Source: Deltaproteobacteria bacterium
GTDB taxonomy: Bacteria > Bdellovibrionota_B > Oligoflexia > Oligoflexales > Bog-1112
Direction: 5' to 3'
Assembly: GCA_016186945.1 (NCBI GenBank)
Contig: JACPKR010000025.1
Coordinates: forward strand, 1-64,000
DNA: 64,000 nucleotides
The notes below the pieces were generated by a model, which was given only the letters and a program-made list of their open reading frames with translations, searched no databases and was not told where the DNA came from. The position numbers and the translations under genes were made by a program. This document shows, piece after piece, positions 1-64,000 of the stretch; within the stretch, counting starts at the first letter, position 1; each line of letters opens with the position of its first letter.

Positions 1-134
1 TTTCAATTGTTAGGCAGTATATCGAATCGCAGAAAGAACGGGCAGCCCACTAAAGACATCAAAAACTCGAATAATGATACCCAGCTCACGCTGGGCATCA
101 GCGGCTTATATCCCCATGGCTAAAGTCAGGGGCT

Positions 135-875
135 TTACGCTGCCTTTCGGTAATCTCCGCGAGATAGCCATTTCTCAAGCAAACAGTAGAGAACGATGAA
201 AAGATAGCGCGAACCCATTTCCTTGATTTTGAGTTTTGACTCACCTGTTTTACGATTAGTCCAATGGATGGGTATCACTCGATAGGAATAACCACGAACA
301 ATGGACTTAAGCGGGAGTTCTACCGTCAAATTGAAATGGTGGCTTAAGAGCGGCGCCAGACCTCGAATCACCTCGGTTCTATAAAGTTTGAATGCATTCG
401 TAATATCGTTGAATTTGAGGCCAAAGACGATCTGGATAAAAAGGTTTGCCATGCGATTGATGATAAGTTTCAACCACGGATAATCCATCACACGCGATGC
501 AGGCAAAAACCTGGATCCAAAGACACAATCGCAATTATGTTCTTCCATTGTCCGTACGTAGTGGATGAGATCAACGGGACGGTCCGATGCATCCGCCATG
601 TAGATAGCAACAGCATCTCCCGTAACGTGCCCCAAACCTTTTCTTACTGCAAACCCAAACCCATGAGGAGGAACATTGACCACGGATCGAAGGGTGTCGA
701 CTTTTTTCCCGAGGTCCGAAAGAATTTTACCAGTTGAATCGCTGGAATTGTCATTTACAACGATGACTTCGTGCTCAATCTTTTCATCCTTTAGAGCTGC
801 GACCAGGCTTGTAACGGTACTTTCAATACACCCTTCTTCGTTATGCGCAGGGATGACGACAGACAATTTCATCAT
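135..875 (-). CDS. Family 2 glycosyltransferase (dolichol-phosphate-mannose-synthase-like)
   Basis: This is a cytoplasmic, probably membrane-associated sugar transferase of the GT2/DPM1 type, expected to move a sugar from a nucleotide donor to a lipid or glycan acceptor. The N-terminus has the family signature LSVVIPAHNEE, followed by VIVVNDNSSDST. A MADASDRP segment near residue 95 sits where the metal-binding DxD-like motif is expected. GSRFLPASR and a hydrophobic stretch near residues 140-155 also fit this family. At 246 residues it is normal length for a single-domain enzyme. Its start overlaps the stop of the upstream epimerase by one base, so the two are co-transcribed and probably serve one surface-polysaccharide pathway. 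The start is one of two consecutive Met codons. The acceptor and sugar cannot be told from the sequence. Confidence 0.85.
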   Translation of the reverse strand: MMKLSVVIPAHNEEGCIESTVTSLVAALKDEKIEHEVIVVNDNSSDSTGKILSDLGKKVDTLRSVVNVPPHGFGFAVRKGLGHVTGDAVAIYMADASDRPVDLIHYVRTMEEHNCDCVFGSRFLPASRVMDYPWLKLIINRMANLFIQIVFGLKFNDITNAFKLYRTEVIRGLAPLLSHHFNLTVELPLKSIVRGYSYRVIPIHWTNRKTGESKLKIKEMGSRYLFIVLYCLLEKWLSRGDYRKAA

Positions 876-1936
876 TAAGCCCGTTCCGTCGTTGCTTCAA
901 TGATTTCCCGCAAAATCCGGCGCAAGTCATATTCATATTTCCAGTCGGGGAAGTCTTGCTGAAATTTTCTCACATCACTGATGTACCAAATGTGATCGCC
1001 TATTCTGGCATCATCGACAATCTGATAAGGCAAACGCTTACCACACAAGTCTTCTACGGTATCGACTGCTTCCAGTATGGAACAATTGCTATACCGAGAT
1101 CCTCCCATGTTGTAAACCGCACCTGGCCGTGGGTTTTGGAAAAAATGCCAGAAAGCGGTCACCAAGTCGTAGGAATGGATATTGTCACGCACTTGCTTTC
1201 CTTTGTACCCAAAGACTCGGTAAGATCGCTGTGTAATGGCACACTTAACAAGGTAGGCGAGAAAGCCATGCAATTCCGCACCTGAATGCGCAGGACCGGT
1301 GAGGCACCCTCCGCGAAAGGTTCCCGTACGCAACCCAAAATACCGACCATATTCCTGTGTGAGAACATCGGCCGCAACTTTACTGGCCCCAAACAAACTG
1401 TGTTTGGATTGATCTATGCTCATAGTCTCGTCAATTCCATGCTCACTGAAACGATGAGAAGGATCGAGTTCCCACCTTTTCTCCTGCTCGATCAAAGGTA
1501 GAAAATTAGGAGTGTCGCCGTAGACCTTGTTCGTCGATGTAAATATAAACGTCGCATCTGGCGCGTATTGTCGAGTCGCTTCCAGTAGCACAAGTGTCCC
1601 ATCCGCATTGACGGAAAAATCGGTGAAAGGCTCCTTCGCCGCCCAGTCGTGACTCGGTTGTGCTGCCGCATGAATGACAAGTTTGATCGAATTTTTGTAC
1701 TTGCTGAAGATTTTGAAGATTGCCTCTTTATCGCGTATGTCGGTGTTGTAACTTGCAAATCCAGGGAGCAAGTTTTTAAGCCTTTGGGTATTCCATTCTA
1801 CCGACCCATCTTCGCCAAAAAAGTACCGCCGCATATTGTTGTCAATCCCGACAACTTCAAGCCCCTTGGCATGAAAGAACTTGGCGGCTTCGCTCCCGAT
1901 TAGGCCGGAGGAGCCGGTAATCAGTACAATAGACAT
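875..1936 (-). CDS. NAD-dependent epimerase/dehydratase, CDP-paratose-2-epimerase-like
   Basis: An extended short-chain dehydrogenase that probably epimerises or dehydrates a nucleotide sugar in the cytoplasm. The Rossmann signature [10 protein letters not shown] is at the extreme N-terminus. [13 protein letters not shown] and [10 protein letters not shown] follow, and the catalytic region reads [11 protein letters not shown]. The Lys of the canonical YxxxK motif is present, but the Tyr position is Phe. Later motifs ([21 protein letters not shown]) fit the CDP-paratose/tyvelose epimerase group. Length (353 residues) is typical. It is translationally coupled to the downstream GT2 gene, which suggests supply of an unusual sugar for that transferase. 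The exact substrate is not assigned. Confidence 0.82.
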
Positions 1937-2021
1937 AACACACCATAGAATTGATTATTGATATAATTTGACGAGATTAATATTTAGATCATAACTTCAG
2001 ACTGTCAACCAAATAGTTCCC

Positions 2022-2105
2022 TTGGAGGAACCAGCTGCGCAGTTTCCTCCAAACCTCCTCCTTGCTAGGGGGCGCAGTTTCAGCCAAACCACTTCTTTGC
2101 CCCAA
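2022..2105. repeat. Family B palindromic repeat, one full core plus a decayed second copy
   Basis: The core at 2022-2052 has arms TTGGAGGAA and TTCCTCCAA around CTGCGCAG, the same palindrome found at eight other places in the window. Immediately after it, 2072-2105 is a decayed copy of the flanking part of the element. That second copy runs into the 3' end of the TauE gene and encodes its last few residues. Confidence 0.85.
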
Positions 2106-2883
2106 CGTGCGTGATGGTCGCTAAGCCGGCCAAGAAAATTGAAACGGCAATTACTTTTTTCAGAGAGTTATCTTTAATCTTGACGTTCAACTTTCCACCA
2201 ATGACAGCACCGGCTAAAAAGCCACCTCCACAGTACAGAAACAGGACATGATCGACATGACCCACGACATAATGAGTCAATCCCGAGCTTAAACTTGTAA
2301 AAACGATCATCCCTAAAGCCGTCGCAGTGGCAACCTTAACGGGAACGTTAAAAACCTTGATCATAACTGGAGTCTTCAAAATTCCGCCACCGATACCGAA
2401 GAGACCAGCAATAACTCCGGATAGAAGGCCAAAAAAACCAGCTGCCCACAAACTAACATGATAATCTTTTTTTTTCAAAATAGGCTTTTTAGAATTCAAT
2501 GTGGAAATCACTTTATTAAAAACGCTGTGCGGAGAAGAAGGTTTAAGCATCTTATAGGACAGGATCATCAAAAAAGCGGCAAATATCATTTCTAACGGTT
2601 GGGTCGGAAGAAGACGGGTGCATTGAGCGCCTACAAAAGCACCTATCACCGTTGGTATTTCAAGCGCTACCAGCAATTTAACGTCAATAGCCTGCTTTCT
2701 ATAATTATGGAAAGTCGAGTAAAGACTTGCGGGAAATAAGGACAGAGCAGTTACCCCGATAGATCCTTCAATGGGAACGCCAAACCCCATCACCATAATC
2801 GGAACAATAAATATCCCGCCACCAAAACCGGCTATTGTCCCTAAGACTGAGGCTAGCATGGCCACAAAAAACAATACAAACAT
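2080..2883 (-). CDS. TauE/SafE-family membrane permease (putative sulfite/anion exporter)
   Basis: An inner-membrane protein of about 267 residues with the two-repeat architecture of the TauE/SafE family. The glycine-rich motif GTIAGFGGGIFIVPIM near residue 15 recurs as GVIAGLFGIGGGILKTPVM in the second half. Hydrophobic helices surround both, and the central loop is Lys-rich. Family members are implicated in export of sulfite, sulfoacetate or related anions; the substrate here is unknown. The ORF opens at a TTG at 2898, but the ATG at 2883 is preferred because GGGGGAGG lies just upstream of it. That Shine-Dalgarno sequence is part of a family A repeat relic. The last residues (about GAKKWFG) are read from a decayed family B repeat, so both gene ends carry repeat DNA. 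Confidence 0.82.
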   Translation of the reverse strand: MFVLFFVAMLASVLGTIAGFGGGIFIVPIMVMGFGVPIEGSIGVTALSLFPASLYSTFHNYRKQAIDVKLLVALEIPTVIGAFVGAQCTRLLPTQPLEMIFAAFLMILSYKMLKPSSPHSVFNKVISTLNSKKPILKKKDYHVSLWAAGFFGLLSGVIAGLFGIGGGILKTPVMIKVFNVPVKVATATALGMIVFTSLSSGLTHYVVGHVDHVLFLYCGGGFLAGAVIGGKLNVKIKDNSLKKVIAVSIFLAGLATITHVGAKKWFG

Positions 2884-2884
2884 C

Positions 2885-2912
2885 ACCGCCTCCCCCAAAA
2901 AACTTTAGATTG
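2885..2912 (-). repeat. Family A repeat relic between two genes
   Basis: About 26 bases match the internal part of the family A element (CCTCCCCC followed by AAAAAACTTTAGAT). On the minus strand this relic holds the TAA stop of the upstream barrel gene and the GGGGGAGG ribosome-binding site of tauE. Confidence 0.7.
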
Positions 2913-5556
2913 AATCCCACCGGTATGCAACACGGGCATTGAATCGCGCTCGCGACGGGGAAGGCCCTGAATCGGACGGAAAAAAGAACTTCTCGTAATC
3001 CTGGTCATAGGACCGGTAGTTATATTCCAGGAGCAGTTCAAGTCCCTTGTGGATTTCAGCCCCTAGGCCAAGAGTGTAGGCCCATTGGAACAAATTAAGC
3101 TCAGAGTCACCAACCTTTGCACAGCTATTTTCTCCCACCGTAAGGCATGTTGTAAATGCTGGTAGATCAGATTCGATCCTCCGTTGCTCGAAATCAACGC
3201 TCGCCATGAACCTATCGAAGAAACGATAGGACAGGTTCATGTTTAAGGTTTCCTTTCCCATCGAATTTTCAGTCTCGTGTTTAGCATCTTCCAAGAAAAA
3301 CAAGTCTTCGTTCAAACGACTGCATTGGCTAAAATCGTTGCGGTTCAGGAATCCATCTTCTTCGCGACTTAAGTCTTTCAGCAGAGATTGCTGCCAGCCC
3401 CCCCCTGCGCTGAGTCCCGCTAAAAAACGTTCAGTCCCTTTAAAAGCAAGACCTGCCATGACTCGCCTGTGAGAATATGCGTTCTTGCTACCGCTTCTGT
3501 TAATCCCGCATAATTGTTGCAAGGAGTCTTGTTCCGCTTCGTTTCGAAGGGAGCCAGCATGATTCCCGTTGAAGGAGACTCCCGCTGAAAGAGAGAGCAT
3601 CTGGACGATACGGGCGACTCCTTCCATCGCTACAAATCCTTGACTGTTTTGATTGGCAGGAAGTTCACCTTCACCGTTGCCCACGGTTAGTTTTAGGCTG
3701 ATTTCTTCCATTGCCGCCATGTTCAAAGCAAGACTCACAGCTAACTGGTCCCAACCAGCGTCGACGAAGGAAGAACCAAAGGCGAGTGGACCTTTGGGGT
3801 AGTAGGAAAACCCGCGAAAGTTTTCGATCCCCATTTCCAGATGAGGGATGGGTTGATATATGAAGTAAAAGTCTTCCACAAAAAAGAGTGGATCAGATTG
3901 AGGTGCTTTCGTCAGGGGAGACGATCGCAGTCCTGCATCTCGCACAAGAAATGGGTTGAGCGTCAGGCGCGAGCCAAATTTCTCCGCATTTAAGTGTTCA
4001 TAACTCACTCGTAGTCCGGTAAGTTTTAGACAGTCTTCCGAGTTGCCCACATCCTGCAGACCCTCGTTCTTAAGGCAGTCTACTCGTAAACTCATCAAGA
4101 ACGATTCCTGCCTCTCTCGCATTTGTGGAAGGCGCAAAAGGCCAAAGCCATAGAGACAAGTCGTCTGCATAAAAAGAAAGAACGCACAAATTCTAAAGGA
4201 GATATAGTATTTGAGAAAAAGAATTTGTGGAGAGGACCTTTTTTGAAAAAAAGTTCCCCTCCACACCTCCCCCCAAAAAACTTTAGATATTGAAGTTTTT
4301 GAAAAGGGGCTTGGGGAAATAACTTTTTTCAAAAAGTTTTTCCGTTCAAACCCAAATCTTTGAATTTCATCATCATTACTCCCCAAATCGAAGGCTGCTC
4401 TATTGTCACCTCCGTTATCGAAATAACGTCGTTCTTTAGAAAGAACCAGGCTTGCGAAAAGATGCTTTTGCAATTCCTTTACAAAACCAATGTCAAATTG
4501 ATAACCCTTGAATACTTGTCGTACAAAAAAATCAGAACGCTCCTCGAACCATCGGTCACTGCTCCCCCAATGGATACCGGCGAAAATCTTCCATCCATAG
4601 TGATGCGACCAATGAAGAAAGAGTGAGGCGCTTAACTGGAGCAGTTCCGGGTAGTCGATCGTCGTGCCAAGCCACTGCTCACTGGATGTTCGGATATCCA
4701 GCAGTGTGCTGAAGTCCTGGGAAAAAAGGGAGAAGGCTTTGCGCCCGATGAGTTGGCCATAGATTTCCTTCACCTGTCCGTCATACTCCCGCCTTTCCTC
4801 ATAACCTGCAAGGAGAGCAGATTCGAAAAATTTCGGGATCCAGTTGAGTGTTACGGCACCGCCCCAATAGGGATTTTCAGATGCCGGTCCCACGTCAAAT
4901 GTCCTTTTATGCCTTGTTCTTGCCTCGGCCCGAATCTCTCGACCCTGGACAACGAAGGCTGAAGCAGAAAGATGGGATTGTTCGACTCCAAACTCATCCT
5001 TAAGGTTCCGCCTAAGGTGTATGCGTGCTCCCGTGAAACTGCGCGGAACCTGGGCAGCAAGTCCAAATTCAACGATGTCTGCATATGTTTCTTCAGGCAT
5101 GGGGAAGCGGTCCCACAAGCCGTAAGCGAGGGAAGCCTGTTCTCCCCAGACTGCTCCCATATGATATTCCTGCAGAAGGGCTAACACAGGCTTTTGTCGA
5201 TACACGCTACCAGCGCGAGAATCGAAATCACGAGGTTCATCAGCAGGAATTTCCGGCTTGAACTGCAACGCATCCGGCCGAAATCCCAAAGACAAAACGC
5301 TGCTGTGGAAATCTTCCCAGTGTACATTGAAGTAGGCTGAACGCAGTCCCAGGCTTCGGTAACCATTCTTACTGTTGTTGGACAGGAGAGGCCGAGGTTC
5401 CTCGCTGGTAGCATCAGGCCGACGGAAGGCTTCATACATAGCAAGACGGAAGTCGACTGCATATTGTAGGGGAACCTCCAGGGTTTGCTGTTCTCCCCAA
5501 ACTTGGGATGCTAGCCCCCACCCGCATAGAAGCAAGACCAACTTGCGAACGCACAT
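2905..5556 (-). CDS. Two outer-membrane beta-barrel proteins joined in frame through a repeat element
   Basis: One uninterrupted 883-codon frame that looks like two genes. Residues 1 to about 400 begin with a signal peptide (MCVRKLVLLLCGWGLASQVWG) and continue as alternating beta-strand-like sequence rich in aromatics. Residues of about 410-455 are a direct translation of a family A repeat (4203-4366). After it comes a second hydrophobic leader (FRICAFFLFMQTTCLYGFG) and a second barrel-like protein rich in Tyr/Phe strands, ending in VAYRW plus three residues. No specific family is recognised. The natural reading is two tandem secreted barrels whose stop and start were erased by insertion, leaving a fusion; alternatively translation restarts at the internal Met near the second leader. 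The TAA stop lies in another repeat relic. It is followed closely by tauE in the same direction. Confidence 0.7.
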   Translation of the reverse strand: MCVRKLVLLLCGWGLASQVWGEQQTLEVPLQYAVDFRLAMYEAFRRPDATSEEPRPLLSNNSKNGYRSLGLRSAYFNVHWEDFHSSVLSLGFRPDALQFKPEIPADEPRDFDSRAGSVYRQKPVLALLQEYHMGAVWGEQASLAYGLWDRFPMPEETYADIVEFGLAAQVPRSFTGARIHLRRNLKDEFGVEQSHLSASAFVVQGREIRAEARTRHKRTFDVGPASENPYWGGAVTLNWIPKFFESALLAGYEERREYDGQVKEIYGQLIGRKAFSLFSQDFSTLLDIRTSSEQWLGTTIDYPELLQLSASLFLHWSHHYGWKIFAGIHWGSSDRWFEERSDFFVRQVFKGYQFDIGFVKELQKHLFASLVLSKERRYFDNGGDNRAAFDLGSNDDEIQRFGFERKNFLKKVISPSPFSKTSISKVFWGEVWRGTFFQKRSSPQILFLKYYISFRICAFFLFMQTTCLYGFGLLRLPQMRERQESFLMSLRVDCLKNEGLQDVGNSEDCLKLTGLRVSYEHLNAEKFGSRLTLNPFLVRDAGLRSSPLTKAPQSDPLFFVEDFYFIYQPIPHLEMGIENFRGFSYYPKGPLAFGSSFVDAGWDQLAVSLALNMAAMEEISLKLTVGNGEGELPANQNSQGFVAMEGVARIVQMLSLSAGVSFNGNHAGSLRNEAEQDSLQQLCGINRSGSKNAYSHRRVMAGLAFKGTERFLAGLSAGGGWQQSLLKDLSREEDGFLNRNDFSQCSRLNEDLFFLEDAKHETENSMGKETLNMNLSYRFFDRFMASVDFEQRRIESDLPAFTTCLTVGENSCAKVGDSELNLFQWAYTLGLGAEIHKGLELLLEYNYRSYDQDYEKFFFPSDSGPSPSRARFNARVAYRWDSI
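4203..4366 (+). repeat. Family A hairpin element, inside a coding frame
   Basis: The copy begins TATAGTATTTGAG and has all three hairpins: the GTGGAG/CTCCAC stem with T/A-rich centre, the AAAACTT/AAGTTTT stem, and the GGGGAAA...TTTTTCC stem. The right end is diverged. On the minus strand the copy has no stop and keeps the surrounding outer-membrane-protein frame open. Confidence 0.9.
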
Positions 5557-5600
5557 TTTACCTACCTAAAGCCAGAGTCTTGGCGCAGAGAGCCATTGTT

Positions 5601-5630
5601 TTGACAGAAACTCGCGTCGAAACTTAGACT
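5601..5630 (+). promoter_or_regulatory. Candidate sigma-70 promoter for the flagellar operon
   Basis: A perfect TTGACA at 5601-5606 is followed after 18 bases by TAGACT at 5625-5630 (four of six matches to TATAAT). It lies in the 197-bp divergent gap between the barrel gene and fliL. This is a motif match only; the -10 is imperfect. Confidence 0.35.
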
Positions 5631-5714
5631 TTTATTTTACGCCCTTTTTAAAATTTTCCCATCTTTCTCCTTCATTCTCGCACTTTTTGCAACGGGTGCA
5701 GACACGGCGCATCT

Positions 5715-5731
5715 TTGGCACAGTATTTGAA
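5715..5731 (+). promoter_or_regulatory. Weak sigma-54-like promoter upstream of fliL
   Basis: TTGGCACAGTATTTGAA resembles the -24/-12 consensus TGGCACG-N4-TTGCA, but GA replaces GC at the -12 position. Transcription would begin close to the fliL ribosome-binding site. Sigma-54 often controls flagellar genes, which makes the match worth noting, but the key mismatch keeps confidence low. Confidence 0.22.
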
Positions 5732-5753
5732 AAGAAACCCTCGGGAGGAATTT

Positions 5754-6353
5754 ATGGCTGACGAAGAAAACCCGACCGAAGGCGAGGAAGGGAAAAAAAA
5801 GATAAGCAAGAAGCTCCTCATCGGAGGAGTTGCGGGAATCCTCCTCCTCGCGGGCATAGGAGGAGGAGCTGCAATGTTCCTCATGTCTCCTTCTACTGAA
5901 CCAGAACCCAAAGCAACACCTGAACACCCAGAAGCTCCTGCTGCCGAAGCTGAAGCCCCACCTGTTGATGCACATGCGCCCACACCCGAGACTATTGTGA
6001 CGAAAGAAGAGGAAGCACACAGACCGGCCGTCGATGAGTCCCTTGTTGAGTTCGGAGCATCCTATGTGATGAAACCCTTCCACCTTAATCTGGGCAACCC
6101 GCTGGAAAATCGCTATATACGCCTGGAAATCGCCCTCGAGTACAAAGGAGGCCAGGACCAACTTAAGGAAATCGACACGAGGCTGCCCCAGCTGCGGGAT
6201 GCCATCATCTCCGTCGCATCTCGAAAGACTCGAGAATTTCTGCTTGGTCCCGATGGCAAAGACCAACTGCGTCTGGAGATGCTGAACCGTGTTAACCAAT
6301 ACATGACCAAAAAAATTGAGTCAGTTTACATTACCGACATGATTATCGAATAA
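5754..6353 (+). CDS. fliL: Flagellar basal-body-associated protein FliL
   Basis: FliL is a single-pass inner-membrane protein that surrounds the stators and supports torque generation. The protein has a charged cytoplasmic N-terminus, one transmembrane segment ([20 protein letters not shown], about residues 18-40) and a Pro/Ala/Glu-rich linker. The periplasmic domain carries the family pattern [22 protein letters not shown] and ends in VYITDMIIE. The ATG at 5754 is chosen because GGGAGGAA lies five bases upstream; a longer frame from a TTG at 5715 has no such site. Length is about 199 residues. It opens the flagellar operon, and fliN follows after 13 bases. Confidence 0.9.
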
Positions 6354-6366
6354 CAGGAGGCCACCC

Positions 6367-6819
6367 ATGGCTGACGATGAAGGCTTGAAACCAGATGACT
6401 TCGGTATTGGTGCCGACTTTGACAAAGCTCTCGACGAAACCGGAGGCGGTGGAGGTGGTGGCGGGGGTGAAGGCGAAGGCGGAAAGGAACCGGGAGAAAC
6501 GCGCAGAGAAAGCACTACAAGAAAGCTCATGCGTACCGACTTCTCCAAGCTCAAGATGATCCTGGACGTCCCCCTCAAAGTATCGGTCGAGATCGGCAGA
6601 ACAAAAATGCTCGTGAACGATCTCCTGCAACTAGGTCAAGGATCCGTCATTGAACTCGACAAGATCGCGGGAGAGCCTATGGAGATACTCATCAACGACA
6701 AACTCGTGGCCATGGGTGAAGTCGTTGTCGTCAACGAGAAGTTCGGCGTCCGTCTCACCGATGTCGTTTCACAGTTCGGTCTTGGAGACTTTGAAAAAGA
6801 AATGCCACCGTCCGAATAA
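6367..6819 (+). CDS. fliN: Flagellar motor switch protein FliN
   Basis: FliN forms the lower C-ring with FliM/FliG and binds the export apparatus and CheY. The C-terminal SpoA domain (about residues 60-140) is clear: [17 protein letters not shown], then [19 protein letters not shown] and [18 protein letters not shown]. The N-terminal third is acidic with an unusual run of nine glycines near residues 27-35, probably a flexible tether. The start has AGGAGG upstream. At 150 residues it is slightly long because of the linker. It lies between fliL and fliO, as in many deltaproteobacterial operons. Confidence 0.93.
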
Positions 6820-6830
6820 AGGAGTTACAC

Positions 6831-7859
6831 GTGCTGCAACTAAGCCTTCTCACAAGCCTCCTCCTCTACAGCTTATCGAGCTTTGCAGAAGAGGCAAAAA
6901 CAATTTCTTCCATCCAAAATATTGTCAGCGAAAGCAACGAAGATTTTTCCCTCGTCAACATCTTCTTCAGCACACCACTTGACTCTCCACACCCCTCTGT
7001 GGAAACATACGATGGATTCATCCAGGTCACTCTCAAGAACACGATTACGGCTGAGCCAGGAAAATTTTTTGAAGGAAGCGGGTCCTTCGTTAAAAAAGTC
7101 TCCTCCTTCCAAGTTTCCCCAACCGATTCCTTGGTGAGAATTTTTTCGTCCCCCATCAAAAAGGATATAAAAGACGCTATCGAAACAAGCGTCGCGCAAA
7201 ACAAATTAAGCATTGTTATGAAAAACAGTATCTTCCATACCGATGCGCCCGGTCCCATCGCAGCGAACGCTGACAGTCCGCAGGCGAAAGTGGAACCCTT
7301 CGACATCAATACATATCTGAGACGTGCTGGCCTGTTTTCCTTGCTATTCTTCCTCCTTGTCCTCGGATTTTTCACACTTAGACGCTTCCGAAGAAACCAG
7401 AGCCTGAATAAACTAACAGAGCCTCTGGTAGAAATGAAGACTCTCAACCAATTGCATCTGTCACCTAAGCAAAAACTAACCCTTGTGCAGGTAGGCAAAG
7501 AACAAATCTTACTTGCCATTTCACCAGAAAATGTCAGCTTCATATCGTTCGTGCAAAAACACAACCCCATTGTTTACGCCCCTGCACCTCCCTTGCAACA
7601 AATTCGCAGGGAAGATCCTACGCTCGGTCTTAAACGTCCTCAGCCTGAGCAGTTCCTGAAGGGGCTCAAAGAGAGCATGGAGAAGCATCAAAAGAAGGAA
7701 ATTCCGAAAGTCGAGCAAGAGACTCCCCAGGAAAAAAAGAAAATCCATTATGCGATCGACGACGAAGGCATTACGGACAGGACAAAAGAGTCTACAACAG
7801 CTATCGACGACATAACCAAGCTAATCAGAGAAAAACTAAAAGCTTTGCCAAAGGGTTAG
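6831..7859 (+). CDS. fliO: FliO-like flagellar export protein
   Basis: Identified mainly by its place between fliN and fliP and by topology. It has a cleavable-looking signal (LSLLTSLLLYSLSSFAEE), a periplasmic region of about 130 residues, one transmembrane helix (LFSLLFFLLVLGFFTLRRF, near residues 165-185) and a cytoplasmic part. The cytoplasmic part carries the FliO-like pattern LSPKQKLTLVQVGKEQILLAISPENVSF. FliO assists assembly of the FliP5-FliQ4-FliR1 export gate. At 342 residues it is much longer than the enterobacterial protein (about 120), with an extra periplasmic domain and a Lys/Glu-rich tail. The start is GTG with GGAG upstream. Confidence 0.8.
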   Translation: MLQLSLLTSLLLYSLSSFAEEAKTISSIQNIVSESNEDFSLVNIFFSTPLDSPHPSVETYDGFIQVTLKNTITAEPGKFFEGSGSFVKKVSSFQVSPTDSLVRIFSSPIKKDIKDAIETSVAQNKLSIVMKNSIFHTDAPGPIAANADSPQAKVEPFDINTYLRRAGLFSLLFFLLVLGFFTLRRFRRNQSLNKLTEPLVEMKTLNQLHLSPKQKLTLVQVGKEQILLAISPENVSFISFVQKHNPIVYAPAPPLQQIRREDPTLGLKRPQPEQFLKGLKESMEKHQKKEIPKVEQETPQEKKKIHYAIDDEGITDRTKESTTAIDDITKLIREKLKALPKG

Positions 7860-7875
7860 TAAACATGGGAACTTC

Positions 7876-8664
7876 ATGACCATACTCACGAAGAAATTTC
7901 GTTTTTTTCCCTCCCTCCTTTTCGTTTCTTTCGCTATCCTTTTGTTCTTTCTCGTGACGGACATCGTGCTGGGCCAAACCAAAATTCCTACTTTACAGCT
8001 TCAGTTGTCGGAAACCGACCACCCGGACGGGGTCGTCCCTGCCATGAAAATTGTCGCAATTCTGACGGTCCTTTCGATCGCTCCTGCCATTTTACTCATG
8101 ATGACGTCCTTCACTCGCATCCTCATTGTTTTAAGTTTCGTACGACAGGCTCTCGGCACACAGACCATGCCCCCCAACCAAGTGATTGTTGGTCTTTCGT
8201 TGTTTCTAACCATCTTCACGATGGCACCCGTGTGGACCATCATCCAGGAGAAGGCGCTGACGCCATATCTTGAACAGAAGATCAGCCAGGAGTCAGCCGT
8301 TGAAAACCTAATTGCGCCTGTTCATAAATTCATGATCTCGGAAACAAGGGAAGACGATCTGCAACTGTTCTACAGCATCGCAAAACTCGACAAGCCCGCA
8401 ACGCCTTCGGAAGTCCCCCTTTCCGTCTTGATGCCAGCATTCATGATAAGTGAGTTAAAAACAGCATTTCAAATTGGCTTTCTGATATACATCCCGTTTC
8501 TCATCATTGACATGGTTATCTCCTCTATCCTTATGGCAATGGGTATGATGATGTTGCCGCCCACTGTTGTGTCTCTTCCATTCAAACTTGTACTGTTCGT
8601 ACTTGTGGACGGATGGTCTTTGATTGTTTCATCACTGGTGAGGAGCTTTCAAATTTTTGGATAG
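7876..8664 (+). CDS. fliP: Flagellar export gate protein FliP
   Basis: Core channel subunit of the flagellar type III export gate. It begins with an N-terminal signal (FPSLLFVSFAILLFFLV) removed on insertion. The family blocks follow: MTSFTRILIVLSFVRQALGTQTMPPNQVIVGLSLFL split over two helices, then MPAFMISELKTAFQIGFLIYIPFLIIDMV and MGMMMLPP. The length of 262 residues is standard. It starts 17 bases after fliO; fliQ follows after 3 bases. Confidence 0.96.
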   Translation: MTILTKKFRFFPSLLFVSFAILLFFLVTDIVLGQTKIPTLQLQLSETDHPDGVVPAMKIVAILTVLSIAPAILLMMTSFTRILIVLSFVRQALGTQTMPPNQVIVGLSLFLTIFTMAPVWTIIQEKALTPYLEQKISQESAVENLIAPVHKFMISETREDDLQLFYSIAKLDKPATPSEVPLSVLMPAFMISELKTAFQIGFLIYIPFLIIDMVISSILMAMGMMMLPPTVVSLPFKLVLFVLVDGWSLIVSSLVRSFQIFG

Positions 8665-8667
8665 CTT

Positions 8668-8937
8668 ATGAATGACACGACTGTCATAAATTTGGGAACA
8701 CAGGCGATCATCGTTACCATGAAAGTAGCTGCACCTGCTCTTCTTGCGATCATGGCGATGGGGTTTCTGGTTTCAATATTTCAAGCGGCAACGCAAATCA
8801 ACGAACAGACGCTTTCCTTTATTCCTAAGATCTTAGCAATGACGATTGCACTCGTCTTCGCAGGACCATGGATACTACAGACGATTCTATTTTTCACTAG
8901 GACCGTGTTCAGCACGATTCCAAACATCACCCACTAG
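8668..8937 (+). CDS. fliQ: Flagellar export gate protein FliQ
   Basis: A small inner-membrane protein of 89 residues with two hydrophobic helices, and the family motif GFLVSIFQAATQINEQTLSFIPK across the loop. FliQ wraps around the FliP/FliR gate as a conformational valve. It sits between fliP and fliR with almost no spacing, as in nearly all flagellated bacteria. Confidence 0.95.
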   Translation: MNDTTVINLGTQAIIVTMKVAAPALLAIMAMGFLVSIFQAATQINEQTLSFIPKILAMTIALVFAGPWILQTILFFTRTVFSTIPNITH

Positions 8938-8951
8938 TGATTGGGGAGCTA

Positions 8952-9731
8952 ATGTTCTTCCTCGATACGAATACCATCCTCCAGGGCGCTTTAATATTCT
9001 TCAGAATCGGCGCCTTACTTTTTGCAATGCCGTTTTTTGGGGAAACATTTATCGCGCCCTCAGTCAAGATTCTCACCGCACTTTCATTGGCAATCGGTTT
9101 GTACCCCGTTGTTCCCGTCGACTGGGCATCCTTGGCGAATTTAGGGGCTTTTTCCATCGCCCTACTGGTGTTCAACGAGATCATCGTGGGTTTAACGATC
9201 GGTTACTTATCCCGACTGCTTTTTGAGGGCCTCGTCATGGCGGCCGGTATCGTCGGTTACCAGATGGGTTTCGGTACTGCCAGTTTGTTGCTCCCAGGCA
9301 GCGATAGTCAGATGAATGCCTTTACAGCCTTACACCGCAACCTAGTCATGCTCATCTTTCTGTTGTTAGGTTTTCATCACATATTTTTAAGCGCCATCGT
9401 AGAGACGTTTACCATGATTCCCGCTGGTGTAAGTCTTTTAAAAGCGTCACTTGGGGAAACAATAATTGCGGCAACGGCACAAGTCTTTAGTGTTGCGGTC
9501 CAGCTGGCAACTCCGATTCTGATCTCCTTACTTTTCTCCATGGCTTCCCTCGGATTACTGGCCCGAACGGTGCCTCAGTTGAACGTTTTCACGATGAGTT
9601 TTCCTCTGAATTTCTTCATCGGACTGACAACATATTTTCTTGCAATCCCATTTTTTCCAGACTGGCTGAAGCACCACTATTCCAGGAGTGCGGAAGTCAT
9701 TTTTAAAGCAATTAGGGCCTTTGCCTTATAA
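8952..9731 (+). CDS. fliR: Flagellar export gate protein FliR
   Basis: An inner-membrane subunit that caps the FliP5 ring, with about six transmembrane helices and family blocks such as FFRIGALLFAMPFFGE, NEIIVGLTIGYLSRLLFEG and FTMSFPLNFFIGL. The frame opens with GTG at 8937, overlapping the fliQ stop. The ATG at 8952 is preferred because GGGGAG precedes it, although the spacing is only about three bases. Length is about 259 residues, typical of the family. Confidence 0.94.
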   Translation: MFFLDTNTILQGALIFFRIGALLFAMPFFGETFIAPSVKILTALSLAIGLYPVVPVDWASLANLGAFSIALLVFNEIIVGLTIGYLSRLLFEGLVMAAGIVGYQMGFGTASLLLPGSDSQMNAFTALHRNLVMLIFLLLGFHHIFLSAIVETFTMIPAGVSLLKASLGETIIAATAQVFSVAVQLATPILISLLFSMASLGLLARTVPQLNVFTMSFPLNFFIGLTTYFLAIPFFPDWLKHHYSRSAEVIFKAIRAFAL

Positions 9732-9741
9732 CGGAGTTTGA

Positions 9742-10815
9742 ATGGCAGAAGAGGATCATGCCCAGGAACGTAGCGAATCCCCTACCGACGAACGGAGGGA
9801 GCAGTTTCGAAAAAGGGGTGATGTCGCGAATTCTCGTGAAATCACCTCGGTTATAGTCCTTGGCTTGCTGATTGGCTTCCTGAGTTTCTACTTTCTCTCT
9901 ATCTATAACGACCTCATGAGCCACATGCATCGCCAGTTTGAGGACTCTGCAAGCTTTCGCGTGAGTGGGGATAACCTTGCCCAACTTTTGAAAACGAGCT
10001 GGATGCTTTTTTTGAAATTGGCCCTCCCCATCTTTTTCGCAGTTGCCGTTGCATCGACATTTTCGACTTTCCTCCAGACGAGATTTAATGTCTCGTTTGA
10101 CCGTCTGAAGGTTAATTTTGACAAACTGAATATCATAAACGGTCTCCGCCGCATGGTTGCTTCCCAGGCTTTTCTTGAGTTAGGTAAAGGGTTTGGAAAA
10201 CTTATAATAATAGGGACTGTCGCTGGGTTAATCTTCCTTAGTGAATCTAGAACTATCCCTTTCCTTCTCAACGTACCGATCACTTCCTCCTGGATGTACT
10301 GGGCCGAACAGACAAGATTCCTTTTCATCATGGTCTTCATTTTTCTCATTTTGATTGCTGGCATTGACTATATCTACAATTTCATGTCTCTCGAGAGCAA
10401 AATGAAGATGACCCGTCAACAGTTGAAGGAAGAGTATAAAGAGCGAGAACTTGACCCTTTCCTCAAAGCTCGTTTACGAAGAATGCAGAAAGAATTTGCA
10501 TTCAAACGGACGATGGAAGCGACCAGGAAAGCTACGGTCCTCATCACAAACCCGACTCACTACTCGGTTGCTATAAGGTATGAAATCGGGATGAACGCTC
10601 CGAGGCTTGTCGCCAAGGGTGCTGACTTTCTTGCATTGCAGATGAGGGAACTAGCAAAGTCCCTGGACATCCCGATTGTGGAGAATAAACCATTAGCACA
10701 AACCCTCTATAAGACTCTGGCAGTTGATCGAGAAATACCTGCCAATCTATATAAGGCGCTTTCTGAAATCATAAGTTACGTGTTCAAAATAAAGGGGATT
10801 AAAATCCCCGGATAG
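9742..10815 (+). CDS. flhB: Flagellar export switch protein FlhB
   Basis: An inner-membrane protein that switches export specificity from hook to filament substrates. The N-terminal half has four transmembrane helices. The cytoplasmic half contains the self-cleavage motif N270-P-T-H273 within LITNPTHYSVAIRY, so autoproteolysis is expected to occur. The N-terminus has the usual Glu/Arg-rich ERSESPTDERREQFRKRGDVANSRE pattern in shorter blocks. The length of 357 residues is standard. It lies between fliR and flhA with short gaps. Confidence 0.96.
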   Translation: MAEEDHAQERSESPTDERREQFRKRGDVANSREITSVIVLGLLIGFLSFYFLSIYNDLMSHMHRQFEDSASFRVSGDNLAQLLKTSWMLFLKLALPIFFAVAVASTFSTFLQTRFNVSFDRLKVNFDKLNIINGLRRMVASQAFLELGKGFGKLIIIGTVAGLIFLSESRTIPFLLNVPITSSWMYWAEQTRFLFIMVFIFLILIAGIDYIYNFMSLESKMKMTRQQLKEEYKERELDPFLKARLRRMQKEFAFKRTMEATRKATVLITNPTHYSVAIRYEIGMNAPRLVAKGADFLALQMRELAKSLDIPIVENKPLAQTLYKTLAVDREIPANLYKALSEIISYVFKIKGIKIPG

Positions 10816-10820
10816 GCATC

Positions 10821-12902
10821 GTGAACGATACGACACAGCAAGGTTCTCTGCAAGTTTTCAAAAACCCGGACATACAGTTTGCGGTGGCCTTGCTATTCAT
10901 CATCATCATGATGTTTATTCCTCTGCCTCCGTTCCTTCTGGATATCCTTCTTTCCATTTCCATAACATCGGGCTTTCTCATCATCCTAACAGCGATCTAT
11001 ATCAGCGAACCACTGCAATTTTCTACATTTCCCACGTTTCTTCTTCTATCAACGCTGGCGCGCCTTTCGCTGAACGTCGCCACCACACGCAACATCCTCA
11101 TGGACGGAGCTTCCGGTAATGTCAGTAAGGTCATCACGGCCTTCGGTGATTTCGTCGTAGGTGGGAACTATGTTATCGGTTTTGTCATCTTCCTGATCCT
11201 TGTCATCATCAACTTCATCGTTATCACCAAGGGTGCCGGACGCGTGGCAGAGGTAGGGGCACGCTTCACATTGGATGCGATGCCGGGTAAGCAGATGTCC
11301 ATTGACGCGGATCTTAACGCAGGAATCATTGACAGAGACGAGGCTAAAAAACGCAGGCAGAAAATTGAGAGAGAAGCTGACTTTTACGGAGCGATGGACG
11401 GAGCCTCTAAGTTCATTCGCGGAGACGCGATCGCAAGCATTATCATAACATTCATAAATATCGTCGTCGGTCTGACAATAGGCGTGCTTTACCACAATAT
11501 GTCGGTAAAAGAGGCTGCCCAGGTTTACACCTTACTCACTGTCGGAGACGGGCTAGTCTCGCAGATACCTGCTATCGTGATTTCCACTGCCGCTGGTGTG
11601 GTGGTTACTCGGGCCAACGGTCAGAGTGGCCTTTCTGCCGAGTTGTCCGACCAAATCCTTCTCAATCCAAAGGCTCTCTACATATGTGCTGGTCTCCTTC
11701 TCTTCATGGCCGTAATTCCTGGATTGCCAACTATCACCCTTATACTGCTGTCCATTATGTTCTTTCTTCTCGCCCGCTTCGCTACAAAAGAAATCGAGCG
11801 AAGAAAGGTTCGAGCCATGTCAGGCGCCGCCCAAGATCACAAAAAGGCCAAGAAGAGAGATACGGTCGAGTCCCTTCTTCAAGTTGACACGCTCTCACTC
11901 GAAGTGGGCGTGGGTCTTATTCCCCTCGTTGATAATGAGCAGGATGGGGAGGTCCTGGAGCGCATTGTCTCGGCCCGTAAGCAGTTTGCAGGCGACCTGG
12001 GCATCATCGTCCCAATGGTCATGGTGAGAGACAACACGCAATTGAAACCAGGAGAATATCAGATACTTCTGAAGGGGAACCCAGTCGCAAAAGGAAACCT
12101 GCTGGTAGACCATGAACTCGCTATGGCGCCTGAGGATAACCACGAACCAATTGACGGAATAAAAACAAAAGAGCCTGCCTACGGTCTCGATGCGGTATGG
12201 ATAAAGAAAAGCCAGAGGGACGATGCATCGTTCAGGGGTTATACCGTTGTCAACTGCGCTACGGTGATCGTCACCCATCTCACAAAGGTGATCCAAGACA
12301 ATGCGTCCCAACTGCTCGGACGACAGGAGACTCAAACCTTGATCGACAGTCTGAAGGAACGCTCTCCCAAAGTTGTCGAAGAAGTCTTAGGTGCTGACAG
12401 CCTCAATTTGGGGATTATCGTCAAGGTCCTGCAAAACCTTCTTCAAGAAGGCGTGAGTATCAAAGACCTACTGAGTGTTTTCGAAACGCTAGCCGATCAT
12501 GCCAAGACAGTCAAAAATCCCGTCATCCTCACCCGTCATGTGAGAAAGGCACTCGGCAGGAACATTGTAAGAAGGCTCCTCTCCCCAAAAGGCAAACTTA
12601 CTGTCGCTAGCTTGGATCGAGGTTTGGAGGACCTTCTCATTTCACACTTGAAATATCACGAGGATGGCTCAACATCGCTTGAACTCGACCCTGAGACCGC
12701 CCAACGCTTGCTCAACAAGACGGCAGAGTCCATGCAGGAATTTGACAAGACTGGATCTGTTCCCGTTCTGCTGTGTGGGTCTCATCTTCGATGGGATCTC
12801 AGGAAATTGATCTCACGATTTATCCCCGGAATCTCCCTCGTCGCATTCGATGAGATTCCTTCAGATATGGAGACTCAAACAATTGCGGTTATTAACCTTT
12901 AA
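10821..12902 (+). CDS. flhA: Flagellar export platform protein FlhA
   Basis: FlhA is the nonameric export platform that uses the proton motive force and docks chaperone-substrate complexes. The N-terminal half is hydrophobic. It contains the FHIPEP-family signature region GAGRVAEVGARFTLDAMPGK and MSIDADLNAG near residues 135-170. The C-terminal half is the four-subdomain cytoplasmic domain with FVVPMV-like and NCATVIVTHL segments and a DEIP ending. It starts with GTG five bases after flhB; 693 residues is normal length. Confidence 0.96.
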   Translation: MNDTTQQGSLQVFKNPDIQFAVALLFIIIMMFIPLPPFLLDILLSISITSGFLIILTAIYISEPLQFSTFPTFLLLSTLARLSLNVATTRNILMDGASGNVSKVITAFGDFVVGGNYVIGFVIFLILVIINFIVITKGAGRVAEVGARFTLDAMPGKQMSIDADLNAGIIDRDEAKKRRQKIEREADFYGAMDGASKFIRGDAIASIIITFINIVVGLTIGVLYHNMSVKEAAQVYTLLTVGDGLVSQIPAIVISTAAGVVVTRANGQSGLSAELSDQILLNPKALYICAGLLLFMAVIPGLPTITLILLSIMFFLLARFATKEIERRKVRAMSGAAQDHKKAKKRDTVESLLQVDTLSLEVGVGLIPLVDNEQDGEVLERIVSARKQFAGDLGIIVPMVMVRDNTQLKPGEYQILLKGNPVAKGNLLVDHELAMAPEDNHEPIDGIKTKEPAYGLDAVWIKKSQRDDASFRGYTVVNCATVIVTHLTKVIQDNASQLLGRQETQTLIDSLKERSPKVVEEVLGADSLNLGIIVKVLQNLLQEGVSIKDLLSVFETLADHAKTVKNPVILTRHVRKALGRNIVRRLLSPKGKLTVASLDRGLEDLLISHLKYHEDGSTSLELDPETAQRLLNKTAESMQEFDKTGSVPVLLCGSHLRWDLRKLISRFIPGISLVAFDEIPSDMETQTIAVINL

Positions 12903-12917
12903 AACAGAGGTCGTGAC

Positions 12918-14072
12918 ATGCTTGTTAAAAACTTCGAAGGCACCTCCATTAGTGACGCTATGAAGAAAATCAAGAAAGAGTTTGGCCCCGATGCTGTCAT
13001 CCTGTCGACGAAAGAGAAACCAATCGAGGGTGGGAAAGCTTCTGTCTATGAAGTTCGTGCCGCAAGTCCCGAGACTAAAAGCTCCTCCCTCGGCGCAGAA
13101 AGTTCGTCTTTTTCGGACCACTCAGACGCTGTCAATACATCGCTTAAAGAAATCTCAAGAAAACTAAGCAACTACTTTGATACCTTTGCGACACACTCTC
13201 AATTGAGTTCCATGGAAAGAGAGATGAAAGACTTAAAACGCATCTGCCTGGAAATTCTCGATCAAAAGACAGACTTCCTTTCCGCGGATACTCCCGAGAT
13301 ACTTCGCCATATCTTCCATTGTCTCTCCGTTACGGGTGTCAGCAAGCAGTATCTAAGCGAGTTGGTTGACCACATGAAGACGGTTCCCAAACCTGGGAAA
13401 GACGCGGAATTTGAAGCCAAAGACCTCCTCGTATCAGAAGGGGTACGATGGATGATCAAGCGAATCAAGATCGGGCAAATCACTCCCGATTCATCGCAGG
13501 TTCATGCCTTCGTTGGTTCAAGCGGGTGTGGAAAATCCTCCGCTGTCACGAAAATTGCGGCCAAATTCAAAAAAGAAAACAAGTCGATCCTTATCATTAC
13601 CCTTGACACACAAGGTCTGGCTTCACACGAACAAATCAAGACTTATACAAAAATTCTCAATATTCCTCTTGTCAATGTTTATGGACTCGACGAGTTGAGG
13701 GAGGCTCTCACGAAAAACTCTAGCCATGACTTAATTCTTATTGATAACGCAGGTAACTTTCCATTTTCCGACCGAGAAACTCTAGCACTGAGGGAACTAT
13801 CCAACTCAAAAATCCCTTTGGACTTCCACCTGGTTCTTTCAGTTAATGAAAAGCAGGAACAACTTAACAGCAACATACGAAAACTTTCCCCACTTGGACT
13901 CAACAGCCTGATTTTCACAAAATTAGACGAGGCTTTGAACTGGGGGGAAATTTTTAACCTGGGGTATAAGTGGTCACTGCCACTCAGCTATTTTTCCACA
14001 GGCCCTCGAATTCCAGACGATCTGCGTCCGGCAACGAGAGAATACGTAGTCGAGCAGCTTTTCCGTATTTAG
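12918..14072 (+). CDS. flhF: Flagellar SRP-type GTPase FlhF
   Basis: An SRP-like GTPase that marks the pole and recruits early flagellar components. The basic N-terminal B domain (KNFEGTSISDAMKKIKKEFG) is followed by a Ser-rich linker. The NG domain has the P-loop G200-SSGCGK-S207, DTQGLASHEQIK, LIDNAG and FTKLDEALNWG. The length of 384 residues is typical. Its presence with flhG downstream suggests polar flagella, although number and placement cannot be read from sequence. Confidence 0.94.
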   Translation: MLVKNFEGTSISDAMKKIKKEFGPDAVILSTKEKPIEGGKASVYEVRAASPETKSSSLGAESSSFSDHSDAVNTSLKEISRKLSNYFDTFATHSQLSSMEREMKDLKRICLEILDQKTDFLSADTPEILRHIFHCLSVTGVSKQYLSELVDHMKTVPKPGKDAEFEAKDLLVSEGVRWMIKRIKIGQITPDSSQVHAFVGSSGCGKSSAVTKIAAKFKKENKSILIITLDTQGLASHEQIKTYTKILNIPLVNVYGLDELREALTKNSSHDLILIDNAGNFPFSDRETLALRELSNSKIPLDFHLVLSVNEKQEQLNSNIRKLSPLGLNSLIFTKLDEALNWGEIFNLGYKWSLPLSYFSTGPRIPDDLRPATREYVVEQLFRI

Positions 14073-14086
14073 AAAGAAGGAACCAG

Positions 14087-14965
14087 ATGAAAAAACATGT
14101 ACATGTTGAGAACCCAAGACAGTCTGACAACAGGACAAGTGAGGCGAAGATCCTGTGTGTTTCCAGTGGCAAAGGAGGGGTAGGAAAAACTTTATCAGTT
14201 GTATACCTTTCTGTTTTCGCGGCCAAACTTGGTAAAAAAGTGCTTATTATTGATGGTGACTTTGGGATGTCCAATGTGGATATTGTTCTGGGATTACACG
14301 CGAGATACAATATAAGAGACGTTTTTGATGGACGCGCCTCCCTTCACGATGTTCTCCTTTCCGGACCAAATGGGATCAAAGTAATCCCTTCCGGTTCAGG
14401 ATTGACGAATTTGGCGCAGCTTACTTTTGTGCAGCGGCAGATCCTTCTGGAGGACCTTAAATTCCTCGAAGAGGAGTTCGACCTGATCATAATCGACACA
14501 GGAGCAGGCATCGGGAGCAACGTCACTTACTTGAATCAATTAGCGAACCGTTCTCTTGTAATAACATCCCCGGAACCTCATGCAATGACTGATGCTTATG
14601 CCCTGATTAAAGCGATGAAGGAAACCAATACGACGGGGGAACTCGATCTCATTGTCAACATGACACAAAACGAGCAGGAAGGGAGTAAGGTTGGCACCCG
14701 TATTGCAAGTGTCGCCAGGGAATTTCTAAACGTCGATGTCAACTATTTGGGCGCTGTCCCTGCGGACTCCTCCCTTACGAAATTCATCTTGCGGCGAGAT
14801 GTTCTTTGTGAGGACAGTCTACGCACTCACGCTGCGCAAGCATGGGGCCGACTAGCTAGGAACATGTTATCAGGCCTGGAGTCTGAAAAAGGGACGACAG
14901 CGAAGCGTTTTCTAACGTCTTACATACAATTGAAATCTCCGTCACAACCTTTCAAAACCGTGTGA
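14087..14965 (+). CDS. flhG: MinD-like ATPase FlhG (FleN/YlxH), flagellar number regulator
   Basis: A ParA/MinD-family ATPase that limits flagellar number, usually by acting on FlhF and on the master regulator or C-ring assembly. It has the deviant Walker A KGGVGKT within VSSGKGGVGKTLSV, the Walker B region LIIIDTGAGIG and DGDFGMSNVD. A longer frame opens at 13970 inside flhF. The ATG at 14087 is chosen because AGAAGG precedes it and the MinD fold starts about 20 residues later. The resulting 292 residues match the family. Confidence 0.93.
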   Translation: MKKHVHVENPRQSDNRTSEAKILCVSSGKGGVGKTLSVVYLSVFAAKLGKKVLIIDGDFGMSNVDIVLGLHARYNIRDVFDGRASLHDVLLSGPNGIKVIPSGSGLTNLAQLTFVQRQILLEDLKFLEEEFDLIIIDTGAGIGSNVTYLNQLANRSLVITSPEPHAMTDAYALIKAMKETNTTGELDLIVNMTQNEQEGSKVGTRIASVAREFLNVDVNYLGAVPADSSLTKFILRRDVLCEDSLRTHAAQAWGRLARNMLSGLESEKGTTAKRFLTSYIQLKSPSQPFKTV

Positions 14966-14987
14966 TCATTCATTAATTGGGTGGACG

Positions 14988-15749
14988 ATGAAGGGACTTA
15001 TCAAGAAATACAAGTTCAAGAAACGGGGCATCGACAGTAAACTGCGAGACCAACTGATTATGGACTATGCCCCCCTCATTCGATTCGTCGCGCAACGTAT
15101 TTCAGCGCGTCTGCCATCGAACATCGACACCGACGACCTCATCAGCGCCGGCGTGATCGGTCTCATGGATGCGATCGAAAAATATGATCCGGGCCGGGAC
15201 AACAAGTTCAAAACGTACGCGGAATTTCGTATCCGGGGGGCAATTCTCGATGAACTTCGCTCCCAGGACTGGGTTCCCAGGTCGGTCCGGGATAAAGCCA
15301 AACGCATCGATCGCACCTACGCTGCACTGGAGCAAAAACTGGGACGTTCCGTTTCGGACTCTGAAATTTCAGAAGAGATGGGGATGGACCTCGAAGAATA
15401 TTACGAGATGATCGCGAAGGTTAAAGCCGTCTCTCTCCTTTCTGTCGATGAACTAACGGCAGCTAATCACCACGACCGAAGAAGCCTCTTGGAAAGTCTG
15501 GAAAGCGCAACGGCAAAAAACCCCTTCCTTCACCTGAAAAGCAAAAACATCCGCGCCCTAATAATGGCCACTATCGAGGAACTTCCTGAAAAACAGAAGC
15601 TAGTCCTTTCGCTCTACTATTATGAAGAACTCAATCTCAAAGAGATAGGAAAAATACTGGATGTCACAGAATCTCGCGTCAGTCAGCTTCACACCCAGGC
15701 CATCGACAGGTTGCGGATGAAGCTGAAAGGTGAACTTATCGAGGAATAG
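14988..15749 (+). CDS. fliA: Flagellar sigma factor FliA (sigma-28)
   Basis: A group 3 sigma factor directing late flagellar genes. Region 2 reads GLMDAIEKYDPGRDNKFKTYAEFRIRGA across two blocks, followed by LDELRSQDWVPRSVRDKA. Region 3 is at about residues 110-160, and region 4 reads LPEKQKLVLSLYYYEELNLKEI with the helix-turn-helix DVTESRVSQLHTQAI. The length of 253 residues is typical. It follows flhG closely, so it is transcribed with the export genes, as in Bacillus-like and deltaproteobacterial clusters. No anti-sigma flgM is visible in the window. Confidence 0.95.
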   Translation: MKGLIKKYKFKKRGIDSKLRDQLIMDYAPLIRFVAQRISARLPSNIDTDDLISAGVIGLMDAIEKYDPGRDNKFKTYAEFRIRGAILDELRSQDWVPRSVRDKAKRIDRTYAALEQKLGRSVSDSEISEEMGMDLEEYYEMIAKVKAVSLLSVDELTAANHHDRRSLLESLESATAKNPFLHLKSKNIRALIMATIEELPEKQKLVLSLYYYEELNLKEIGKILDVTESRVSQLHTQAIDRLRMKLKGELIEE

Positions 15750-15760
15750 AGGAGTGAATT

Positions 15761-16207
15761 ATGGAGAATAATATTGAAGATACCAAAGAGACCGAATTTA
15801 CTATCGAGCTTGTCAAAAGCTTTCCGCGATCAAATAAAAAACTGAGCCTCGAAGTTGGAGTTTATTGTCTGACGGCAAGCCGAGAGTTTTCACGGACACC
15901 CAACAAACACAAAGGCCAGACAACCTTCATAAGCCCACAAGGGCTTGAATTTCAAGCTCCGAAAAGCTATCCTCTAGGAACACTTCTCAAAATCGCAGTA
16001 GCCATTCCCGACTATTGGACCCGAAAAAAGAAGTTCATAGAATACTCGCGCATAGACACTCCCTCCGACTTCAAAATCCTTGCAAAAGTTGTGGGCATTC
16101 AAGACATCGGAAAAAGGGGAAGAAAAAAGCTCGTTCAGGTTGAAACTGTCAATATCGACGAAATCGACGAACAGGTGCTAAAGAATTTCCTTCAAGAGGC
16201 AAAATGA
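15761..16207 (+). CDS. Conserved flagellar-operon protein, possibly PilZ-like
   Basis: A soluble 148-residue protein with no signal or transmembrane segment. The arrangement (polar N-terminus, beta-rich core with SPQGLEFQAPKSYPLGTLLKIAVAIPDYW, then AKVVGIQDIG and a C-terminal IDEIDEQVLKNFL) is like PilZ domains, where a short S-x-x-G motif precedes a strand. The upstream RxxxR half of the c-di-GMP site is not clearly present, so binding is uncertain. It begins 11 bases after fliA and overlaps the next gene by four bases (ATGA), so it is a member of the flagellar operon. The PilZ assignment is an inference. Confidence 0.55.
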   Translation: MENNIEDTKETEFTIELVKSFPRSNKKLSLEVGVYCLTASREFSRTPNKHKGQTTFISPQGLEFQAPKSYPLGTLLKIAVAIPDYWTRKKKFIEYSRIDTPSDFKILAKVVGIQDIGKRGRKKLVQVETVNIDEIDEQVLKNFLQEAK

Positions 16208-16794
16208 TTACCATATTTCTGACATTGCTCGCTTTGATGGATTGTGTTCTCATCCTCCTGGTTTTAAAGTACTTTCGTAAAAAGGAGCTTAAAAATGATC
16301 TTCTCGCGGAGATTACTGAGGAAAGAACGCTTCTGACGAGTCTTCATGACGAAATTCGGACAGCCCTGCAAGCCTCTGACGAACGATCTAAAAAGCACAT
16401 TGCCGACATTTCCCAACTAGCGGCAGAAGTCGAGCAGGAGATAAAGAATAGCAGCAAAATAATCGCCGAGAGTATTGAGGTAACGATAAAAGATATCGGG
16501 AACAAGTTTAACACGCCTCTGCTCGAGATTCAGAACCATAGAAACGCCATGGAAATCATGTTTCGCAAGGTGGAGAAACAAAAACTCCTGCTGCAGAAAA
16601 TGCTCGATCGGACTGATACTCTCTGCAAGTTTCTTGGAGGGAATTTGCCTTATGATGAAATTCTCAAGGAATTGGAACAAAAGAAATTTGCTGATGCACG
16701 CCACCTGATCACAAAAGGATTTACAACCGAACAGGTTGCCAAAGAGCTTGGCCTCAATCCTCAGGAAGTCAATCTCCTTCGCGACATGACCTGA
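16204..16794 (+). CDS. Membrane-anchored coiled-coil protein with C-terminal helix-turn-helix-like motif (DUF2802/DUF6115-like)
   Basis: 196 residues. The protein has one N-terminal transmembrane helix (about residues 2-22), then a long charged coiled-coil region (about 30-145). A compact C-terminal segment, ITKGFTTEQVAKELGLNPQEVNLLRDM, resembles the DUF2802/DUF6115 end found in proteins coded at the tail of flagellar or chemotaxis operons. The function is not established. The four-base overlap with the upstream gene indicates translational coupling. It is the last gene of the flagellar operon; convergent repeats follow. Confidence 0.6.
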   Translation: MITIFLTLLALMDCVLILLVLKYFRKKELKNDLLAEITEERTLLTSLHDEIRTALQASDERSKKHIADISQLAAEVEQEIKNSSKIIAESIEVTIKDIGNKFNTPLLEIQNHRNAMEIMFRKVEKQKLLLQKMLDRTDTLCKFLGGNLPYDEILKELEQKKFADARHLITKGFTTEQVAKELGLNPQEVNLLRDMT

Positions 16795-16817
16795 GACTCA
16801 GTGGGACTTTGTTGAAG

Positions 16818-17031
16818 AGTGCCGTCATTGCGAGGAGGGGGAAGCCCGACGAAGCAATCCAGTCTCACTATCTCATATACGTCAATGGCACTAACTTAAG
16901 ACTCTATACTTGACACAAATTCTGTCACAACAGTGCCGTCATTGCGAGGAGGGGGAAGCCCGACGAAGCAATCCAGTCTCACTGTCTCATATACGTCAAT
17001 GGCACTAACTTGACACAAATTCTGTCACAAC
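16818..17031. repeat. Tandem duplication containing a REP-like sequence
   Basis: Two direct copies, 16818-16931 (114 bp) and 16932-17031 (100 bp), are nearly identical except for a 14-bp piece missing from the second. Each begins with a GTCATTGCGAGGAG...GAAGCAATCC motif of the kind seen as dispersed repeats in many bacterial genomes. Each ends with the last codons of the neighbouring hydrolase gene. The unit therefore looks like a local duplication of a repeat plus the gene's 3' end. Confidence 0.9.
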
Positions 17032-17784
17032 TTGGTACAACTCTTTCGAGCGTTCGGCCAGAAGAAGATGTGCAGCCTTTGGAAACGTATGCAGGTGTGA
17101 CCCTTGGATCAGTTCATGTAGGAATTGCGCCTCGGAAATAGGCGTTATATGGTCCTCTGCCCCATGTATGATGAGCGTAGGAACCTTAACATGCCTCAGC
17201 TTTTCCAAGTCAATGTGAGCGTTCTTTATCGCTTTTCTTTGCGCATTCGCATTCCTACTGAATGTCCCATCTAAGTTTTTCTTGGCAATCTGGCGCGCCA
17301 TCGCTTGGATGACAAGTTTGTTTCTTTCCACGAACGTAGGGTGAAAATATGTTTCCAAACGATGGGTGACGCCAGCCTCGTCCTTCGGCCATTCCGCTCG
17401 ACCTTGAAGTTCCGGTAACCGCGCTGACGTTGAAATAAGGCAAAGTGACTTAAGATTTTCCTCAGTCCGTAAAGCCAGCATCTGTGCGATCCCCCCGCCC
17501 ATGGAAATGCCGACGACATGGCTTTGAGTCACGCCCAGAACCTTCCACAAGTCTACGATGTCTTCGACAATATCCTGGAGCGAGAACTCCCCAGGACATT
17601 CTGTCTTCCCCGCCCCACGGTTATCGAAGACGAGAACCCTCATCCCTTCCTTGACTAACAAGGAACTCATCATTCTAAAATCGGAGCATGGACGTGTATA
17701 GCCGTTAACTAGTGTGACCCAATCGCCACCTTTTCCATGTGTTTCATAATAGATCCTTACGGAATCTTTCTCCAGGTAGTGCAA
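17005..17784 (-). CDS. Alpha/beta-hydrolase-fold protein
   Basis: A soluble hydrolase of about 259 residues. The nucleophile elbow is GISMGGG, with the catalytic Ser in G-x-S-x-G. The oxyanion region is LVNGYTRP, VFDNRGAGKTECPG follows, the acid is probably the Asp in LIIHGAEDHITP, and the His is in FPKAAHLLL. This pattern fits 3-oxoadipate-enol-lactonase-like or esterase-like enzymes; the substrate is unknown. The frame extends to a TTG at 17826 lying in a family B repeat. A TTG at 17784, preceded by AAAGGAGAGTGAA, is the better start. The last codons are inside the tandem repeat. Convergent with the flagellar operon. Confidence 0.82.
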   Translation of the reverse strand: MHYLEKDSVRIYYETHGKGGDWVTLVNGYTRPCSDFRMMSSLLVKEGMRVLVFDNRGAGKTECPGEFSLQDIVEDIVDLWKVLGVTQSHVVGISMGGGIAQMLALRTEENLKSLCLISTSARLPELQGRAEWPKDEAGVTHRLETYFHPTFVERNKLVIQAMARQIAKKNLDGTFSRNANAQRKAIKNAHIDLEKLRHVKVPTLIIHGAEDHITPISEAQFLHELIQGSHLHTFPKAAHLLLAERSKELYQVVTEFVSS

Positions 17785-17815
17785 TTCACTCTCCTTTCCT
17801 TTTAGAACGTAACCC

Positions 17816-17950
17816 GCTTGTGGCAAGGAGGTGGTTTGGAGGAAACTGCGCAGCTGGTTCCTCCAAGAAATCCCTGGGTGAGGCGACCCTTCGGCTTCGT
17901 CAGGGCAGGCTTTTCACTCCCCCCCAACGGCCCCCCTCCCTTTTTGCCAC
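17816..17950 (-). repeat. Family B element, long form
   Basis: The core (TTGGAGGAA ... TTCCTCCAA around CTGCGCAG) is followed by the conserved long arm with CCCTGGGTGAGGCGACC and a C-rich tract ending CCCTCCCTTTTTGCCA. The same long form occurs at 20330-20450 and 32832-32941. Its GCTTGTGGCAAGG border reaches the 5' end of the hydrolase gene. Confidence 0.85.
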
Positions 17951-18075
17951 ACAGATGCTCGCATTATCAACGTGAAGCTTCGGTGTTATAATTTACAAAT
18001 AGTCCATGGGGCATACGAAACAGCTCCTGTGCCCCGAAATTCTATGCTCGATCATAACGCCAGGGTATTGCTTTT

Positions 18076-20280
18076 ATGAAGAAATTTTTTAGTATCGAAA
18101 TCGGTGACGTGTGGGGTAGCCTTGCTGCAATGCTGGTTGCCTTACCATCTTCAATCGCGTTTGGGGTCCTTGTCTTTTCTGTCATGGATCCAAGTATGGC
18201 TGGGCAAGGAGCTTTGTTTGGGCTGCTAGGAGCGGCATCGCTGGGCTTGATTGCTCCTATTATTGGTGGAACGCCTGGTCTTATCACGGCTCCCTGTGCC
18301 CCCTCAGCAGCGATATTGGCCGGCCTTGTGTTGGAGTTGGTAAACAACGGAATCGAAGCGAGTCGCATCCCAGGACTATTGGCACTGACCGCCTTACTTT
18401 CAGCTCTCTTGCAGGTCGCCTATGGTTTGTTAAAGGGAGGACGCTTTATAAAATACATTCCTTACCCAGTCGTTAATGGTTATTTGTCTGGTGTCGGGTT
18501 GATCATTGCAATAGGTCAATTGCCAAAGTTATTAGGGTTATCGAAGGAGTTTGGTCTCTTTCAGGGGTTGATTTCGCCAAACATTTGGCGTTGGCCTGGG
18601 GTGGTGGTTGGGTTGACGACGATTTTTGCAATGATTTTCGCGCCCCGCATCACAAAGAAAGTACCGGCCGCAATTATAGGTTTATCGTGCGGCATTGCGA
18701 TGTATTTTTTAATAGGCCTTGCCGTTCCGGAACTTCTGAGCATGGAAAACAATCCTTTGGTGATTGGTCCGATATCGGCAACGGGATCCTTCTTCGATTC
18801 AGTGGCGATGCAATTTCGTGGTCTATTTGACGTCAGAATAGAAGATCTTCGTCTTGTTGGGTATTCAGCGTTAGCTCTTTCCGTTCTTTTATCAATTGAC
18901 ACGTTGAAAACTTGTGTAGTCCTCGACGCATTGAGGAAGGGACGCCATAATTCCAATCGCGAGTTGTTCGGTCAGGGAATTGGTAATTTGGCAGCCTTTT
19001 CTTCGGGAGGCATGCCCGGCGCTGGTACGATGGGGCCAACCTTGGTGAATGTGACTAGCGGGGCGATCACAAGTCGGGCCGGGACCTTAGAGGGAATTTT
19101 CGTTATCCTTGCCATACTTGGTTTGAGTCCATTAATTGCTTGGGTTCCCATCGGCGCACTGGCCGGAATTTTGTTGGTTGTTGCCTTTCGTATGTTCGAT
19201 TGGGCCTCATTCAAACTTTTAAAGCATGCAGATACCCGTTTCGACTTTGCTGTTATAGCGGCCGTTGTCATTGTTGCCGTAAGCGTCGGTTTGATTGCAG
19301 CATCGGCCACCGGAGTCGCTTTAGCGATTCTTCTTTTCATCCGCGATCAGATCCGCAGCTCGGTTCTGCGCCGACGGGTTACGTTGAAGGAAGTTTCCTC
19401 CAAAGCACACCGCTTAGAGGCAGAGCGAGACATTCTAACGAAACATGGAGACCTGGCAGCGGTTTATGATTTGCAGGGCAATCTGTTTTTTGGAACCACC
19501 GACCAACTTTTCACAGAACTTGAAAAAGATCTCCTTAAGTATCGCTGGGTGCTTCTAGACATGCGCCGAGTGCAGTCGATGGATTATACGGCAGTCAATT
19601 TGTTCCGTCAGATGAAATCTCGACTTGCTGAGCACAAGGGTAATCTTCTTCTCTGCGGGATGCCATCGGGTCTGTCAAAACGACAGAATATTCAGCAGTA
19701 CCTTGAGCAAGTTGGCCTTATTGGAAAAGGTTCCCAAGACATTCGTGTGTTTGAAACCCGAGATGAAGGTATCGAATGGATGGAGAACCGAATTCTCGAA
19801 TCTGCGGGATGGTCGGCCCCTGATGTAAAACAATTGCCCCTGGAAATGCACGAGATCGAACTGCTAGAGAGCATGGATGAAGCGGTCCTAGGGACTTTAT
19901 GTAAATGCGCGCACTCTTTGTCTGTGCCAGCAGGGAATCCCGTTTTTAAAAGAGGAGACGAAGGTGACGAAATCTATTTTATTCGCTCTGGGTCCGTTCG
20001 CATTCTTCTGCCGCTCGAAAAGGGAAAAATCCACCATCTCGCAACTTTCAGCCGCGGAGATTTCTTCGGCGAAATGGCCTTCCTCGATCGTGGAGTACGA
20101 TCGGCCGATGCGATCGCTAAGACAGATTGCGAATTGTATAAGCTTTCTCGCGACGAATTCAATGTACATGCTCGTGCAAACGCCGTCTTAGGAGTGCGTG
20201 TATTCTCGCGCCTCGCACATGCTGTTTCGTTGCGGTTGCGACAAGCGGATGGAGAGCTGCGTGTATTAGAAGACCGTTAA
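18076..20280 (+). CDS. SulP-family anion transporter with STAS and cyclic-nucleotide-binding domains
   Basis: 734 residues in three parts. Residues of about 1-430 are the SulP/SLC26 membrane domain, including the N-terminal GDVWGSLAAMLVALPSSIAFG and later GGMPGAGTMGPTLVNV. Residues of about 460-570 are a STAS domain (VYDLQGNLFFGTTDQLF, LDMRRVQSMDYTAVN). Residues of about 595-715 are a cNMP-binding fold (FKRGDEGDEIYFIRSGSVRI, then FGEMAFLDRGVRSADAIA). The family moves sulfate, bicarbonate or other anions; the substrate is not assigned. The extra sensor domain suggests gating by cAMP, c-di-GMP or a related ligand, with the phosphate-cassette-like FGEMAFL...RSA present. It is monocistronic, flanked by family B repeats. 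Confidence 0.88.
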   Translation: MKKFFSIEIGDVWGSLAAMLVALPSSIAFGVLVFSVMDPSMAGQGALFGLLGAASLGLIAPIIGGTPGLITAPCAPSAAILAGLVLELVNNGIEASRIPGLLALTALLSALLQVAYGLLKGGRFIKYIPYPVVNGYLSGVGLIIAIGQLPKLLGLSKEFGLFQGLISPNIWRWPGVVVGLTTIFAMIFAPRITKKVPAAIIGLSCGIAMYFLIGLAVPELLSMENNPLVIGPISATGSFFDSVAMQFRGLFDVRIEDLRLVGYSALALSVLLSIDTLKTCVVLDALRKGRHNSNRELFGQGIGNLAAFSSGGMPGAGTMGPTLVNVTSGAITSRAGTLEGIFVILAILGLSPLIAWVPIGALAGILLVVAFRMFDWASFKLLKHADTRFDFAVIAAVVIVAVSVGLIAASATGVALAILLFIRDQIRSSVLRRRVTLKEVSSKAHRLEAERDILTKHGDLAAVYDLQGNLFFGTTDQLFTELEKDLLKYRWVLLDMRRVQSMDYTAVNLFRQMKSRLAEHKGNLLLCGMPSGLSKRQNIQQYLEQVGLIGKGSQDIRVFETRDEGIEWMENRILESAGWSAPDVKQLPLEMHEIELLESMDEAVLGTLCKCAHSLSVPAGNPVFKRGDEGDEIYFIRSGSVRILLPLEKGKIHHLATFSRGDFFGEMAFLDRGVRSADAIAKTDCELYKLSRDEFNVHARANAVLGVRVFSRLAHAVSLRLRQADGELRVLEDR

Positions 20281-20293
20281 TATCCGAAACCAT

Positions 20294-20452
20294 CTTGGAG
20301 GAAGCAGCTGGTAACGCATAAGCCGCTTGGGGCAAATAGGGAGAGGGGGGGGGTGGGGGGGCGAGGGAACCGTCGCTCCCCCAAGGGATTTCTTGGAGGA
20401 ACCAGCTGCGCAGTTTCCTCCAAACCACCTCCTTGCCCCAAGTGGCTTACGG
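20294..20452 (+). repeat. Two adjacent family B elements
   Basis: A truncated copy (20294-20335, TTGGAGGAAGCAGCTGG followed by GCTTGGGGCAAATAGGG) precedes a long-form copy. The long form has a G-rich tract, CCCCCAAGGGATTTC, and the full palindromic core at about 20393-20425. It lies between the SulP gene and the efflux operon and reaches to within 20 bases of the TolC start. Confidence 0.85.
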
Positions 20453-20469
20453 GCTGCTACAGAGGACAC

Positions 20470-21951
20470 ATGGGTCTGCAAATTCTGGTACTGTTGCTTC
20501 TCTCTTTAGTTGTCCCCCAGGTATTCGCCGAAGATTCTCCATCCTTGAAAATCAATTTCCATCAATTCATTGATCGTGTCGAACAAAATCATCCGGAAAA
20601 ACATATTGACGATCTTTCCCTGCAACGAGCGGGCACAGCAGAAAACAAAGCTGGCGTGCTTATGGATCCGGAAGTTTCAGTTGGTCGCGAGGCAGTGCCG
20701 CTGCCCTTTTTAAATCCCATGCAACCCGACGCGAATGAAGCACGGTGGAAAGTAGGGGTCACCCAAATATTTCCCTGGCCAGGTACCCTCGATGCTGAAC
20801 GAAAGTCGGCACGCGCTTCGACGTTCACGATCGACTTAAGCACAAGACTTGCAGCAATTCAGAGAAAGTTAGAAGCTGAGGAGTTCTTCATCTCATTAGT
20901 GCTCACCGCAAAACTCATTGAAATCGAGCGAGGCAATCTTAACGAAACAATAAATATTCTAAAAAGCGCTGAAATACGCCTAAAAAATGGTATAGGGTCA
21001 CATCTTGACGTCATTCAATCCTATAACGAAAAAATGATTCTGTCGCTGAATCTAGCAGCCCAAGAAAACGATCTGCAAAACATCAAAGACCGCGCAGGTC
21101 AACTGATCGGAAAAGAGGACGCACGTAACGTCAGTTTTGAATTGGACCTCCCTGCGGAATATCGTGATACATCCCTGCATGTTCCTACACTCGGAGAGCA
21201 AAGGCCGGACGATATTGTGCGCCAAAGACTTCAGGCAGCTCAAGATGCAATTTCTTCCGATCTGACTGTCGAACGAAAAAAAAGCCTTCCTAATATCATG
21301 ACCTCTGCCATGCTTATGCAGGATGACTCCGGTATGAGGATGTATGAATTTATGCTGGGAATTCGTGTCCCCCTCTATTCAGGTGGTATCCGGCAAGCAG
21401 TTGAAAGAGAAACGCTCCTTGTGGCGTCGCGACTCTCCGACGAGCTTAGCTGGCATGATCGAAGGAAACGTCTTGCTCAATCGCAAAATGATCGCCGTAG
21501 GTCCATTGTCATCACGCAGTTGAAAGGCTTGGACGAGATGATCATTCCGAATGCCAGCCAACACCTCAAAACATCTTTAATCGAATATGCACAAGGAAAA
21601 GGAAGTTTTCTTGCGGTGAACACTGCAAGAAAACTGCTTCTGAGATATCAGCAAGCTTATGCTCTTGCTGAACGTAATCTTGCTTTCACCGCAGTTTCTC
21701 GGGAACGCATCGAAGCAGGACTTTTTGCAACTGAGCTTGATCAGGATACACCAAAGCTTCCCATAGCAACCGATATGTCTGGAGGAACGGAAATGGGAAG
21801 CCAGGCTATGGGTGACATGGCTCCTACGCCAGGATCCTCCCGTTCCATGAAAAAAGATATAGAGACCGACAATAAGGCCATGAGAAAAGGACTGATGCCA
21901 TCCGAGCAGGAAGACGAAGCGGCAAAAAAGAAAGGCTCCATGGGAATGTAA
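20470..21951 (+). CDS. TolC/CusC-like outer-membrane efflux protein
   Basis: The outer-membrane channel of a tripartite metal pump, 493 residues. A signal peptide (LQILVLLLLSLVVPQVFAED) is followed by two TolC-type repeats rich in long amphipathic helices. The C-terminus is Met-rich (MSGGTEMGSQAMGDMAP and MKK...MRKGLMPSEQ), which suits binding of Cu(I) or Ag(I). The ATG at 20470 is chosen for the signal peptide; an upstream extension to 20353 is only read-through of the family B repeat. It is followed by an adaptor and CusA in the same direction, separated from the adaptor by a full family A element. Confidence 0.85.
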   Translation: MGLQILVLLLLSLVVPQVFAEDSPSLKINFHQFIDRVEQNHPEKHIDDLSLQRAGTAENKAGVLMDPEVSVGREAVPLPFLNPMQPDANEARWKVGVTQIFPWPGTLDAERKSARASTFTIDLSTRLAAIQRKLEAEEFFISLVLTAKLIEIERGNLNETINILKSAEIRLKNGIGSHLDVIQSYNEKMILSLNLAAQENDLQNIKDRAGQLIGKEDARNVSFELDLPAEYRDTSLHVPTLGEQRPDDIVRQRLQAAQDAISSDLTVERKKSLPNIMTSAMLMQDDSGMRMYEFMLGIRVPLYSGGIRQAVERETLLVASRLSDELSWHDRRKRLAQSQNDRRRSIVITQLKGLDEMIIPNASQHLKTSLIEYAQGKGSFLAVNTARKLLLRYQQAYALAERNLAFTAVSRERIEAGLFATELDQDTPKLPIATDMSGGTEMGSQAMGDMAPTPGSSRSMKKDIETDNKAMRKGLMPSEQEDEAAKKKGSMGM

Positions 21952-21964
21952 GTCGCGATCCTCA

Positions 21965-22133
21965 CTATAGTATTTGGGAAAAAGAATTTGTGGAGAGGAC
22001 CTTTTTTGAAAAAAAGTTCCCCTCCACACCTCCCCCCAAAAAACTTCAAATACTGAAGTTTTTGAAAAGGGGGTTGGGGAAATAACTTTTTTCAAAAAGT
22101 TTGTCCCCAAATTGATTATCTTGAACACTATAG
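21965..22133 (+). repeat. Family A element, complete 169-bp copy
   Basis: This copy defines the element. It starts CTATAGTATTTGGG and ends CTTGAACACTATAG, and it has three successive hairpins: GTGGAG...CTCCAC with T/A-rich stem, AAAAACTTCA/TGAAGTTTTT, and TTGGGGAAA...TTTGTCCCCAA. It lies between the TolC-like gene and the adaptor gene and forms the whole leader of the latter. Confidence 0.93.
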
Positions 22134-22140
22134 AAACTGT

Positions 22141-23586
22141 ATGTGGAAAATGTTGTTTGTATTCTCTTTGACGGCGACTCACTTATTTGCTTCCTATAAA
22201 CTGGACCTGACTTTAAAGCCCGACCCCCCGGAAACGGGCATCAATCGCTTGGAAATGAAGATTTCAGACGAAGCCAATCAACCCCTGGATGGCGCCGACG
22301 TCTCATTTATCATCTCAATGCCTGCGATGGGTACGATGCCTTACATGGAAGAAATTGGCAGCGTCACACAAAAAGAACCTGGCCTCTATATTGGTAGTTT
22401 TGATCTTGCCATGGGTGGAAGCTGGTCGCTTGCGATACGGATAAAGAAAAATGACAGCGAAGAGAAATTTGGCTTTAACCTTACAACCGGTATCCCCGGA
22501 CTCACTAGAACGAGCGAGATCAATCATAAAAGTGCGCAGGGAGGAACAACACAGTTACTCCCCATAGGTCCTGAAAGGCTGCAAAAAATCGGTGTACGTT
22601 TCGTTGAAATCAAGTCTAGACAACTGCAAAAGACGGTACGAGCAGTCGGCTTGGTTGAACCTGATAACACGAAAAAGTCTGAGCTTGCCTTACGGTTTCC
22701 CGGCTACGTTGAGAAGCAATTCCGGGGCCGTGTTGGTGATTACGTAAAAGCAGGAACCCCATTGTTGAGTGTCTATAGCCCTGAGCTTGTAAGCGCTCAG
22801 GAAGAATTTCTTCTTGCACGAGGTCGTGTCGAGAGCGAAAGCCTCCAACATTCAACAGCGGAGCGCTTGAAAAACCTTGGCTTGTCCGAGAACGATATAG
22901 CACACGTCAAAAACACAGGAAAACCACTGCGTAACATCGTTATCACCGCCCCGCAGTCAGGAACCGTTCTTGAGATCAATGTACGAGAAGGATCAACGTT
23001 CCGTCTTGGGCAAGTTCTTTATTCGATCGGTGATCTTAGCAAAAACTTTGTTATCGCAAGAATCTTTCAGCGTGATCTCAATGATCTAATGGTTGGTCAA
23101 GCTGCTGACATTATTATTCCCGAGGCTGATGAGCCAAGTTATCCCGGGAAAATTGATCTTATTTTCCCGAATATAGGGGAAGGAGAAGGGACAACGAATG
23201 TCCGCATCGAATCTAATACGCCTAATTCGTTCTTGAAGCCAGGTATCTACGTAGACCTTCGTTTCTTCGTAGACCTGGGTAGCCATCTTTCCGTCTCACC
23301 TAACGCAATATTGTATTCCGGCCTGAACAAATATGTGTTTGTGGACCAGGGGGAAGGCATTCTTGAGCCGCGCGCGATCAAAACGGGGAAGTCGACTGAT
23401 GAATGGATAGAAGTCCGTTCCGGCCTCAATGAAGGCGAAAGAGTTGCAGCTAGTGGAACATTCTTGATTAGCTCTGAGGCACAACTCAGTGCCGCTCTTC
23501 CCAAATGGGAGAAGGAGAAAGGTGCAAAAGCAGGCCAGCCGCCGCAGGTGCCTGAGGAGCAACCGATGAAAGGCCATCAACACTAA
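22141..23586 (+). CDS. cusB: CusB-like RND periplasmic adaptor with N-terminal YtkA/FixH-like metal-binding domain
   Basis: 481 residues. A signal peptide (MLFVFSLTATHLFA) is followed by an Ig-like domain of about 90 residues resembling YtkA/FixH, with a Met-rich cluster SMPAMGTMPYMEEIG. A standard membrane-fusion adaptor then follows, with barrel-sandwich segments VEKQFRGRVGDYVKAGTPLL and ITAPQSGTVLEINVREG, a beta-barrel and a membrane-proximal domain. The C-terminus ends MKGHQH. It links CusA to the TolC-like channel in the periplasm and may load metal. The ATG at 22141 has no recognisable Shine-Dalgarno because a family A element ends eight bases upstream; Met at 22150 is an alternative start. 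Confidence 0.87.
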   Translation: MWKMLFVFSLTATHLFASYKLDLTLKPDPPETGINRLEMKISDEANQPLDGADVSFIISMPAMGTMPYMEEIGSVTQKEPGLYIGSFDLAMGGSWSLAIRIKKNDSEEKFGFNLTTGIPGLTRTSEINHKSAQGGTTQLLPIGPERLQKIGVRFVEIKSRQLQKTVRAVGLVEPDNTKKSELALRFPGYVEKQFRGRVGDYVKAGTPLLSVYSPELVSAQEEFLLARGRVESESLQHSTAERLKNLGLSENDIAHVKNTGKPLRNIVITAPQSGTVLEINVREGSTFRLGQVLYSIGDLSKNFVIARIFQRDLNDLMVGQAADIIIPEADEPSYPGKIDLIFPNIGEGEGTTNVRIESNTPNSFLKPGIYVDLRFFVDLGSHLSVSPNAILYSGLNKYVFVDQGEGILEPRAIKTGKSTDEWIEVRSGLNEGERVAASGTFLISSEAQLSAALPKWEKEKGAKAGQPPQVPEEQPMKGHQH

Positions 23587-23604
23587 ACACTAAGCGAGCA
23601 AGCC

Positions 23605-26600
23605 ATGATAGCGAGAATCATACGACTTTGTGCATCACATCCAGGGCTGACGATATTTCTGGTATTGGCAATTTCCTTTCTTACAATCTTCTCGCTTAGG
23701 AAATTGCCGTTGGACGCCTTGCCTGATTTGTCCGACACACAGGTGATTGTGTTCTCAGAGTGGATAGGGCGTTCTCCTGATCTTGTCGAAGACCAAATCA
23801 CTTACCCCCTTGTGACAAGTCTCCTGTCATCTCCAAAAGTGAAATACGTTCGTGGTCTTTCCATGGTGGGAGCCTCTCAGGTCCTTGTCATTTTCCAGGA
23901 AGGCACAGATCTTTATTGGGCACGCTCGCGAATTGCTGAAAAACTCGCTTCCGTCTCTTCGCTTCCGCAAGGGGTTGTTCCGACATTAGGTCCCGAAGCG
24001 ACCGGTCTCGGTTGGGTTTATCAATACGCCTTGGTCGACAAATCGGGGAAACATGATCTTCAGGAGCTTCGGTCCTTACAGGACTGGAACTTACGTTTCG
24101 CTTTGCAGGCGGTTCAAGGTGTCGCGGAGGTGGCGAGTGTTGGTGGTTTTGAAAAACAATATCAGATCCTGCTGGATCCACTAAAACTACAAGCCTTTAA
24201 TATCTCCCCTCTACAAGTAACTCGTGCGGTTCGAGGAGGGAATCAAGAAGTTGGCGCCAACGTCCTAGAAATGGCAGGAAGAGAATATGTCATTCGAGGA
24301 CGTGGTTACGTTAAGACGATCGCCGATATTCAAAAAATTCCTATCACTGTTTCCAAAAAAGGACGAGTCATCGCTGTAGGCGATATCGGAAGCGTGCAAA
24401 TTGGCCCCGCTCCTCGAACGGGCGCAGGAGAATTTGACGGAGAAGGGGAGACGGTAAGCGGCATTGTCGTGATGCGCATGGGCGAAAATGCGCTCAACGT
24501 CATCGCTTCGGTCAAGGAAAGACTCGAAGCACTCAAAAGCTCTCTTCCCGAAGGAGTTGAAATCGTTCCCGTCTACGACCGATCGGATTTGATTCATCGA
24601 GCCATCGACACACTCAAACGGGTTCTGGTCGAAGAGATCGTCGTTGTTTCCGCGATCGTTTCGATTTTTCTTTGGCACGCACGGGCAAGCTGGGTTGCTA
24701 TTTTGCCTTTGCCGATCGCGGTACTGCTCTCGTTTTTACTCATGTTTTTTTTCGGTGGCCTGACTGTGAACGTGATGTCTCTCGGCGGAATCGCTCTCGC
24801 GATTGGAGCCATGGTGGACGCCGGGATTATTTTAGTGGAAAACGCCCACAAAAAACTTGAAGGCCGCAACACCAAAGATATGTCTGAAAAAGAACGGCGG
24901 CATCTTATTGTAGAAGCTATGGTAGAGATGGGAAAGCCTCTCTTCTTTTCCCTTCTTGTGATCACCGTCTCTTTTTTACCAATATTCGCCTTGGAAGGAA
25001 GAGAAGGCCGCCTCTTTAAACCCCTTGCTTTTACGAAGACGTTTTCGATGGGATGGGCCGCTATCTTGGCGATTACTCTGACCCCCGCATTGGCAGTGTT
25101 GTTTCTAAGGGGAAAGTTTGTCCATGAGGATGAACATATTATCAGCCGTACGCTTCACCGATATTATACTCCCGTCATCGCTTATGTAGTTCGTTTTCGA
25201 AAAGCTGTTTTGGCGATTGCTGTGCTCCTCATGTTAGCAACCGTTCCTATTTTCAAAATGATTCAGACCGAATTCATGCCACCTCTCAATGAAGGCACGA
25301 TCCTTTATATGCCAACGGCAGTCCCTGGCATGAGCATTGACACGGCTATCGAAATCTTGCAGAAGCAAAATACTATTATTAAAGCTCATCCTGAAGTTGC
25401 ACATGTGTACGGCAAAGCTGGACGTGCCAAATCGGCAACCGATCCAGCTCCCATCAATATGTTCGAAACGGTGATCACGCTCAAACCGAAAGAAGAATGG
25501 AGAAATGGCATGACTTTCGAGAAAGTCATTGCTGAACTTGACCAAAAACTGAAATTTCCAGGAATGCCCAATATCTGGTGGATGCCCATTCAGACACGAA
25601 TCGAAATGCTCTCGACTGGCGTCCGAACCGCTGTTGGAATCAAAGTCCTAGGGTCAAAATTAGAAGAGATCGAAAAAACAGCTGTCGATATCGAATCCGC
25701 CTTGAAAGGTGTGTCTGGTACAAAAGCTGTTTTCGCCGAACGGACCCAAGCGGGTTCTTATATTGATATTGACATAAAAAGAGAAGCTGCCGCGGTTTAC
25801 GGTCTGAATATTTCTGATGTTCATTCAGTTGTGGAAACTGTGATTGGTGGCAACATAGCGTCGACAAGTGTCGAAGGTCGGGAGCGTTACGGAATTCAGA
25901 TTCGCTATGCTCAGGATTTTCGCAAAAATCTTGAAGCCATCCGAGATGTCATTATTCCCACGCCTACGGGCAATGTAGTAACACTTTCCCAAATTGCCGA
26001 CATTAGTGTCTCCTCTGGCGCACCGATGATCAACAGTGAAAACGGAAAAATTCTTGGTTTTGTCTTTGTCGACGTCGATAAAAATATTGGTCTGGAAGAA
26101 TACGTTGACGCTGCAAAAGAAGCGATAGCTAAAAATGTGAAATTTTCAGATGGGACACGAATCGAGTTTTCGGGACAATTCGAAGCCTTTTTAAGCGCCA
26201 AAAAAACTCTTCAAGTGATTGTGCCCGTCACTCTTATCTTCATCATTTTTCTCCTGTTTCTTAACACGATGTCGGCATGGGAGACCCTCATCGTTCTTCT
26301 TGCCGTGCCCTTTTCACTCATTGGGGCCTTCTGGCTGATCTGGTTGCTGAACTATAAACTTTCCATTGCCGTCTGGGTTGGTCTATTGGCGCTGGCGGGC
26401 CTTGATGCAGAAACGGGGGTCGTCATGCTTCTCTACCTCACGCGGGCTTACGCCAAGAGAATTGAGGCAGGTGTGAAACCAAGCCATGCGATGTTAAATG
26501 ACGCTATACACGAAGGAGCAGTCCAACGTATCCGTCCCAAACTTATGACCGTTGCGGCCGCTCTCATTGGCTTGCTTCCCGTCATGTGGAGCACAGGAAC

Positions 26601-26739
26601 CGGTTCCGAAGTTATGAAACGCATTGCTGCTCCGATGGTGGGTGGGATCATCACGTCAGGAATACTCGAACTTCTTGTGTATCCTGCAATTTTTGCGATT
26701 TGGAAAGGGGCTGAAATCAACAATAAGAGGAAACTATAG
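23605..26739 (+). CDS. cusA: Cu(I)/Ag(I) efflux RND pump CusA
   Basis: A 1044-residue heavy-metal RND transporter with twelve expected transmembrane helices and two large periplasmic loops. CusA-type features are visible: NIWWMPIQTRIEMLSTGVRTAVGIKV, quoted in pieces as WWMPI and RIEMLSTG, has the Met of the copper site, and the helix motif is DAETGVVMLLYL rather than the CzcA form. It drives export of monovalent metal with CusB and the TolC-like protein. The final codons CTA TAG (Leu-stop) are the first six bases of a family A element, so the natural C-terminus may have been trimmed or replaced. It begins 18 bases after cusB. Confidence 0.92.
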   Translation: MIARIIRLCASHPGLTIFLVLAISFLTIFSLRKLPLDALPDLSDTQVIVFSEWIGRSPDLVEDQITYPLVTSLLSSPKVKYVRGLSMVGASQVLVIFQEGTDLYWARSRIAEKLASVSSLPQGVVPTLGPEATGLGWVYQYALVDKSGKHDLQELRSLQDWNLRFALQAVQGVAEVASVGGFEKQYQILLDPLKLQAFNISPLQVTRAVRGGNQEVGANVLEMAGREYVIRGRGYVKTIADIQKIPITVSKKGRVIAVGDIGSVQIGPAPRTGAGEFDGEGETVSGIVVMRMGENALNVIASVKERLEALKSSLPEGVEIVPVYDRSDLIHRAIDTLKRVLVEEIVVVSAIVSIFLWHARASWVAILPLPIAVLLSFLLMFFFGGLTVNVMSLGGIALAIGAMVDAGIILVENAHKKLEGRNTKDMSEKERRHLIVEAMVEMGKPLFFSLLVITVSFLPIFALEGREGRLFKPLAFTKTFSMGWAAILAITLTPALAVLFLRGKFVHEDEHIISRTLHRYYTPVIAYVVRFRKAVLAIAVLLMLATVPIFKMIQTEFMPPLNEGTILYMPTAVPGMSIDTAIEILQKQNTIIKAHPEVAHVYGKAGRAKSATDPAPINMFETVITLKPKEEWRNGMTFEKVIAELDQKLKFPGMPNIWWMPIQTRIEMLSTGVRTAVGIKVLGSKLEEIEKTAVDIESALKGVSGTKAVFAERTQAGSYIDIDIKREAAAVYGLNISDVHSVVETVIGGNIASTSVEGRERYGIQIRYAQDFRKNLEAIRDVIIPTPTGNVVTLSQIADISVSSGAPMINSENGKILGFVFVDVDKNIGLEEYVDAAKEAIAKNVKFSDGTRIEFSGQFEAFLSAKKTLQVIVPVTLIFIIFLLFLNTMSAWETLIVLLAVPFSLIGAFWLIWLLNYKLSIAVWVGLLALAGLDAETGVVMLLYLTRAYAKRIEAGVKPSHAMLNDAIHEGAVQRIRPKLMTVAAALIGLLPVMWSTGTGSEVMKRIAAPMVGGIITSGILELLVYPAIFAIWKGAEINNKRKL

Positions 26740-26887
26740 TATTTGGGAAAAAGAATTTGTGGAGAGGACCTTTTTTGAAAAAAAGTTCCCCTCCACGCCT
26801 CCCCCCAAAAAACTTTAGATATTGAAGTTTTTGAAAAGGGGCTTGGGGAAAAAACTTTTTTCAAAAAGTTTTTCCCAAAATTGATTA
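26734..26887 (+). repeat. Family A element between cusA and the TerC gene
   Basis: It begins CTATAG, which contains the cusA stop codon, and runs through all three hairpins to CCCAAAATTGATTA, after which the usual TCTTGAATACTATAG end is missing. The lost end abuts the 5' part of the TerC coding sequence. Confidence 0.92.
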
Positions 26888-26917
26888 GCATGGGTAGGAT
26901 TTGTTGCTTTCATTTTA

Positions 26918-27940
26918 TTGATACTTGCCCTGGATTTGGGCGTCTTCCATCGCAAGGTTCATCGAATTTCATTGCGGGAAGCTTTAGTGTGGTCAGTCGT
27001 ATGGACACTTTTGGGTTTGTTATTCACAGTTTTCATTTACTTTGCCTACGATTACCACTGGTTTGAGCTTGGACTGACGATTGACAATATAGATGGGCAA
27101 TTTTCCAACGGATCTAGCGCAGCGGTAAAATACCTCACTGGATATATTCTTGAACGGTCGTTGAGTATTGATAATATTTTTGTCATTGCCATTGTTTTTA
27201 GGTCTCTGGCAACACCTGCCATTTACCAGCACCGTGTTTTATTTTGGGGCATTTTGGGAGCGCTGGTTTTAAGAGGTGTCATGATTGCAATCGGAGTCGA
27301 GTTGATTTCGCGATACCATTGGATACTGTATGTATTTGGTTTCTTTTTGATCATAACGGCAGTCAAGATGTTAGTCATTAAGGAGCACAATGATCCCACT
27401 CAGAATAAGTTAATCAAATGGCTTAAACACATTGCTCCCTTTACAGATCGGTATCATGGGCAATATTTTGTAGTTCGGGCGGGATCCAAGCGTTCACATT
27501 TGGCACAAACTCCCGGTGGATCTGTCGAAGTGGATTTAGCTGTCGAGAAAGCGAAAGCAGGGACTTGGATGCTGACGCCTCTGGCTCTGGTGTTAGCTCT
27601 CGTGGAAATCATGGATGTGGTGTTTGCTGTCGATTCCATTCCTGCGATATTTGCGATTACAGCAGATCCGTTTTTGGTGTTTACAAGTAACGTACTTGCG
27701 ATCTTTGGTCTTAGAGCCTTGTATTTTGCGCTGGCAGGCTTGATTGACAAGTTTCGGTACTTGAAAATTTCACTGGCCTTCATTTTGGCACTTGTTGGGT
27801 TGAAAATGGTATTCTCAAAGCATCTGAAAGATGCGTTAGGATTTGACCTTAACCTTTATCTTCTTAGTATCATTATTTTAATTTTGGCCTTTGGAATTTT
27901 GGCTTCTCTTTCGACAGAGGACGACAAGAGCAAGAATTGA
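26918..27940 (+). CDS. TerC-family integral membrane protein (Alx-like)
   Basis: A 340-residue membrane protein with the TerC signatures LERSLSIDNIFVIAIVF, ALVEIMDVVFAVDSIPAIFAI and SNVLAIFGLRALYFAL, split over helices. Acidic residues in these helices are conserved in Alx and MeeY-type Mn(II) exporters, so manganese or another divalent metal is plausible. The first usable start is a TTG at 26918. However, the preceding in-frame codons (from 26885) read LAWVGFVAFI, which fits the conserved first helix of the family. The family A copy ends in the TGA-containing frame just upstream, so the original start was probably removed. Function and translation level are uncertain. Confidence 0.82.
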   Translation: MILALDLGVFHRKVHRISLREALVWSVVWTLLGLLFTVFIYFAYDYHWFELGLTIDNIDGQFSNGSSAAVKYLTGYILERSLSIDNIFVIAIVFRSLATPAIYQHRVLFWGILGALVLRGVMIAIGVELISRYHWILYVFGFFLIITAVKMLVIKEHNDPTQNKLIKWLKHIAPFTDRYHGQYFVVRAGSKRSHLAQTPGGSVEVDLAVEKAKAGTWMLTPLALVLALVEIMDVVFAVDSIPAIFAITADPFLVFTSNVLAIFGLRALYFALAGLIDKFRYLKISLAFILALVGLKMVFSKHLKDALGFDLNLYLLSIIILILAFGILASLSTEDDKSKN

Positions 27941-27961
27941 TTGCAGTGCCTCCGGTCGTGT

Positions 27962-28777
27962 TTACTTTTTGGGATGAATAATCGATCCGATGCCGGGGGA
28001 GCCGACGCTAAGCGGGATAGGAAAACCTCGACTATGTTCAAAGTCGTTACAGTAAACACTTTCATGAGATAGGAAGGCGCCTTCCCCTACAGCTTTAAGC
28101 ACCACATCACGGAGGAATTTTTCATCGTCTCCATAAGCGGACACATCTGGGCGATACTTCCGATACAAGCCTTCCATGCTAGAGTCAGGCCCAAAGGCTT
28201 CTTTTAATTTCTCGCGTAATTCACGGGATCGTGCGCCCCACATACCTGCTAACATCGGGTTGGTGTGTCCCCGCAAATCTCGCATTCCGTGCAAAATGGC
28301 CCAATCCTCCCGCAACCAATCTGCCACAGCCGCCACTTCGCGAGGGTATATGCGTGAATCGGCATCCCGTGAGATAAACAAGTCGTACTCTTCCTTATCT
28401 GCTGCAAAAAAACGCGACGCTGCGAATCGGTACTCTCCCAGCTCCACTTTAGCCCCTTCCGCTATCATTTTATCCACTGCAACTTTTGGTACTCCTTTGT
28501 CGAGATACACCAAAACATCCCAGCCGGGGTAGAACTCCCTCACCATCTTAATGTTTTCATATACACCTTTGATGTATAGATCGTTCGATCCGTATACAGA
28601 ATAGACAACGGCCTTTCTTTTCTTGTCATTGCGGAATGTAGCGTTAGCCTCGCTCAGAATTTCAGGCACCGACTTCCCCCTATACTTCTCAGGACGTGAG
28701 CAGCCTCTTTCCAGTCGGCTTGCACAAGCGAACTCAAGCAGTATGAACAATGCTAAAAAATATGGATGCCCATTCAT
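27962..28777 (-). CDS. Exported glycosyltransferase-like protein with DxD motif
   Basis: A 271-residue protein with an N-terminal hydrophobic leader (FLALFILLEFACAS) that suggests export, possibly as a lipoprotein although the lipobox is not canonical. The remainder resembles a GT-A fold: AVVYSVYGSNDLY at the start, NIKMVREFYPGWDVLVYLD, and the metal-binding-like motif LFISRDADSRIYPREVAAV with a DAD triad. Later HGMRDLRGHTNPMLAGMWGAR fits the same group. Nucleotide sugars are not expected outside the cytoplasm, so either the leader is a membrane anchor or the protein is not a classical transferase. It is the last gene of a four-gene operon of exported proteins. A GGGGATG motif precedes the start. 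Confidence 0.62.
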   Translation of the reverse strand: MNGHPYFLALFILLEFACASRLERGCSRPEKYRGKSVPEILSEANATFRNDKKRKAVVYSVYGSNDLYIKGVYENIKMVREFYPGWDVLVYLDKGVPKVAVDKMIAEGAKVELGEYRFAASRFFAADKEEYDLFISRDADSRIYPREVAAVADWLREDWAILHGMRDLRGHTNPMLAGMWGARSRELREKLKEAFGPDSSMEGLYRKYRPDVSAYGDDEKFLRDVVLKAVGEGAFLSHESVYCNDFEHSRGFPIPLSVGSPGIGSIIHPKK

Positions 28778-28788
28778 TAGATCATCCC

Positions 28789-29373
28789 CTAAATTGAATA
28801 GGTGTACATTAGCTCAATTCGATAGTATGTGGACGACAGTCGAAATTCGCGAAACAAAAGTAGCGTGTTTAGTTGCAAAGCTCCCCAAACCTGATTCGGG
28901 AACACAAACTCAAGTCCCATGCTCCCGTCGAAAAACAAGTCTTCATGGAGGAGTAATTCATCGTTAAATGTACGAAACTGTCGCCAGTAGCCTGCTGTCA
29001 CGCTCACGATACCGTGGAGAGTGGGACCATAGGCGGTCAAAGGTTCGTCGTGCAAAGCAGAAGACAAACTGGGGCTTAGTTCAAAGACATGATTTCCGAA
29101 GCCATCATGCTTAGAAAAGTAATACGCCAAACGCAAACCAAGCAAGCTCTGACGTTCAGCACCAAGAGCATAGCGATAGGACAAGGAGGGGGAGAGGGTG
29201 TTTCCAAAAAGCTCCTTCAAGTCCTTCGTGAAAATCACCGACGACAGACCTAAGCCGAATTTGTGCTTAGCAGGCTCCTGTCTCGGCTCGCCATTTTCAG
29301 CTCGTATTGACGTGTTGAAGAGACAAAGTAGCCCTAGGCTACAACTCATTTTTCTGAGGAAACTTGTTCCCAT
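28789..29373 (-). CDS. Small outer-membrane beta-barrel protein
   Basis: About 194 residues. A signal peptide (SFLRKMSCSLGLLCLFNTSIRAE) is followed by alternating amphipathic strands rich in Tyr, Phe and Leu (LSPSLSYRYALG, LGLRLAYYFSKHDG), ending in the aromatic-rich RIELMYTYSI. No family is recognised. The ATG at 29373 is preferred over a TTG at 29391 because AGGAG lies just upstream, at a short spacing. It sits between the deacetylase and the glycosyltransferase-like gene and resembles in size and style the first barrel of this operon. Confidence 0.6.
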   Translation of the reverse strand: MGTSFLRKMSCSLGLLCLFNTSIRAENGEPRQEPAKHKFGLGLSSVIFTKDLKELFGNTLSPSLSYRYALGAERQSLLGLRLAYYFSKHDGFGNHVFELSPSLSSALHDEPLTAYGPTLHGIVSVTAGYWRQFRTFNDELLLHEDLFFDGSMGLEFVFPNQVWGALQLNTLLLFREFRLSSTYYRIELMYTYSI

Positions 29374-29384
29374 ACGCTCCTGGG

Positions 29385-30302
29385 TCAGCAATCGAACTCC
29401 CTATGATAGGATCGTGTCAGCCACTTGTAGTGGTTGACAAAGCAAAGATTACACTCGCCATGCTCGGTTAAAACCACCAAGTCATAGGCCTCGATGAGCC
29501 TTGTTTTGTTGTTCTGTCTATTGTCGGTGATGTTCTCAGTCTTCTTCGCCGTACGGTAGTCTTCAAAGGCTAAGGTTTGACAAAAGCGATAACCAAGACC
29601 GGAAATTACATCGCGCGCAACGGCTTGGGTGGCAAAATGATCGCTATGGGAAAAATGACTCTCAGGACCAGGATCTTGTATGTAGAATCGTATGGGTTTT
29701 GTCTTGTCTTGGAACGTACCCGCAACGATACCACCCAATGTCTCCTTCAATTCTCCGAGTGTAAACGTATTCACATGGTCAACACTCGTAATGCTCGGTA
29801 TTTGGTCCTTGTAAAGTTTGTATATCGACTCGAAATTGCCAATCTCTGTGCCTCCGCCTTGCACCAATCCATCCGGCAAGCGGAGAAACACCATGCGGAC
29901 GTTGCGCAACGTGTAGCGGGTCAGCTGCTTGGTTCCCATTTCAAGACTGTCAACCACTTCATCTGCACCCCCTGTAAAGATTGGCGTCTTTAACACCGAC
30001 CTTACCGAGGCCAGGCTGCCCTTTTCTCGCGACTGCCAGTAGGAGTTAGAACGACCCGCATCACCTGCGTCTACAATGATCATCAGGACTTCGGTCTTCT
30101 CCGAGTCTATCAGATCAAAAGCATAGTCCCCCATGGACAATTGCCAGTCGTCCGGATGGGGTACAACAAAAACATGAGCAGCATCTAAATTTAAGTTTCT
30201 TTGCCCTTTAAGAGACCGACTCATTTGTAAGTCCGGATCTCCACAAGCTTGACTGAAGGCAAACAATAAAAGTAAACACAAAGTATTATATTTCCCTGCC
30301 AA
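29385..30302 (-). CDS. PIG-L-family deacetylase, predicted lipoprotein
   Basis: 305 residues of the GlcNAc-PI de-N-acetylase/LmbE family. These are zinc enzymes that remove acetyl groups from amino sugars. The zinc motif reads VPHPDDWQLSMGD (His-Pro-Asp-Asp near residue 48), with MIIVDAGDAGRSN and a downstream SHFSHSDHFATQ supplying a further His. The leader CLLLLFAFSQACGD looks like a lipoprotein signal (cleavage before Cys), so the enzyme should work in the periplasm or at the outer membrane. It starts with TTG and overlaps the upstream barrel gene by 17 bases, so the four genes form one transcript. The substrate is likely a surface glycan or glycolipid. Confidence 0.78.
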   Translation of the reverse strand: MAGKYNTLCLLLLFAFSQACGDPDLQMSRSLKGQRNLNLDAAHVFVVPHPDDWQLSMGDYAFDLIDSEKTEVLMIIVDAGDAGRSNSYWQSREKGSLASVRSVLKTPIFTGGADEVVDSLEMGTKQLTRYTLRNVRMVFLRLPDGLVQGGGTEIGNFESIYKLYKDQIPSITSVDHVNTFTLGELKETLGGIVAGTFQDKTKPIRFYIQDPGPESHFSHSDHFATQAVARDVISGLGYRFCQTLAFEDYRTAKKTENITDNRQNNKTRLIEAYDLVVLTEHGECNLCFVNHYKWLTRSYHREFDC

Positions 30303-30873
30303 TACTGATCCCTGTGTCGAAAAAAGTATTAAGAATCTTGAACTCAGGAACTCTTGTTGTTACAAAAATCCCAAGCTTCCATAATTCACCTAGATGGAAG
30401 GAAAAACGGACCCCCAACTGCGCACCGACGTAGAAACCTTGGTCGGAGCTGGGGAAGTTCTCACTCAAAAAATTTCTAAGACGCCAAGCTACAAAATCGA
30501 GTGAAGTTTGTAGCCACAGTTCAAACCAGGAGATGCTTAAAAAGCGTTGTTCCAAGCCTGGATATAAAGTTAGAATCGTTAACCGTGACGACTCCCGCAC
30601 ATCATCACTGACGATGGGCGCATACTGCAAACCAAAAGTATAACGCATGGGTCCAAGGTCGTTATCCAAAAACCCGTGTGAAGTGTGTACTGCATAGTTG
30701 AAATTGTTAGCAAAGTAGTCGCGCATTTCACCGAATAGAAAAACACTGTAGCCAAAATCGAAACTTACTTCGGTATCTGATCTACTCTCATTGGCTAAAG
30801 CCGACTGAATCCCTAGAACAAGGGAGCTTACGAGAAGCAAACACTTAACGAAATAATTCCCCCTTCGCACCAT
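30286..30873 (-). CDS. Small outer-membrane beta-barrel protein, first gene of the exported-protein operon
   Basis: About 195 residues. A signal peptide (FVKCLLLVSSLVLGIQSALA) is followed by strand-like repeats: VSFDFGYSVFLFGE, MRYTFGLQYAPIVSD, FYVGAQLGVRFSFHLG. No named family is recognised. The ATG at 30873, preceded by GGAAGG, is a better start than that at 30909. It opens an operon with the PIG-L deacetylase, a second small barrel and a glycosyltransferase-like protein. Confidence 0.6.
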   Translation of the reverse strand: MVRRGNYFVKCLLLVSSLVLGIQSALANESRSDTEVSFDFGYSVFLFGEMRDYFANNFNYAVHTSHGFLDNDLGPMRYTFGLQYAPIVSDDVRESSRLTILTLYPGLEQRFLSISWFELWLQTSLDFVAWRLRNFLSENFPSSDQGFYVGAQLGVRFSFHLGELWKLGIFVTTRVPEFKILNTFFDTGISIGREI

Positions 30874-30957
30874 CTTTAGCCTTCCAGGCAGAGAGAAATA
30901 CATTTTCATATGAGGTTTAGGCTTCTATTTTAACACGGATCGGCAGACATGTAGGAT

Positions 30958-31010
30958 TTCTTGGAGGAACCAGCTGCGCCCTCCCACCACCTCCTTGCCA
31001 CAAGCGGGAC
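30958..31010 (+). repeat. Family B element, partial
   Basis: TTCTTGGAGGAACCAGCTGCGC is intact on the left, then the right arm is broken (CCTCCCACCACC) before CTCCTTGCCACAAGCGGG. The palindrome is therefore decayed. It lies in the divergent gap upstream of pckG. Confidence 0.8.
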
Positions 31011-31073
31011 ACATTTGGTACAAAGGAAAGAGATTCTAAAAAAGCAAGTTCTTCATATAGGAAAGGGTTTTAA

Positions 31074-32819
31074 ATGAGTCATACCGCCAGCGAGGATCTA
31101 AAGCAGTGGGTTGCCAATGTCGCCAGACTCGCCCTACCGGAACGTATCCACTGGTGCGATGGTTCGGAGGAAGAATACAACGCGCTCGTGTCCCAGATGC
31201 TCGCCTCCGGCCAACTGCATGAACTCAACCAGGAGCAGTTCCCCCGCTGCTACCTTCACCGATCCGACCCGAGTGACGTCGCACGGACTGAACACCTAAC
31301 TTTTGTCTGCACAAAGAGCAAAGATGAGGCTGGCCCCAACAACAACTGGAAGGAGCCTGCCGAGGCCCACGCCGAAGCTGATCGTCTCTTTGCAGGGGTT
31401 ATGAAAGGCCGCACCATGTACGTTGTGCCTTACTGCATGGGCCCCCTGGACTCACCCCATTCGCGATGCGGGGTCGAAATTACAGACAGTGCCTACGTTG
31501 CTGCCAGCATGAAAATCATGACCCGCATGGGGAAAAAAGCCTTACTACGCCTTGGCAACGACAAAACTTTCGTAAAAGGACTGCACAGTATCGGGGATTT
31601 GAAAGTAGAACACAGACGCATTTTCCACTTCCCCGAGGAAAAGATGATCAAATCCATAGGTTCTGGTTACGGTGGCAATGCTTTACTGGGGAAGAAATGC
31701 CACGCGCTACGTATTGCCAGCTATCAGGCAAGGCAAGAAGCTTGGCTGGCGGAACATATGCTGATCGCCGGGATCGAAAACCCGCAAGGTGAAATATTCT
31801 ACATAGCTGCGGCTTTCCCCTCCGCCTGTGGGAAAACAAACCTCGCTATGCTCATTCCCCCTGAACAATATAAAGGATGGAAAGTCTGGACTGTAGGAGA
31901 CGACATCGCCTGGATGCACCTGGGGGAAGACGGCTACCTTTATGCCATGAACCCGGAAGCTGGCTTTTTCGGCGTCGCTCCCGGGACGTCTTCCAAAACG
32001 AATGCAAACGCTGTCGCCATGCTCAACCACGATACGATTTTCACCAATGTCGGCGTCACTGCCGACAACACACCCTGGTGGGAAGGACTCGACGAGGGTC
32101 AACCCGTTGTCGACTGGAAAGGGGATCCATTCGACGGCACCACGCCAGCAGCTCACCCCAATTCTCGCTTTACCGTGTCCTCAAGGCAATGTCCGTCCTA
32201 TACAAAAGCAGCAGAAGACCCCAGGGGAGTACGAATCTCCGCCATAATCTTTGGAGGCAGACGCCCTTCTCTTATCCCGCTTGTTTATGAGGCCAAGAAT
32301 TGGGCGCACGGAGTTTTAGTGGGTGCCAGTATGGCCTCTCAAACAACTGCCGCTGCAACCGGAGTAGTCGGCATCGTCCGACGCGACCCTATGGCGATGA
32401 AACCATTCTGCGGTTATAACTTTGGAGATTATTGGGACCACTGGCTCAGCTTCGCCAAAAAATCAGACAAGCTCCCGAAAGTTTTTCATGTCAACTGGTT
32501 CCGCAGGGATGAAAAGGGAAACTTCATGTGGCCCGGCTACGGCGATAACATCAGAGTGCTGCGCTGGATCCTCGACCGTGCCAATCGACGATGCGATGCC
32601 GTGGAAACCCCGCTTGGTTTTATTCCCCGACCAGGTTCCATAGACACGACTGGGCTAAACATTGCCGAGAAGGCTATGCACGACCTCTGCGATATCACCC
32701 CTAGTGGTTGGAAGGAAGAATGGGACGAAATCGGCAAATTCCTGAACAGCTTCGGGACCCACCTGCCTGCTCAGCTTAAGGCACAGTATGATTCCATCCT
32801 TAAACAAATCAACCGTTGA
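31074..32819 (+). CDS. pckG: Phosphoenolpyruvate carboxykinase (GTP)
   Basis: A cytoplasmic enzyme converting oxaloacetate and GTP to phosphoenolpyruvate, CO2 and GDP. The GTP-type kinase loop FPSACGKTNLAML is near residue 250, with GVEITDSAYV, WTVGDDIAWMH and the C-terminal YNFGDYWDHW/NWFRRDEKGNFMWPG regions. At 581 residues it is slightly shorter than many PckG proteins (about 600) but has all core blocks. AGGAAAGGG precedes the ATG. It is single-gene, with family B repeats on both sides. With maeB nearby it balances flux between the TCA cycle and gluconeogenesis. Confidence 0.95.
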   Translation: MSHTASEDLKQWVANVARLALPERIHWCDGSEEEYNALVSQMLASGQLHELNQEQFPRCYLHRSDPSDVARTEHLTFVCTKSKDEAGPNNNWKEPAEAHAEADRLFAGVMKGRTMYVVPYCMGPLDSPHSRCGVEITDSAYVAASMKIMTRMGKKALLRLGNDKTFVKGLHSIGDLKVEHRRIFHFPEEKMIKSIGSGYGGNALLGKKCHALRIASYQARQEAWLAEHMLIAGIENPQGEIFYIAAAFPSACGKTNLAMLIPPEQYKGWKVWTVGDDIAWMHLGEDGYLYAMNPEAGFFGVAPGTSSKTNANAVAMLNHDTIFTNVGVTADNTPWWEGLDEGQPVVDWKGDPFDGTTPAAHPNSRFTVSSRQCPSYTKAAEDPRGVRISAIIFGGRRPSLIPLVYEAKNWAHGVLVGASMASQTTAAATGVVGIVRRDPMAMKPFCGYNFGDYWDHWLSFAKKSDKLPKVFHVNWFRRDEKGNFMWPGYGDNIRVLRWILDRANRRCDAVETPLGFIPRPGSIDTTGLNIAEKAMHDLCDITPSGWKEEWDEIGKFLNSFGTHLPAQLKAQYDSILKQINR

Positions 32820-32831
32820 TGGTGCGCTCAC

Positions 32832-32941
32832 GTTTGGCAAAAAGGGAGAGGGGGGTTGGTGGGGCGAGTGAAGCGTCGCCTCCCCCAAGGGATTTCTTGG
32901 AGGAACCAGCTGCGCAGTTTCCTCCAAACCACCTCCTTGCA
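32832..32941 (+). repeat. Family B element, long form
   Basis: G-rich tract, GCGTCGCCTCCCCCAAGGG, and the complete palindromic core (TTGGAGGAA to TTCCTCCAA), then ACCACCTCCTTGCA. It fills the convergent gap between pckG and the GlcD-type oxidase and ends nine bases from the latter's stop. Confidence 0.88.
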
Positions 32942-32949
32942 CTAATTCG

Positions 32950-34347
32950 CTATAGGTCAAAAATCTTGCCTGGATTCATAATCCCCTTGGGGTCAAAAAG
33001 CTGCTTGATACCTTTCATGTAGGAAATTTCCAGTTCTTCACAGACTAACTTCAAATCATCTTTCTTGAGTAACCCTATTCCATGTTCAGCACTGATTGAT
33101 CCTTTAAGCTCGTGGACTATAGAAAAGATACGTCGCTCCAAGAGCTGAGCTTCCTTTATAAAGGTATCATGATCAACTAACCTGTCAGCACTATAGTTAA
33201 CGTGGACATTTCCGTCGCCTATATGCCCGAACATGACAACTTCAATCTTCGGATCCTTTTTCTCCAGAGTTTTGTTCACTTTCTCGAAGAAAACACATAA
33301 GTCCTTGATGCTGAGGGAAATGTCGTTCTTCCTTACATAACCATGGCTAAGGCTCTCGGTTATGTTCTCACGCAAAGCCCACAAGTCTCGAAATTCCTGT
33401 GAGCTGCTAGCAAGTACAGCATCGCGTATCAGTTCTTTCTCAAAAGCTGTCTCAAGAAACTGTTCCATGGATAAAGAACTAAGATCTTCTTCTATTTCAA
33501 TCAGCGCATAGTAGGGAAAACGCTCTGCAAACGGCAATTTCAAACCTGAAAAAGAGATGAGAACCTTTCCTACAGCTAGATCCGAGAAGAATTCCAACGC
33601 CGTCACAGACATGTTCGATTGATGGCTCAGCGCGAGCAAGTCAACGACCTTGGGAAAGGTTTCGACACCGACACAGGCAAGAGTGAGTTCCCTCGGTTTC
33701 TTGGAAAGTTTAAGCGTGGCCCTGGTGATGACCCCCAAAGTTCCTTCGCTCCCCACAAAGAGGTACATCAGTGGATACCCTGCATTGTTTTTCCGGAGCG
33801 CACGGTTAAGGTTCAAAACTTGACCGCCAGCAAGGACCACCTCTAGTCCGAGAACCTGCTCCCGGGTTCCCCCGTACCGGATAAATTTCAGCCCCCCCGC
33901 GTTCGTAGCCAGGTTGCCCCCAATCTGGCTACTGCCCCTCGCTCCCAAATCGACAGCGTAGAATAGGCTTTCCTTTGCGACAGCTTCCTGCAAAGCCTGG
34001 GTTGTAACACCCGCTTCCACTTCGACCGTCAAACCAACGGGGTCAACGTTTAGAACCTTGTTCAGCCTACCAAGGGAGAGGATGACTTCTCCCTGTTTGG
34101 CTACGGCACCTGCCGCCAATCCAGTACGCCCTCCACTCGGGACGACTGGAATTTGATGTTTCTGACAGTAGGCAAGTATCTTGGAAATTTCTTCCGTATG
34201 ATTAGGTAACAGCACACAAGAAGCAAAAGTTTCCTGAGGTTTTGACCAGTCTTTGGAATATTCCTGAACCTGCTTGGGGTCTTTCAAAACATGCGAGGGT
34301 CCGAGGATGGCCTCCAAGTCATCAATGTTTTTCTTTGTCACTTTCAT
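32950..34347 (-). CDS. FAD-linked oxidase of the GlcD/D-lactate dehydrogenase type
   Basis: 465 residues. An N-terminal FAD_binding_4 domain (VVPSGGRTGLAAGAV, DLGARGSSQIGGNLATNAGGL in pieces) is followed by the FAD-oxidase C-terminal domain with VMFGHIGDGNVHVNYS and SAEHGIGLLKK. These enzymes oxidise 2-hydroxy acids such as D-lactate, glycolate or 2-hydroxyglutarate, passing electrons to the respiratory chain. No iron-sulfur partner (GlcF) is adjacent. The start overlaps the maeB stop by four bases (ATGA), so expression is coupled to malic enzyme and a role in feeding pyruvate or 2-oxoacids is likely. Confidence 0.88.
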   Translation of the reverse strand: MKVTKKNIDDLEAILGPSHVLKDPKQVQEYSKDWSKPQETFASCVLLPNHTEEISKILAYCQKHQIPVVPSGGRTGLAAGAVAKQGEVILSLGRLNKVLNVDPVGLTVEVEAGVTTQALQEAVAKESLFYAVDLGARGSSQIGGNLATNAGGLKFIRYGGTREQVLGLEVVLAGGQVLNLNRALRKNNAGYPLMYLFVGSEGTLGVITRATLKLSKKPRELTLACVGVETFPKVVDLLALSHQSNMSVTALEFFSDLAVGKVLISFSGLKLPFAERFPYYALIEIEEDLSSLSMEQFLETAFEKELIRDAVLASSSQEFRDLWALRENITESLSHGYVRKNDISLSIKDLCVFFEKVNKTLEKKDPKIEVVMFGHIGDGNVHVNYSADRLVDHDTFIKEAQLLERRIFSIVHELKGSISAEHGIGLLKKDDLKLVCEELEISYMKGIKQLFDPKGIMNPGKIFDL

Positions 34348-36620
34348 TTTAGGAAACGCTCCGTCTTCACAGCTTTATGAGCGGTAATATTAATCAGGCT
34401 CGTGATTTCCTGGACCGAGGCTTCCCTCTGCAGGGAGTTTGCCGGCTTATTGAGTCCCACCAGAATGGGGCCTGTGACCTCGGCTCCTCCCACATGCTGG
34501 AGAAGTTTGTAACTTATGTTAGCAGCTCCCAAGTTGGGGAAAATGAGAATGTTGGCATTCCCTTTCAGATTTGTGAATGGAAATTCCTTTTCTCGTAAGT
34601 GCTGATTGAGAGCGACTTCCACCTGCATTTCCCCATCCATTTCAAGAGCTGGGTTCCGTTCCCTGACAAGACTAACTGCCTTCGCCACTTTTGTGGCCTC
34701 CGCATGTTTGCTTGTACCGAAACTTGCATAGCTTAGCATAGCCACCCGTTTAGGTTCCTGTGTGTATTCCTCTGCCAGTTTGGCACTTGCCAAGGCGATG
34801 TTAGCAAGTTCCTCGGCAGAAGGATCGACGTTGATGGTGCAGTCGGCAAGGAACAGAAGACTTTGCTCTTTCACCACTATGTAGACACCTGCCAGGGTCG
34901 CTCCTTTTTCCGCCCCGATAATTTCCAAGATGGGTCGGACGGCATCGACATAGGCGCTGGTCACACCGTTCACCATCGCATCCGCATCGCCCATCTGTAA
35001 CATGACGGCAGCAAAGTAGTTATGATTGGTAATGAGAATATCGGACATGGTTCGAGAGACACCTTTTCTTTTCCTCAATTCGTAGAGAACTTCGGTGTAG
35101 CGCCCCCGCCTTTGATCTTTCATCGGGTCGACAATTTCAATACCGCTCAGGCTTTTGATCCCGAGTCGATCGGCGGATTTTTGAATCTCTTTCTCTCTTC
35201 CCAGCAGGCAAATTTGAATTTCCCCGTCGTCAGCCACTTGTTTTGCGGCGCTCAGAATTTTCGGGTAAGCTCCAAAGGGGATGACCACTCTAGGCTTTTG
35301 CTTCTCGACAGTCTTGTATGTGATCTCCTTGCGCAGTCTTCGCATCAGTCGCCTGCTAGGTCCCAGGATTTTCTCGATTTGCTCCTTGTACTCCTCGATG
35401 TCGACCTGAAGACGTGCCATACCTGTTTCCATCGCTGCTTGTGCTACGGCAGGAGCGACCCGCAGAAGCACGCGTTGATCGACGGGTTTAGGGATGAGGT
35501 AGTCCTTTCCGAAAATATAACGGCTCGTCTGTTTGTACTGAGCCAGAACTTCCTCGGGAACGCTCTCCTTGGCCAATTCTGAAATTGCCTTAGCAGCAGC
35601 GATACTCATTTCATCGCTTACCCCCTTCGCTCTTACGTCAAGGGCTCCGCGAAAAATGTAGGGAAAGCCCAGGACGTTGTTGACCTGGTTGGGATAATCT
35701 GAGCGCCCTGTAGCGAGAATGATATCCTTTCTTGTGTCTCTGGCCAGTTGAGGATCAATCTCCGGGTTAGGGTTGGAAAGAGCAAAGACGATGGGCTGAT
35801 TTGCCATCTTCTTTAACATCTTCGGGGTCAGAATGTTGGAGGTTGACACACCTATGAAGACGTCGGCCCCTTCCAGCGCATCTTCTAACGTTTTTAAGGA
35901 GCGCGATTCTATGGCAAAGCGTTTCTTATATTCGTTCAAATCGCTCCGCCCCGTGTGAATCACCCCCTGACTGTCGCACATGATTATGTTTTTAATACCA
36001 ATTTTTCGAAAGAGAGATGCACAACCTATCGCCGCAGCACCGGCTCCACTGAAAACGACACGAGCGTCTTCGATGGACCGGCCTGAAATTTCGCAAGCAT
36101 TGATGAAAGCTGCAGCTGCAATAATTGCTGTACCATGCTGGTCATCATGAAAAACGGGGATCGACATTTTCTCTCGAAGTTTTTCTTCAATGTAGAAACA
36201 CTCAGGCGCCTTGATATCTTCAAGATTGATTCCGCCAAAGGTTGGTTCCAGGGAACTTACGATCGTTATGAACTCATCTGGATCTTTCGATGCAATTTCC
36301 AGATCAAAAACGTCAATGTCCGCGAATTTCTTGAAAAGGACTGCCTTGCCCTCCATCACAGGCTTGGCAGCATAAGGCCCGATGTCGCCCAACCCCAACA
36401 CAGCAGTACCATTTGTAATCACACCTACGAGATTGCTTCGTATGGTGTAGCGGAACGAGTTGTCCTCGGATTTGTGAATTTTCCGACAAGGGCCGGCAAC
36501 CCCGGGGGTGTAGGCAAGAGATAAGTCGTATTGCGAGTTCAACTGCTTTTTTGGTTGCACGCTTAACTTACCAGCACTTGGATACTCGTGGTATTCAAGC
36601 GCAAGTTTTTCGTAATCCAT
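34344..36620 (-). CDS. maeB: NADP-dependent malic enzyme with C-terminal phosphotransacetylase-like domain
   Basis: 758 residues, the MaeB architecture. The malic domain has [12 protein letters not shown] near residue 35 and [16 protein letters not shown]. The NADP-binding domain has [14 protein letters not shown] phosphate-acetyltransferase-like regulatory domain starts at about residue 430. The enzyme decarboxylates malate to pyruvate and forms NADPH; the C-terminal domain is regulatory (acetyl-CoA in E. coli). TAGGAGAAAG precedes the ATG, and the TAG of this site belongs to the end of a family A element. It is followed by the coupled GlcD-type gene. Confidence 0.95.
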
Positions 36621-36632
36621 ATAGACTTTCTC

Positions 36633-36801
36633 CTATTGTATTCAAGATAGTCAATTTGGGGAAAAACTTTTTGAAAAAAGTTCTATCCCCAAGCCCCTTT
36701 TCAAAAACTTCAATATCTAAAGTTTTTTGGGGGGAGGCGTGGAGGGGAACTTTTTTTCAAAAAAGGTCCTCTCCACAAATTCTTTTTCCCAAATACTATC
36801 G
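36633..36801 (-). repeat. Family A element, complete copy running into dacB
   Basis: It is 169 bp, the same size as the defining copy, in reverse orientation (CTATTGTATTCAAG ... CCCAAATACTATCG). All three hairpins are present. About half of it is translated as the tail of dacB, which stops at the internal TAG (36717-36719). Confidence 0.93.
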
Positions 36802-38216
36802 AGGGACTTGAGAAATGACATGAGTGCCTTCTCCTGACTCTCTCTTAAGGCAAGCACTGAAGGCTGCTGACGTTTCTTGCCGTTTTGGATGACAGCAAAA
36901 GCGACAAGCCCGTGTTGGGCATGGTGCAAGTAACCGCTCAGGTTTGAAACAGAGACCGGTGACGAAAGAGTTCCTGTTTTTGCGCGAAGCAAGCCGTGCG
37001 TCTGAGTTCCCGAAGCTCCGAAACGATGTTCGAGCGTTCCACTTTCTCCAGCAACGGGTAAGCTTGCGAGAAATTCCGGAAAAATCCTATAGTCCCTCCC
37101 CACCTTCACCAGAAGGGTTGTAAGCTGCCTGGCACTCAAAGCACTTCCCTCGTCCAGGCCCGACCCATTCGTGAGGGTGAAATCCCCCTCAACTCCCTTC
37201 CCTCGCAGGTACCCCTCCAAGAACTTCGCACCAGCCGCAAAAGACCCTTGTCCACAACAATGGACTGCCAGACGCTTCAACAAGACGTCCGCCATGTAGT
37301 TGCTGGAATACAGATTCAAACTTTTCACCAAGTCCGACAACGGTTTGCTCTTATGCGTGTAAAAATGGTGAGCCGTCCTGGGAAGCCGACCTTCCTTTAC
37401 CGTCCCCCTGACTGAAATACCAACCGTGTTTAAAAACGATCGCACATAGCCCCCTGAAACCTGTATCGGATCATTTACGGCTCGGTAAAATTTCTGCAAA
37501 GGAAAGCCTTGCGGGATCGTCCCCTCGACAATCAGTTGGGTCCTTCCGTTAGCCGTGACTCTCCTCACGTTTACGTCGATTTCTGCATAGGATGAAGTGA
37601 GGGCATGATTTTCCAAGCTCAACTCTTGCAAGGGAACCGGATCGAAATTCACCAGAGCAGGGCTGCCTACTTTTTCACCAGGCGCTACGTTTACAGCAAC
37701 CGTGTTGAAATTGACCCCAAATGCCGTCACGGGAGCATGGAAAGCATGTTCCGTCTGATCTCTGCCTTGAATCCGCTCCCTGTCCCAGGCTTGCCCGTCG
37801 AATAGACTGTTGTCGATAACAAGATTTCCTCTGAACTCGCGAATTCCCTTCGCTTTCCAATCAGCCGCGATCAGGAAAAGTTCCTCTGAAACAAGAAACG
37901 GGTCGCCATCCCCCACGATTATCAAATCCCCGCTGACGACCCCCTTCTCCCTGTCCCCCGTGTAAAAAAAACGCGTTTCCATCTGAAAGGAAGGGGACAA
38001 CGTTTCAAGAAGGGCGGCGGATAATACCAACTTCGCAATCGACGCAGGGATGAGAGCTTTTGTTGCCTGATGAGAGAAAAGGACTTTGCCATCCGAAAGG
38101 CGAACAAACTCCACCGAAGCTTCGGCTTGTTCGCCAACCGTAAACACCTGATGGACCGTCTCCGCTCCAGCGAGAGAAGAGATAAAAAAAAGCACACCAA
38201 GAAAGTTCTTGCACAT
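36717..38216 (-). CDS. dacB: D-alanyl-D-alanine carboxypeptidase/endopeptidase (PBP4 type) with repeat-encoded tail
   Basis: A periplasmic penicillin-binding protein of the DacB/PBP4 family that trims or cleaves peptidoglycan cross-links. A signal peptide (FLGVLFFISSLAGAE) is followed by PASIAKL (S-x-x-K), SSNYMAD (S-x-N) and AKTGTLSS (K-T-G), the complete catalytic set, with an inserted domain between the first two. The ATG at 38216, preceded by AGGAAAAGG, is preferred to a TTG at 38234. The last 26 residues (SIWEKEFVERTFFEKK, then a Pro-rich PKKL end) are a direct translation of a family A element, so the native stop has been lost. The expected native length is about 473 residues. Confidence 0.88.
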   Translation of the reverse strand: MCKNFLGVLFFISSLAGAETVHQVFTVGEQAEASVEFVRLSDGKVLFSHQATKALIPASIAKLVLSAALLETLSPSFQMETRFFYTGDREKGVVSGDLIIVGDGDPFLVSEELFLIAADWKAKGIREFRGNLVIDNSLFDGQAWDRERIQGRDQTEHAFHAPVTAFGVNFNTVAVNVAPGEKVGSPALVNFDPVPLQELSLENHALTSSYAEIDVNVRRVTANGRTQLIVEGTIPQGFPLQKFYRAVNDPIQVSGGYVRSFLNTVGISVRGTVKEGRLPRTAHHFYTHKSKPLSDLVKSLNLYSSNYMADVLLKRLAVHCCGQGSFAAGAKFLEGYLRGKGVEGDFTLTNGSGLDEGSALSARQLTTLLVKVGRDYRIFPEFLASLPVAGESGTLEHRFGASGTQTHGLLRAKTGTLSSPVSVSNLSGYLHHAQHGLVAFAVIQNGKKRQQPSVLALRESQEKALMSFLKSLDSIWEKEFVERTFFEKKFPSTPPPKKL

Positions 38217-38246
38217 GTTTAGCCTTTTCCTCAATTATATCGCTTT

Positions 38247-38346
38247 CCAACAAGGTCTCCAAACCTCCTGCCCGGCAAGGTCTCCAAAACTCCTGCCCGG
38301 CAAGGAGGTGGTTTGGAGGAAACTGCGCAGCTGGTTCCTCCAAGAA
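38247..38346 (-). repeat. Family B element with a short tandem repeat at its edge
   Basis: Two tandem copies of about 26 bases (CAAGGTCTCCAAA plus CTCCTGCCCGG) precede CAAGGAGGTGGTTTGGAGG and the intact palindromic core. It lies in the divergent gap between dacB and trxB and ends 28 bases before the trxB start. Confidence 0.88.
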
Positions 38347-38373
38347 TTGCCATGCAAACAACAGAGGTGCGCG

Positions 38374-39300
38374 ATGAATAACGTAACCATAATCGGCACG
38401 GGCCCCGCTGGCCTTACCGCAGCTATCTACACCGCTCGGGCAGGACTAGAGCCAGTCATTTATACGGGGATACAACACGGGGGCCAACTTACGACCACAA
38501 CGGAAGTGGAAAATTACCCAGGTTTTGCAGACCCTATCATGGGGCCAAAGCTGATGGAAGACATGACTGAACAAGCAAAGCGCGTAGGGGCGAAGGTTCT
38601 CTACAGGGAAATTTCGAAAGTCGATTTCAGCTCTAACCCTTTGCGATTGTGGAATGATGACAACGAACTTATCGAAAGTAAAACTGTAATCATCGCCACC
38701 GGAGCAACAGCCAAAACCCTCGGTTTGCCTGATGAGCATAAATTGATGGGCCGCGGTCTTTCGACATGCGCTACGTGTGATGGGTTTTTTTACAAAAACA
38801 AGAAAGTGCTCGTTGTAGGCGGTGGTGATTCGGCTATGGAAGAAGCTCTTTACCTTGCCAAGCTTTGCAAGGAACTTGTCCTGGTTCATAGACGGAAGGA
38901 GTTCCGAGCCTCACTCATCATGCTGGAACGAGCAAGGAAAAGTGGCAAAATCACGTTTATGTCACCGTTCACTGTCGCAACACTGTTACATGATCAGAGG
39001 GGGTTAACAGGTGCGGTTTTGGAAAACACCCAGACTGGTGAAACACAAGAACTAGTCTGTGATGGCATTTTCTACGCCATTGGTCATAAGCCCAACTCTG
39101 AGATTTTTGCCCCATACGTGGACCGAGATAAAAACGGTTACATCCTTGTGACTGAGTTTGCAAAAACAAGGACCCCCGGGGTCTTTGCAGCAGGAGACAT
39201 TGCGGACCCCGTCTTCCGTCAAGCTATAACAGCAGCAGGGCTGGGCTGTCAGGCCGGTATTCAAGCAACGAAATATATCGAAGAACATCACGAGAGCTAA
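38374..39300 (+). CDS. trxB: Thioredoxin reductase
   Basis: A cytoplasmic FAD/NADPH disulfide reductase that keeps thioredoxin reduced. The FAD motif GTGPAGLTAAIYTARAG is at the N-terminus, the redox pair is C132-A-T-C135 followed by DG, the NADPH motif is VVGGGDSAMEEAL, and the second FAD block is GVFAAGDIADPVFRQA. Length is 308 residues. A frame from 38209 extends through the family B repeat; the ATG at 38374 is chosen because it begins immediately at the FAD domain. It is followed by mrp after three bases. Confidence 0.95.
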   Translation: MNNVTIIGTGPAGLTAAIYTARAGLEPVIYTGIQHGGQLTTTTEVENYPGFADPIMGPKLMEDMTEQAKRVGAKVLYREISKVDFSSNPLRLWNDDNELIESKTVIIATGATAKTLGLPDEHKLMGRGLSTCATCDGFFYKNKKVLVVGGGDSAMEEALYLAKLCKELVLVHRRKEFRASLIMLERARKSGKITFMSPFTVATLLHDQRGLTGAVLENTQTGETQELVCDGIFYAIGHKPNSEIFAPYVDRDKNGYILVTEFAKTRTPGVFAAGDIADPVFRQAITAAGLGCQAGIQATKYIEEHHES

Positions 39301-39303
39301 AAA

Positions 39304-40203
39304 ATGGCATTTTGGTCTAAGCGTCAAACCGAACACGTTATCTCACCACAACCCCAGACGCCGACAGAATCTGTCCCAGCAGAATCCGTTAACCCTCTTG
39401 CCAAAATCGACAAGATTATCGCCATCGCATCTGGTAAAGGGGGCGTTGGCAAATCGACAGTCGCCGTGAATTTGGCAAAAGCCCTGGAGCAGAAAGGTGC
39501 CCGCGTAGGTCTTCTCGATGCAGATGTCATGGGACCGTCCGTGCCCATCATGCTGAAGCTTCCCACTCCGACAAGGATGAACGGTAAACTTGTTGTCCCT
39601 CCTCAACACGGAAACACAAAAGTGATGTCTTCGGCGATGTTCGCTCCTCAGGGGCGTGCGAACATCATGCGTGGGCCTATGGCTGGGAACTTTGTACGAC
39701 AACTTCTCTTGCAAGTCGACTGGGGGGAATTGGACTACCTCATTATCGACTACCCACCGGGGACGGGTGATATTCAACTCTCTCTTTCGCAGACAAGCCC
39801 GATGACGGCAGCTATTTTAGTCTCTACGCCACAAGATATTGCTTTAGCGGATGTGGGAAAAGCTGCTCAGATGTTTGAAACGCTCAAGTTACCCGTCCTC
39901 GGAGTGGTCGAAACGATGAGCTGGTTTGTCTGTGATCAATGTGAGAAAAGGCACTTTATCTTCAAGCAAGGCGGGGCTGAAACGTTCGCTAAAAGGTTGG
40001 GAATTCCTCTCCTGGGGCAAATCCCCCTCGACCCTGCTCTTACAGAATGCAGTGACAGTGGAGAACCAATCGTCACAAGAATGGGAAACTCTCCCTCCGC
40101 ACAAGCCTTTTACGAAGCCGCTGACAAAATCCTGGGGGAACTCTCGGTCCTTCAAGAACAGAAACATGATGGGCTTTTGTCCTTTAGTTTAACCTGGCAA
40201 TGA
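39304..40203 (+). CDS. mrp: Mrp/NBP35-family iron-sulfur cluster carrier ATPase
   Basis: A cytoplasmic P-loop scaffold that carries Fe-S clusters (ApbC/Mrp). The deviant Walker A is GKGGVGKSTVAVNLA. GLLDADVMGPSVP and IIDYPPGTGDIQLSL follow, and the cluster-binding pair is C-x-x-C in WFVCDQCEKRH. The N-terminal DUF59 domain of longer Mrp proteins is absent, leaving 299 residues. It lies directly after trxB and overlaps the next gene by four bases, which suggests a shared role in redox and Fe-S maintenance. Confidence 0.93.
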   Translation: MAFWSKRQTEHVISPQPQTPTESVPAESVNPLAKIDKIIAIASGKGGVGKSTVAVNLAKALEQKGARVGLLDADVMGPSVPIMLKLPTPTRMNGKLVVPPQHGNTKVMSSAMFAPQGRANIMRGPMAGNFVRQLLLQVDWGELDYLIIDYPPGTGDIQLSLSQTSPMTAAILVSTPQDIALADVGKAAQMFETLKLPVLGVVETMSWFVCDQCEKRHFIFKQGGAETFAKRLGIPLLGQIPLDPALTECSDSGEPIVTRMGNSPSAQAFYEAADKILGELSVLQEQKHDGLLSFSLTWQ

Positions 40204-40502
40204 GTAAAGAAATGAAAATCATGGGCGTCAAGGAACTTTGGCAGGTCGACGATAAAACCTTAGCCATCTTGTGGACCGACAAAGTAGAACAACACTACGA
40301 TGTCGTCGAATTGCGGAGAAAATGCCCCTGCGCAGCTTGCGTGGATGAGCGTACGGGCAAACGCACCCTCGCTCCTGAAAATGTGGCAGACACGGTCCGT
40401 CCCAAGCTTTTAAAATCAGTGGGAAGATATGCGCTCACAATTCAGTTCAGTGACGGTCACGAGACAGGGATTTACACATTCGACTATTTACGGAACCTAT
40501 AG
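40200..40502 (+). CDS. DUF971 (GBBH-like N-terminal) domain protein
   Basis: A 100-residue protein with the DUF971 pattern: LAILWTDKVEQHYDVVELRRKCPCAAC, quoted in parts as LRRKCPCAACVDE, and LKSVGRYALTIQFSDGHETGIYTFDYLR. The family is a small beta-rich domain often beside Mrp and thought to assist Fe-S biogenesis. The Cys residues fit this. It is coupled to mrp by a four-base overlap. The stop codon TAG (CTA TAG) is the terminus of a family A element. Confidence 0.88.
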   Translation: MSKEMKIMGVKELWQVDDKTLAILWTDKVEQHYDVVELRRKCPCAACVDERTGKRTLAPENVADTVRPKLLKSVGRYALTIQFSDGHETGIYTFDYLRNL

Positions 40503-40595
40503 TGTTCACTTCAATATCAAAAGTTTTTTGGGGGGAGGCATGGAGGGGAACTTTTTTTCAAAAAAGGTCCTCTCCACAAATTCTTTTTCTCAAAT
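40497..40595 (-). repeat. Family A element, internally deleted (about 99 bp)
   Basis: It is the reverse form: it starts CTATAGTGTTCA, then goes straight to CTTCAATATCAAAAG, so the GGGG hairpin is missing. The GTGGAG stem and the end TTCTTTTTCTCAAAT are present. It fills the convergent gap between the DUF971 gene and sucD and contains the stop codons of both. Confidence 0.9.
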
Positions 40596-41468
40596 CTTCC
40601 GCAACAACGCCTTGGCCATTGTTTTTCCTATCTCCGCAGGGGAGCGTGAAACGGTAACTCCAGCTGCTTGAAGAGCTTCTATTTTCTCCTGAGCGGTCCC
40701 TTTTCCCCCACTGATGATCGCTCCCGCATGACCCATGCGTTTTCCTTTGGGGGCCGTTACCCCTGCTATAAATCCGCAGACAGGCTTACGAACATTTGCC
40801 TTGATAAAGGCTGCTGCCTTGATCTCCGCGTCACCTCCGATTTCGCCTATCATGACGATGGCTTCAGTTTGCGGATCCTGTTCAAACATTTCCAGCAGGT
40901 CGACGAAGTTTGTTCCAATGATCGGATCTCCACCGATCCCCACGCATGTCGACTGTCCTAGCCCCACGAGTGAAGTCTGGTTGACAGCTTCGTAAGTCAG
41001 AGTTCCCGATCGAGAGATGATCCCGACCTTACCCGATCTGTGTACATGTCCCGGCATGATTCCAATCTTGCAGGAGCCCGGGGTAATAACCCCAGGGCAA
41101 TTGGGGCCGATCAGACGCGAGCGGCTTCGGTCTAACGCTTTTTTCACGGGAATCATGTCCATCACGGGAATTCCTTCCGTAATGCAGACGATAAGTTCAA
41201 TGCCGCAATGGATAGCCTCAAGGATCGCGTCGGCAGCGACCGGTGGAGGGACAAAAATCATGCTAGCGTTGCACCCAGTTTTTTCCTTCGCCTCCCGGAC
41301 GGTGTCGAACACGGGCAAGCCCGCAACTTCCTCCCCTCCCTTCCCTGGCGTCACACCCCCTACAAAACGAGGCGCATATTCATGAGAAAGTTTTGTATGA
41401 AACAACCCCGACTTCCCCGTAATGCCTTGTGTGATCACACGGGTGTCCTTACCTACTAAAATACCCAC
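40590..41468 (-). CDS. sucD: Succinyl-CoA synthetase alpha subunit
   Basis: The alpha subunit binds CoA and is transiently phosphorylated on His during succinyl-CoA to succinate conversion with NTP formation. The CoA-binding start is [14 protein letters not shown], the middle reads [11 protein letters not shown] and [10 protein letters not shown]-like ([13 protein letters not shown]), and the phospho-His is in [12 protein letters not shown]. The length of 292 residues is standard. Its stop TGA lies inside the end of a family A element. It follows sucC after 11 bases. Confidence 0.95.
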
Positions 41469-41479
41469 CGCACGCCTCC

Positions 41480-42649
41480 TTATTTCGCTTGCTTTACTGC
41501 TTCAACAACTTTCCTGGCACCGTCCGCCATATCTTCGGCAGAGATGATATCAAGATTGGACTTCGCAAGGATCGCCTTCCCTTCCTGGACGTTTGTCCCC
41601 TCGAGTCGGACCACAAGGGGAACCTTCACCCCCAACTCTTCTCCGGAATGAATGATGCCCTTTGCTATAACATCACATCGCATGATCCCACCAAAGATAT
41701 TAACGAAGATCCCTTCGACTTTCTTATCCTGCAAAATGATCCGAAAGGCGTTCTTGACCTGATCTTCATTTGCCCCCCCGCCTACATCAAGGAAGTTTGC
41801 AGGCTCACCGCCGTAAACCTTGATAATATCCATGGTCGACATCGCAAGACCTGCTCCGTTCACCATGCATCCGATACTCCCATCCAGGCCGATATAGCTT
41901 AAGCCATGCTTGGAAGCTTCCACTTCCCGCATATCCTCCTCGTCGAAATCACGAAGAGCATCAATCTCCTTCTGTCGAAAGAGAGCATTGTCGTCGAAGT
42001 TCATCTTTCCGTCGAGCGCCAACATTTTCCCATCTTTGGTAACTACGAGAGGATTGATTTCCAAAAGGGAGAAGTCATGCTTCTGGAAGAGCGAGTATAG
42101 TTTCTGGATGATGGCCTTGAGCTGCTTTTTTTCCTCTTGGGGAATATCAATGCGGAAAAGAAGTTCTCTCAGAAGGAAGTCGTGTAAACCGATCGTAGGG
42201 TCTACACGGACTGTGATGATTTTTTCGGGAGTTTTCGAAGCAACTTCTTCGATATCCATACCCCCCGCCAAGGAAAACATAACAGCGATGTTTGCTGTCT
42301 CTCTATCCACAAGGAGAGCTAGATAATATTCTTTGGCAATATCGCTCCCCGCCTCGATATAAACTTTGCGCACAAGTTTTCCGTCTTCCCCTGTCTGGTG
42401 TGTGCGCAGGGTCATCCCCAACATTGTGTCTGCAATCGCCCTACAGGCTTCCGGGCTGTTTGCCAATTTCACGCCTCCTGCCTTTCCTCGACCACCGGCA
42501 TGAACCTGTGCCTTTACAACAGCAACTGGTACATTAAGCCGACGAAAGGCAAATTCCGCTTCCACGGGAGACCGTGCAAGGTATCCTTCGGGAACAGGAA
42601 CCTGGTGACTGCGAAAAATTCGTTTCGCCTGATATTCATGAATGTTCAT
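41480..42649 (-). CDS. sucC: Succinyl-CoA synthetase beta subunit
   Basis: The nucleotide-binding and substrate-binding partner of SucD in the TCA cycle. It begins [12 protein letters not shown], has an ATP-grasp domain with [38 protein letters not shown] in parts, and the C-terminal [15 protein letters not shown] and [16 protein letters not shown]. The length of 389 residues is standard. It forms an operon with sucD. Confidence 0.96.
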
Positions 42650-42724
42650 TTTCTGCCCTTCAAAATTTAGGGGGAAGGTTATGACATCGAGACGAGCAAA
42701 TCAACAGCCATTTGAAGCCCGCTT

Positions 42725-42772
42725 AGCAAGGAGGTGGTTTGGAGGAAACTGCGCAGCTGGTTCCTCCAAGAG
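42725..42772 (-). repeat. Family B element, short form
   Basis: CAAGGAGGTGGTTTGGAGG followed by the intact core ending TTCCTCCAAGAG. It lies between sucC and the regulator and directly abuts the TAA stop of the regulator. Confidence 0.88.
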
Positions 42773-44335
42773 TTAACCCGCCTTTCGCTCTTTCTTTCCC
42801 AAGCCGTATTTTTCCACCTTCATAATAAGATTCGCACGGCTCATTCCCAGCTCTTTTGCTAGCAGCGATTTATTCCAGTGCGTGCGATTAAGCCCCTCGC
42901 GTATCATTTCAAACTCGACCTGTTCGAGGACGTCTTTCAACTTTCCCGTCTGAGTTTCCACAACTTTGACACCCCCTCCGTCCCCAACACGGGCGGAAAG
43001 GTCGTCGGCGCTCAATGTCGGCTCCTCCCCTGCTAGAACGTAAAGGCGCTCGATTTCATTTTCCAACTCTCGAACGTTCCCGGGCCAGTGGTAAGAGAGA
43101 AGCTTATGCAGGCATTTCTTGTCAGGTTGTTTGATGTCAGTGTTCATGCTTTCCGCGAATTGCTTCAGAAAATGCTCAATCAGAAGGGGAATGTCCTCAC
43201 TTCTTTCTCGCAGAGGTGGAACACGAAGGTTAATTACGTTGAGTCTATAATAAAGGTCTTCCCGAAACTTTCCATTCCTGACCATTTCTTCCAAAGCCTG
43301 GTTTGTAGCGGCTAATACCCGCGTGCTTGTATGCTTTGTCTCTGTATCCCCAACGGGACGGTAGCTTCCTTCCTGTAGCACCCGCAGAAGCTTGACTTGC
43401 ATTGCCAGAGGCATATCTCCAATTTCATCCAGGAAAAGCGTACCGTCATTGGCAATTTCGAAAAGGCTCTTTTTATCTTTGAAAGCTCCGGTAAAGGCAC
43501 CTTTGACATGGCCGAAAAGTTCCGATTCGAGAAGATTTTCGTTGAAAGCTCCGCAGTTGAGCGCAACAAACTTCCCCCGTCGCCGCTTCGAATTGTAGTG
43601 CAGAGCGCGCGCTATCAGCTCTTTTCCCGTTCCGTTCTCACCCTCTATGAGGACAATGGCTGTAGAGTCTTTTATCCTTTCTATCAGGGAGTAGAGCTTC
43701 TGCATTTCGTGAGACTTCCCCACCATCTTACTGAATTCGTATCGGCTCATGAGTTCAGTTTTCAGCTCATCCACTTCCTTTTTCACGTTCCACAGGTTGG
43801 AATACGCAAGCAGAATCTCAGCAACTACCATCTCGATCATCTCGGTTAGGTACTGAACTTCCTTGGCGCTTAAGACTGGCAGGTTCTCCACATAGTTTTG
43901 AAGTTGAGTATCGGACTTAAAAAGGTTCTGAAGGGTCTTTTTGATCTGAGTTTTTTGCTCTTTCTCCGTCTCCTGGGCTATGAATCCATCTCCAAAGACA
44001 CTTCCCAGGTATTTTCCCTCTACTGTAATGGGCACCGTTATGGTCGAAAATCCTGCGTGACAGTACCCTTTTTCCGTCTTGTCGTGACCTTTTAGATCTT
44101 TTGTTTTTCGAACAGTCCCCAGACATCCTCGGAACCCTTTATCGTCGGCGGCAATCCCTCTGCACACCTGGTGAATGGGGTTGAAAAACTTACCCTTGGG
44201 GACCCCTCGCAAATATCCACGGTGGTCGGTGAAGTTGAGTTGAACCTTCCACCATTCCCCCACAATTTCTCGCAATCTCCTGATGACATGCAGTTTGTCA
44301 AAATCCTCCCACGGAAGGAAATCATCTTCGTCCAT
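42773..44335 (-). CDS. Sigma-54-dependent transcriptional activator with PocR sensor domain
   Basis: About 520 residues. The N-terminal PocR ligand-binding domain (about residues 15-180) has spaced Cys and the segments FFNPIHQVCRG, DDKGFRGCLG, YCHAGFSTITVPITVEGKYLGSV. The central AAA+ domain has Walker A GENGTGKELIA, the sigma-54 contact loop GAFTGAF and LFLDEIGDMPLAMQVKLLR. The C-terminal Fis-type helix-turn-helix has LAKELGMSRANLIMKVEKYG. It should activate sigma-54 promoters in response to a small ligand; no target is obvious nearby. The ATG at 44335 with CGGAGG upstream is preferred to a GTG at 44359. Confidence 0.9.
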   Translation of the reverse strand: MDEDDFLPWEDFDKLHVIRRLREIVGEWWKVQLNFTDHRGYLRGVPKGKFFNPIHQVCRGIAADDKGFRGCLGTVRKTKDLKGHDKTEKGYCHAGFSTITVPITVEGKYLGSVFGDGFIAQETEKEQKTQIKKTLQNLFKSDTQLQNYVENLPVLSAKEVQYLTEMIEMVVAEILLAYSNLWNVKKEVDELKTELMSRYEFSKMVGKSHEMQKLYSLIERIKDSTAIVLIEGENGTGKELIARALHYNSKRRRGKFVALNCGAFNENLLESELFGHVKGAFTGAFKDKKSLFEIANDGTLFLDEIGDMPLAMQVKLLRVLQEGSYRPVGDTETKHTSTRVLAATNQALEEMVRNGKFREDLYYRLNVINLRVPPLRERSEDIPLLIEHFLKQFAESMNTDIKQPDKKCLHKLLSYHWPGNVRELENEIERLYVLAGEEPTLSADDLSARVGDGGGVKVVETQTGKLKDVLEQVEFEMIREGLNRTHWNKSLLAKELGMSRANLIMKVEKYGLGKKERKAG

Positions 44336-44404
44336 GGTCACAAACCTCCGAAAATCCACGTCTCTGTTTGAATTTTCGGCAATTTGTCAAAAATCTTTAC
44401 ATTC

Positions 44405-44567
44405 ATTTGAGAAAAAGGATTTGTGGAGAGGACTTTTTTTGAAAAAAAGTTCCCCTCCACGCCTCCCCCCAAAAAACCTTAGATATTGAAGTTTTTTGAA
44501 AAGGGGCTTGGGGAAAGAGCTTTTTTCAAAAAGTTTTTCCCCAAATTGATTATCTTGAATACTATAG
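44405..44567 (+). repeat. Family A element upstream of the PocR regulator
   Basis: It starts TTTGAGAAAAAGG (the outer TATAGTA is lost), has all three hairpins and ends TATCTTGAATACTATAG. Its right end runs directly into the left copy of the 20-bp direct repeat that flanks the abiE cassette. Confidence 0.92.
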
Positions 44568-44584
44568 ATACGCTGCACATGAGG
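44565..44584. repeat. Direct repeat, left copy, flanking the abiE cassette
   Basis: TAGATACGCTGCACATGAGG, identical to 46217-46236. It overlaps the terminal TAG of the family A element and lies ten bases from the abiEii stop. Confidence 0.85.
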
Positions 44585-44594
44585 AGAGTTTTGA

Positions 44595-45467
44595 CTACAT
44601 GTTTGACAAGTTTTTACGTATTTCTTTGCCTGATTCGCCTATCAAAAAAACCACAAAAGACCATAGATCATCCTGTGCGGCAATTTTGTTAATCTCTTTT
44701 AATGGCAAAAAGCGAAGCATCTCTCTTTCAAATTCCGATTTAAGACTGCTATCTTCCGACAGCAACCTGAATCGTTGGGAGAAAAGATCCCAAAAATATT
44801 TTTGGGTTAATTTTCTGTCCTGAAGTTTGTTAGGGATCAGCCCAAATCTTGGTTTTAGTCCTTGTCCATGGAGCCAGATCATATCCCACAAATCTCGGTA
44901 CTTTACTCTATTGGGACGTAGCGCAAAGGCCAACAGCTTATCAACATAAATTTCTTCACGACTTTGAGCCTGCAAAACCAAGCCGGATGTTCCCATATCA
45001 ACACCATAGGGATTGAGCAGCATCATAGGTTGTTTTTCATATGAGGGTACAGCACAAATATCTATATTAATTCGTTGTGCTGGGCGAGCTTTTTGTTTAG
45101 GTCTAGTATCAATTTTAACTTTCCAAGTGTCCACATTTTTGCTCTCTTTTACAGGTTGGCTGACGCTTACTTTTAAGCCATATTTTTTATTCAAGTCATC
45201 TATTAGTAGATCTCCCATTGTAGATAAACTATTTCGAGAAAAATTTTCTCCGCCAGTAAAATCCAAATCTTCACTTAGCCTAATTCCCCCATAGCAGATT
45301 CTCAGACAGGTACCGCCTATAAATGTTAAGTTGGTGAGCAGGCTGCTTTGGCTTAGTGTTCTTAAAATATCGTGATGCAGCAGTTCTTTTTCAACGACAG
45401 TCTTTAACGGAGATAGATCATGTCGGTTTTTCAATGCTTCTGTTAGTAGCCGGTCAAATAAGTTCAT
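44595..45467 (-). CDS. abiEii: AbiEii-type nucleotidyltransferase toxin
   Basis: The toxin half of a type IV AbiE toxin-antitoxin/abortive-infection pair. The DUF1814 nucleotidyltransferase core is clear: GGTCLRICYGGIRLSEDLDFTGG, quoted as GGTCLRI and RLSEDLDF with the catalytic Asp pair, and REEIYVDKLLAFALR downstream. Family members add nucleotides to tRNA acceptor ends or related targets, halting growth. The length of 290 residues is typical. It overlaps abiEi by 14 bases. The cassette looks richer in A and T than its neighbours and is bordered by direct repeats, which suggests horizontal arrival. Confidence 0.9.
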   Translation of the reverse strand: MNLFDRLLTEALKNRHDLSPLKTVVEKELLHHDILRTLSQSSLLTNLTFIGGTCLRICYGGIRLSEDLDFTGGENFSRNSLSTMGDLLIDDLNKKYGLKVSVSQPVKESKNVDTWKVKIDTRPKQKARPAQRINIDICAVPSYEKQPMMLLNPYGVDMGTSGLVLQAQSREEIYVDKLLAFALRPNRVKYRDLWDMIWLHGQGLKPRFGLIPNKLQDRKLTQKYFWDLFSQRFRLLSEDSSLKSEFEREMLRFLPLKEINKIAAQDDLWSFVVFLIGESGKEIRKNLSNM

Positions 45468-46002
45468 TTATAGTATCCTCATCGATTAAGTCACGATTTC
45501 GACCTGTCGCTTTCATATCTCTCAAGGCCAAGGTAACATTGGCACGCCATAACCCACAGTCATGGTCGTAAGTAAGCTGCTTTATAAGATCAGAGGGTTT
45601 TTGGTTGGTGTGAACAAACTCAATAATTCCAAAATCGTTGCAATTAATGATGTTGCTCCTGCCGGACGACATAATTGATATTCGGTTTATCGGGATTTGT
45701 GAAATAACCCCCGCATCGCTTAACACTGTTTCTAAACTGATATAATTAAGTTCATCGGCTCTGATCAAAGCTGCCGCATGAAATAGCAGCAGACCATCTG
45801 GTGGAAGAGCTTTTTCAAAAAGATATAGTCCTCGACATACACGAACAAGCAACCCGGAGTGTACAGCTCTGCTGAACAAGGTCTTAAAAGCTGAGTCAGA
45901 TAAATTAGGATAAAGAGGTCGTAAATCACGCAGCGTAAATAGATAATGTTTATCATTGGCGTTTTTAGAGAGCCATTGATCAAGCTGTTTTATCGGCTGC
46001 AT
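45454..46002 (-). CDS. abiEi: AbiEi-type antitoxin, transcriptional autorepressor
   Basis: About 182 residues. The N-terminal winged-helix region (LFTLRDLRPLYPNLSDSAFKTLFSRAVHSGLLVRV in parts) is followed by GLYLFEK and the AbiEi C-terminal antitoxin domain with YISLETVLSDAGVISQ and KATGRNRDLIDEDTI. It neutralises AbiEii and normally represses its own operon by binding inverted repeats. A perfect 10-bp-arm palindrome lies just upstream. The ATG at 46002, with GGAG upstream, is preferred over that at 46020, which would leave only about 18 bases of leader from the predicted start of transcription. Confidence 0.88.
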   Translation of the reverse strand: MQPIKQLDQWLSKNANDKHYLFTLRDLRPLYPNLSDSAFKTLFSRAVHSGLLVRVCRGLYLFEKALPPDGLLLFHAAALIRADELNYISLETVLSDAGVISQIPINRISIMSSGRSNIINCNDFGIIEFVHTNQKPSDLIKQLTYDHDCGLWRANVTLALRDMKATGRNRDLIDEDTINELI

Positions 46003-46021
46003 CTCGCTGTAACTCCACATT

Positions 46022-46042
46022 AAGTTACACTTAGTGTAACTT
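46022..46042. promoter_or_regulatory. Palindromic operator of the abiE operon
   Basis: AAGTTACACT-T-AGTGTAACTT is a perfect inverted repeat with 10-bp arms and a single central base. It covers the predicted transcription start just upstream of abiEi, where AbiEi proteins are known to bind for autorepression. Confidence 0.75.
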
Positions 46043-46044
46043 TT

Positions 46045-46073
46045 TGTATAGCATAAGTCAAAATCATTCTCAA
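46045..46073 (-). promoter_or_regulatory. Sigma-70 promoter of the abiE operon
   Basis: On the minus strand TTGAGA (46068-46073, five of six) is followed by a 17-base spacer and TATACA (46045-46050, four of six). Transcription should start at about 46038, inside the adjacent palindrome. Confidence 0.6.
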
Positions 46074-46101
46074 GAGTAACCCGTAAGCTATTTGTGGCAA
46101 A

Positions 46102-46147
46102 GGGACAAAACCACCTCCTTGCCCCAACGGCTTGCCACAGGCGGGTT
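46102..46147 (+). repeat. Family B fragment
   Basis: Only the outer part is present (AAACCACCTCCTTGCCCCAACGG followed by TTGCCACAGGCGGGTTACGC, quoted in pieces); the palindromic core is missing. It lies between the abiE promoter and the lipoprotein gene. Confidence 0.65.
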
Positions 46148-46171
46148 ACGCAATCATTCGGACGAGATATG

Positions 46172-48040
46172 CTACGGGGTGCAAAGCTGCATTTCGAATT
46201 CCGGGTAGTCAGCTTCTAGATACGCTGCACATGAGGGGGTTAAGCGCTGTTTTTTGGTGAAGTCAATATGCAAGGCTCTAAAAAAGTCGCTAGAATGGAC
46301 ATCGGTCTCGTCGATGTTGACCAAAGAACCGTCATCAATTTCGCCAGAGATGTCTAATAGTCCCCAACACCCGACATTTGCGGCATCGTTATGGCCTGCT
46401 TTAGCAGCAAACAAGTCCGCGAAATCTTCGCTTGAGTAAAATCCTTCAGAATAATGAGGTGTTTTTTCTGATCTTATTGCTTGGGGCCTTTCGGGGTGCA
46501 ATTGGGCCAGGCAGTTAATAGTCCTCTGAAGGATACCAAAATCCATGCTATTCCCCTTGCTAAGAATCGCTCTCTCCACTTGATGCCCTAATTCATGCTT
46601 GGCAATTTGGGGACCAAAACGAGAATTTGCTAGCCAGCTTAACTTTATTAGAGGCAAGATGGAAAAAGAAGCATCATACGGTTTAATTATCCCCTCGATT
46701 TTTTTGATGAGTTCATTGGAATCCTCATATACCTTCTCCAGTGGTTTCTCGGGATCGTACACGTCAAAATCAAACGCAGAAATGATTATTCCTACTCTCC
46801 GATAGACAGACGTATGTGGCAATTCGTCAAGGTAGTCATCAAAAGAAGAGTCGAGATCCTTCAGTAAGGCTTCTTCAGAGTCTGGAAATTCTATTTTTAC
46901 TGCTTCGACTTCTTTTTTAATCCCACCAGCGGTGTCTAGAAATGTCTCCAGATACTGGCGCGTATCCCTTTTCGCATCATCTACATATCTACTCTTGTCT
47001 AATTCATTTGCCTTAGCGTTCATATACAAAACAAGTTTCAAATAAATTCCAAACCTTTCTAACAACTTTTTTTCTGCTTCTGTGAACTCTTTTCCCAAGC
47101 TTTCTTTTGTCTGCGCAACTGCTTCTTTCAGCTTTTTTTCCTCTGCCATTATTCTTGCAGCTTCTGCAACTTCAAGCTTCCCTTCTGTCTTTTTGCTTAT
47201 ATAAAGCAACAAATCGAGACCTCGTGATGCCATAAAAAATTTTTCCATAATAAATTTCGTTATACCTTCCCCCGATCTAAATTTCTTAACGATCGGATCT
47301 CTTAAGATGAGTGCTGTGGCATCCTTTAGGCTTGGGGTGCGGGACACTTCCGCAAGACTTTCTTCAAAATGCTCCGTTTCATGTTTTATAGCTGCCCCTA
47401 GGTCTCCATATTTGAAAGTGAAGTAAACCTGAATATCACCGTTCGCCGCAGCAAATTGCACAATGTCTAAGAAAAATTTGGAATTCAAACTTTTGTAAAA
47501 AACAAGAGCAATATCGGAAAAAGGGTCATTTTTATTTCCAGCCGTCCTTTGGATCTCCTCTTCAAACTCCTGCTTCAGTTGCGGGAAACCGTCTTCGCTT
47601 AAAAGGAATGCATTATCTTTGTAAAAAGGTTTGAAATACTTTTCCATAGAAAGACTCGTGGCTAAGAGGATGGATGCGCCTGGTGGGATATCTCTCCTTA
47701 TATTCCGGTCGAAGTCATTAACAAATTTCGCAAGCTCAAGAAAATTTTCCCTTTCCCTCTCGAGAAGTTTTGCAAATTTATCCACTAGTGGTGCAATCGT
47801 CTTGTCAGGAATGACGATTGCACTTAACACCGTCATGCGTCCATAGAGATCTAGTAAGTTGTGCCCGTCCTCATTTGAGCATATAGAACGCACGCATTCC
47901 CTATAGAGATCTCTATATTCTTGGGATGGTCGGGAATCAGTATGCAGCATTTTAGGGATGATCGAATCTATGGGTGTGCCTTTCTTAGTTGAAGTACATG
48001 AAATTAGTGAAATGAAGGTGAACAAAAATGCTGTTTTCAC
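46172..48040 (-). CDS. Lipoprotein with M13-like (gluzincin) metalloprotease signature
   Basis: 622 residues. The leader FLFTFISLISC is a good lipoprotein signal (LISC), so the mature protein should be anchored at the cell envelope. Zinc motifs near the C-terminus are H482-ELG-H486 in AKHELGHQVERAI and, 52 residues after the second His, E538-DFA-D542 in YSSEDFADLFAAK. The HExxH plus ExxxD pair and the Cys-rich tail (SSDFFRALHIDF, PSCAAYLEAD) resemble neprilysin/M13 peptidases. A second HExxH-like site (HETEH) is near residue 220. The middle is helical and unrecognised. The start is GTG with GAGGAG upstream. The 3' end carries one copy of the direct repeat bordering abiE. Confidence 0.65.
   Translation of the reverse strand: MKTAFLFTFISLISCTSTKKGTPIDSIIPKMLHTDSRPSQEYRDLYRECVRSICSNEDGHNLLDLYGRMTVLSAIVIPDKTIAPLVDKFAKLLERERENFLELAKFVNDFDRNIRRDIPPGASILLATSLSMEKYFKPFYKDNAFLLSEDGFPQLKQEFEEEIQRTAGNKNDPFSDIALVFYKSLNSKFFLDIVQFAAANGDIQVYFTFKYGDLGAAIKHETEHFEESLAEVSRTPSLKDATALILRDPIVKKFRSGEGITKFIMEKFFMASRGLDLLLYISKKTEGKLEVAEAARIMAEEKKLKEAVAQTKESLGKEFTEAEKKLLERFGIYLKLVLYMNAKANELDKSRYVDDAKRDTRQYLETFLDTAGGIKKEVEAVKIEFPDSEEALLKDLDSSFDDYLDELPHTSVYRRVGIIISAFDFDVYDPEKPLEKVYEDSNELIKKIEGIIKPYDASFSILPLIKLSWLANSRFGPQIAKHELGHQVERAILSKGNSMDFGILQRTINCLAQLHPERPQAIRSEKTPHYSEGFYSSEDFADLFAAKAGHNDAANVGCWGLLDISGEIDDGSLVNIDETDVHSSDFFRALHIDFTKKQRLTPSCAAYLEADYPEFEMQLCTP
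46217..46236. repeat. Direct repeat, right copy, inside the lipoprotein gene
   Basis: TAGATACGCTGCACATGAGG, identical to 44565-44584, 1652 bases away. On the minus strand it encodes part of the SCAAYLEA tail of the metalloprotease-like lipoprotein. Confidence 0.85.
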
Positions 48041-48059
48041 GGTTTCTCCTCATGGGCCG

Positions 48060-48147
48060 CCCCTTTTCAAAAACTTCAGTATTTAAAGTTTTTTTGGGGG
48101 ATGAGTGGAGGGGAACTTTTTTCCAAAAAAGGTCCTCTCCACAAATT
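48060..48147 (-). repeat. Family A element, truncated at both ends
   Basis: CCCCTTTTCAAAAACTTCAG through AAAGTTTTTTTGGGGG and the GTGGAG/CTCCAC stem to TCTCCACAAATT. Both CTATAG termini are missing. It lies between the small gene at 48187 and the lipoprotein start. Confidence 0.88.
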
Positions 48148-48186
48148 AAAGAAATCCTTCACTACGCACAGGATGACGATGTCTGC

Positions 48187-48552
48187 CTAGACGAGGCTCA
48201 TCTCTGTTTTCTTGTAGCTCAGCATACTACGCCTTGCCTCAAAGAGGTTCCTATACGACTCATAGCGAATACGTAGCTTTTCTGTCTCCGCCTTAGCGTC
48301 CGCCATCTGGTGCAGGAAGTTTATGTAGTCGGTGTCTGTCTCAGCTAGCCTCCTGATCTTCGCTTCCGTTCGATGACCGTCGTCATATTTTTCCATGGCA
48401 CGCGCTCGATAGGTCGGCTTGAGAAGTTCCAAGCGGTCCGACAGTTTCTTAGCCGCTGCATAGCCCAGCCCGACTTTGTTGGCCAGATGGACAATTTCCT
48501 CCAAGTTACCTGGGACGATAGGTTTTTTTCCTACTTCGTTGTTAATACTCAA
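48187..48552 (-). CDS. Small hypothetical protein with coiled-coil tendency
   Basis: 121 residues, soluble and highly charged, with heptad-like stretches (DAKAETEKLRIRYESYRNLFEARR). No family is recognised. The start is TTG at 48552 with GGAGG upstream. It starts 33 bases from the first possible start of the divergent gene. The lipoprotein gene follows downstream on the same strand after a truncated family A copy. Confidence 0.55.
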   Translation of the reverse strand: MSINNEVGKKPIVPGNLEEIVHLANKVGLGYAAAKKLSDRLELLKPTYRARAMEKYDDGHRTEAKIRRLAETDTDYINFLHQMADAKAETEKLRIRYESYRNLFEARRSMLSYKKTEMSLV

Positions 48553-48585
48553 TATTTTTGACCTCCAGAGGATGTTTCCAGTAAA

Positions 48586-49266
48586 ATGCCATTCTTACTT
48601 AATGTTTTCGCGCTTTCTTCCGAAATACTTTTAGAGGGAAGAACAACTCAGGAACCTTTTATGGCGCCTCTTCATCTAGCTACCCCGAGCGAGTTTTTTC
48701 GAGAACAAGTAGTTTCCGCGCTCAGCGAACATAATTTATCCGTTAGTCAGCATGTTGAATATTACATTGTCAATCTTTTATGCGGATTTATAAACCCGGA
48801 AAAGCTGACCGGGGATGAGCAGCTTAATATCCTGGACACCCCCCTGGCTCTTTTGCTCAAACGAGCCATCGAAGCCCCCGTCGAGGAGAGGGTCAAGATT
48901 TTGAAAATTCTTGGTGACTTCAGTTTGTATATTTCAGGATTTTTTCAGGACTATTTTAACCGGAAAACTTATAACGTCGATTACTTCATCACGATTGGGA
49001 CAAACGCCTACTCTCATGTTTCTGTCATCACACGCACACGCTTTCGAGATTACGACTTTGCGTCGCTATATGGAGACCTGGCGACTTACTTCCCCAATAT
49101 TGTGGAGGTCGTATCCCATATCAGCGATAAGCTTGAGACCCCCAAGCATCAGAACATACTTTCCATGTACGAACGTTGGGTCTCAAGCAAGTCGGAGCGC
49201 CTCTTCAATAAGCTGAAAGAGCACGGAATTATCCCTATAGAAAACAATCCTAAAACCAAGCAGTGA
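48586..49266 (+). CDS. Conserved-looking hypothetical protein
   Basis: 226 residues with no signal peptide or transmembrane segment; mostly helical (FFREQVVSALSEHNLSVSQHVEYYIVNLLCGF in parts, TPLALLLKRAIEAPVEERVK). It contains FITIGTNAYSHV and a Lys/Pro-rich tail. No function is assigned. The ATG at 48586 has AGAGGA 12 bases upstream; the ATG at 48661 has CAGGAA six bases upstream and leaves a normal 108-bp divergent gap, so it is a real alternative. Convergent with the rhomboid gene. Confidence 0.6.
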   Translation: MPFLLNVFALSSEILLEGRTTQEPFMAPLHLATPSEFFREQVVSALSEHNLSVSQHVEYYIVNLLCGFINPEKLTGDEQLNILDTPLALLLKRAIEAPVEERVKILKILGDFSLYISGFFQDYFNRKTYNVDYFITIGTNAYSHVSVITRTRFRDYDFASLYGDLATYFPNIVEVVSHISDKLETPKHQNILSMYERWVSSKSERLFNKLKEHGIIPIENNPKTKQ

Positions 49267-50322
49267 TCAAATTTTCTTCACCCTTTCTTCCATCCTCTTG
49301 ATCAGCAAATCGAGGATGGCAGCTTCTTCATGCCTCGTCTCGTTGAGAAGCTTCTCACGAAAAGCTTGGAACTGTCCCAGCATGAAGGAATGGTGCGAGG
49401 CGTAGAGAAAGTCTGAGAAAGCACGCTTGATCTCTCCCAGTCTGAAAAGCACCTTGCCCCGTTCAAACCGTAGCTGCGGGTCTGAAGTATCAAGAGCAAT
49501 CGCTTGCGTATAGAAATAGTAAGCGCGATAGTCGTTTTCGCTCGCTGCCGCTTCTGCCCTCAAATGCTCGAAAATAAAAGGCGTACGCAACACAAGGTAA
49601 GATCCCAGCCCCACAATCGCCATAAAAGAAGCTATTAAGGCAGCACCAAAAAATACCTTGCGCTGAAAAAAGCGGTTTTTGCGAAGGTAAAACATGGAAA
49701 GCCCGAGTCCCAAACCTGCGCCAAGACCGCCCAGATGAGCCGCGTTGTCGATACCAATTCCGGAATTACCGGAAAGCGAGACAACAAAGTTGAACACAAC
49801 CGCTATGACAATATTGAGCAAGGCCATGGAGGTAAAAGGTCCCACACGAAAACGCTGTCCGAATTCCTCGCGGGCGATCACCTGCTCGATTAGCATCCCC
49901 ACGCCGATCAGGCCAAAAATGGCACCCGACGCTCCCGCTCCTAGGGAAACATTGCCCAGGGAACTCATCACGTTTCCCATAACACCACTTCCCAAAAAGA
50001 TGAGAAGGAACCACCCCGTGCCCAGTAAAGGTTCCAGGTAAGCTCCTATAATTTTCAACGCGATACTGTTCAAGAGAAAATGGATGATCCCGAAATGCAG
50101 AAAAATGGGAGTAAGAAGTCGCCACCACTCCCCCTGCGCAATGCTAACAGGATCTTTCGCACCCCACAAAATGAGGATTTCCCCTTCGGGAGCGAAAAGG
50201 TCCCCACTCATCACCGTGATCAGTGCAAAGAGAATGAAATTGCAGACGAGGATGCGCCCCGTCCATGTTCCCAGATAGAATTGAAGCCGGTCGATGAAAT
50301 TTTGCCTGCTAAACTTGGCCAA
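49267..50322 (-). CDS. Rhomboid-family intramembrane serine protease
   Basis: 351 residues. A six-helix rhomboid core holds the catalytic Ser in GAGASGAIFGLIGVGM and the His in NAAHLGGLGAGLGLG. The HFGIIHFLLNSIAL segment matches the conserved H-x-x-x-N helix. After the core comes a cytoplasmic extension of about 110 residues with a TPR-like motif (AYYFYTQAIALDTSDPQLRFERGKVLF in parts). Rhomboids cleave transmembrane helices; the substrate is unknown. It follows the secreted 143-residue protein on the same strand. Confidence 0.92.
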   Translation of the reverse strand: MAKFSRQNFIDRLQFYLGTWTGRILVCNFILFALITVMSGDLFAPEGEILILWGAKDPVSIAQGEWWRLLTPIFLHFGIIHFLLNSIALKIIGAYLEPLLGTGWFLLIFLGSGVMGNVMSSLGNVSLGAGASGAIFGLIGVGMLIEQVIAREEFGQRFRVGPFTSMALLNIVIAVVFNFVVSLSGNSGIGIDNAAHLGGLGAGLGLGLSMFYLRKNRFFQRKVFFGAALIASFMAIVGLGSYLVLRTPFIFEHLRAEAAASENDYRAYYFYTQAIALDTSDPQLRFERGKVLFRLGEIKRAFSDFLYASHHSFMLGQFQAFREKLLNETRHEEAAILDLLIKRMEERVKKI

Positions 50323-50331
50323 ACAAGCCCC

Positions 50332-50763
50332 TTAATAGACCTTGGGGTCATCTTGTTCGTTGTGCATGTGAAGAAAGGAAATACCTTCAAGGTTTAAATC
50401 CTTTCCTTTTCGCGAAAGCAACCAAACTTTGGTCTTGCTCTGGCCGCGGGGCAAAATAAGGAAAACTTGCAGAGCCTCCACCTTCTTGTCATCTATGTCT
50501 AAAACCTTCGCGGAAAGAAATACTTGGTCCCCCTGCTTCAACAGACCTTCTGACAGTTCCTGAACCTCCAAGAGAACGATAGGACTACTGCCTTCTCTGG
50601 GAAATTTTCCAAATTCCACCTTATAAATCTCGTTCTGTCGCTGGATCGATTGGACTTCGTAAGCTCCCTCGACATTACGAACTTTTGCCTGCTGTTCCAA
50701 GTCGGACGCCGGAAGAGATACCGTGCAAAAAAGAAAAGAGAGGACTGCTAACGTCTTTCTCAT
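50332..50763 (-). CDS. Secreted hypothetical protein
   Basis: 143 residues with a signal peptide (KTLAVLSFLFCTVSLPAS) and a mainly beta mature region (YKVEFGKFPREGSSPIVLLE, GDQVFLSAKVLDIDDKK, KTKVWLLSRKG). No family is recognised. AGGAGGAA precedes the ATG. A family A element lies just upstream and the rhomboid gene starts ten bases after the stop, so the two are probably co-expressed. Confidence 0.65.
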   Translation of the reverse strand: MRKTLAVLSFLFCTVSLPASDLEQQAKVRNVEGAYEVQSIQRQNEIYKVEFGKFPREGSSPIVLLEVQELSEGLLKQGDQVFLSAKVLDIDDKKVEALQVFLILPRGQSKTKVWLLSRKGKDLNLEGISFLHMHNEQDDPKVY

Positions 50764-50777
50764 GTGATTCCTCCTAA

Positions 50778-50942
50778 TTTAATTCAAGATAATCAATTTT
50801 GGGAAAAACTTTTTGAAAAAAGTTCTTTCCCCAAGCCCCTTTTCAAAACTTCAATATCTAAAGTTTTTTGGGGGGAGGTGTGGAGGGGAACTTTTTTTCA
50901 AAAAAGGTCCTCTCCACAAATTCTTTTTCTCAAATACTATAG
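50778..50942 (-). repeat. Family A element between hutH and the secreted-protein gene
   Basis: It is the reverse form, from AATTCAAGATAATCAATTTTGG to CTCAAATACTATAG, with all three hairpins. The CTATAG end lies two bases from the hutH stop; the other end lies next to the ribosome-binding site of the downstream gene. Confidence 0.92.
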
Positions 50943-50944
50943 CG

Positions 50945-52453
50945 TCAGCAAGATTCAAAATCCCCACGCAAAATTTTGTCCGCTAACTGTTCGATCTCAC
51001 TGCCAAGGGAGCGGTCGTTTTCAAGAAAGGGAGAGATTCCTCTGATTGTATCATGGAGCCTCTTTAATTTTGCTGACAAACTCCGGGGCTGACGCAAGTC
51101 AATGGCCTGACTGGCAGCCAAGAATTCAATCGCAAGTATCTTGGCAAGATTTTTACAGACGGTTCTCAATTTCTGAGCTGCGAACGGCCCCATGCTGACG
51201 TGATCTTCTTTTTCCGCAGAGGTTGGGATACTATCCACACTTGCCGGGTGTGAGAGCGTCTTATTTTCTGACACAAGAGACGCTGCCACCACCTGCGGGA
51301 TCATAAAACCAGACTGCAGGCCCTCATTCTTCACTAGAAAAGCTGGAAGTCCACTCATACCTGGGTTGCTAAGCTTCTCTATCCGTCGCTCAGAGATATT
51401 ACCCAGCTCGGCAATGGCGATGGTCAGGAAATCAAAAGCACAAGCCAAGGGTTCACCGTGGAAGTTTCCCCCGCTGATGACTTCATCTTCAAAGACAAGG
51501 GGATTGTCCGTTACACCGTTCAATTCCGTATCGACTACACCTTTAGTAAAGGCCCAGGTGTCCCTCGCCACCCCGTGGACCTGCGGAGCGCAACGGAAAC
51601 TGTAGGGGTCCTGTACCCTGCTGTAATCTTGATGCCGATAATAGAGTTCATCCGAAGCCTCGAAAAGAGAACGAATGTGGGCTGCCACCTCGATCTGCCC
51701 TTTGTGAGGACGCGCCGCATGAATCCTCGCATCAAATGCCGCTAAGGTTCCCCCAAACCCCGCTAGACTCATTGCTAAAGCTAGATCTGCAACATGAATG
51801 AGCTGAAACGCTTCTTCCACGGCAAAACACCCCTCCACTGCCATATACTGGGTGCCATTGATAAGAGAAAGGCCCTCTTTCGCTTGCGGTTTGTATGGGG
51901 TTACACCTAGACGTTTTAGTAAATCTGCTGTGGCCAGCTCCCTGCCGTCATACACAGACTTACCTTCCCCAATCAAAGCAAGTGCCAAATGGGCGAGGGG
52001 AGCGAGATCACCAGACGCCCCGACACTCCCCTGCCTAGGAACACGAGGAAGGATGCCTTTCCGAAGGAAGCTCACCAAATGTTCCACACAGGCGCTACTC
52101 ACTCCGCTAAGTCCCGACAGCAAATTGTGCGCCTTGAGGATCAACATACCGCGGACGACATCGTCGTCTACGTTTCCCCCAACACCACTGGCATGCGACC
52201 GGATGAGATTGACTTGCAACTCGCAGGCTTTTTCTCGGGGAATTTTCACTTTCGAGAGGAAACCGAACCCTGTATTGACGCCATAAATGGTCTTTCCTCC
52301 ATTAAGAGCATTTTCGATGAAGGTGCGACGCTCGATTACGCGCTTCAGACTTTCCCGATCGACTTGCACCGGAGGATTCGCCTGTCGGGAAAGGCTAACA
52401 AGGGTGCGTGCGTCCAGATGATCCTTGCCTAAGTTAAACTGCCCCGTCTTCAC
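50945..52453 (-). CDS. hutH: Histidine ammonia-lyase
   Basis: Converts histidine to urocanate and ammonia using the self-formed MIO group. The MIO precursor is the Ala-Ser-Gly in GSVGASGDLAPLAH. The EDHVSMG segment and the YRHQDYSRVQDPYSFRC-type C-terminal half match histidine rather than phenylalanine lyases. The length of 502 residues is typical. The GTG start overlaps the rpe stop by four bases. No hutU, hutI or hutG is in the window, so the rest of the pathway, if any, is elsewhere. Confidence 0.92.
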   Translation of the reverse strand: MKTGQFNLGKDHLDARTLVSLSRQANPPVQVDRESLKRVIERRTFIENALNGGKTIYGVNTGFGFLSKVKIPREKACELQVNLIRSHASGVGGNVDDDVVRGMLILKAHNLLSGLSGVSSACVEHLVSFLRKGILPRVPRQGSVGASGDLAPLAHLALALIGEGKSVYDGRELATADLLKRLGVTPYKPQAKEGLSLINGTQYMAVEGCFAVEEAFQLIHVADLALAMSLAGFGGTLAAFDARIHAARPHKGQIEVAAHIRSLFEASDELYYRHQDYSRVQDPYSFRCAPQVHGVARDTWAFTKGVVDTELNGVTDNPLVFEDEVISGGNFHGEPLACAFDFLTIAIAELGNISERRIEKLSNPGMSGLPAFLVKNEGLQSGFMIPQVVAASLVSENKTLSHPASVDSIPTSAEKEDHVSMGPFAAQKLRTVCKNLAKILAIEFLAASQAIDLRQPRSLSAKLKRLHDTIRGISPFLENDRSLGSEIEQLADKILRGDFESC

Positions 52454-53124
52454 TCGGACTCCTCAACTGCTGCCAACCTCAATTCATCAACTATTTTCCG
52501 TTTGTCCCTTGCTTTGAAAAAGAAAGATCCCGACACAAAACTGTTAGCCCCTCTCCCTGTCAATTTGCCAATATTCTTTACGGACACGCCTCCATCAACG
52601 GCAACGAAAAGGTGATCCAATTCCTTACCGTGACTCCATGCCTTGAACTCTTCCAGCTTCTCGAAAACTACAGGCATAAATTCCTGACCTGAATAGCCAG
52701 GGTTCACAGACATGAACAAGAGCAAGTCGACAGACTCACAGTAGGGAGCTATCGTCTGAAAATGTGTAGCTGGATTGAGGGCCAGCCCGGCCCGACGTCC
52801 TTTTTCTCTGATAAGTTTGATAATGTTTCGAGGGTCCTTCGCAGCTTCGACGTGGAAGGTCAGGTAATCCGCTCCCGCTTCAAGATAAGCAGCAGCCCTC
52901 TCGTCGGGATTAGAAATCATGATGTGAACATCCAATGGCAGGGAGGTCCTTCCCTTAAGAGCTTTAATGAAAGGAAGGCCGAAACTAAGATTGGGGACAA
53001 AGTGCCCGTCCATCACATCGACGTGAATCCAGTCTGCTCCAGAGTTTTCGATCATATCGACGGCAGAACCAAAGTCTAAGGGATCGGCCGAAAGGATGGA
53101 AGGTGCAATGGTGATCTTGTTCAC
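52450..53124 (-). CDS. rpe: Ribulose-phosphate 3-epimerase
   Basis: Interconverts ribulose-5-phosphate and xylulose-5-phosphate. It has a (beta/alpha)8 barrel with APSILSADPLDFG, WIHVDVMDGHFVPNLSFG, LDVHIMI, FMSVNPGYSGQEFMP and VAVDGGVSVKN, containing the metal-binding His and Asp. The length of 224 residues is standard. The GTG start overlaps the def stop, so def, rpe and hutH form one tightly coupled operon. Confidence 0.95.
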   Translation of the reverse strand: MNKITIAPSILSADPLDFGSAVDMIENSGADWIHVDVMDGHFVPNLSFGLPFIKALKGRTSLPLDVHIMISNPDERAAAYLEAGADYLTFHVEAAKDPRNIIKLIREKGRRAGLALNPATHFQTIAPYCESVDLLLFMSVNPGYSGQEFMPVVFEKLEEFKAWSHGKELDHLFVAVDGGVSVKNIGKLTGRGANSFVSGSFFFKARDKRKIVDELRLAAVEESE

Positions 53125-53675
53125 GATTTCCCCTCTTTCTCGGCCAAAATCTTTTTCTTTATGGCACCGGCCTTAAGGCGGCTCATCCTCTTAATAAAGA
53201 CAATTCCGTTGATATGGTCAATTTCGTGCTGGAGACAAATCGCAAACAGCCCATCAGCTTCAACATGAAATTCCTTCCCGAATTCGTCGTAAGCCATTAC
53301 GCTTAGCTCCGAAGAGCGCTCAACGAAATCGAAAACTTCTGGAAAGCTTAGACAGCCTTCCATGAAACTCACTCGCCCTTTTTTCTTCGTTATGACGGGA
53401 TTAATGAATGTGAATCGCTTGTTGTGCCACCACTGCTCTTCCACCTTTTCGTCTTCCTCTTCCTCATAACGATTAACTCCGAAAGGAATGTAAACAGTGA
53501 ACATGCGTTTGAGGATATTGACTTGGTTGGCGGCAAGGCCAATACCACCCTCCTTGTCCATAGTGGCATGCATCAATCGCGCCAGGTCTTGGATCTCCAC
53601 GTTGAAGTCGACAACGTCCTCTGCTGGTGTTTCCAATACCTTGGCAGGCCAAGTGACTATATCAAGTGTTTTCAA
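53121..53675 (-). CDS. def: Peptide deformylase
   Basis: Removes the formyl group from new N-termini. All three family motifs are present: GIGLAANQV, EGCLSFP with the metal-binding Cys, and QHEIDHINGIVF with HExxH. At 184 residues it is a little long, with a Glu-rich insertion (about residues 75-85) before the second motif. It is the first gene of the def-rpe-hutH operon. Confidence 0.95.
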   Translation of the reverse strand: MKTLDIVTWPAKVLETPAEDVVDFNVEIQDLARLMHATMDKEGGIGLAANQVNILKRMFTVYIPFGVNRYEEEEDEKVEEQWWHNKRFTFINPVITKKKGRVSFMEGCLSFPEVFDFVERSSELSVMAYDEFGKEFHVEADGLFAICLQHEIDHINGIVFIKRMSRLKAGAIKKKILAEKEGKS

Positions 53676-53777
53676 AACGCAATTCTCCTGAGGCTTGCTC
53701 TTTCGCTAAAACCCTTCCTTAGTACCATGAATGTGCCATATTTTGCAGCCGCAAAATGGGAGGGGAGGACAAGCTTC

Positions 53778-54020
53778 CTATTGGACGGATTGATCGTCGT
53801 CCGAATTGAGACCTTGGATGGCAATTTTGGCCCTGCCACTTATTTTGTCGGTGAAATCAACGGCATACTCTTCGATCAAGTCCACAACGCGATTGTCGAC
53901 CAAGACACTCCTTGCATGTTCATAGAGAGGCAAGCCATTGAAAGGAAGGGATAAAACGTAAACCCAGGTTATCATTTGGATAATTGTCCTAAACACCCAT
54001 TTGACAAGTTCTTTTAGCAT
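53778..54020 (-). CDS. Small membrane-associated hypothetical protein
   Basis: 80 residues with one hydrophobic helix near the N-terminus (VFRTIIQMITWVYVLSLPF, about residues 9-27) and an acidic tail. AAGGTGA lies seven bases upstream of the ATG, which supports the gene. No family is recognised. It lies between lon and def on the same strand. Confidence 0.55.
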   Translation of the reverse strand: MLKELVKWVFRTIIQMITWVYVLSLPFNGLPLYEHARSVLVDNRVVDLIEEYAVDFTDKISGRAKIAIQGLNSDDDQSVQ

Positions 54021-54085
54021 TGCTGTATCACCTTGATAGTCTTAAGAAAAGTTTAACATGGGTGGAAGGCTAGGGCAAGATTTCG

Positions 54086-56521
54086 CTAGCTTGCCAAGTC
54101 TGTAGGGGAAGGGCGCGAGACTCTCTCTTCGGGAGTTTGGACGAAGGCACTCTGTTTTACGGGAAAAAGCAACGAGAAAGCCTCCCAATAATTTTCGATA
54201 TAGTGGAGTTTTAGTTTCTTCTTTACGCTTGCGGGCAAGTCATCCACGATAAGTTTGTTGCGAAGGGGAAGGATTACATTTTTCATTCCTTCTCTTTGGG
54301 CTGCGAGAAGTTTCTCTTTCACTCCTCCGATGGGGAGGACCTTCCCGTGGATGGTGATCTCTCCTGTCATACAGGTTTTGGATGCAATCTTTTGACAGAG
54401 CAGGGCTGAAAGGATCGAGCTAGCGATGGCCACGCCAGCGCTTGGTCCATCTTTGGAGACGGCTCCTTGAGGGACGTGCACATGGATCTCGTGTGTTTTT
54501 AGCAGGGACCAGTCCACGCCTAAGACTTCTGCCCTGGATTTAACGAAGCTAAGTGCTGCTTGTGCGGATTCCTTCATCACGTCACCCAACTGGCCCGTAA
54601 GGACTAGACCTTCCTTTCCTGGCAGGAGGTTGGTTTCGATCGTAAGGATTTCCCCACCGAAGCGAGTATAGGCCATACCGAAGGAAATCCCTGCGGCGGT
54701 ATCTGCGTGAGGAAAGAAGTCCTCCCCAAAGATTCTTGCCCCCAGGTATTTCTGCACCTTTGCTGGGGTGACACGGAATACGTCCTCCTTCTTCTCACCT
54801 TCCGCAACATCACGTGCAATTTTTCTACAAATGGACGCGATTTGCTTTTCAAGATTACGGAGTCCACTTTCCCGAGTATAGCCACGAATCAAGCTTACAA
54901 CCGCGGACTTGCTAAGGTCGATCGTTTTGCCTGCAAGCCCTGTTTCTCTCGCTTGTTTAGGGATGAGAAAGCGGTCAGCGATTTCTGATTTTTCATCTTC
55001 CGAATATCCAGACAACTCAATGACCTCCAGCCGATCACGCAAAGCTGGGTGAATGGTGTCGAGCGTGTTTGCATTGGCAATGAACATCACCTTTGACAAA
55101 TCGAAGGGAATTCCCAGATAATGGTCGACGAATTGATGATTCTGTTCCGGGTCCAGAACTTCAAGAAGAGCAGATGCCGGGTCGCCTCGATAGTCCTGCC
55201 CGAGCTTGTCGATTTCATCCAACATGATGATGGGGTTGGCGCTCTTTGCGTTCTTAATGGCACACACGACACGGCCTGGGAAAGCCCCTACGTAGGTCTT
55301 ACGATGCCCACGAATGTCTGCTTCGTCTCGCACCCCTCCGACCGATATACGTTCAAATTTGCGTCCTATGGAGCGAGCGATAGATTTACCCAGACTCGTC
55401 TTACCCACTCCCGGCGGACCGACAAAGCACAGAATGGGGCTTTTGGCCTGAGGGTTAAGCTTCTTTACGGCAAGATACTCGATAATGCGATCCTTCACTT
55501 TATGCAGCCCATAGTGGTCGGCATCCAGGTCGCGGCTAACGTTTTTAAGGTCAAGGGTATCTTCTGTAAATTCTTGCCACGGCAGGTCAAGGATGGTCTC
55601 AACGTGGGTCCGCACAAGCGAAGCTTCACTGGTATCCTGGTGCATCTTTTCCAGGCGTCTCAATTGACGTGCAAGCTCGTCTTTTGCTGTTGGTGAAAGC
55701 TTGGCTTCGTTAACCCTTTTCCAAAGATCCTCCATCTCGTCCCGAGGGTCGGCATCACCCAACTCACTTTTAAGCGCCCTTATCTGTTCACGCAGGTAGT
55801 GTTCCCTCTGCAGCTTGCCAATTTCTTCTTTAGCCTGGTTTTGTATTTTTACCTGCATCTGGCAGACTTCTATTTCACGAGAGAGGAAGGTATGAACGCG
55901 TGCTAGACGCTCGATCGGATCAAAGACTGACAGAATTTTCTGTGCATCTTCGACCTTCAAACCTAGGTTCGCCGCAACCAGATCGGCGAGCCGGCCCGGT
56001 TCTCTCACATCTTCCAAAATCATGAGAATATCGGGGGAAAGGACCCGCCCCAGGCTTACAACCTTCTCCAGATTTTCTCGCACCGCGCGAACGGTAGCCT
56101 CGATCGAAGACGACTGATTGACGATCGTCGGTTCTCGGATGGTCCTGACTTCAATGTTGGGAAAGTCTTTCTGTTCGACTAGCCTAACTGCCACAGCTTT
56201 CTGCAGGCCCTGAACCAGTACCTTCATACGTCCGTCGGGAAGTTTTCTCGTTCGCATAATGGAGCAGATGGTTCCCATATCGTAGACATCGAAAGGGGGT
56301 TCGAGAGAGGATTCCAAACCTCTTCCCTCATGGCCTTCAACTTTGAAGGCAGAAAGAAAAATCTTCCTTGTTTTTGACAAACTGAATTCCACTGCCTTGA
56401 TACACAAGTCTTCGTTAATGAATACTGGCACAATCATGTGGGGGAAGACGACTATGTCCTTTAAAGGAAGAAGGGGTAGGGTCAAAACATCTTGTTCCCT
56501 TGGAAATGGATTTCCTTGCAT
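54086..56521 (-). CDS. lon: ATP-dependent protease Lon
   Basis: A cytoplasmic AAA+ protease that degrades misfolded and regulatory proteins. The N-terminal LON domain (LPLLPLKDIVVFPHMIVPVF) is followed by a helical region, the ATPase (FVGPPGVGKTSLGKSIA, IMLDEIDKLG) and the P domain with the catalytic Ser in KDGPSAGVAIASSIL and a downstream Lys. About 811 residues, normal for Lon. The ATG at 56521, preceded by GGGGAG, is preferred to a GTG at 56545. Confidence 0.96.
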   Translation of the reverse strand: MQGNPFPREQDVLTLPLLPLKDIVVFPHMIVPVFINEDLCIKAVEFSLSKTRKIFLSAFKVEGHEGRGLESSLEPPFDVYDMGTICSIMRTRKLPDGRMKVLVQGLQKAVAVRLVEQKDFPNIEVRTIREPTIVNQSSSIEATVRAVRENLEKVVSLGRVLSPDILMILEDVREPGRLADLVAANLGLKVEDAQKILSVFDPIERLARVHTFLSREIEVCQMQVKIQNQAKEEIGKLQREHYLREQIRALKSELGDADPRDEMEDLWKRVNEAKLSPTAKDELARQLRRLEKMHQDTSEASLVRTHVETILDLPWQEFTEDTLDLKNVSRDLDADHYGLHKVKDRIIEYLAVKKLNPQAKSPILCFVGPPGVGKTSLGKSIARSIGRKFERISVGGVRDEADIRGHRKTYVGAFPGRVVCAIKNAKSANPIIMLDEIDKLGQDYRGDPASALLEVLDPEQNHQFVDHYLGIPFDLSKVMFIANANTLDTIHPALRDRLEVIELSGYSEDEKSEIADRFLIPKQARETGLAGKTIDLSKSAVVSLIRGYTRESGLRNLEKQIASICRKIARDVAEGEKKEDVFRVTPAKVQKYLGARIFGEDFFPHADTAAGISFGMAYTRFGGEILTIETNLLPGKEGLVLTGQLGDVMKESAQAALSFVKSRAEVLGVDWSLLKTHEIHVHVPQGAVSKDGPSAGVAIASSILSALLCQKIASKTCMTGEITIHGKVLPIGGVKEKLLAAQREGMKNVILPLRNKLIVDDLPASVKKKLKLHYIENYWEAFSLLFPVKQSAFVQTPEERVSRPSPTDLAS

Positions 56522-56653
56522 CCAGCACTCCCCAGCTGACTTCACCTTGCTTTCAATTGTTCGGTTTCTTGGGGCAATGCTTTAGTATGAAGGGGTTAGG
56601 AAGGGTAAAATTTTGTTGGAATATGACTCCTTTTCGTAATGATCAAGGGGGCC

Positions 56654-57259
56654 TTACTCATCGATTTTCTTCGTCGGGGGGACCAGCACGCTGACGATGG
56701 CGGGCCGTATCAGTTTTTCATGGAGGAGGTAACCCTTGGCAAATTCAACTTGAACTAGCTCTTCCTGAACGCCCTCACTTTCCACACGCTTGATTGCTTG
56801 ATGCAGATGCGGGTCGAATTTTTCATTTTGCGCTTCTAACGGAGTCAGTCCGTTTTTCCGCAGAACCTCCGACAATTGCCTATGAACCAGACTGAGTCCT
56901 TCTCGAAGGCTTTCCTCTTCGTTGACATGATCTGTAGAAAAGGCTTTGTCAAAACTATCCAAGACGGGAAGGACGTCTTTAAAAAATTTCTCCAGGCTAA
57001 ACAGTCTGACCTGCTCCATGTCTTTCATATTGCGCCGCCGCATATTCTCGGTTTCCGCGAGGGCTCTGAGATAGAGGTCGTAGTTTTTCCTCGTCTCTTC
57101 ACGGCAGCTTTCCAACTCTTTTCTGATTTGCTCGACCGGGTCCTGAGGAGGCTCTTCTTTTTGCGGAGCTTCGTTATGCGGGGCTTCTTTTTTCCTGCCC
57201 ATTGCCTCCAAGTCGGCGGAGGATTGCTTGTGATCTTCGAGTGTGTTTTCCATATCCAT
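56654..57259 (-). CDS. grpE: Nucleotide exchange factor GrpE
   Basis: The DnaK cofactor that releases ADP during refolding. The protein has an acidic disordered N-terminus with many Glu and Lys (about residues 1-45), a long paired coiled coil with LRALAETENMRRRNMKDMEQ, and the beta wing ending EGVQEELVQVEFAKGYLLHEKLIRPAIVSV, quoted in part. The length of 201 residues is typical. Neither dnaK nor dnaJ is in the window. Confidence 0.93.
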   Translation of the reverse strand: MDMENTLEDHKQSSADLEAMGRKKEAPHNEAPQKEEPPQDPVEQIRKELESCREETRKNYDLYLRALAETENMRRRNMKDMEQVRLFSLEKFFKDVLPVLDSFDKAFSTDHVNEEESLREGLSLVHRQLSEVLRKNGLTPLEAQNEKFDPHLHQAIKRVESEGVQEELVQVEFAKGYLLHEKLIRPAIVSVLVPPTKKIDE

Positions 57260-57310
57260 CGTAAATCCGTAAGTTTAAGGTCTATGTCTTTGAATTCCCG
57301 TAATTTAACG

Positions 57311-57324
57311 CGATTCGAGAATCG
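57311..57324. promoter_or_regulatory. Short palindrome in the grpE upstream region
   Basis: CGATTC-GA-GAATCG is a perfect inverted repeat about 50 bases upstream of grpE. A weak minus-strand promoter (TTGCTT, 16-base spacer, TTAAAT) spans it. It does not match the CIRCE heat-shock operator. It may be a repressor site or chance. Confidence 0.25.
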
Positions 57325-57403
57325 AAGCAAGGCATCTCGTGGCCTGAAAGCAGTGTTTAGCCCACGTGGCGGGTTACGCATTACCTAAATCTTTCGATCG
57401 CGG

Positions 57404-57431
57404 TTGACACACGATCAGCACTCTTGTTAAT
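57404..57431 (+). promoter_or_regulatory. Sigma-70-like promoter of the Fis-like gene
   Basis: TTGACA (57404-57409) is followed after 16 bases by GTTAAT (four of six). It lies about 50 bases upstream of the Fis-like gene in the divergent gap with grpE. Confidence 0.4.
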
Positions 57432-57479
57432 TACAGGTTCTTGGAGGATGATGAACAGTCAACTAATTAGGAAGCCATC

Positions 57480-57839
57480 GTGGAAAAAGAGTCAGCCGAA
57501 TGCTACCCCGCAGAGTTTGAGAAGCCAGCAGCAGAAAGTCGATCTTCATCCAGTAGACCTGAAAGACTATCTACGAGCGCGATTACTGACGATGAATTGC
57601 TGGTCAAGCTTGACGGTCATTCACTTGAGTCGATTGTCGAATTAAAAATCTCTCGTTTCCTGGATCAATTGGGTACTTATTATCCCGACAACTTATACAA
57701 TCTAATTATGCGCAAAATGGAAAAGCCGCTTCTTCACCAAATCCTTCGCCGCACAGGTGGTAATCAGGTGCATGCCTCTCGGATTTTGGGGATCAACCGC
57801 AATACCTTGAGAAAGAAAATTAAGCTGTATTCCCTCTGA
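57480..57839 (+). CDS. Fis-family DNA-binding protein
   Basis: 119 residues. The N-terminus is polar and Ser/Glu-rich. The C-terminal half matches the Fis / NtrC-C-terminal DNA-binding domain: LYNLIMRKMEKPLLHQILRRTGGNQVHASRILGINRNTLRKKIK, quoted in parts as GGNQVHASRILGINRNTLRKK with the helix-turn-helix at its end. It could be a nucleoid or regulatory protein. The start is GTG at 57480 with TTAGGAAG upstream. A stronger GGAGG site precedes ATG at 57448 in another frame, so a short overlapping reading frame is possible. Confidence 0.82.
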   Translation: MEKESAECYPAEFEKPAAESRSSSSRPERLSTSAITDDELLVKLDGHSLESIVELKISRFLDQLGTYYPDNLYNLIMRKMEKPLLHQILRRTGGNQVHASRILGINRNTLRKKIKLYSL

Positions 57840-57851
57840 AGCACTTCTCCC

Positions 57852-57932
57852 AAGGAATTCTTGGAGGAACCAGCTACGCTGTTTCCTCCAAACCACCTCC
57901 TTGCCACAAGCATGACCGCCTCCTTGCCACAG
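57852..57932 (+). repeat. Family B element
   Basis: TTCTTGGAGGAACCAGCTACGC with a slightly altered core (CTACGCTG), then TTCCTCCAAACCACCTCC and a duplicated CTCCTTGCCACA edge. It fills the convergent gap between the Fis-like gene and dnaB and ends five bases from the dnaB stop. Confidence 0.87.
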
Positions 57933-57936
57933 CGTT

Positions 57937-59286
57937 TCATTCTTCGATAAGGTTGTAAAACGACACAAAGTGGGGGTGCCAGGCAAGGTAGACTTTCCCA
58001 GTTTCGCCGTGTCGGTTTTTGGCCAGGAGAATCTCCGACTTTCCTGCGTCCTCGGATTCAGGGTTATAATAGTCATCTCGATAGATGAACATAATGAGGT
58101 CGGCATCTTGTTCCATAGCTCCTGATTCCCGCAGGTCACTCATCTTGGGTCGCTTATCGGGACGTGCGTCAGGGCTACGATTCAGCTGGGCGCAAGCGAT
58201 AACGGGGATGGCAATTTCCTTGGCAAGAGCTTTCAAGCTAGTCGAAATTTCGCTTATCTCTCGTTCCCTTCCTTGCCTCTGGGCTGTCTGGCTCGCCGTC
58301 ATAAGTTGCAGGTAGTCGATGATGATCAGATCGAGGCCATGCTCGCGTTTGAAGCGCCTGCTTCTAGCCCTAAGCTCACTGATGGAGAGGCCAGGGGTCT
58401 CGTCGATCACCAGGCGATCTCCCAAGTCGTTGAGGATGCGGGCGGCATACATGAGTCGATCCTTATCGTCTTCACTCATGTCCCCTTGGCGGAGTTTATT
58501 CGAATCGACCTTTCCCTCTGCTGACAGAAGTCTTTCGACCAGCTGTTCTTTTGACATTTCCAGGGTGAAGACACCGACCTTGCTGTCTGGCTTTGACTTC
58601 ACCGCACTCATGGCCCAGTTTAGGGCAAGAGCCGTCTTTCCCATCCCGGGTCTAGCCGCGAGGATGATTAAGTCACTTTTTTGCCATCCACCTGTAATTT
58701 TATCCAGCTCCGTGAATCCAGAGGCAACCCCGCTAAGAGTTCCAGCGGCCGCCATCCTTTTTTCAAGGGTTTCCAGAAGCGTCTCAAGGATTTTCTTCGC
58801 ACTGATGAGTCCTGCCTCATTCCGGTCCTGTTCGTTAAGGATGTGAAGAAACTCTTTTTCAACTTCCGACAAAACATCCTTGGCTTCTCCTTGAGCTGCC
58901 CGGGCTGTGGAACTTGTGTCTTCACAGATCTTAATGATTTTGCGAAGATAATACTTTTCCTTAACGATATTAGAATAGTACTCAATGTTCTCCGAGATTG
59001 GGGAATTTTCCACCAATTCGATCAAAAACGGCAGATTGATGGGAACCTGAAGTTTGACCAGAGTTTCCGAGACGGTGAAATAGTCGATCGGTTTTCCCTG
59101 AGCGTCGAGGCTTAGCATGGCCTCAAAAATTTGCCTGTGGTAATCGAGGAAGAAATGCTCACCCTTGAGGTAAGTTTTTTCAATGACTTGATGGAACGAT
59201 GCGGGACTACGCAGTATGGCACCCAACACAGCTTTTTCTGACTCGGCTGAGTGAGGGAAAGCATAGTTTTCCCGTTTTTCGGCCAT
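57937..59286 (-). CDS. dnaB: Replicative DNA helicase DnaB
   Basis: The hexameric replication-fork helicase. The N-terminal collar (PHSAESEKAVLGAILRSP) is followed by the RecA-like domain with Walker A ARPGMGKTALALN, Walker B LIIIDYLQLM and DLRESGAMEQDADLIMFIYR with the conserved Arg region. The length of 449 residues is normal, and no intein is seen. It lies downstream of the ribosomal genes rplI and rpsF on the same strand, a common arrangement. Confidence 0.96.
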   Translation of the reverse strand: MAEKRENYAFPHSAESEKAVLGAILRSPASFHQVIEKTYLKGEHFFLDYHRQIFEAMLSLDAQGKPIDYFTVSETLVKLQVPINLPFLIELVENSPISENIEYYSNIVKEKYYLRKIIKICEDTSSTARAAQGEAKDVLSEVEKEFLHILNEQDRNEAGLISAKKILETLLETLEKRMAAAGTLSGVASGFTELDKITGGWQKSDLIILAARPGMGKTALALNWAMSAVKSKPDSKVGVFTLEMSKEQLVERLLSAEGKVDSNKLRQGDMSEDDKDRLMYAARILNDLGDRLVIDETPGLSISELRARSRRFKREHGLDLIIIDYLQLMTASQTAQRQGREREISEISTSLKALAKEIAIPVIACAQLNRSPDARPDKRPKMSDLRESGAMEQDADLIMFIYRDDYYNPESEDAGKSEILLAKNRHGETGKVYLAWHPHFVSFYNLIEE

Positions 59287-59338
59287 GAGGGGCTACCTTG
59301 GGGGGTTGACTAGGATGAAAGGGAGACGCCCCCCACTC

Positions 59339-59797
59339 TTACTTTTCAGTTTTTTCAGCGGCTTCGATTTTAACTTTAACACTAGCGGTAACTTCGGGAT
59401 GAAGTTTGACTTCCGCTGTGTAAGTTCCTAACTTTTTGATCTCTTCAGAAAAGTGAATGACTTTTTTGGAGACTTCGAAACCTTTTTGCGTAAGCATTTC
59501 TGCAATTTCCGCTGTCGTTACGGAACCAAAGATGCGTTCCTCTTCGCCAACTTGTTTGGAAACGACCAGCTTTATCTTCCCTATCTTTTGGGCGAGGGCT
59601 TTCATTTCCTTAAGAATTTTTTCTTTACGGATTTCGATCACTTTTTTGCGGTGTTCGAGTTCCTTACGATTGGCATCGTTTGCCACAATGGCAAAGGAAC
59701 GGGGAATGAGGTAGTTCCGGGCGTAACCGTCTTTCACATTCACGATGGATCCCATGCTCCCCAGGGACTCAACGTCTTTAGATAAAATAACTTTCAT
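59339..59797 (-). CDS. rplI: Ribosomal protein L9
   Basis: A two-domain 50S protein. The N-terminal domain has MKVILSKDVESLGSMG and VKDGYARNYLIPR. A long linker helix is Lys/Glu-rich, and the C-terminal domain ends VKIEAAEKTEK. The length of 152 residues is standard. It lies directly after rpsF with a 29-base gap; the rpsR gene normally found between them is absent. Confidence 0.95.
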   Translation of the reverse strand: MKVILSKDVESLGSMGSIVNVKDGYARNYLIPRSFAIVANDANRKELEHRKKVIEIRKEKILKEMKALAQKIGKIKLVVSKQVGEEERIFGSVTTAEIAEMLTQKGFEVSKKVIHFSEEIKKLGTYTAEVKLHPEVTASVKVKIEAAEKTEK

Positions 59798-59826
59798 CGA
59801 AAGTCTCCTTTTCCTTTCCGAGGCAC

Positions 59827-60204
59827 TTAAACTGCTTCATTTTGTTCCGCAGCTGCAGCGGCTGCTTTAGCTTCCGCTCTTGCCAATTCCGCTTTTCGTT
59901 CGTTAACATCGACGTTTTCCCCGATGCGTACGTTAAGATAGCGTAGGACATTCTCGTCGATGCGCATGAGTCGTTCCGCTTCTTTCAGGTGTTCGGGACG
60001 GGCGCTAAGGTCGTAATGAATGTAGCGTCCTCTAAACTGCCCCTTGATGGGGAAGGCGAGTTTTTTAAATCCCCATTCTGCTTTCCTGACGATGGCTCCG
60101 CCATCCTGCAGAATGATTTCTTCATATTTCTCCAACGTTTTCTTGGAAGCGTCAGGAGACAATTGGGCATTCACGATGATGGTAACTTCATATTCCCTAA
60201 GCAC
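59827..60204 (-). CDS. rpsF: Ribosomal protein S6
   Basis: A 30S protein of 125 residues with the ferredoxin-like S6 fold: YEVTIIVNAQLSPDASKKTLE, KAEWGFKKLAFPIKGQFRGRYIHYDL in parts, and LRYLNVRI. The C-terminal tail is Ala/Glu-rich. Its start overlaps the pth stop by eight bases. S18, its usual binding partner, is not coded next to it here. Confidence 0.95.
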   Translation of the reverse strand: MLREYEVTIIVNAQLSPDASKKTLEKYEEIILQDGGAIVRKAEWGFKKLAFPIKGQFRGRYIHYDLSARPEHLKEAERLMRIDENVLRYLNVRIGENVDVNERKAELARAEAKAAAAAAEQNEAV

Positions 60205-60775
60205 AGGCTTCTCCCTTTGAATTCTTTGGTTTGTTTTTGATGAAAATATCTCTTAACCGAAGCATAACGTTATCAAACATTTCGCCTTTTAACGTTTCCA
60301 TTTGTTCTGCTGTAAAGGGGCTGAGCACCCAGTCATGGATTTCCCGCTCCTTATCTTTTTCAATCGTCGGTTTCCCGACCCCGATCTTTATTCGGTAAAA
60401 CTCACTTTGACCCAGCTCTTCTAGGAGGCTTCGCACCCCGTTATGCCCACCGTGTCCCCCGCCTAGCCTCGTCTTGACTTTGCCCTCGGGCATGTCAATG
60501 TCGTCATAGATAACAATCAGGTCTTCGGGAGCTATTTTGTAGTAGCGCACCCATTGACCGACCGATGATCCTGACAGGTTCATGAACGTTGTCGGTTCTA
60601 TCAATAACACACGTTCATCGAACATGCTTCCTTCCCCATAATGGGAGTCGAAGCGCTTTTGGTTGAGCGAGATGTTGTGCTTGTTGGCGAGAAGCTCCAG
60701 GATCACAAAGCCAGCGTTGTGCCTTGTTCGAGTGTATCGAGTTCCTGGGTTGCCTAATCCAACAATTATCTTCAC
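60197..60775 (-). CDS. pth: Peptidyl-tRNA hydrolase
   Basis: Frees tRNA from dropped-off peptidyl-tRNA. It has KIIVGLGNPGTRYTRTRHNAG with the catalytic His, EPTTFMNLSGSSVG, VIYDDIDMPEGKVKTRLGGG and HNGVRSL. The length of 192 residues is standard. It overlaps rplY and rpsF by a few bases, forming one operon. Confidence 0.95.
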   Translation of the reverse strand: MKIIVGLGNPGTRYTRTRHNAGFVILELLANKHNISLNQKRFDSHYGEGSMFDERVLLIEPTTFMNLSGSSVGQWVRYYKIAPEDLIVIYDDIDMPEGKVKTRLGGGHGGHNGVRSLLEELGQSEFYRIKIGVGKPTIEKDKEREIHDWVLSPFTAEQMETLKGEMFDNVMLRLRDIFIKNKPKNSKGEACA

Positions 60776-61056
60776 GCGTACATCAAGTCAACGTGCAAGG
60801 GGCTACGTTTGACGTGATCGATCTGCAGCTCCTTGATGGTTACCAATTTCACGGTTCCCTCGATATCAAGGTTAAACCTCTTTCCATCCTTCCATGCAAC
60901 AGACAAAAATTTGGGGTCTAAGGCGATAGCCGTGGCCTTAGCTTCATTCATAAGATTTCCTGGCAATTCGCCTTGGGCACGCAAACGGTAGCATGGGTTT
61001 TTTCCTTGTTCCTCTGCCGTGCGTAACCGCCCCTTGATAGTTATGGGAGCACTCAT
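60772..61056 (-). CDS. rplY: Ribosomal protein L25 (short form)
   Basis: Binds 5S rRNA. Visible motifs are RLRTAEEQGKNPCYRLRAQG, LPGNLMNEA and HVKRSPLHVDLMYA. The ATG at 61056 is the start because TTGGAG lies seven bases upstream; the longer TTG frame overlaps that site. This gives about 94 residues, the short L25 form without the CTC-type C-terminal domain. It overlaps pth by four bases. Confidence 0.9.
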   Translation of the reverse strand: MSAPITIKGRLRTAEEQGKNPCYRLRAQGELPGNLMNEAKATAIALDPKFLSVAWKDGKRFNLDIEGTVKLVTIKELQIDHVKRSPLHVDLMYA

Positions 61057-61147
61057 TTTCTTCTCCAAAATACCTACTTAACAATTGCGGATAGGGTAGG
61101 GGTGAACTTATACCGGCAAGCGATTGGCCATGCAACAGACATTTCCT

Positions 61148-62083
61148 CTATAGAAACAACGAGCTGATGGAATCCTGGTTGTGTATACGGAGGATAGCTT
61201 CGCTCAAAAGGCCGGCAACCGTTATTTGTTTGATTTTATTACATTTCCTTGCCTCAAGGGAAAGGGGGATGGAGTCCGTTACGACAAGCTGCTGAAGTTT
61301 GGATCCCGCGATTCTCTGAACAGCTGTTCCGCTGAGTACTGGGTGCGTAATGGCGGCGTGGACTTCACTGGCTCCGTTTTCAATTAAGGCCTCGGTAGAC
61401 TTGATCAGCGATCCGCCAGTATCAACTATATCGTCAATGATGAGGCAGAACTTCCCCTTCACATCTCCGATGATATTCATCACTTCGCATTCATTGGGGG
61501 TGTCCCGCCGTTTGTCAATAATGGCCAGGCTGCAACGAAGCTGTTTCGCCATGGCTCGGGCACGTTCGACGCCCCCGGCATCGGGAGAAACGACGATGAC
61601 GTTGCCGTGGAGATTCTTGAAATATTCTGAAATGACCGGCTTTACGAATAAATGATCGACGGGAATATTGAAAAAACCCTGTATCGCTGAGTTGTGAAGT
61701 TCCAAGGTAAGGAGACGGGTAACTCCGGCCACTTCCATGATTTCCGCGACCAATTTGGCCGTTATGGGAGTACGGGATGCGCTTTTTCTCTCTTGCCTAG
61801 CATATCCGAAATAAGGGGCGACAAGTGTGATCGTCTTTGCTGAGGCCCTTCGGCAAGCATCGACAATGACCATCGCTTCCATCAGATGTTCGTTCACGGG
61901 GGCGCAGGTAGGCTGCACGATGAAAACGTCACGGCCGCGGATATTCACCTGCAACTCCACCCTTGTCTCGCCATCAGAAAAGCGTGAGACAGTGGCATCG
62001 CCGAGCGGAACTCCTAACTTTTGGCTGATTTTTTGCGCCAGTGCAGGGTTAGCATTGCCGCTGAAAAGAACAATTTCGGTCAT
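61148..62083 (-). CDS. prs: Ribose-phosphate pyrophosphokinase
   Basis: Makes PRPP from ribose-5-phosphate and ATP for nucleotide, His and Trp synthesis. It has LFSGNANPALAQKI, FSDGETRVEL, FGYARQERKSASRTPI, VVSPDAGGVERARA and the PRPP loop LIIDDIVDTGGSL, ending ISSLFL. About 311 residues from the ATG at 62083. It lies upstream of rplY on the same strand and is followed by it after about 90 bases. Confidence 0.95.
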   Translation of the reverse strand: MTEIVLFSGNANPALAQKISQKLGVPLGDATVSRFSDGETRVELQVNIRGRDVFIVQPTCAPVNEHLMEAMVIVDACRRASAKTITLVAPYFGYARQERKSASRTPITAKLVAEIMEVAGVTRLLTLELHNSAIQGFFNIPVDHLFVKPVISEYFKNLHGNVIVVSPDAGGVERARAMAKQLRCSLAIIDKRRDTPNECEVMNIIGDVKGKFCLIIDDIVDTGGSLIKSTEALIENGASEVHAAITHPVLSGTAVQRIAGSKLQQLVVTDSIPLSLEARKCNKIKQITVAGLLSEAILRIHNQDSISSLFL

Positions 62084-62104
62084 TGATCTCACGTTAGGAT
62101 GAGG

Positions 62105-62180
62105 TGGCTGGGGCGGCAGGACTCGAACCTGCGTATACTAGAATCAAAATCTAGTGTCTTAGCCACTTGACGACGCCCCA
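62105..62180 (-). tRNA. tRNA-Gln (anticodon TTG)
   Basis: A full cloverleaf on the minus strand. The acceptor stem TGGGGCG pairs with CGCCCCA. The anticodon stem CTAGA/TCTAG closes the loop TTTTGAT, giving anticodon TTG. The T arm is GCAGG-TTCGAGT-CCTGC. The discriminator base is G and CCA is encoded. It lies between clpB and prs. Confidence 0.93.
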
Positions 62181-62284
62181 ATTCGGATCGAAACTTCTAC
62201 GATCTGCTGATGATTATTATGGAATCGACTCTCTGTCAAGTTGCTTACTGACGTTGTTGAAAAGGCCAGGAATGGTATAGCATC

Positions 62285-64000
62285 TTAGCTGGCCTCAGGC
62301 AGTTGTTTCTCGAGGAGTTCTTCCCTCCATGAGTATTTGCCGTCTTTCGTAAGTTCGAGTTCCCAGGTGCCTTTCGTCTGAAAGGACTCACCGAGGAGTT
62401 TATCGCTGACATGGTCTACGACCGTAGACTGGAAAGCTCGTCGCATTGCTCGACCTCCAAATTCTCCAGCGGAAGACTTTTCAAGAAGGGCTTCAATCAG
62501 GTCTTTCCCCAGCGAGAGGACCAGCTCATGTTTGGCGATTCTTTTGTTAAGTTCCGTCATCATACGCTGCAGGAGCATTTCCAGGTGCGGCCTACCTAAT
62601 TTTGCAAAGATAATCACTTCGTCAATCCTTCCCACGAACTCGGGGCGCAATACTTGTGCGAGTTTGCTTCGAACTTCGTCATCAAAGCGATCCTCTTTTG
62701 GCTTTGAGTCCAGCTCCAGAGGAATGTTCGACGTCATGACCATCAAGGTATTTCGAAAATTCACCAAGCGTCCGTTGGCGTCCGTCAGGCGTCCATCATC
62801 AAAGGTTTGTAGAAGTAAATCCAGAACCCGAGGGTGTGCTTTCTCTATTTCATCGAAAAGGACGACGGTGTACGGTTGGCGACGAACCGGTTCTGACAAC
62901 TCTCCACCCTCTCCATAGCCTACATAGCCGGGTGGAGAGCCAATGAGACGGGAGACGCTGTGCTGTTCCATATATTCCGACATGTCGATACGCACCATGC
63001 GGTTTTCGTCATGGAAGAGTTCCTCTGCAAGGGCTTTCACCGTCTCCGTTTTCCCTACACCTGTCGGACCTAAAAACAGAAACACTCCCGCAGGTCTATT
63101 AGGGTCGGAAACCCCACTGCGTGCTCGCCGCACGGCTTTGCTGACTTTGGAAATTGCTTCCGCTTGTCCGAAGACCCGCTTCCCAAGCCGCTGCTCCATA
63201 GATATCAACGCCTTGGTTTCTTCCTTCATCAAGCTTGCGACAGGAATTCTCGTCCATGTGGCGATCACTTCCGCAATTTCGGGACTTCCCACGATTTGCC
63301 GAAGCCACGAGTGGTCATTCTGCATCGTCATGAGTTTAGAGCGAATAGCTTCGATGTCTTTCACAATTTTGGGTAATTCCGTGTATTGCAGTTTCGCGGC
63401 AAGTTCAAAGTCGCCTCGCTGCTTTGTGCTTTCAAAGAGACCTTCCAGCTCCTGCTTCCGACGCTCTTGTTTTCTAAGGTTTTCGAGCATAACCTTGTGA
63501 TTTTCCCAAATCCCTTTTAGTTTCTGAAATTCCTTGCTCACCTCACCAAGTTTCGTATCTATATTTGCTAGAGCTGCCGTAGCGGTTTTATCTTTTTTGT
63601 CGATCGCTTTTTTCTCGATTTCAAGTTGATCGATTTCCGCTCTTAGGTTGTCCATAACAGCCGGCATACTGTCGATCTGAATCCTCAGCCGACTGCAAGC
63701 TTCATCGAGCAAGTCGATAGCCTTGTCGGGCAAGCGTCGTCCTGGAAGGTAGCGAATGGAGAGGTCAGTACAACTCACCAGGGCTTCGTCGTCTATCTGA
63801 ACACCATGGAAAATCTCGTAGCGGCCCTTGATCCCACGGAGTATCCCCAGGGTAGCTGCTCGGCTCGGTTCGTCCACCGTGACTGACTGAAAGCGTCGTT
63901 CAAGAGCAGGATCTTTCTCGATATGCTTGCGATACTCGTCGAGCGTGGTCGCTCCCAGGCAACGCAGCTCCCCTCTTGCCAGTGCCGGCTTGAGCAGATT
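62285..64000 (-). CDS. clpB: Chaperone ClpB, partial (start beyond the window)
   Basis: A disaggregase that works with DnaK/GrpE. The visible 571 residues begin in the first ATPase domain ([28 protein letters not shown]) and continue through the long coiled-coil middle domain. The second ATPase follows ([38 protein letters not shown]) with the C-terminal domain. The frame is open to the last base of the window, so the N-terminus lies outside. It is separated from prs by tRNA-Gln. Confidence 0.95.

Follow-up and report, generated by a model that had tools for sequence, protein, structure and literature searches.

What is the hairpin-rich repeat that separates a gene for an outer-membrane efflux protein from a HlyD/CusB-type gene in the 64,000-nucleotide stretch of DNA analysed here (the window), and how did it come to be there? 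The copy at this locus occupies positions 21968..22130 (+ strand), begins with TAG, ends with CTA, contains no transposase gene, and is flanked by a TA target-site duplication on the left (21966..21967) and on the right (22131..22132). The initial annotation described it as a 169-bp element with CTATAG-type ends; the repeated unit is real, but the mobile unit is 163 bp, and the outer letters are target-site duplication and target context: CTATAG at the edge resolves into C-TA-TAG, i.e. a target base, the TA duplication, and the start of the element. The two ends, TAGTATTTGGGAAAAAGAATTTG and TAGTRTTCAAGATAATCAATTTG, share 21 of 29 bases and are thus imperfect terminal inverted repeats, as had been proposed. 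Three hairpins with A/T-rich stems lie inside the element, among them hairpin 1 (GTGGAGAGGACCTTTTTTGAAAAAAAGTTCCCCTCCAC; 21990..22027, +), which is also kept in a chimeric subfamily; the element folds far more stably than do shuffled sequences (z = −6.5 and −6.7 for the two strands), and the fold contains the three hairpins noted at the outset.

The window holds eight copies of the element and one 28-bp relic. All the copies listed in the initial annotation are present, those that it placed at 21965-22133 and 36633-36801 at full length, whereas its relic at 2885 is a 28-bp piece of the hairpin-1/hairpin-2 spacer region (2887..2914, +). The second full-length copy (36636..36798, −) lies between a peptidase S13 gene and maeB, and provides the last codons and the stop of the peptidase gene. 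Two copies lack the right end: one (4205..4343, +) is within an 883-aa open frame of the opposite strand, and the first TAG of the other (26737..26887, +) is the stop codon of an AcrB-family gene (23605-26739). The others are an internally deleted copy with the right terminal repeat present and the left end truncated (40500..40595, −); a copy whose left end has lost its first bases (44405..44564, +); a fragment without either end (48060..48147, −); and a copy with an intact left end from which the last right-end bases are gone (50783..50939, −). The 883-aa open frame (2905-5556) that crosses the truncated copy looks like two genes joined by that copy.

The core of hairpin 1 was found eight times in the window vs. 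zero times in 100 dinucleotide shuffles, and 163 times in the 2.66-Mb host MAG (up to three mismatches) vs. zero times for a reversed-pattern control; these counts exclude chance as the source of the repeats. Our sample of elements, drawn from 583 kb of host stretches (window included) plus smaller loci and covering about a quarter of the genome, contains 119 element places, 69 of which retain both ends; the lengths of these 69 peak sharply at 163 bp (42 copies), and TA stands on both sides in 52 of them. Collapse of the assembly was rejected as the cause of the copies: the 74 host contig ends that we read stop mostly at other repeats, and few stop at or near element fragments. The search of the genome and its relatives suggested by the initial annotation also found a full copy in none of 37 relatives, one of them from the same genus (longest match, 27 bases); the element was likewise absent from the viral contigs and plasmids searched, and the literature searched contained no description of such a family.

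Comparison with relatives indicates that the tested copies are insertions. The peptidase S13 gene and maeB are adjacent in several genomes of the family, and the same-genus genome (G001) reads AACTACAGAGGAAATACCGATCATGG at the place that the element occupies in the host, after the end of the S13 coding sequence and before the maeB ribosome-binding region. At eight further junctions, e.g. uvrB-uvrC, the gene pair occurs without the element in G001 or in another genome of the family. The element is therefore absent from same-genus or same-family genomes at all nine junctions tested, which were picked for testability rather than at random and eight of which have the element between close co-directional genes; the empty sites that the initial annotation had proposed to look for do exist, and the tested copies are lineage-specific insertions. 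Some of the tested junctions hold other, unrelated sequence in relatives (e.g. 229 bp upstream of the glutaminyl-tRNA synthetase gene in G001), and among repeats of the host genome itself we found none spanning an empty site. By comparison of maeB, the host is nearest to Oligoflexales genomes (62% protein identity). The amplification of the family took place in one lineage, after its split from the sampled relatives.

Target choice and ends point to the IS630 (Tc1/mariner) group, where the initial annotation had named no family. The target of 14 of 52 regular insertions (27%) is CTAG, compared with 4.5% of intergenic TA dinucleotides (p = 5e-8), and transposition of IS630 to TA in CTAG is announced in the title of Tenzen & Ohtsubo (1991), as cited in PMC2170065; TA duplication and CTAG preference are thus common to both. 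For ISY100, 34 of 39 junctions formed in vitro were regular and five of 39 irregular (PMC2170065); irregular junctions are likewise a minority for the host element, with post-insertion mutation mixed into their number. Unlike IS630 and ISY100, which have their own transposase gene, the host element is without one.

A transposase with similar termini, for which the initial annotation had proposed to look, is represented in G001 by a relic, and none was found in the host assembly. The relic encodes the 97-residue C-terminus of an IS630 transposase that scores above the cut-off of Pfam DDE_3, matches NCBIfam NF033545 with E = 2e-17 (under the whole-protein cut-off of that model), and weakly matches Sleeping Beauty. 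The fragment ends ~20 bp ahead of a repeat that reads CTATAGTTTTCGGGAAAATTAATTTGGGG on the other strand; this repeat agrees with both ends of the host element at 24 of 29 bases, vs. a best background value of 21 of 29 at other loci (5.9 million comparisons), and, as the relic is 5′-truncated and broken, the comparison is with its right end. No further copies of the repeat were found in G001. A 52%-identical IS630 transposase encoded on Acaryochloris plasmids is the closest named relative, and two Acaryochloris copies are alike up to CTATAGAA and then diverge; this element also ends in CTATAG. Other candidate partners were rejected: IS630 elements of other relatives with readable repeats have different repeats, and an IS630 piece on G001 contig C292 is ~30% identical and degenerate.

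Searches of the host MAG (91% complete and broken at multi-copy insertion sequences) with Pfam DDE_3, the relic protein, and the Acaryochloris protein retrieved no IS630 transposase, and neither 58 genomes of the phylum nor the viral contigs contained a full-length IS630 element with these ends. Multi-copy repeats are where the host contigs break, with overlaps of ~141 bp that would fit a short-read assembly with a k of 141; a driver present in several copies could thus have been left out of the bin. None of the 74 host contig ends read carries the driver transposase; the first bases of contigs C21 and C47 read as N, probably as withheld stretches, and the negative result does not extend to them. 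The driver has probably been lost from the host genome or left unassembled, and by its ends it would belong to the subfamily of the G001 relic.

Very probably, then, this is a non-autonomous element that has been mobilised in trans by an IS630-family transposase and inserts at TA, which is the best explanation of the TA flanks, the element-free junctions, and the relic transposase with matching ends, and which agrees with the non-autonomous mobile element, TA targets, and internal deletions envisaged by the initial annotation. In the mechanism that we propose, the transposase would recognise the imperfect terminal repeats, excise the 163-bp unit, and insert it at a TA, preferably within CTAG, whereby the TA would be duplicated. 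Movement was presumably of the cut-and-paste type, and interrupted gap repair may have given rise to the internal deletions and chimeras described below.

The structure of the defective copies bears on which parts of the element matter. At least 12 copies are chimeric: their left 60 bases, hairpin 1 included, and ~39 right-end bases are those of the element, and their middle is swapped for a TGTCATCCCGCGG...CCGCGGGATGACA palindrome pair. Of the eight that were fully read, six have TA at both borders; the remaining chimeras were recognised by a fixed 33-34-base offset between core and palindrome match positions. Other copies have an internal deletion with intact ends and measure 95-145 bp. As several chimeras have a wholly different interior, only the outer parts seem to be necessary for movement. 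The palindrome TCATCCCGCGGCTTGACCGCGGGAT, which forms chimera interiors too, occurs 154 times in the host genome (up to two mismatches) and in none of 37 relatives, often in inverted pairs or tandem runs (e.g. loci L226, L228, and L271-L274); at locus L192 (7392-7588), a lone CCCGCGG palindrome is inserted into the hairpin-1 A-run of one element copy. The window also contains copies, in either orientation, of a second dispersed family of palindromes, TTGGAGGAAACTGCGCAGCTGGTTCCTCCAA (2008, 17822, 20379, 32883, 38299, 42725, and 57844), and, at 16815-17016, two units containing GTCATTGCGAGGAGGGGGAAGCCCGACGAAGCAATCCAG that are 114 bp apart.

Among 52 full copies, which differ from the consensus by 0.6-6.1%, ten common variant sites occur in 40 combinations, and for 44 of the 45 pairs of sites every one of the four combinations is found. 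Changes private to single copies cluster in the outer 20 bases (~0.027 per site vs. 0.004-0.008 inside); the sampling favoured an exact hairpin-1 core and so lowered variation there, but sites beyond hairpin 1 show the pattern as well. Gene conversion might keep the interiors of dispersed copies alike, an idea that we consider unlikely; smoothing during short-read assembly could also have produced such mosaic interiors. If conversion does operate, a dispersed 163-bp repeat evolves in concert in a bacterium. The family could also serve to test for recombination between short dispersed repeats.

It is necessary to ask whether the host keeps the repeats for a function of their own. The initial annotation saw the hairpins as possible terminators of transcription in both directions, and a family of bidirectional terminators maintained by the host at gene ends would account for strong hairpins on both strands and for the many copies that lie at or across a stop codon or within a few bases of one, some of which supply the stop (as for the AcrB-family and S13 genes). 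The remaining evidence does not support this proposal: terminator calling over 501 bp spanning the full copy gave no terminator-like site (GC stem followed by a T-tract); an Rfam search with the element gave no family match; copies lie between genes that are adjacent in relatives, e.g. uvrB-uvrC; and the copies track intergenic length. By a simple longest-ORF rule, seven of 98 copies in long stretches fall inside open frames, and the others are distributed over gaps in proportion to gap length (50 co-directional, 20 convergent, and 20 divergent, for background intergenic lengths of 18.2, 5.2, and 6.6 kb, respectively), and convergent gaps are not clearly enriched. We therefore regard a terminator family as very improbable. 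Fewer grounds still remain for a REP/BIME-type palindrome family moved by a REP-associated tyrosine transposase, which the high copy number, intergenic position, and palindromic hairpins would suit; a sharply bounded unit of constant length (163 bp) with terminal inverted repeats and a TA duplication fits a DDE element instead, and we give this origin almost no credence.

A further proposal adds to the mobile-element interpretation rather than competing with it. In co-directional gaps (loci L175-L214 and the window), 37 copies are oriented with the genes and 13 against them (p = 0.0009), and in tight gaps 34 vs. nine, a bias that was noticed post hoc, was not predicted in advance, and depends on approximate gene calls. 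It is possible, if somewhat doubtful, that the mobile element now also affects operon mRNA and that copies in the minus orientation have been removed by selection; orientation-dependent effects of ERIC on mRNA and RNase III cleavage of Correia transcripts have been reported (PMC2229807, PMC10969869). Compensatory base changes in the hairpins amount to two cells in 52 copies, which provides no evidence of selection on RNA pairing. The ~160 copies, mostly intergenic and many of them between genes that are adjacent in relatives, constitute natural tests of hairpin insertion in operons.

That the repeat forms a new IS630-type MITE family, within an already known kind of mobile element, is well supported; targets, ends, and empty sites connect it, as a MITE from an Oligoflexales-like lineage, with IS630. 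Several described repeats resemble it in part. ERIC (IRU) is a 127-bp TA-bordered intergenic MITE with an orientation-dependent effect on mRNA (PMC2229807), but differs in host and length, and that review cites no transposase with shared ends for it. A MITE of Candidatus Thiomargarita nelsonii is found genome-wide and has TATAG borders, hairpins, and a suggested IS630 origin (PMC4853749), but is linked to a group I intron, and its parental insertion sequence was not found (PMC4853749). Compared by description, the closest known kinds appear to be RUP and the Correia elements (PMC2229807, PMC9330008, PMC10969869). The Correia elements of Neisseria (NEMIS, CREE) measure ~105-155 bp, are present in >100 copies, and have a TA duplication and TATAG or CTATA border repeats (PMC9330008); they share with the host element the size class, a copy number >100, the TA duplication, and borders of the TATAG/CTATA type, and have hairpin transcripts, whereas they differ, again by description, in host, and promoters and an IHF site are known for them (around the full copy of the host element, no sigma-70-like promoter was called). 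RUP of pneumococcus is 107 bp long, is present in 108 intergenic copies, targets TA, and has terminal repeats in common with IS630-Spn1 (PMC2229807). By description, RUP belongs to another host phylum, is 107 bp rather than 163 bp, and has its IS630 partner in its own host, whereas the host element has a relic in a sister species; both are short, non-autonomous, intergenic repeats that target TA and share their ends with an IS630 element.
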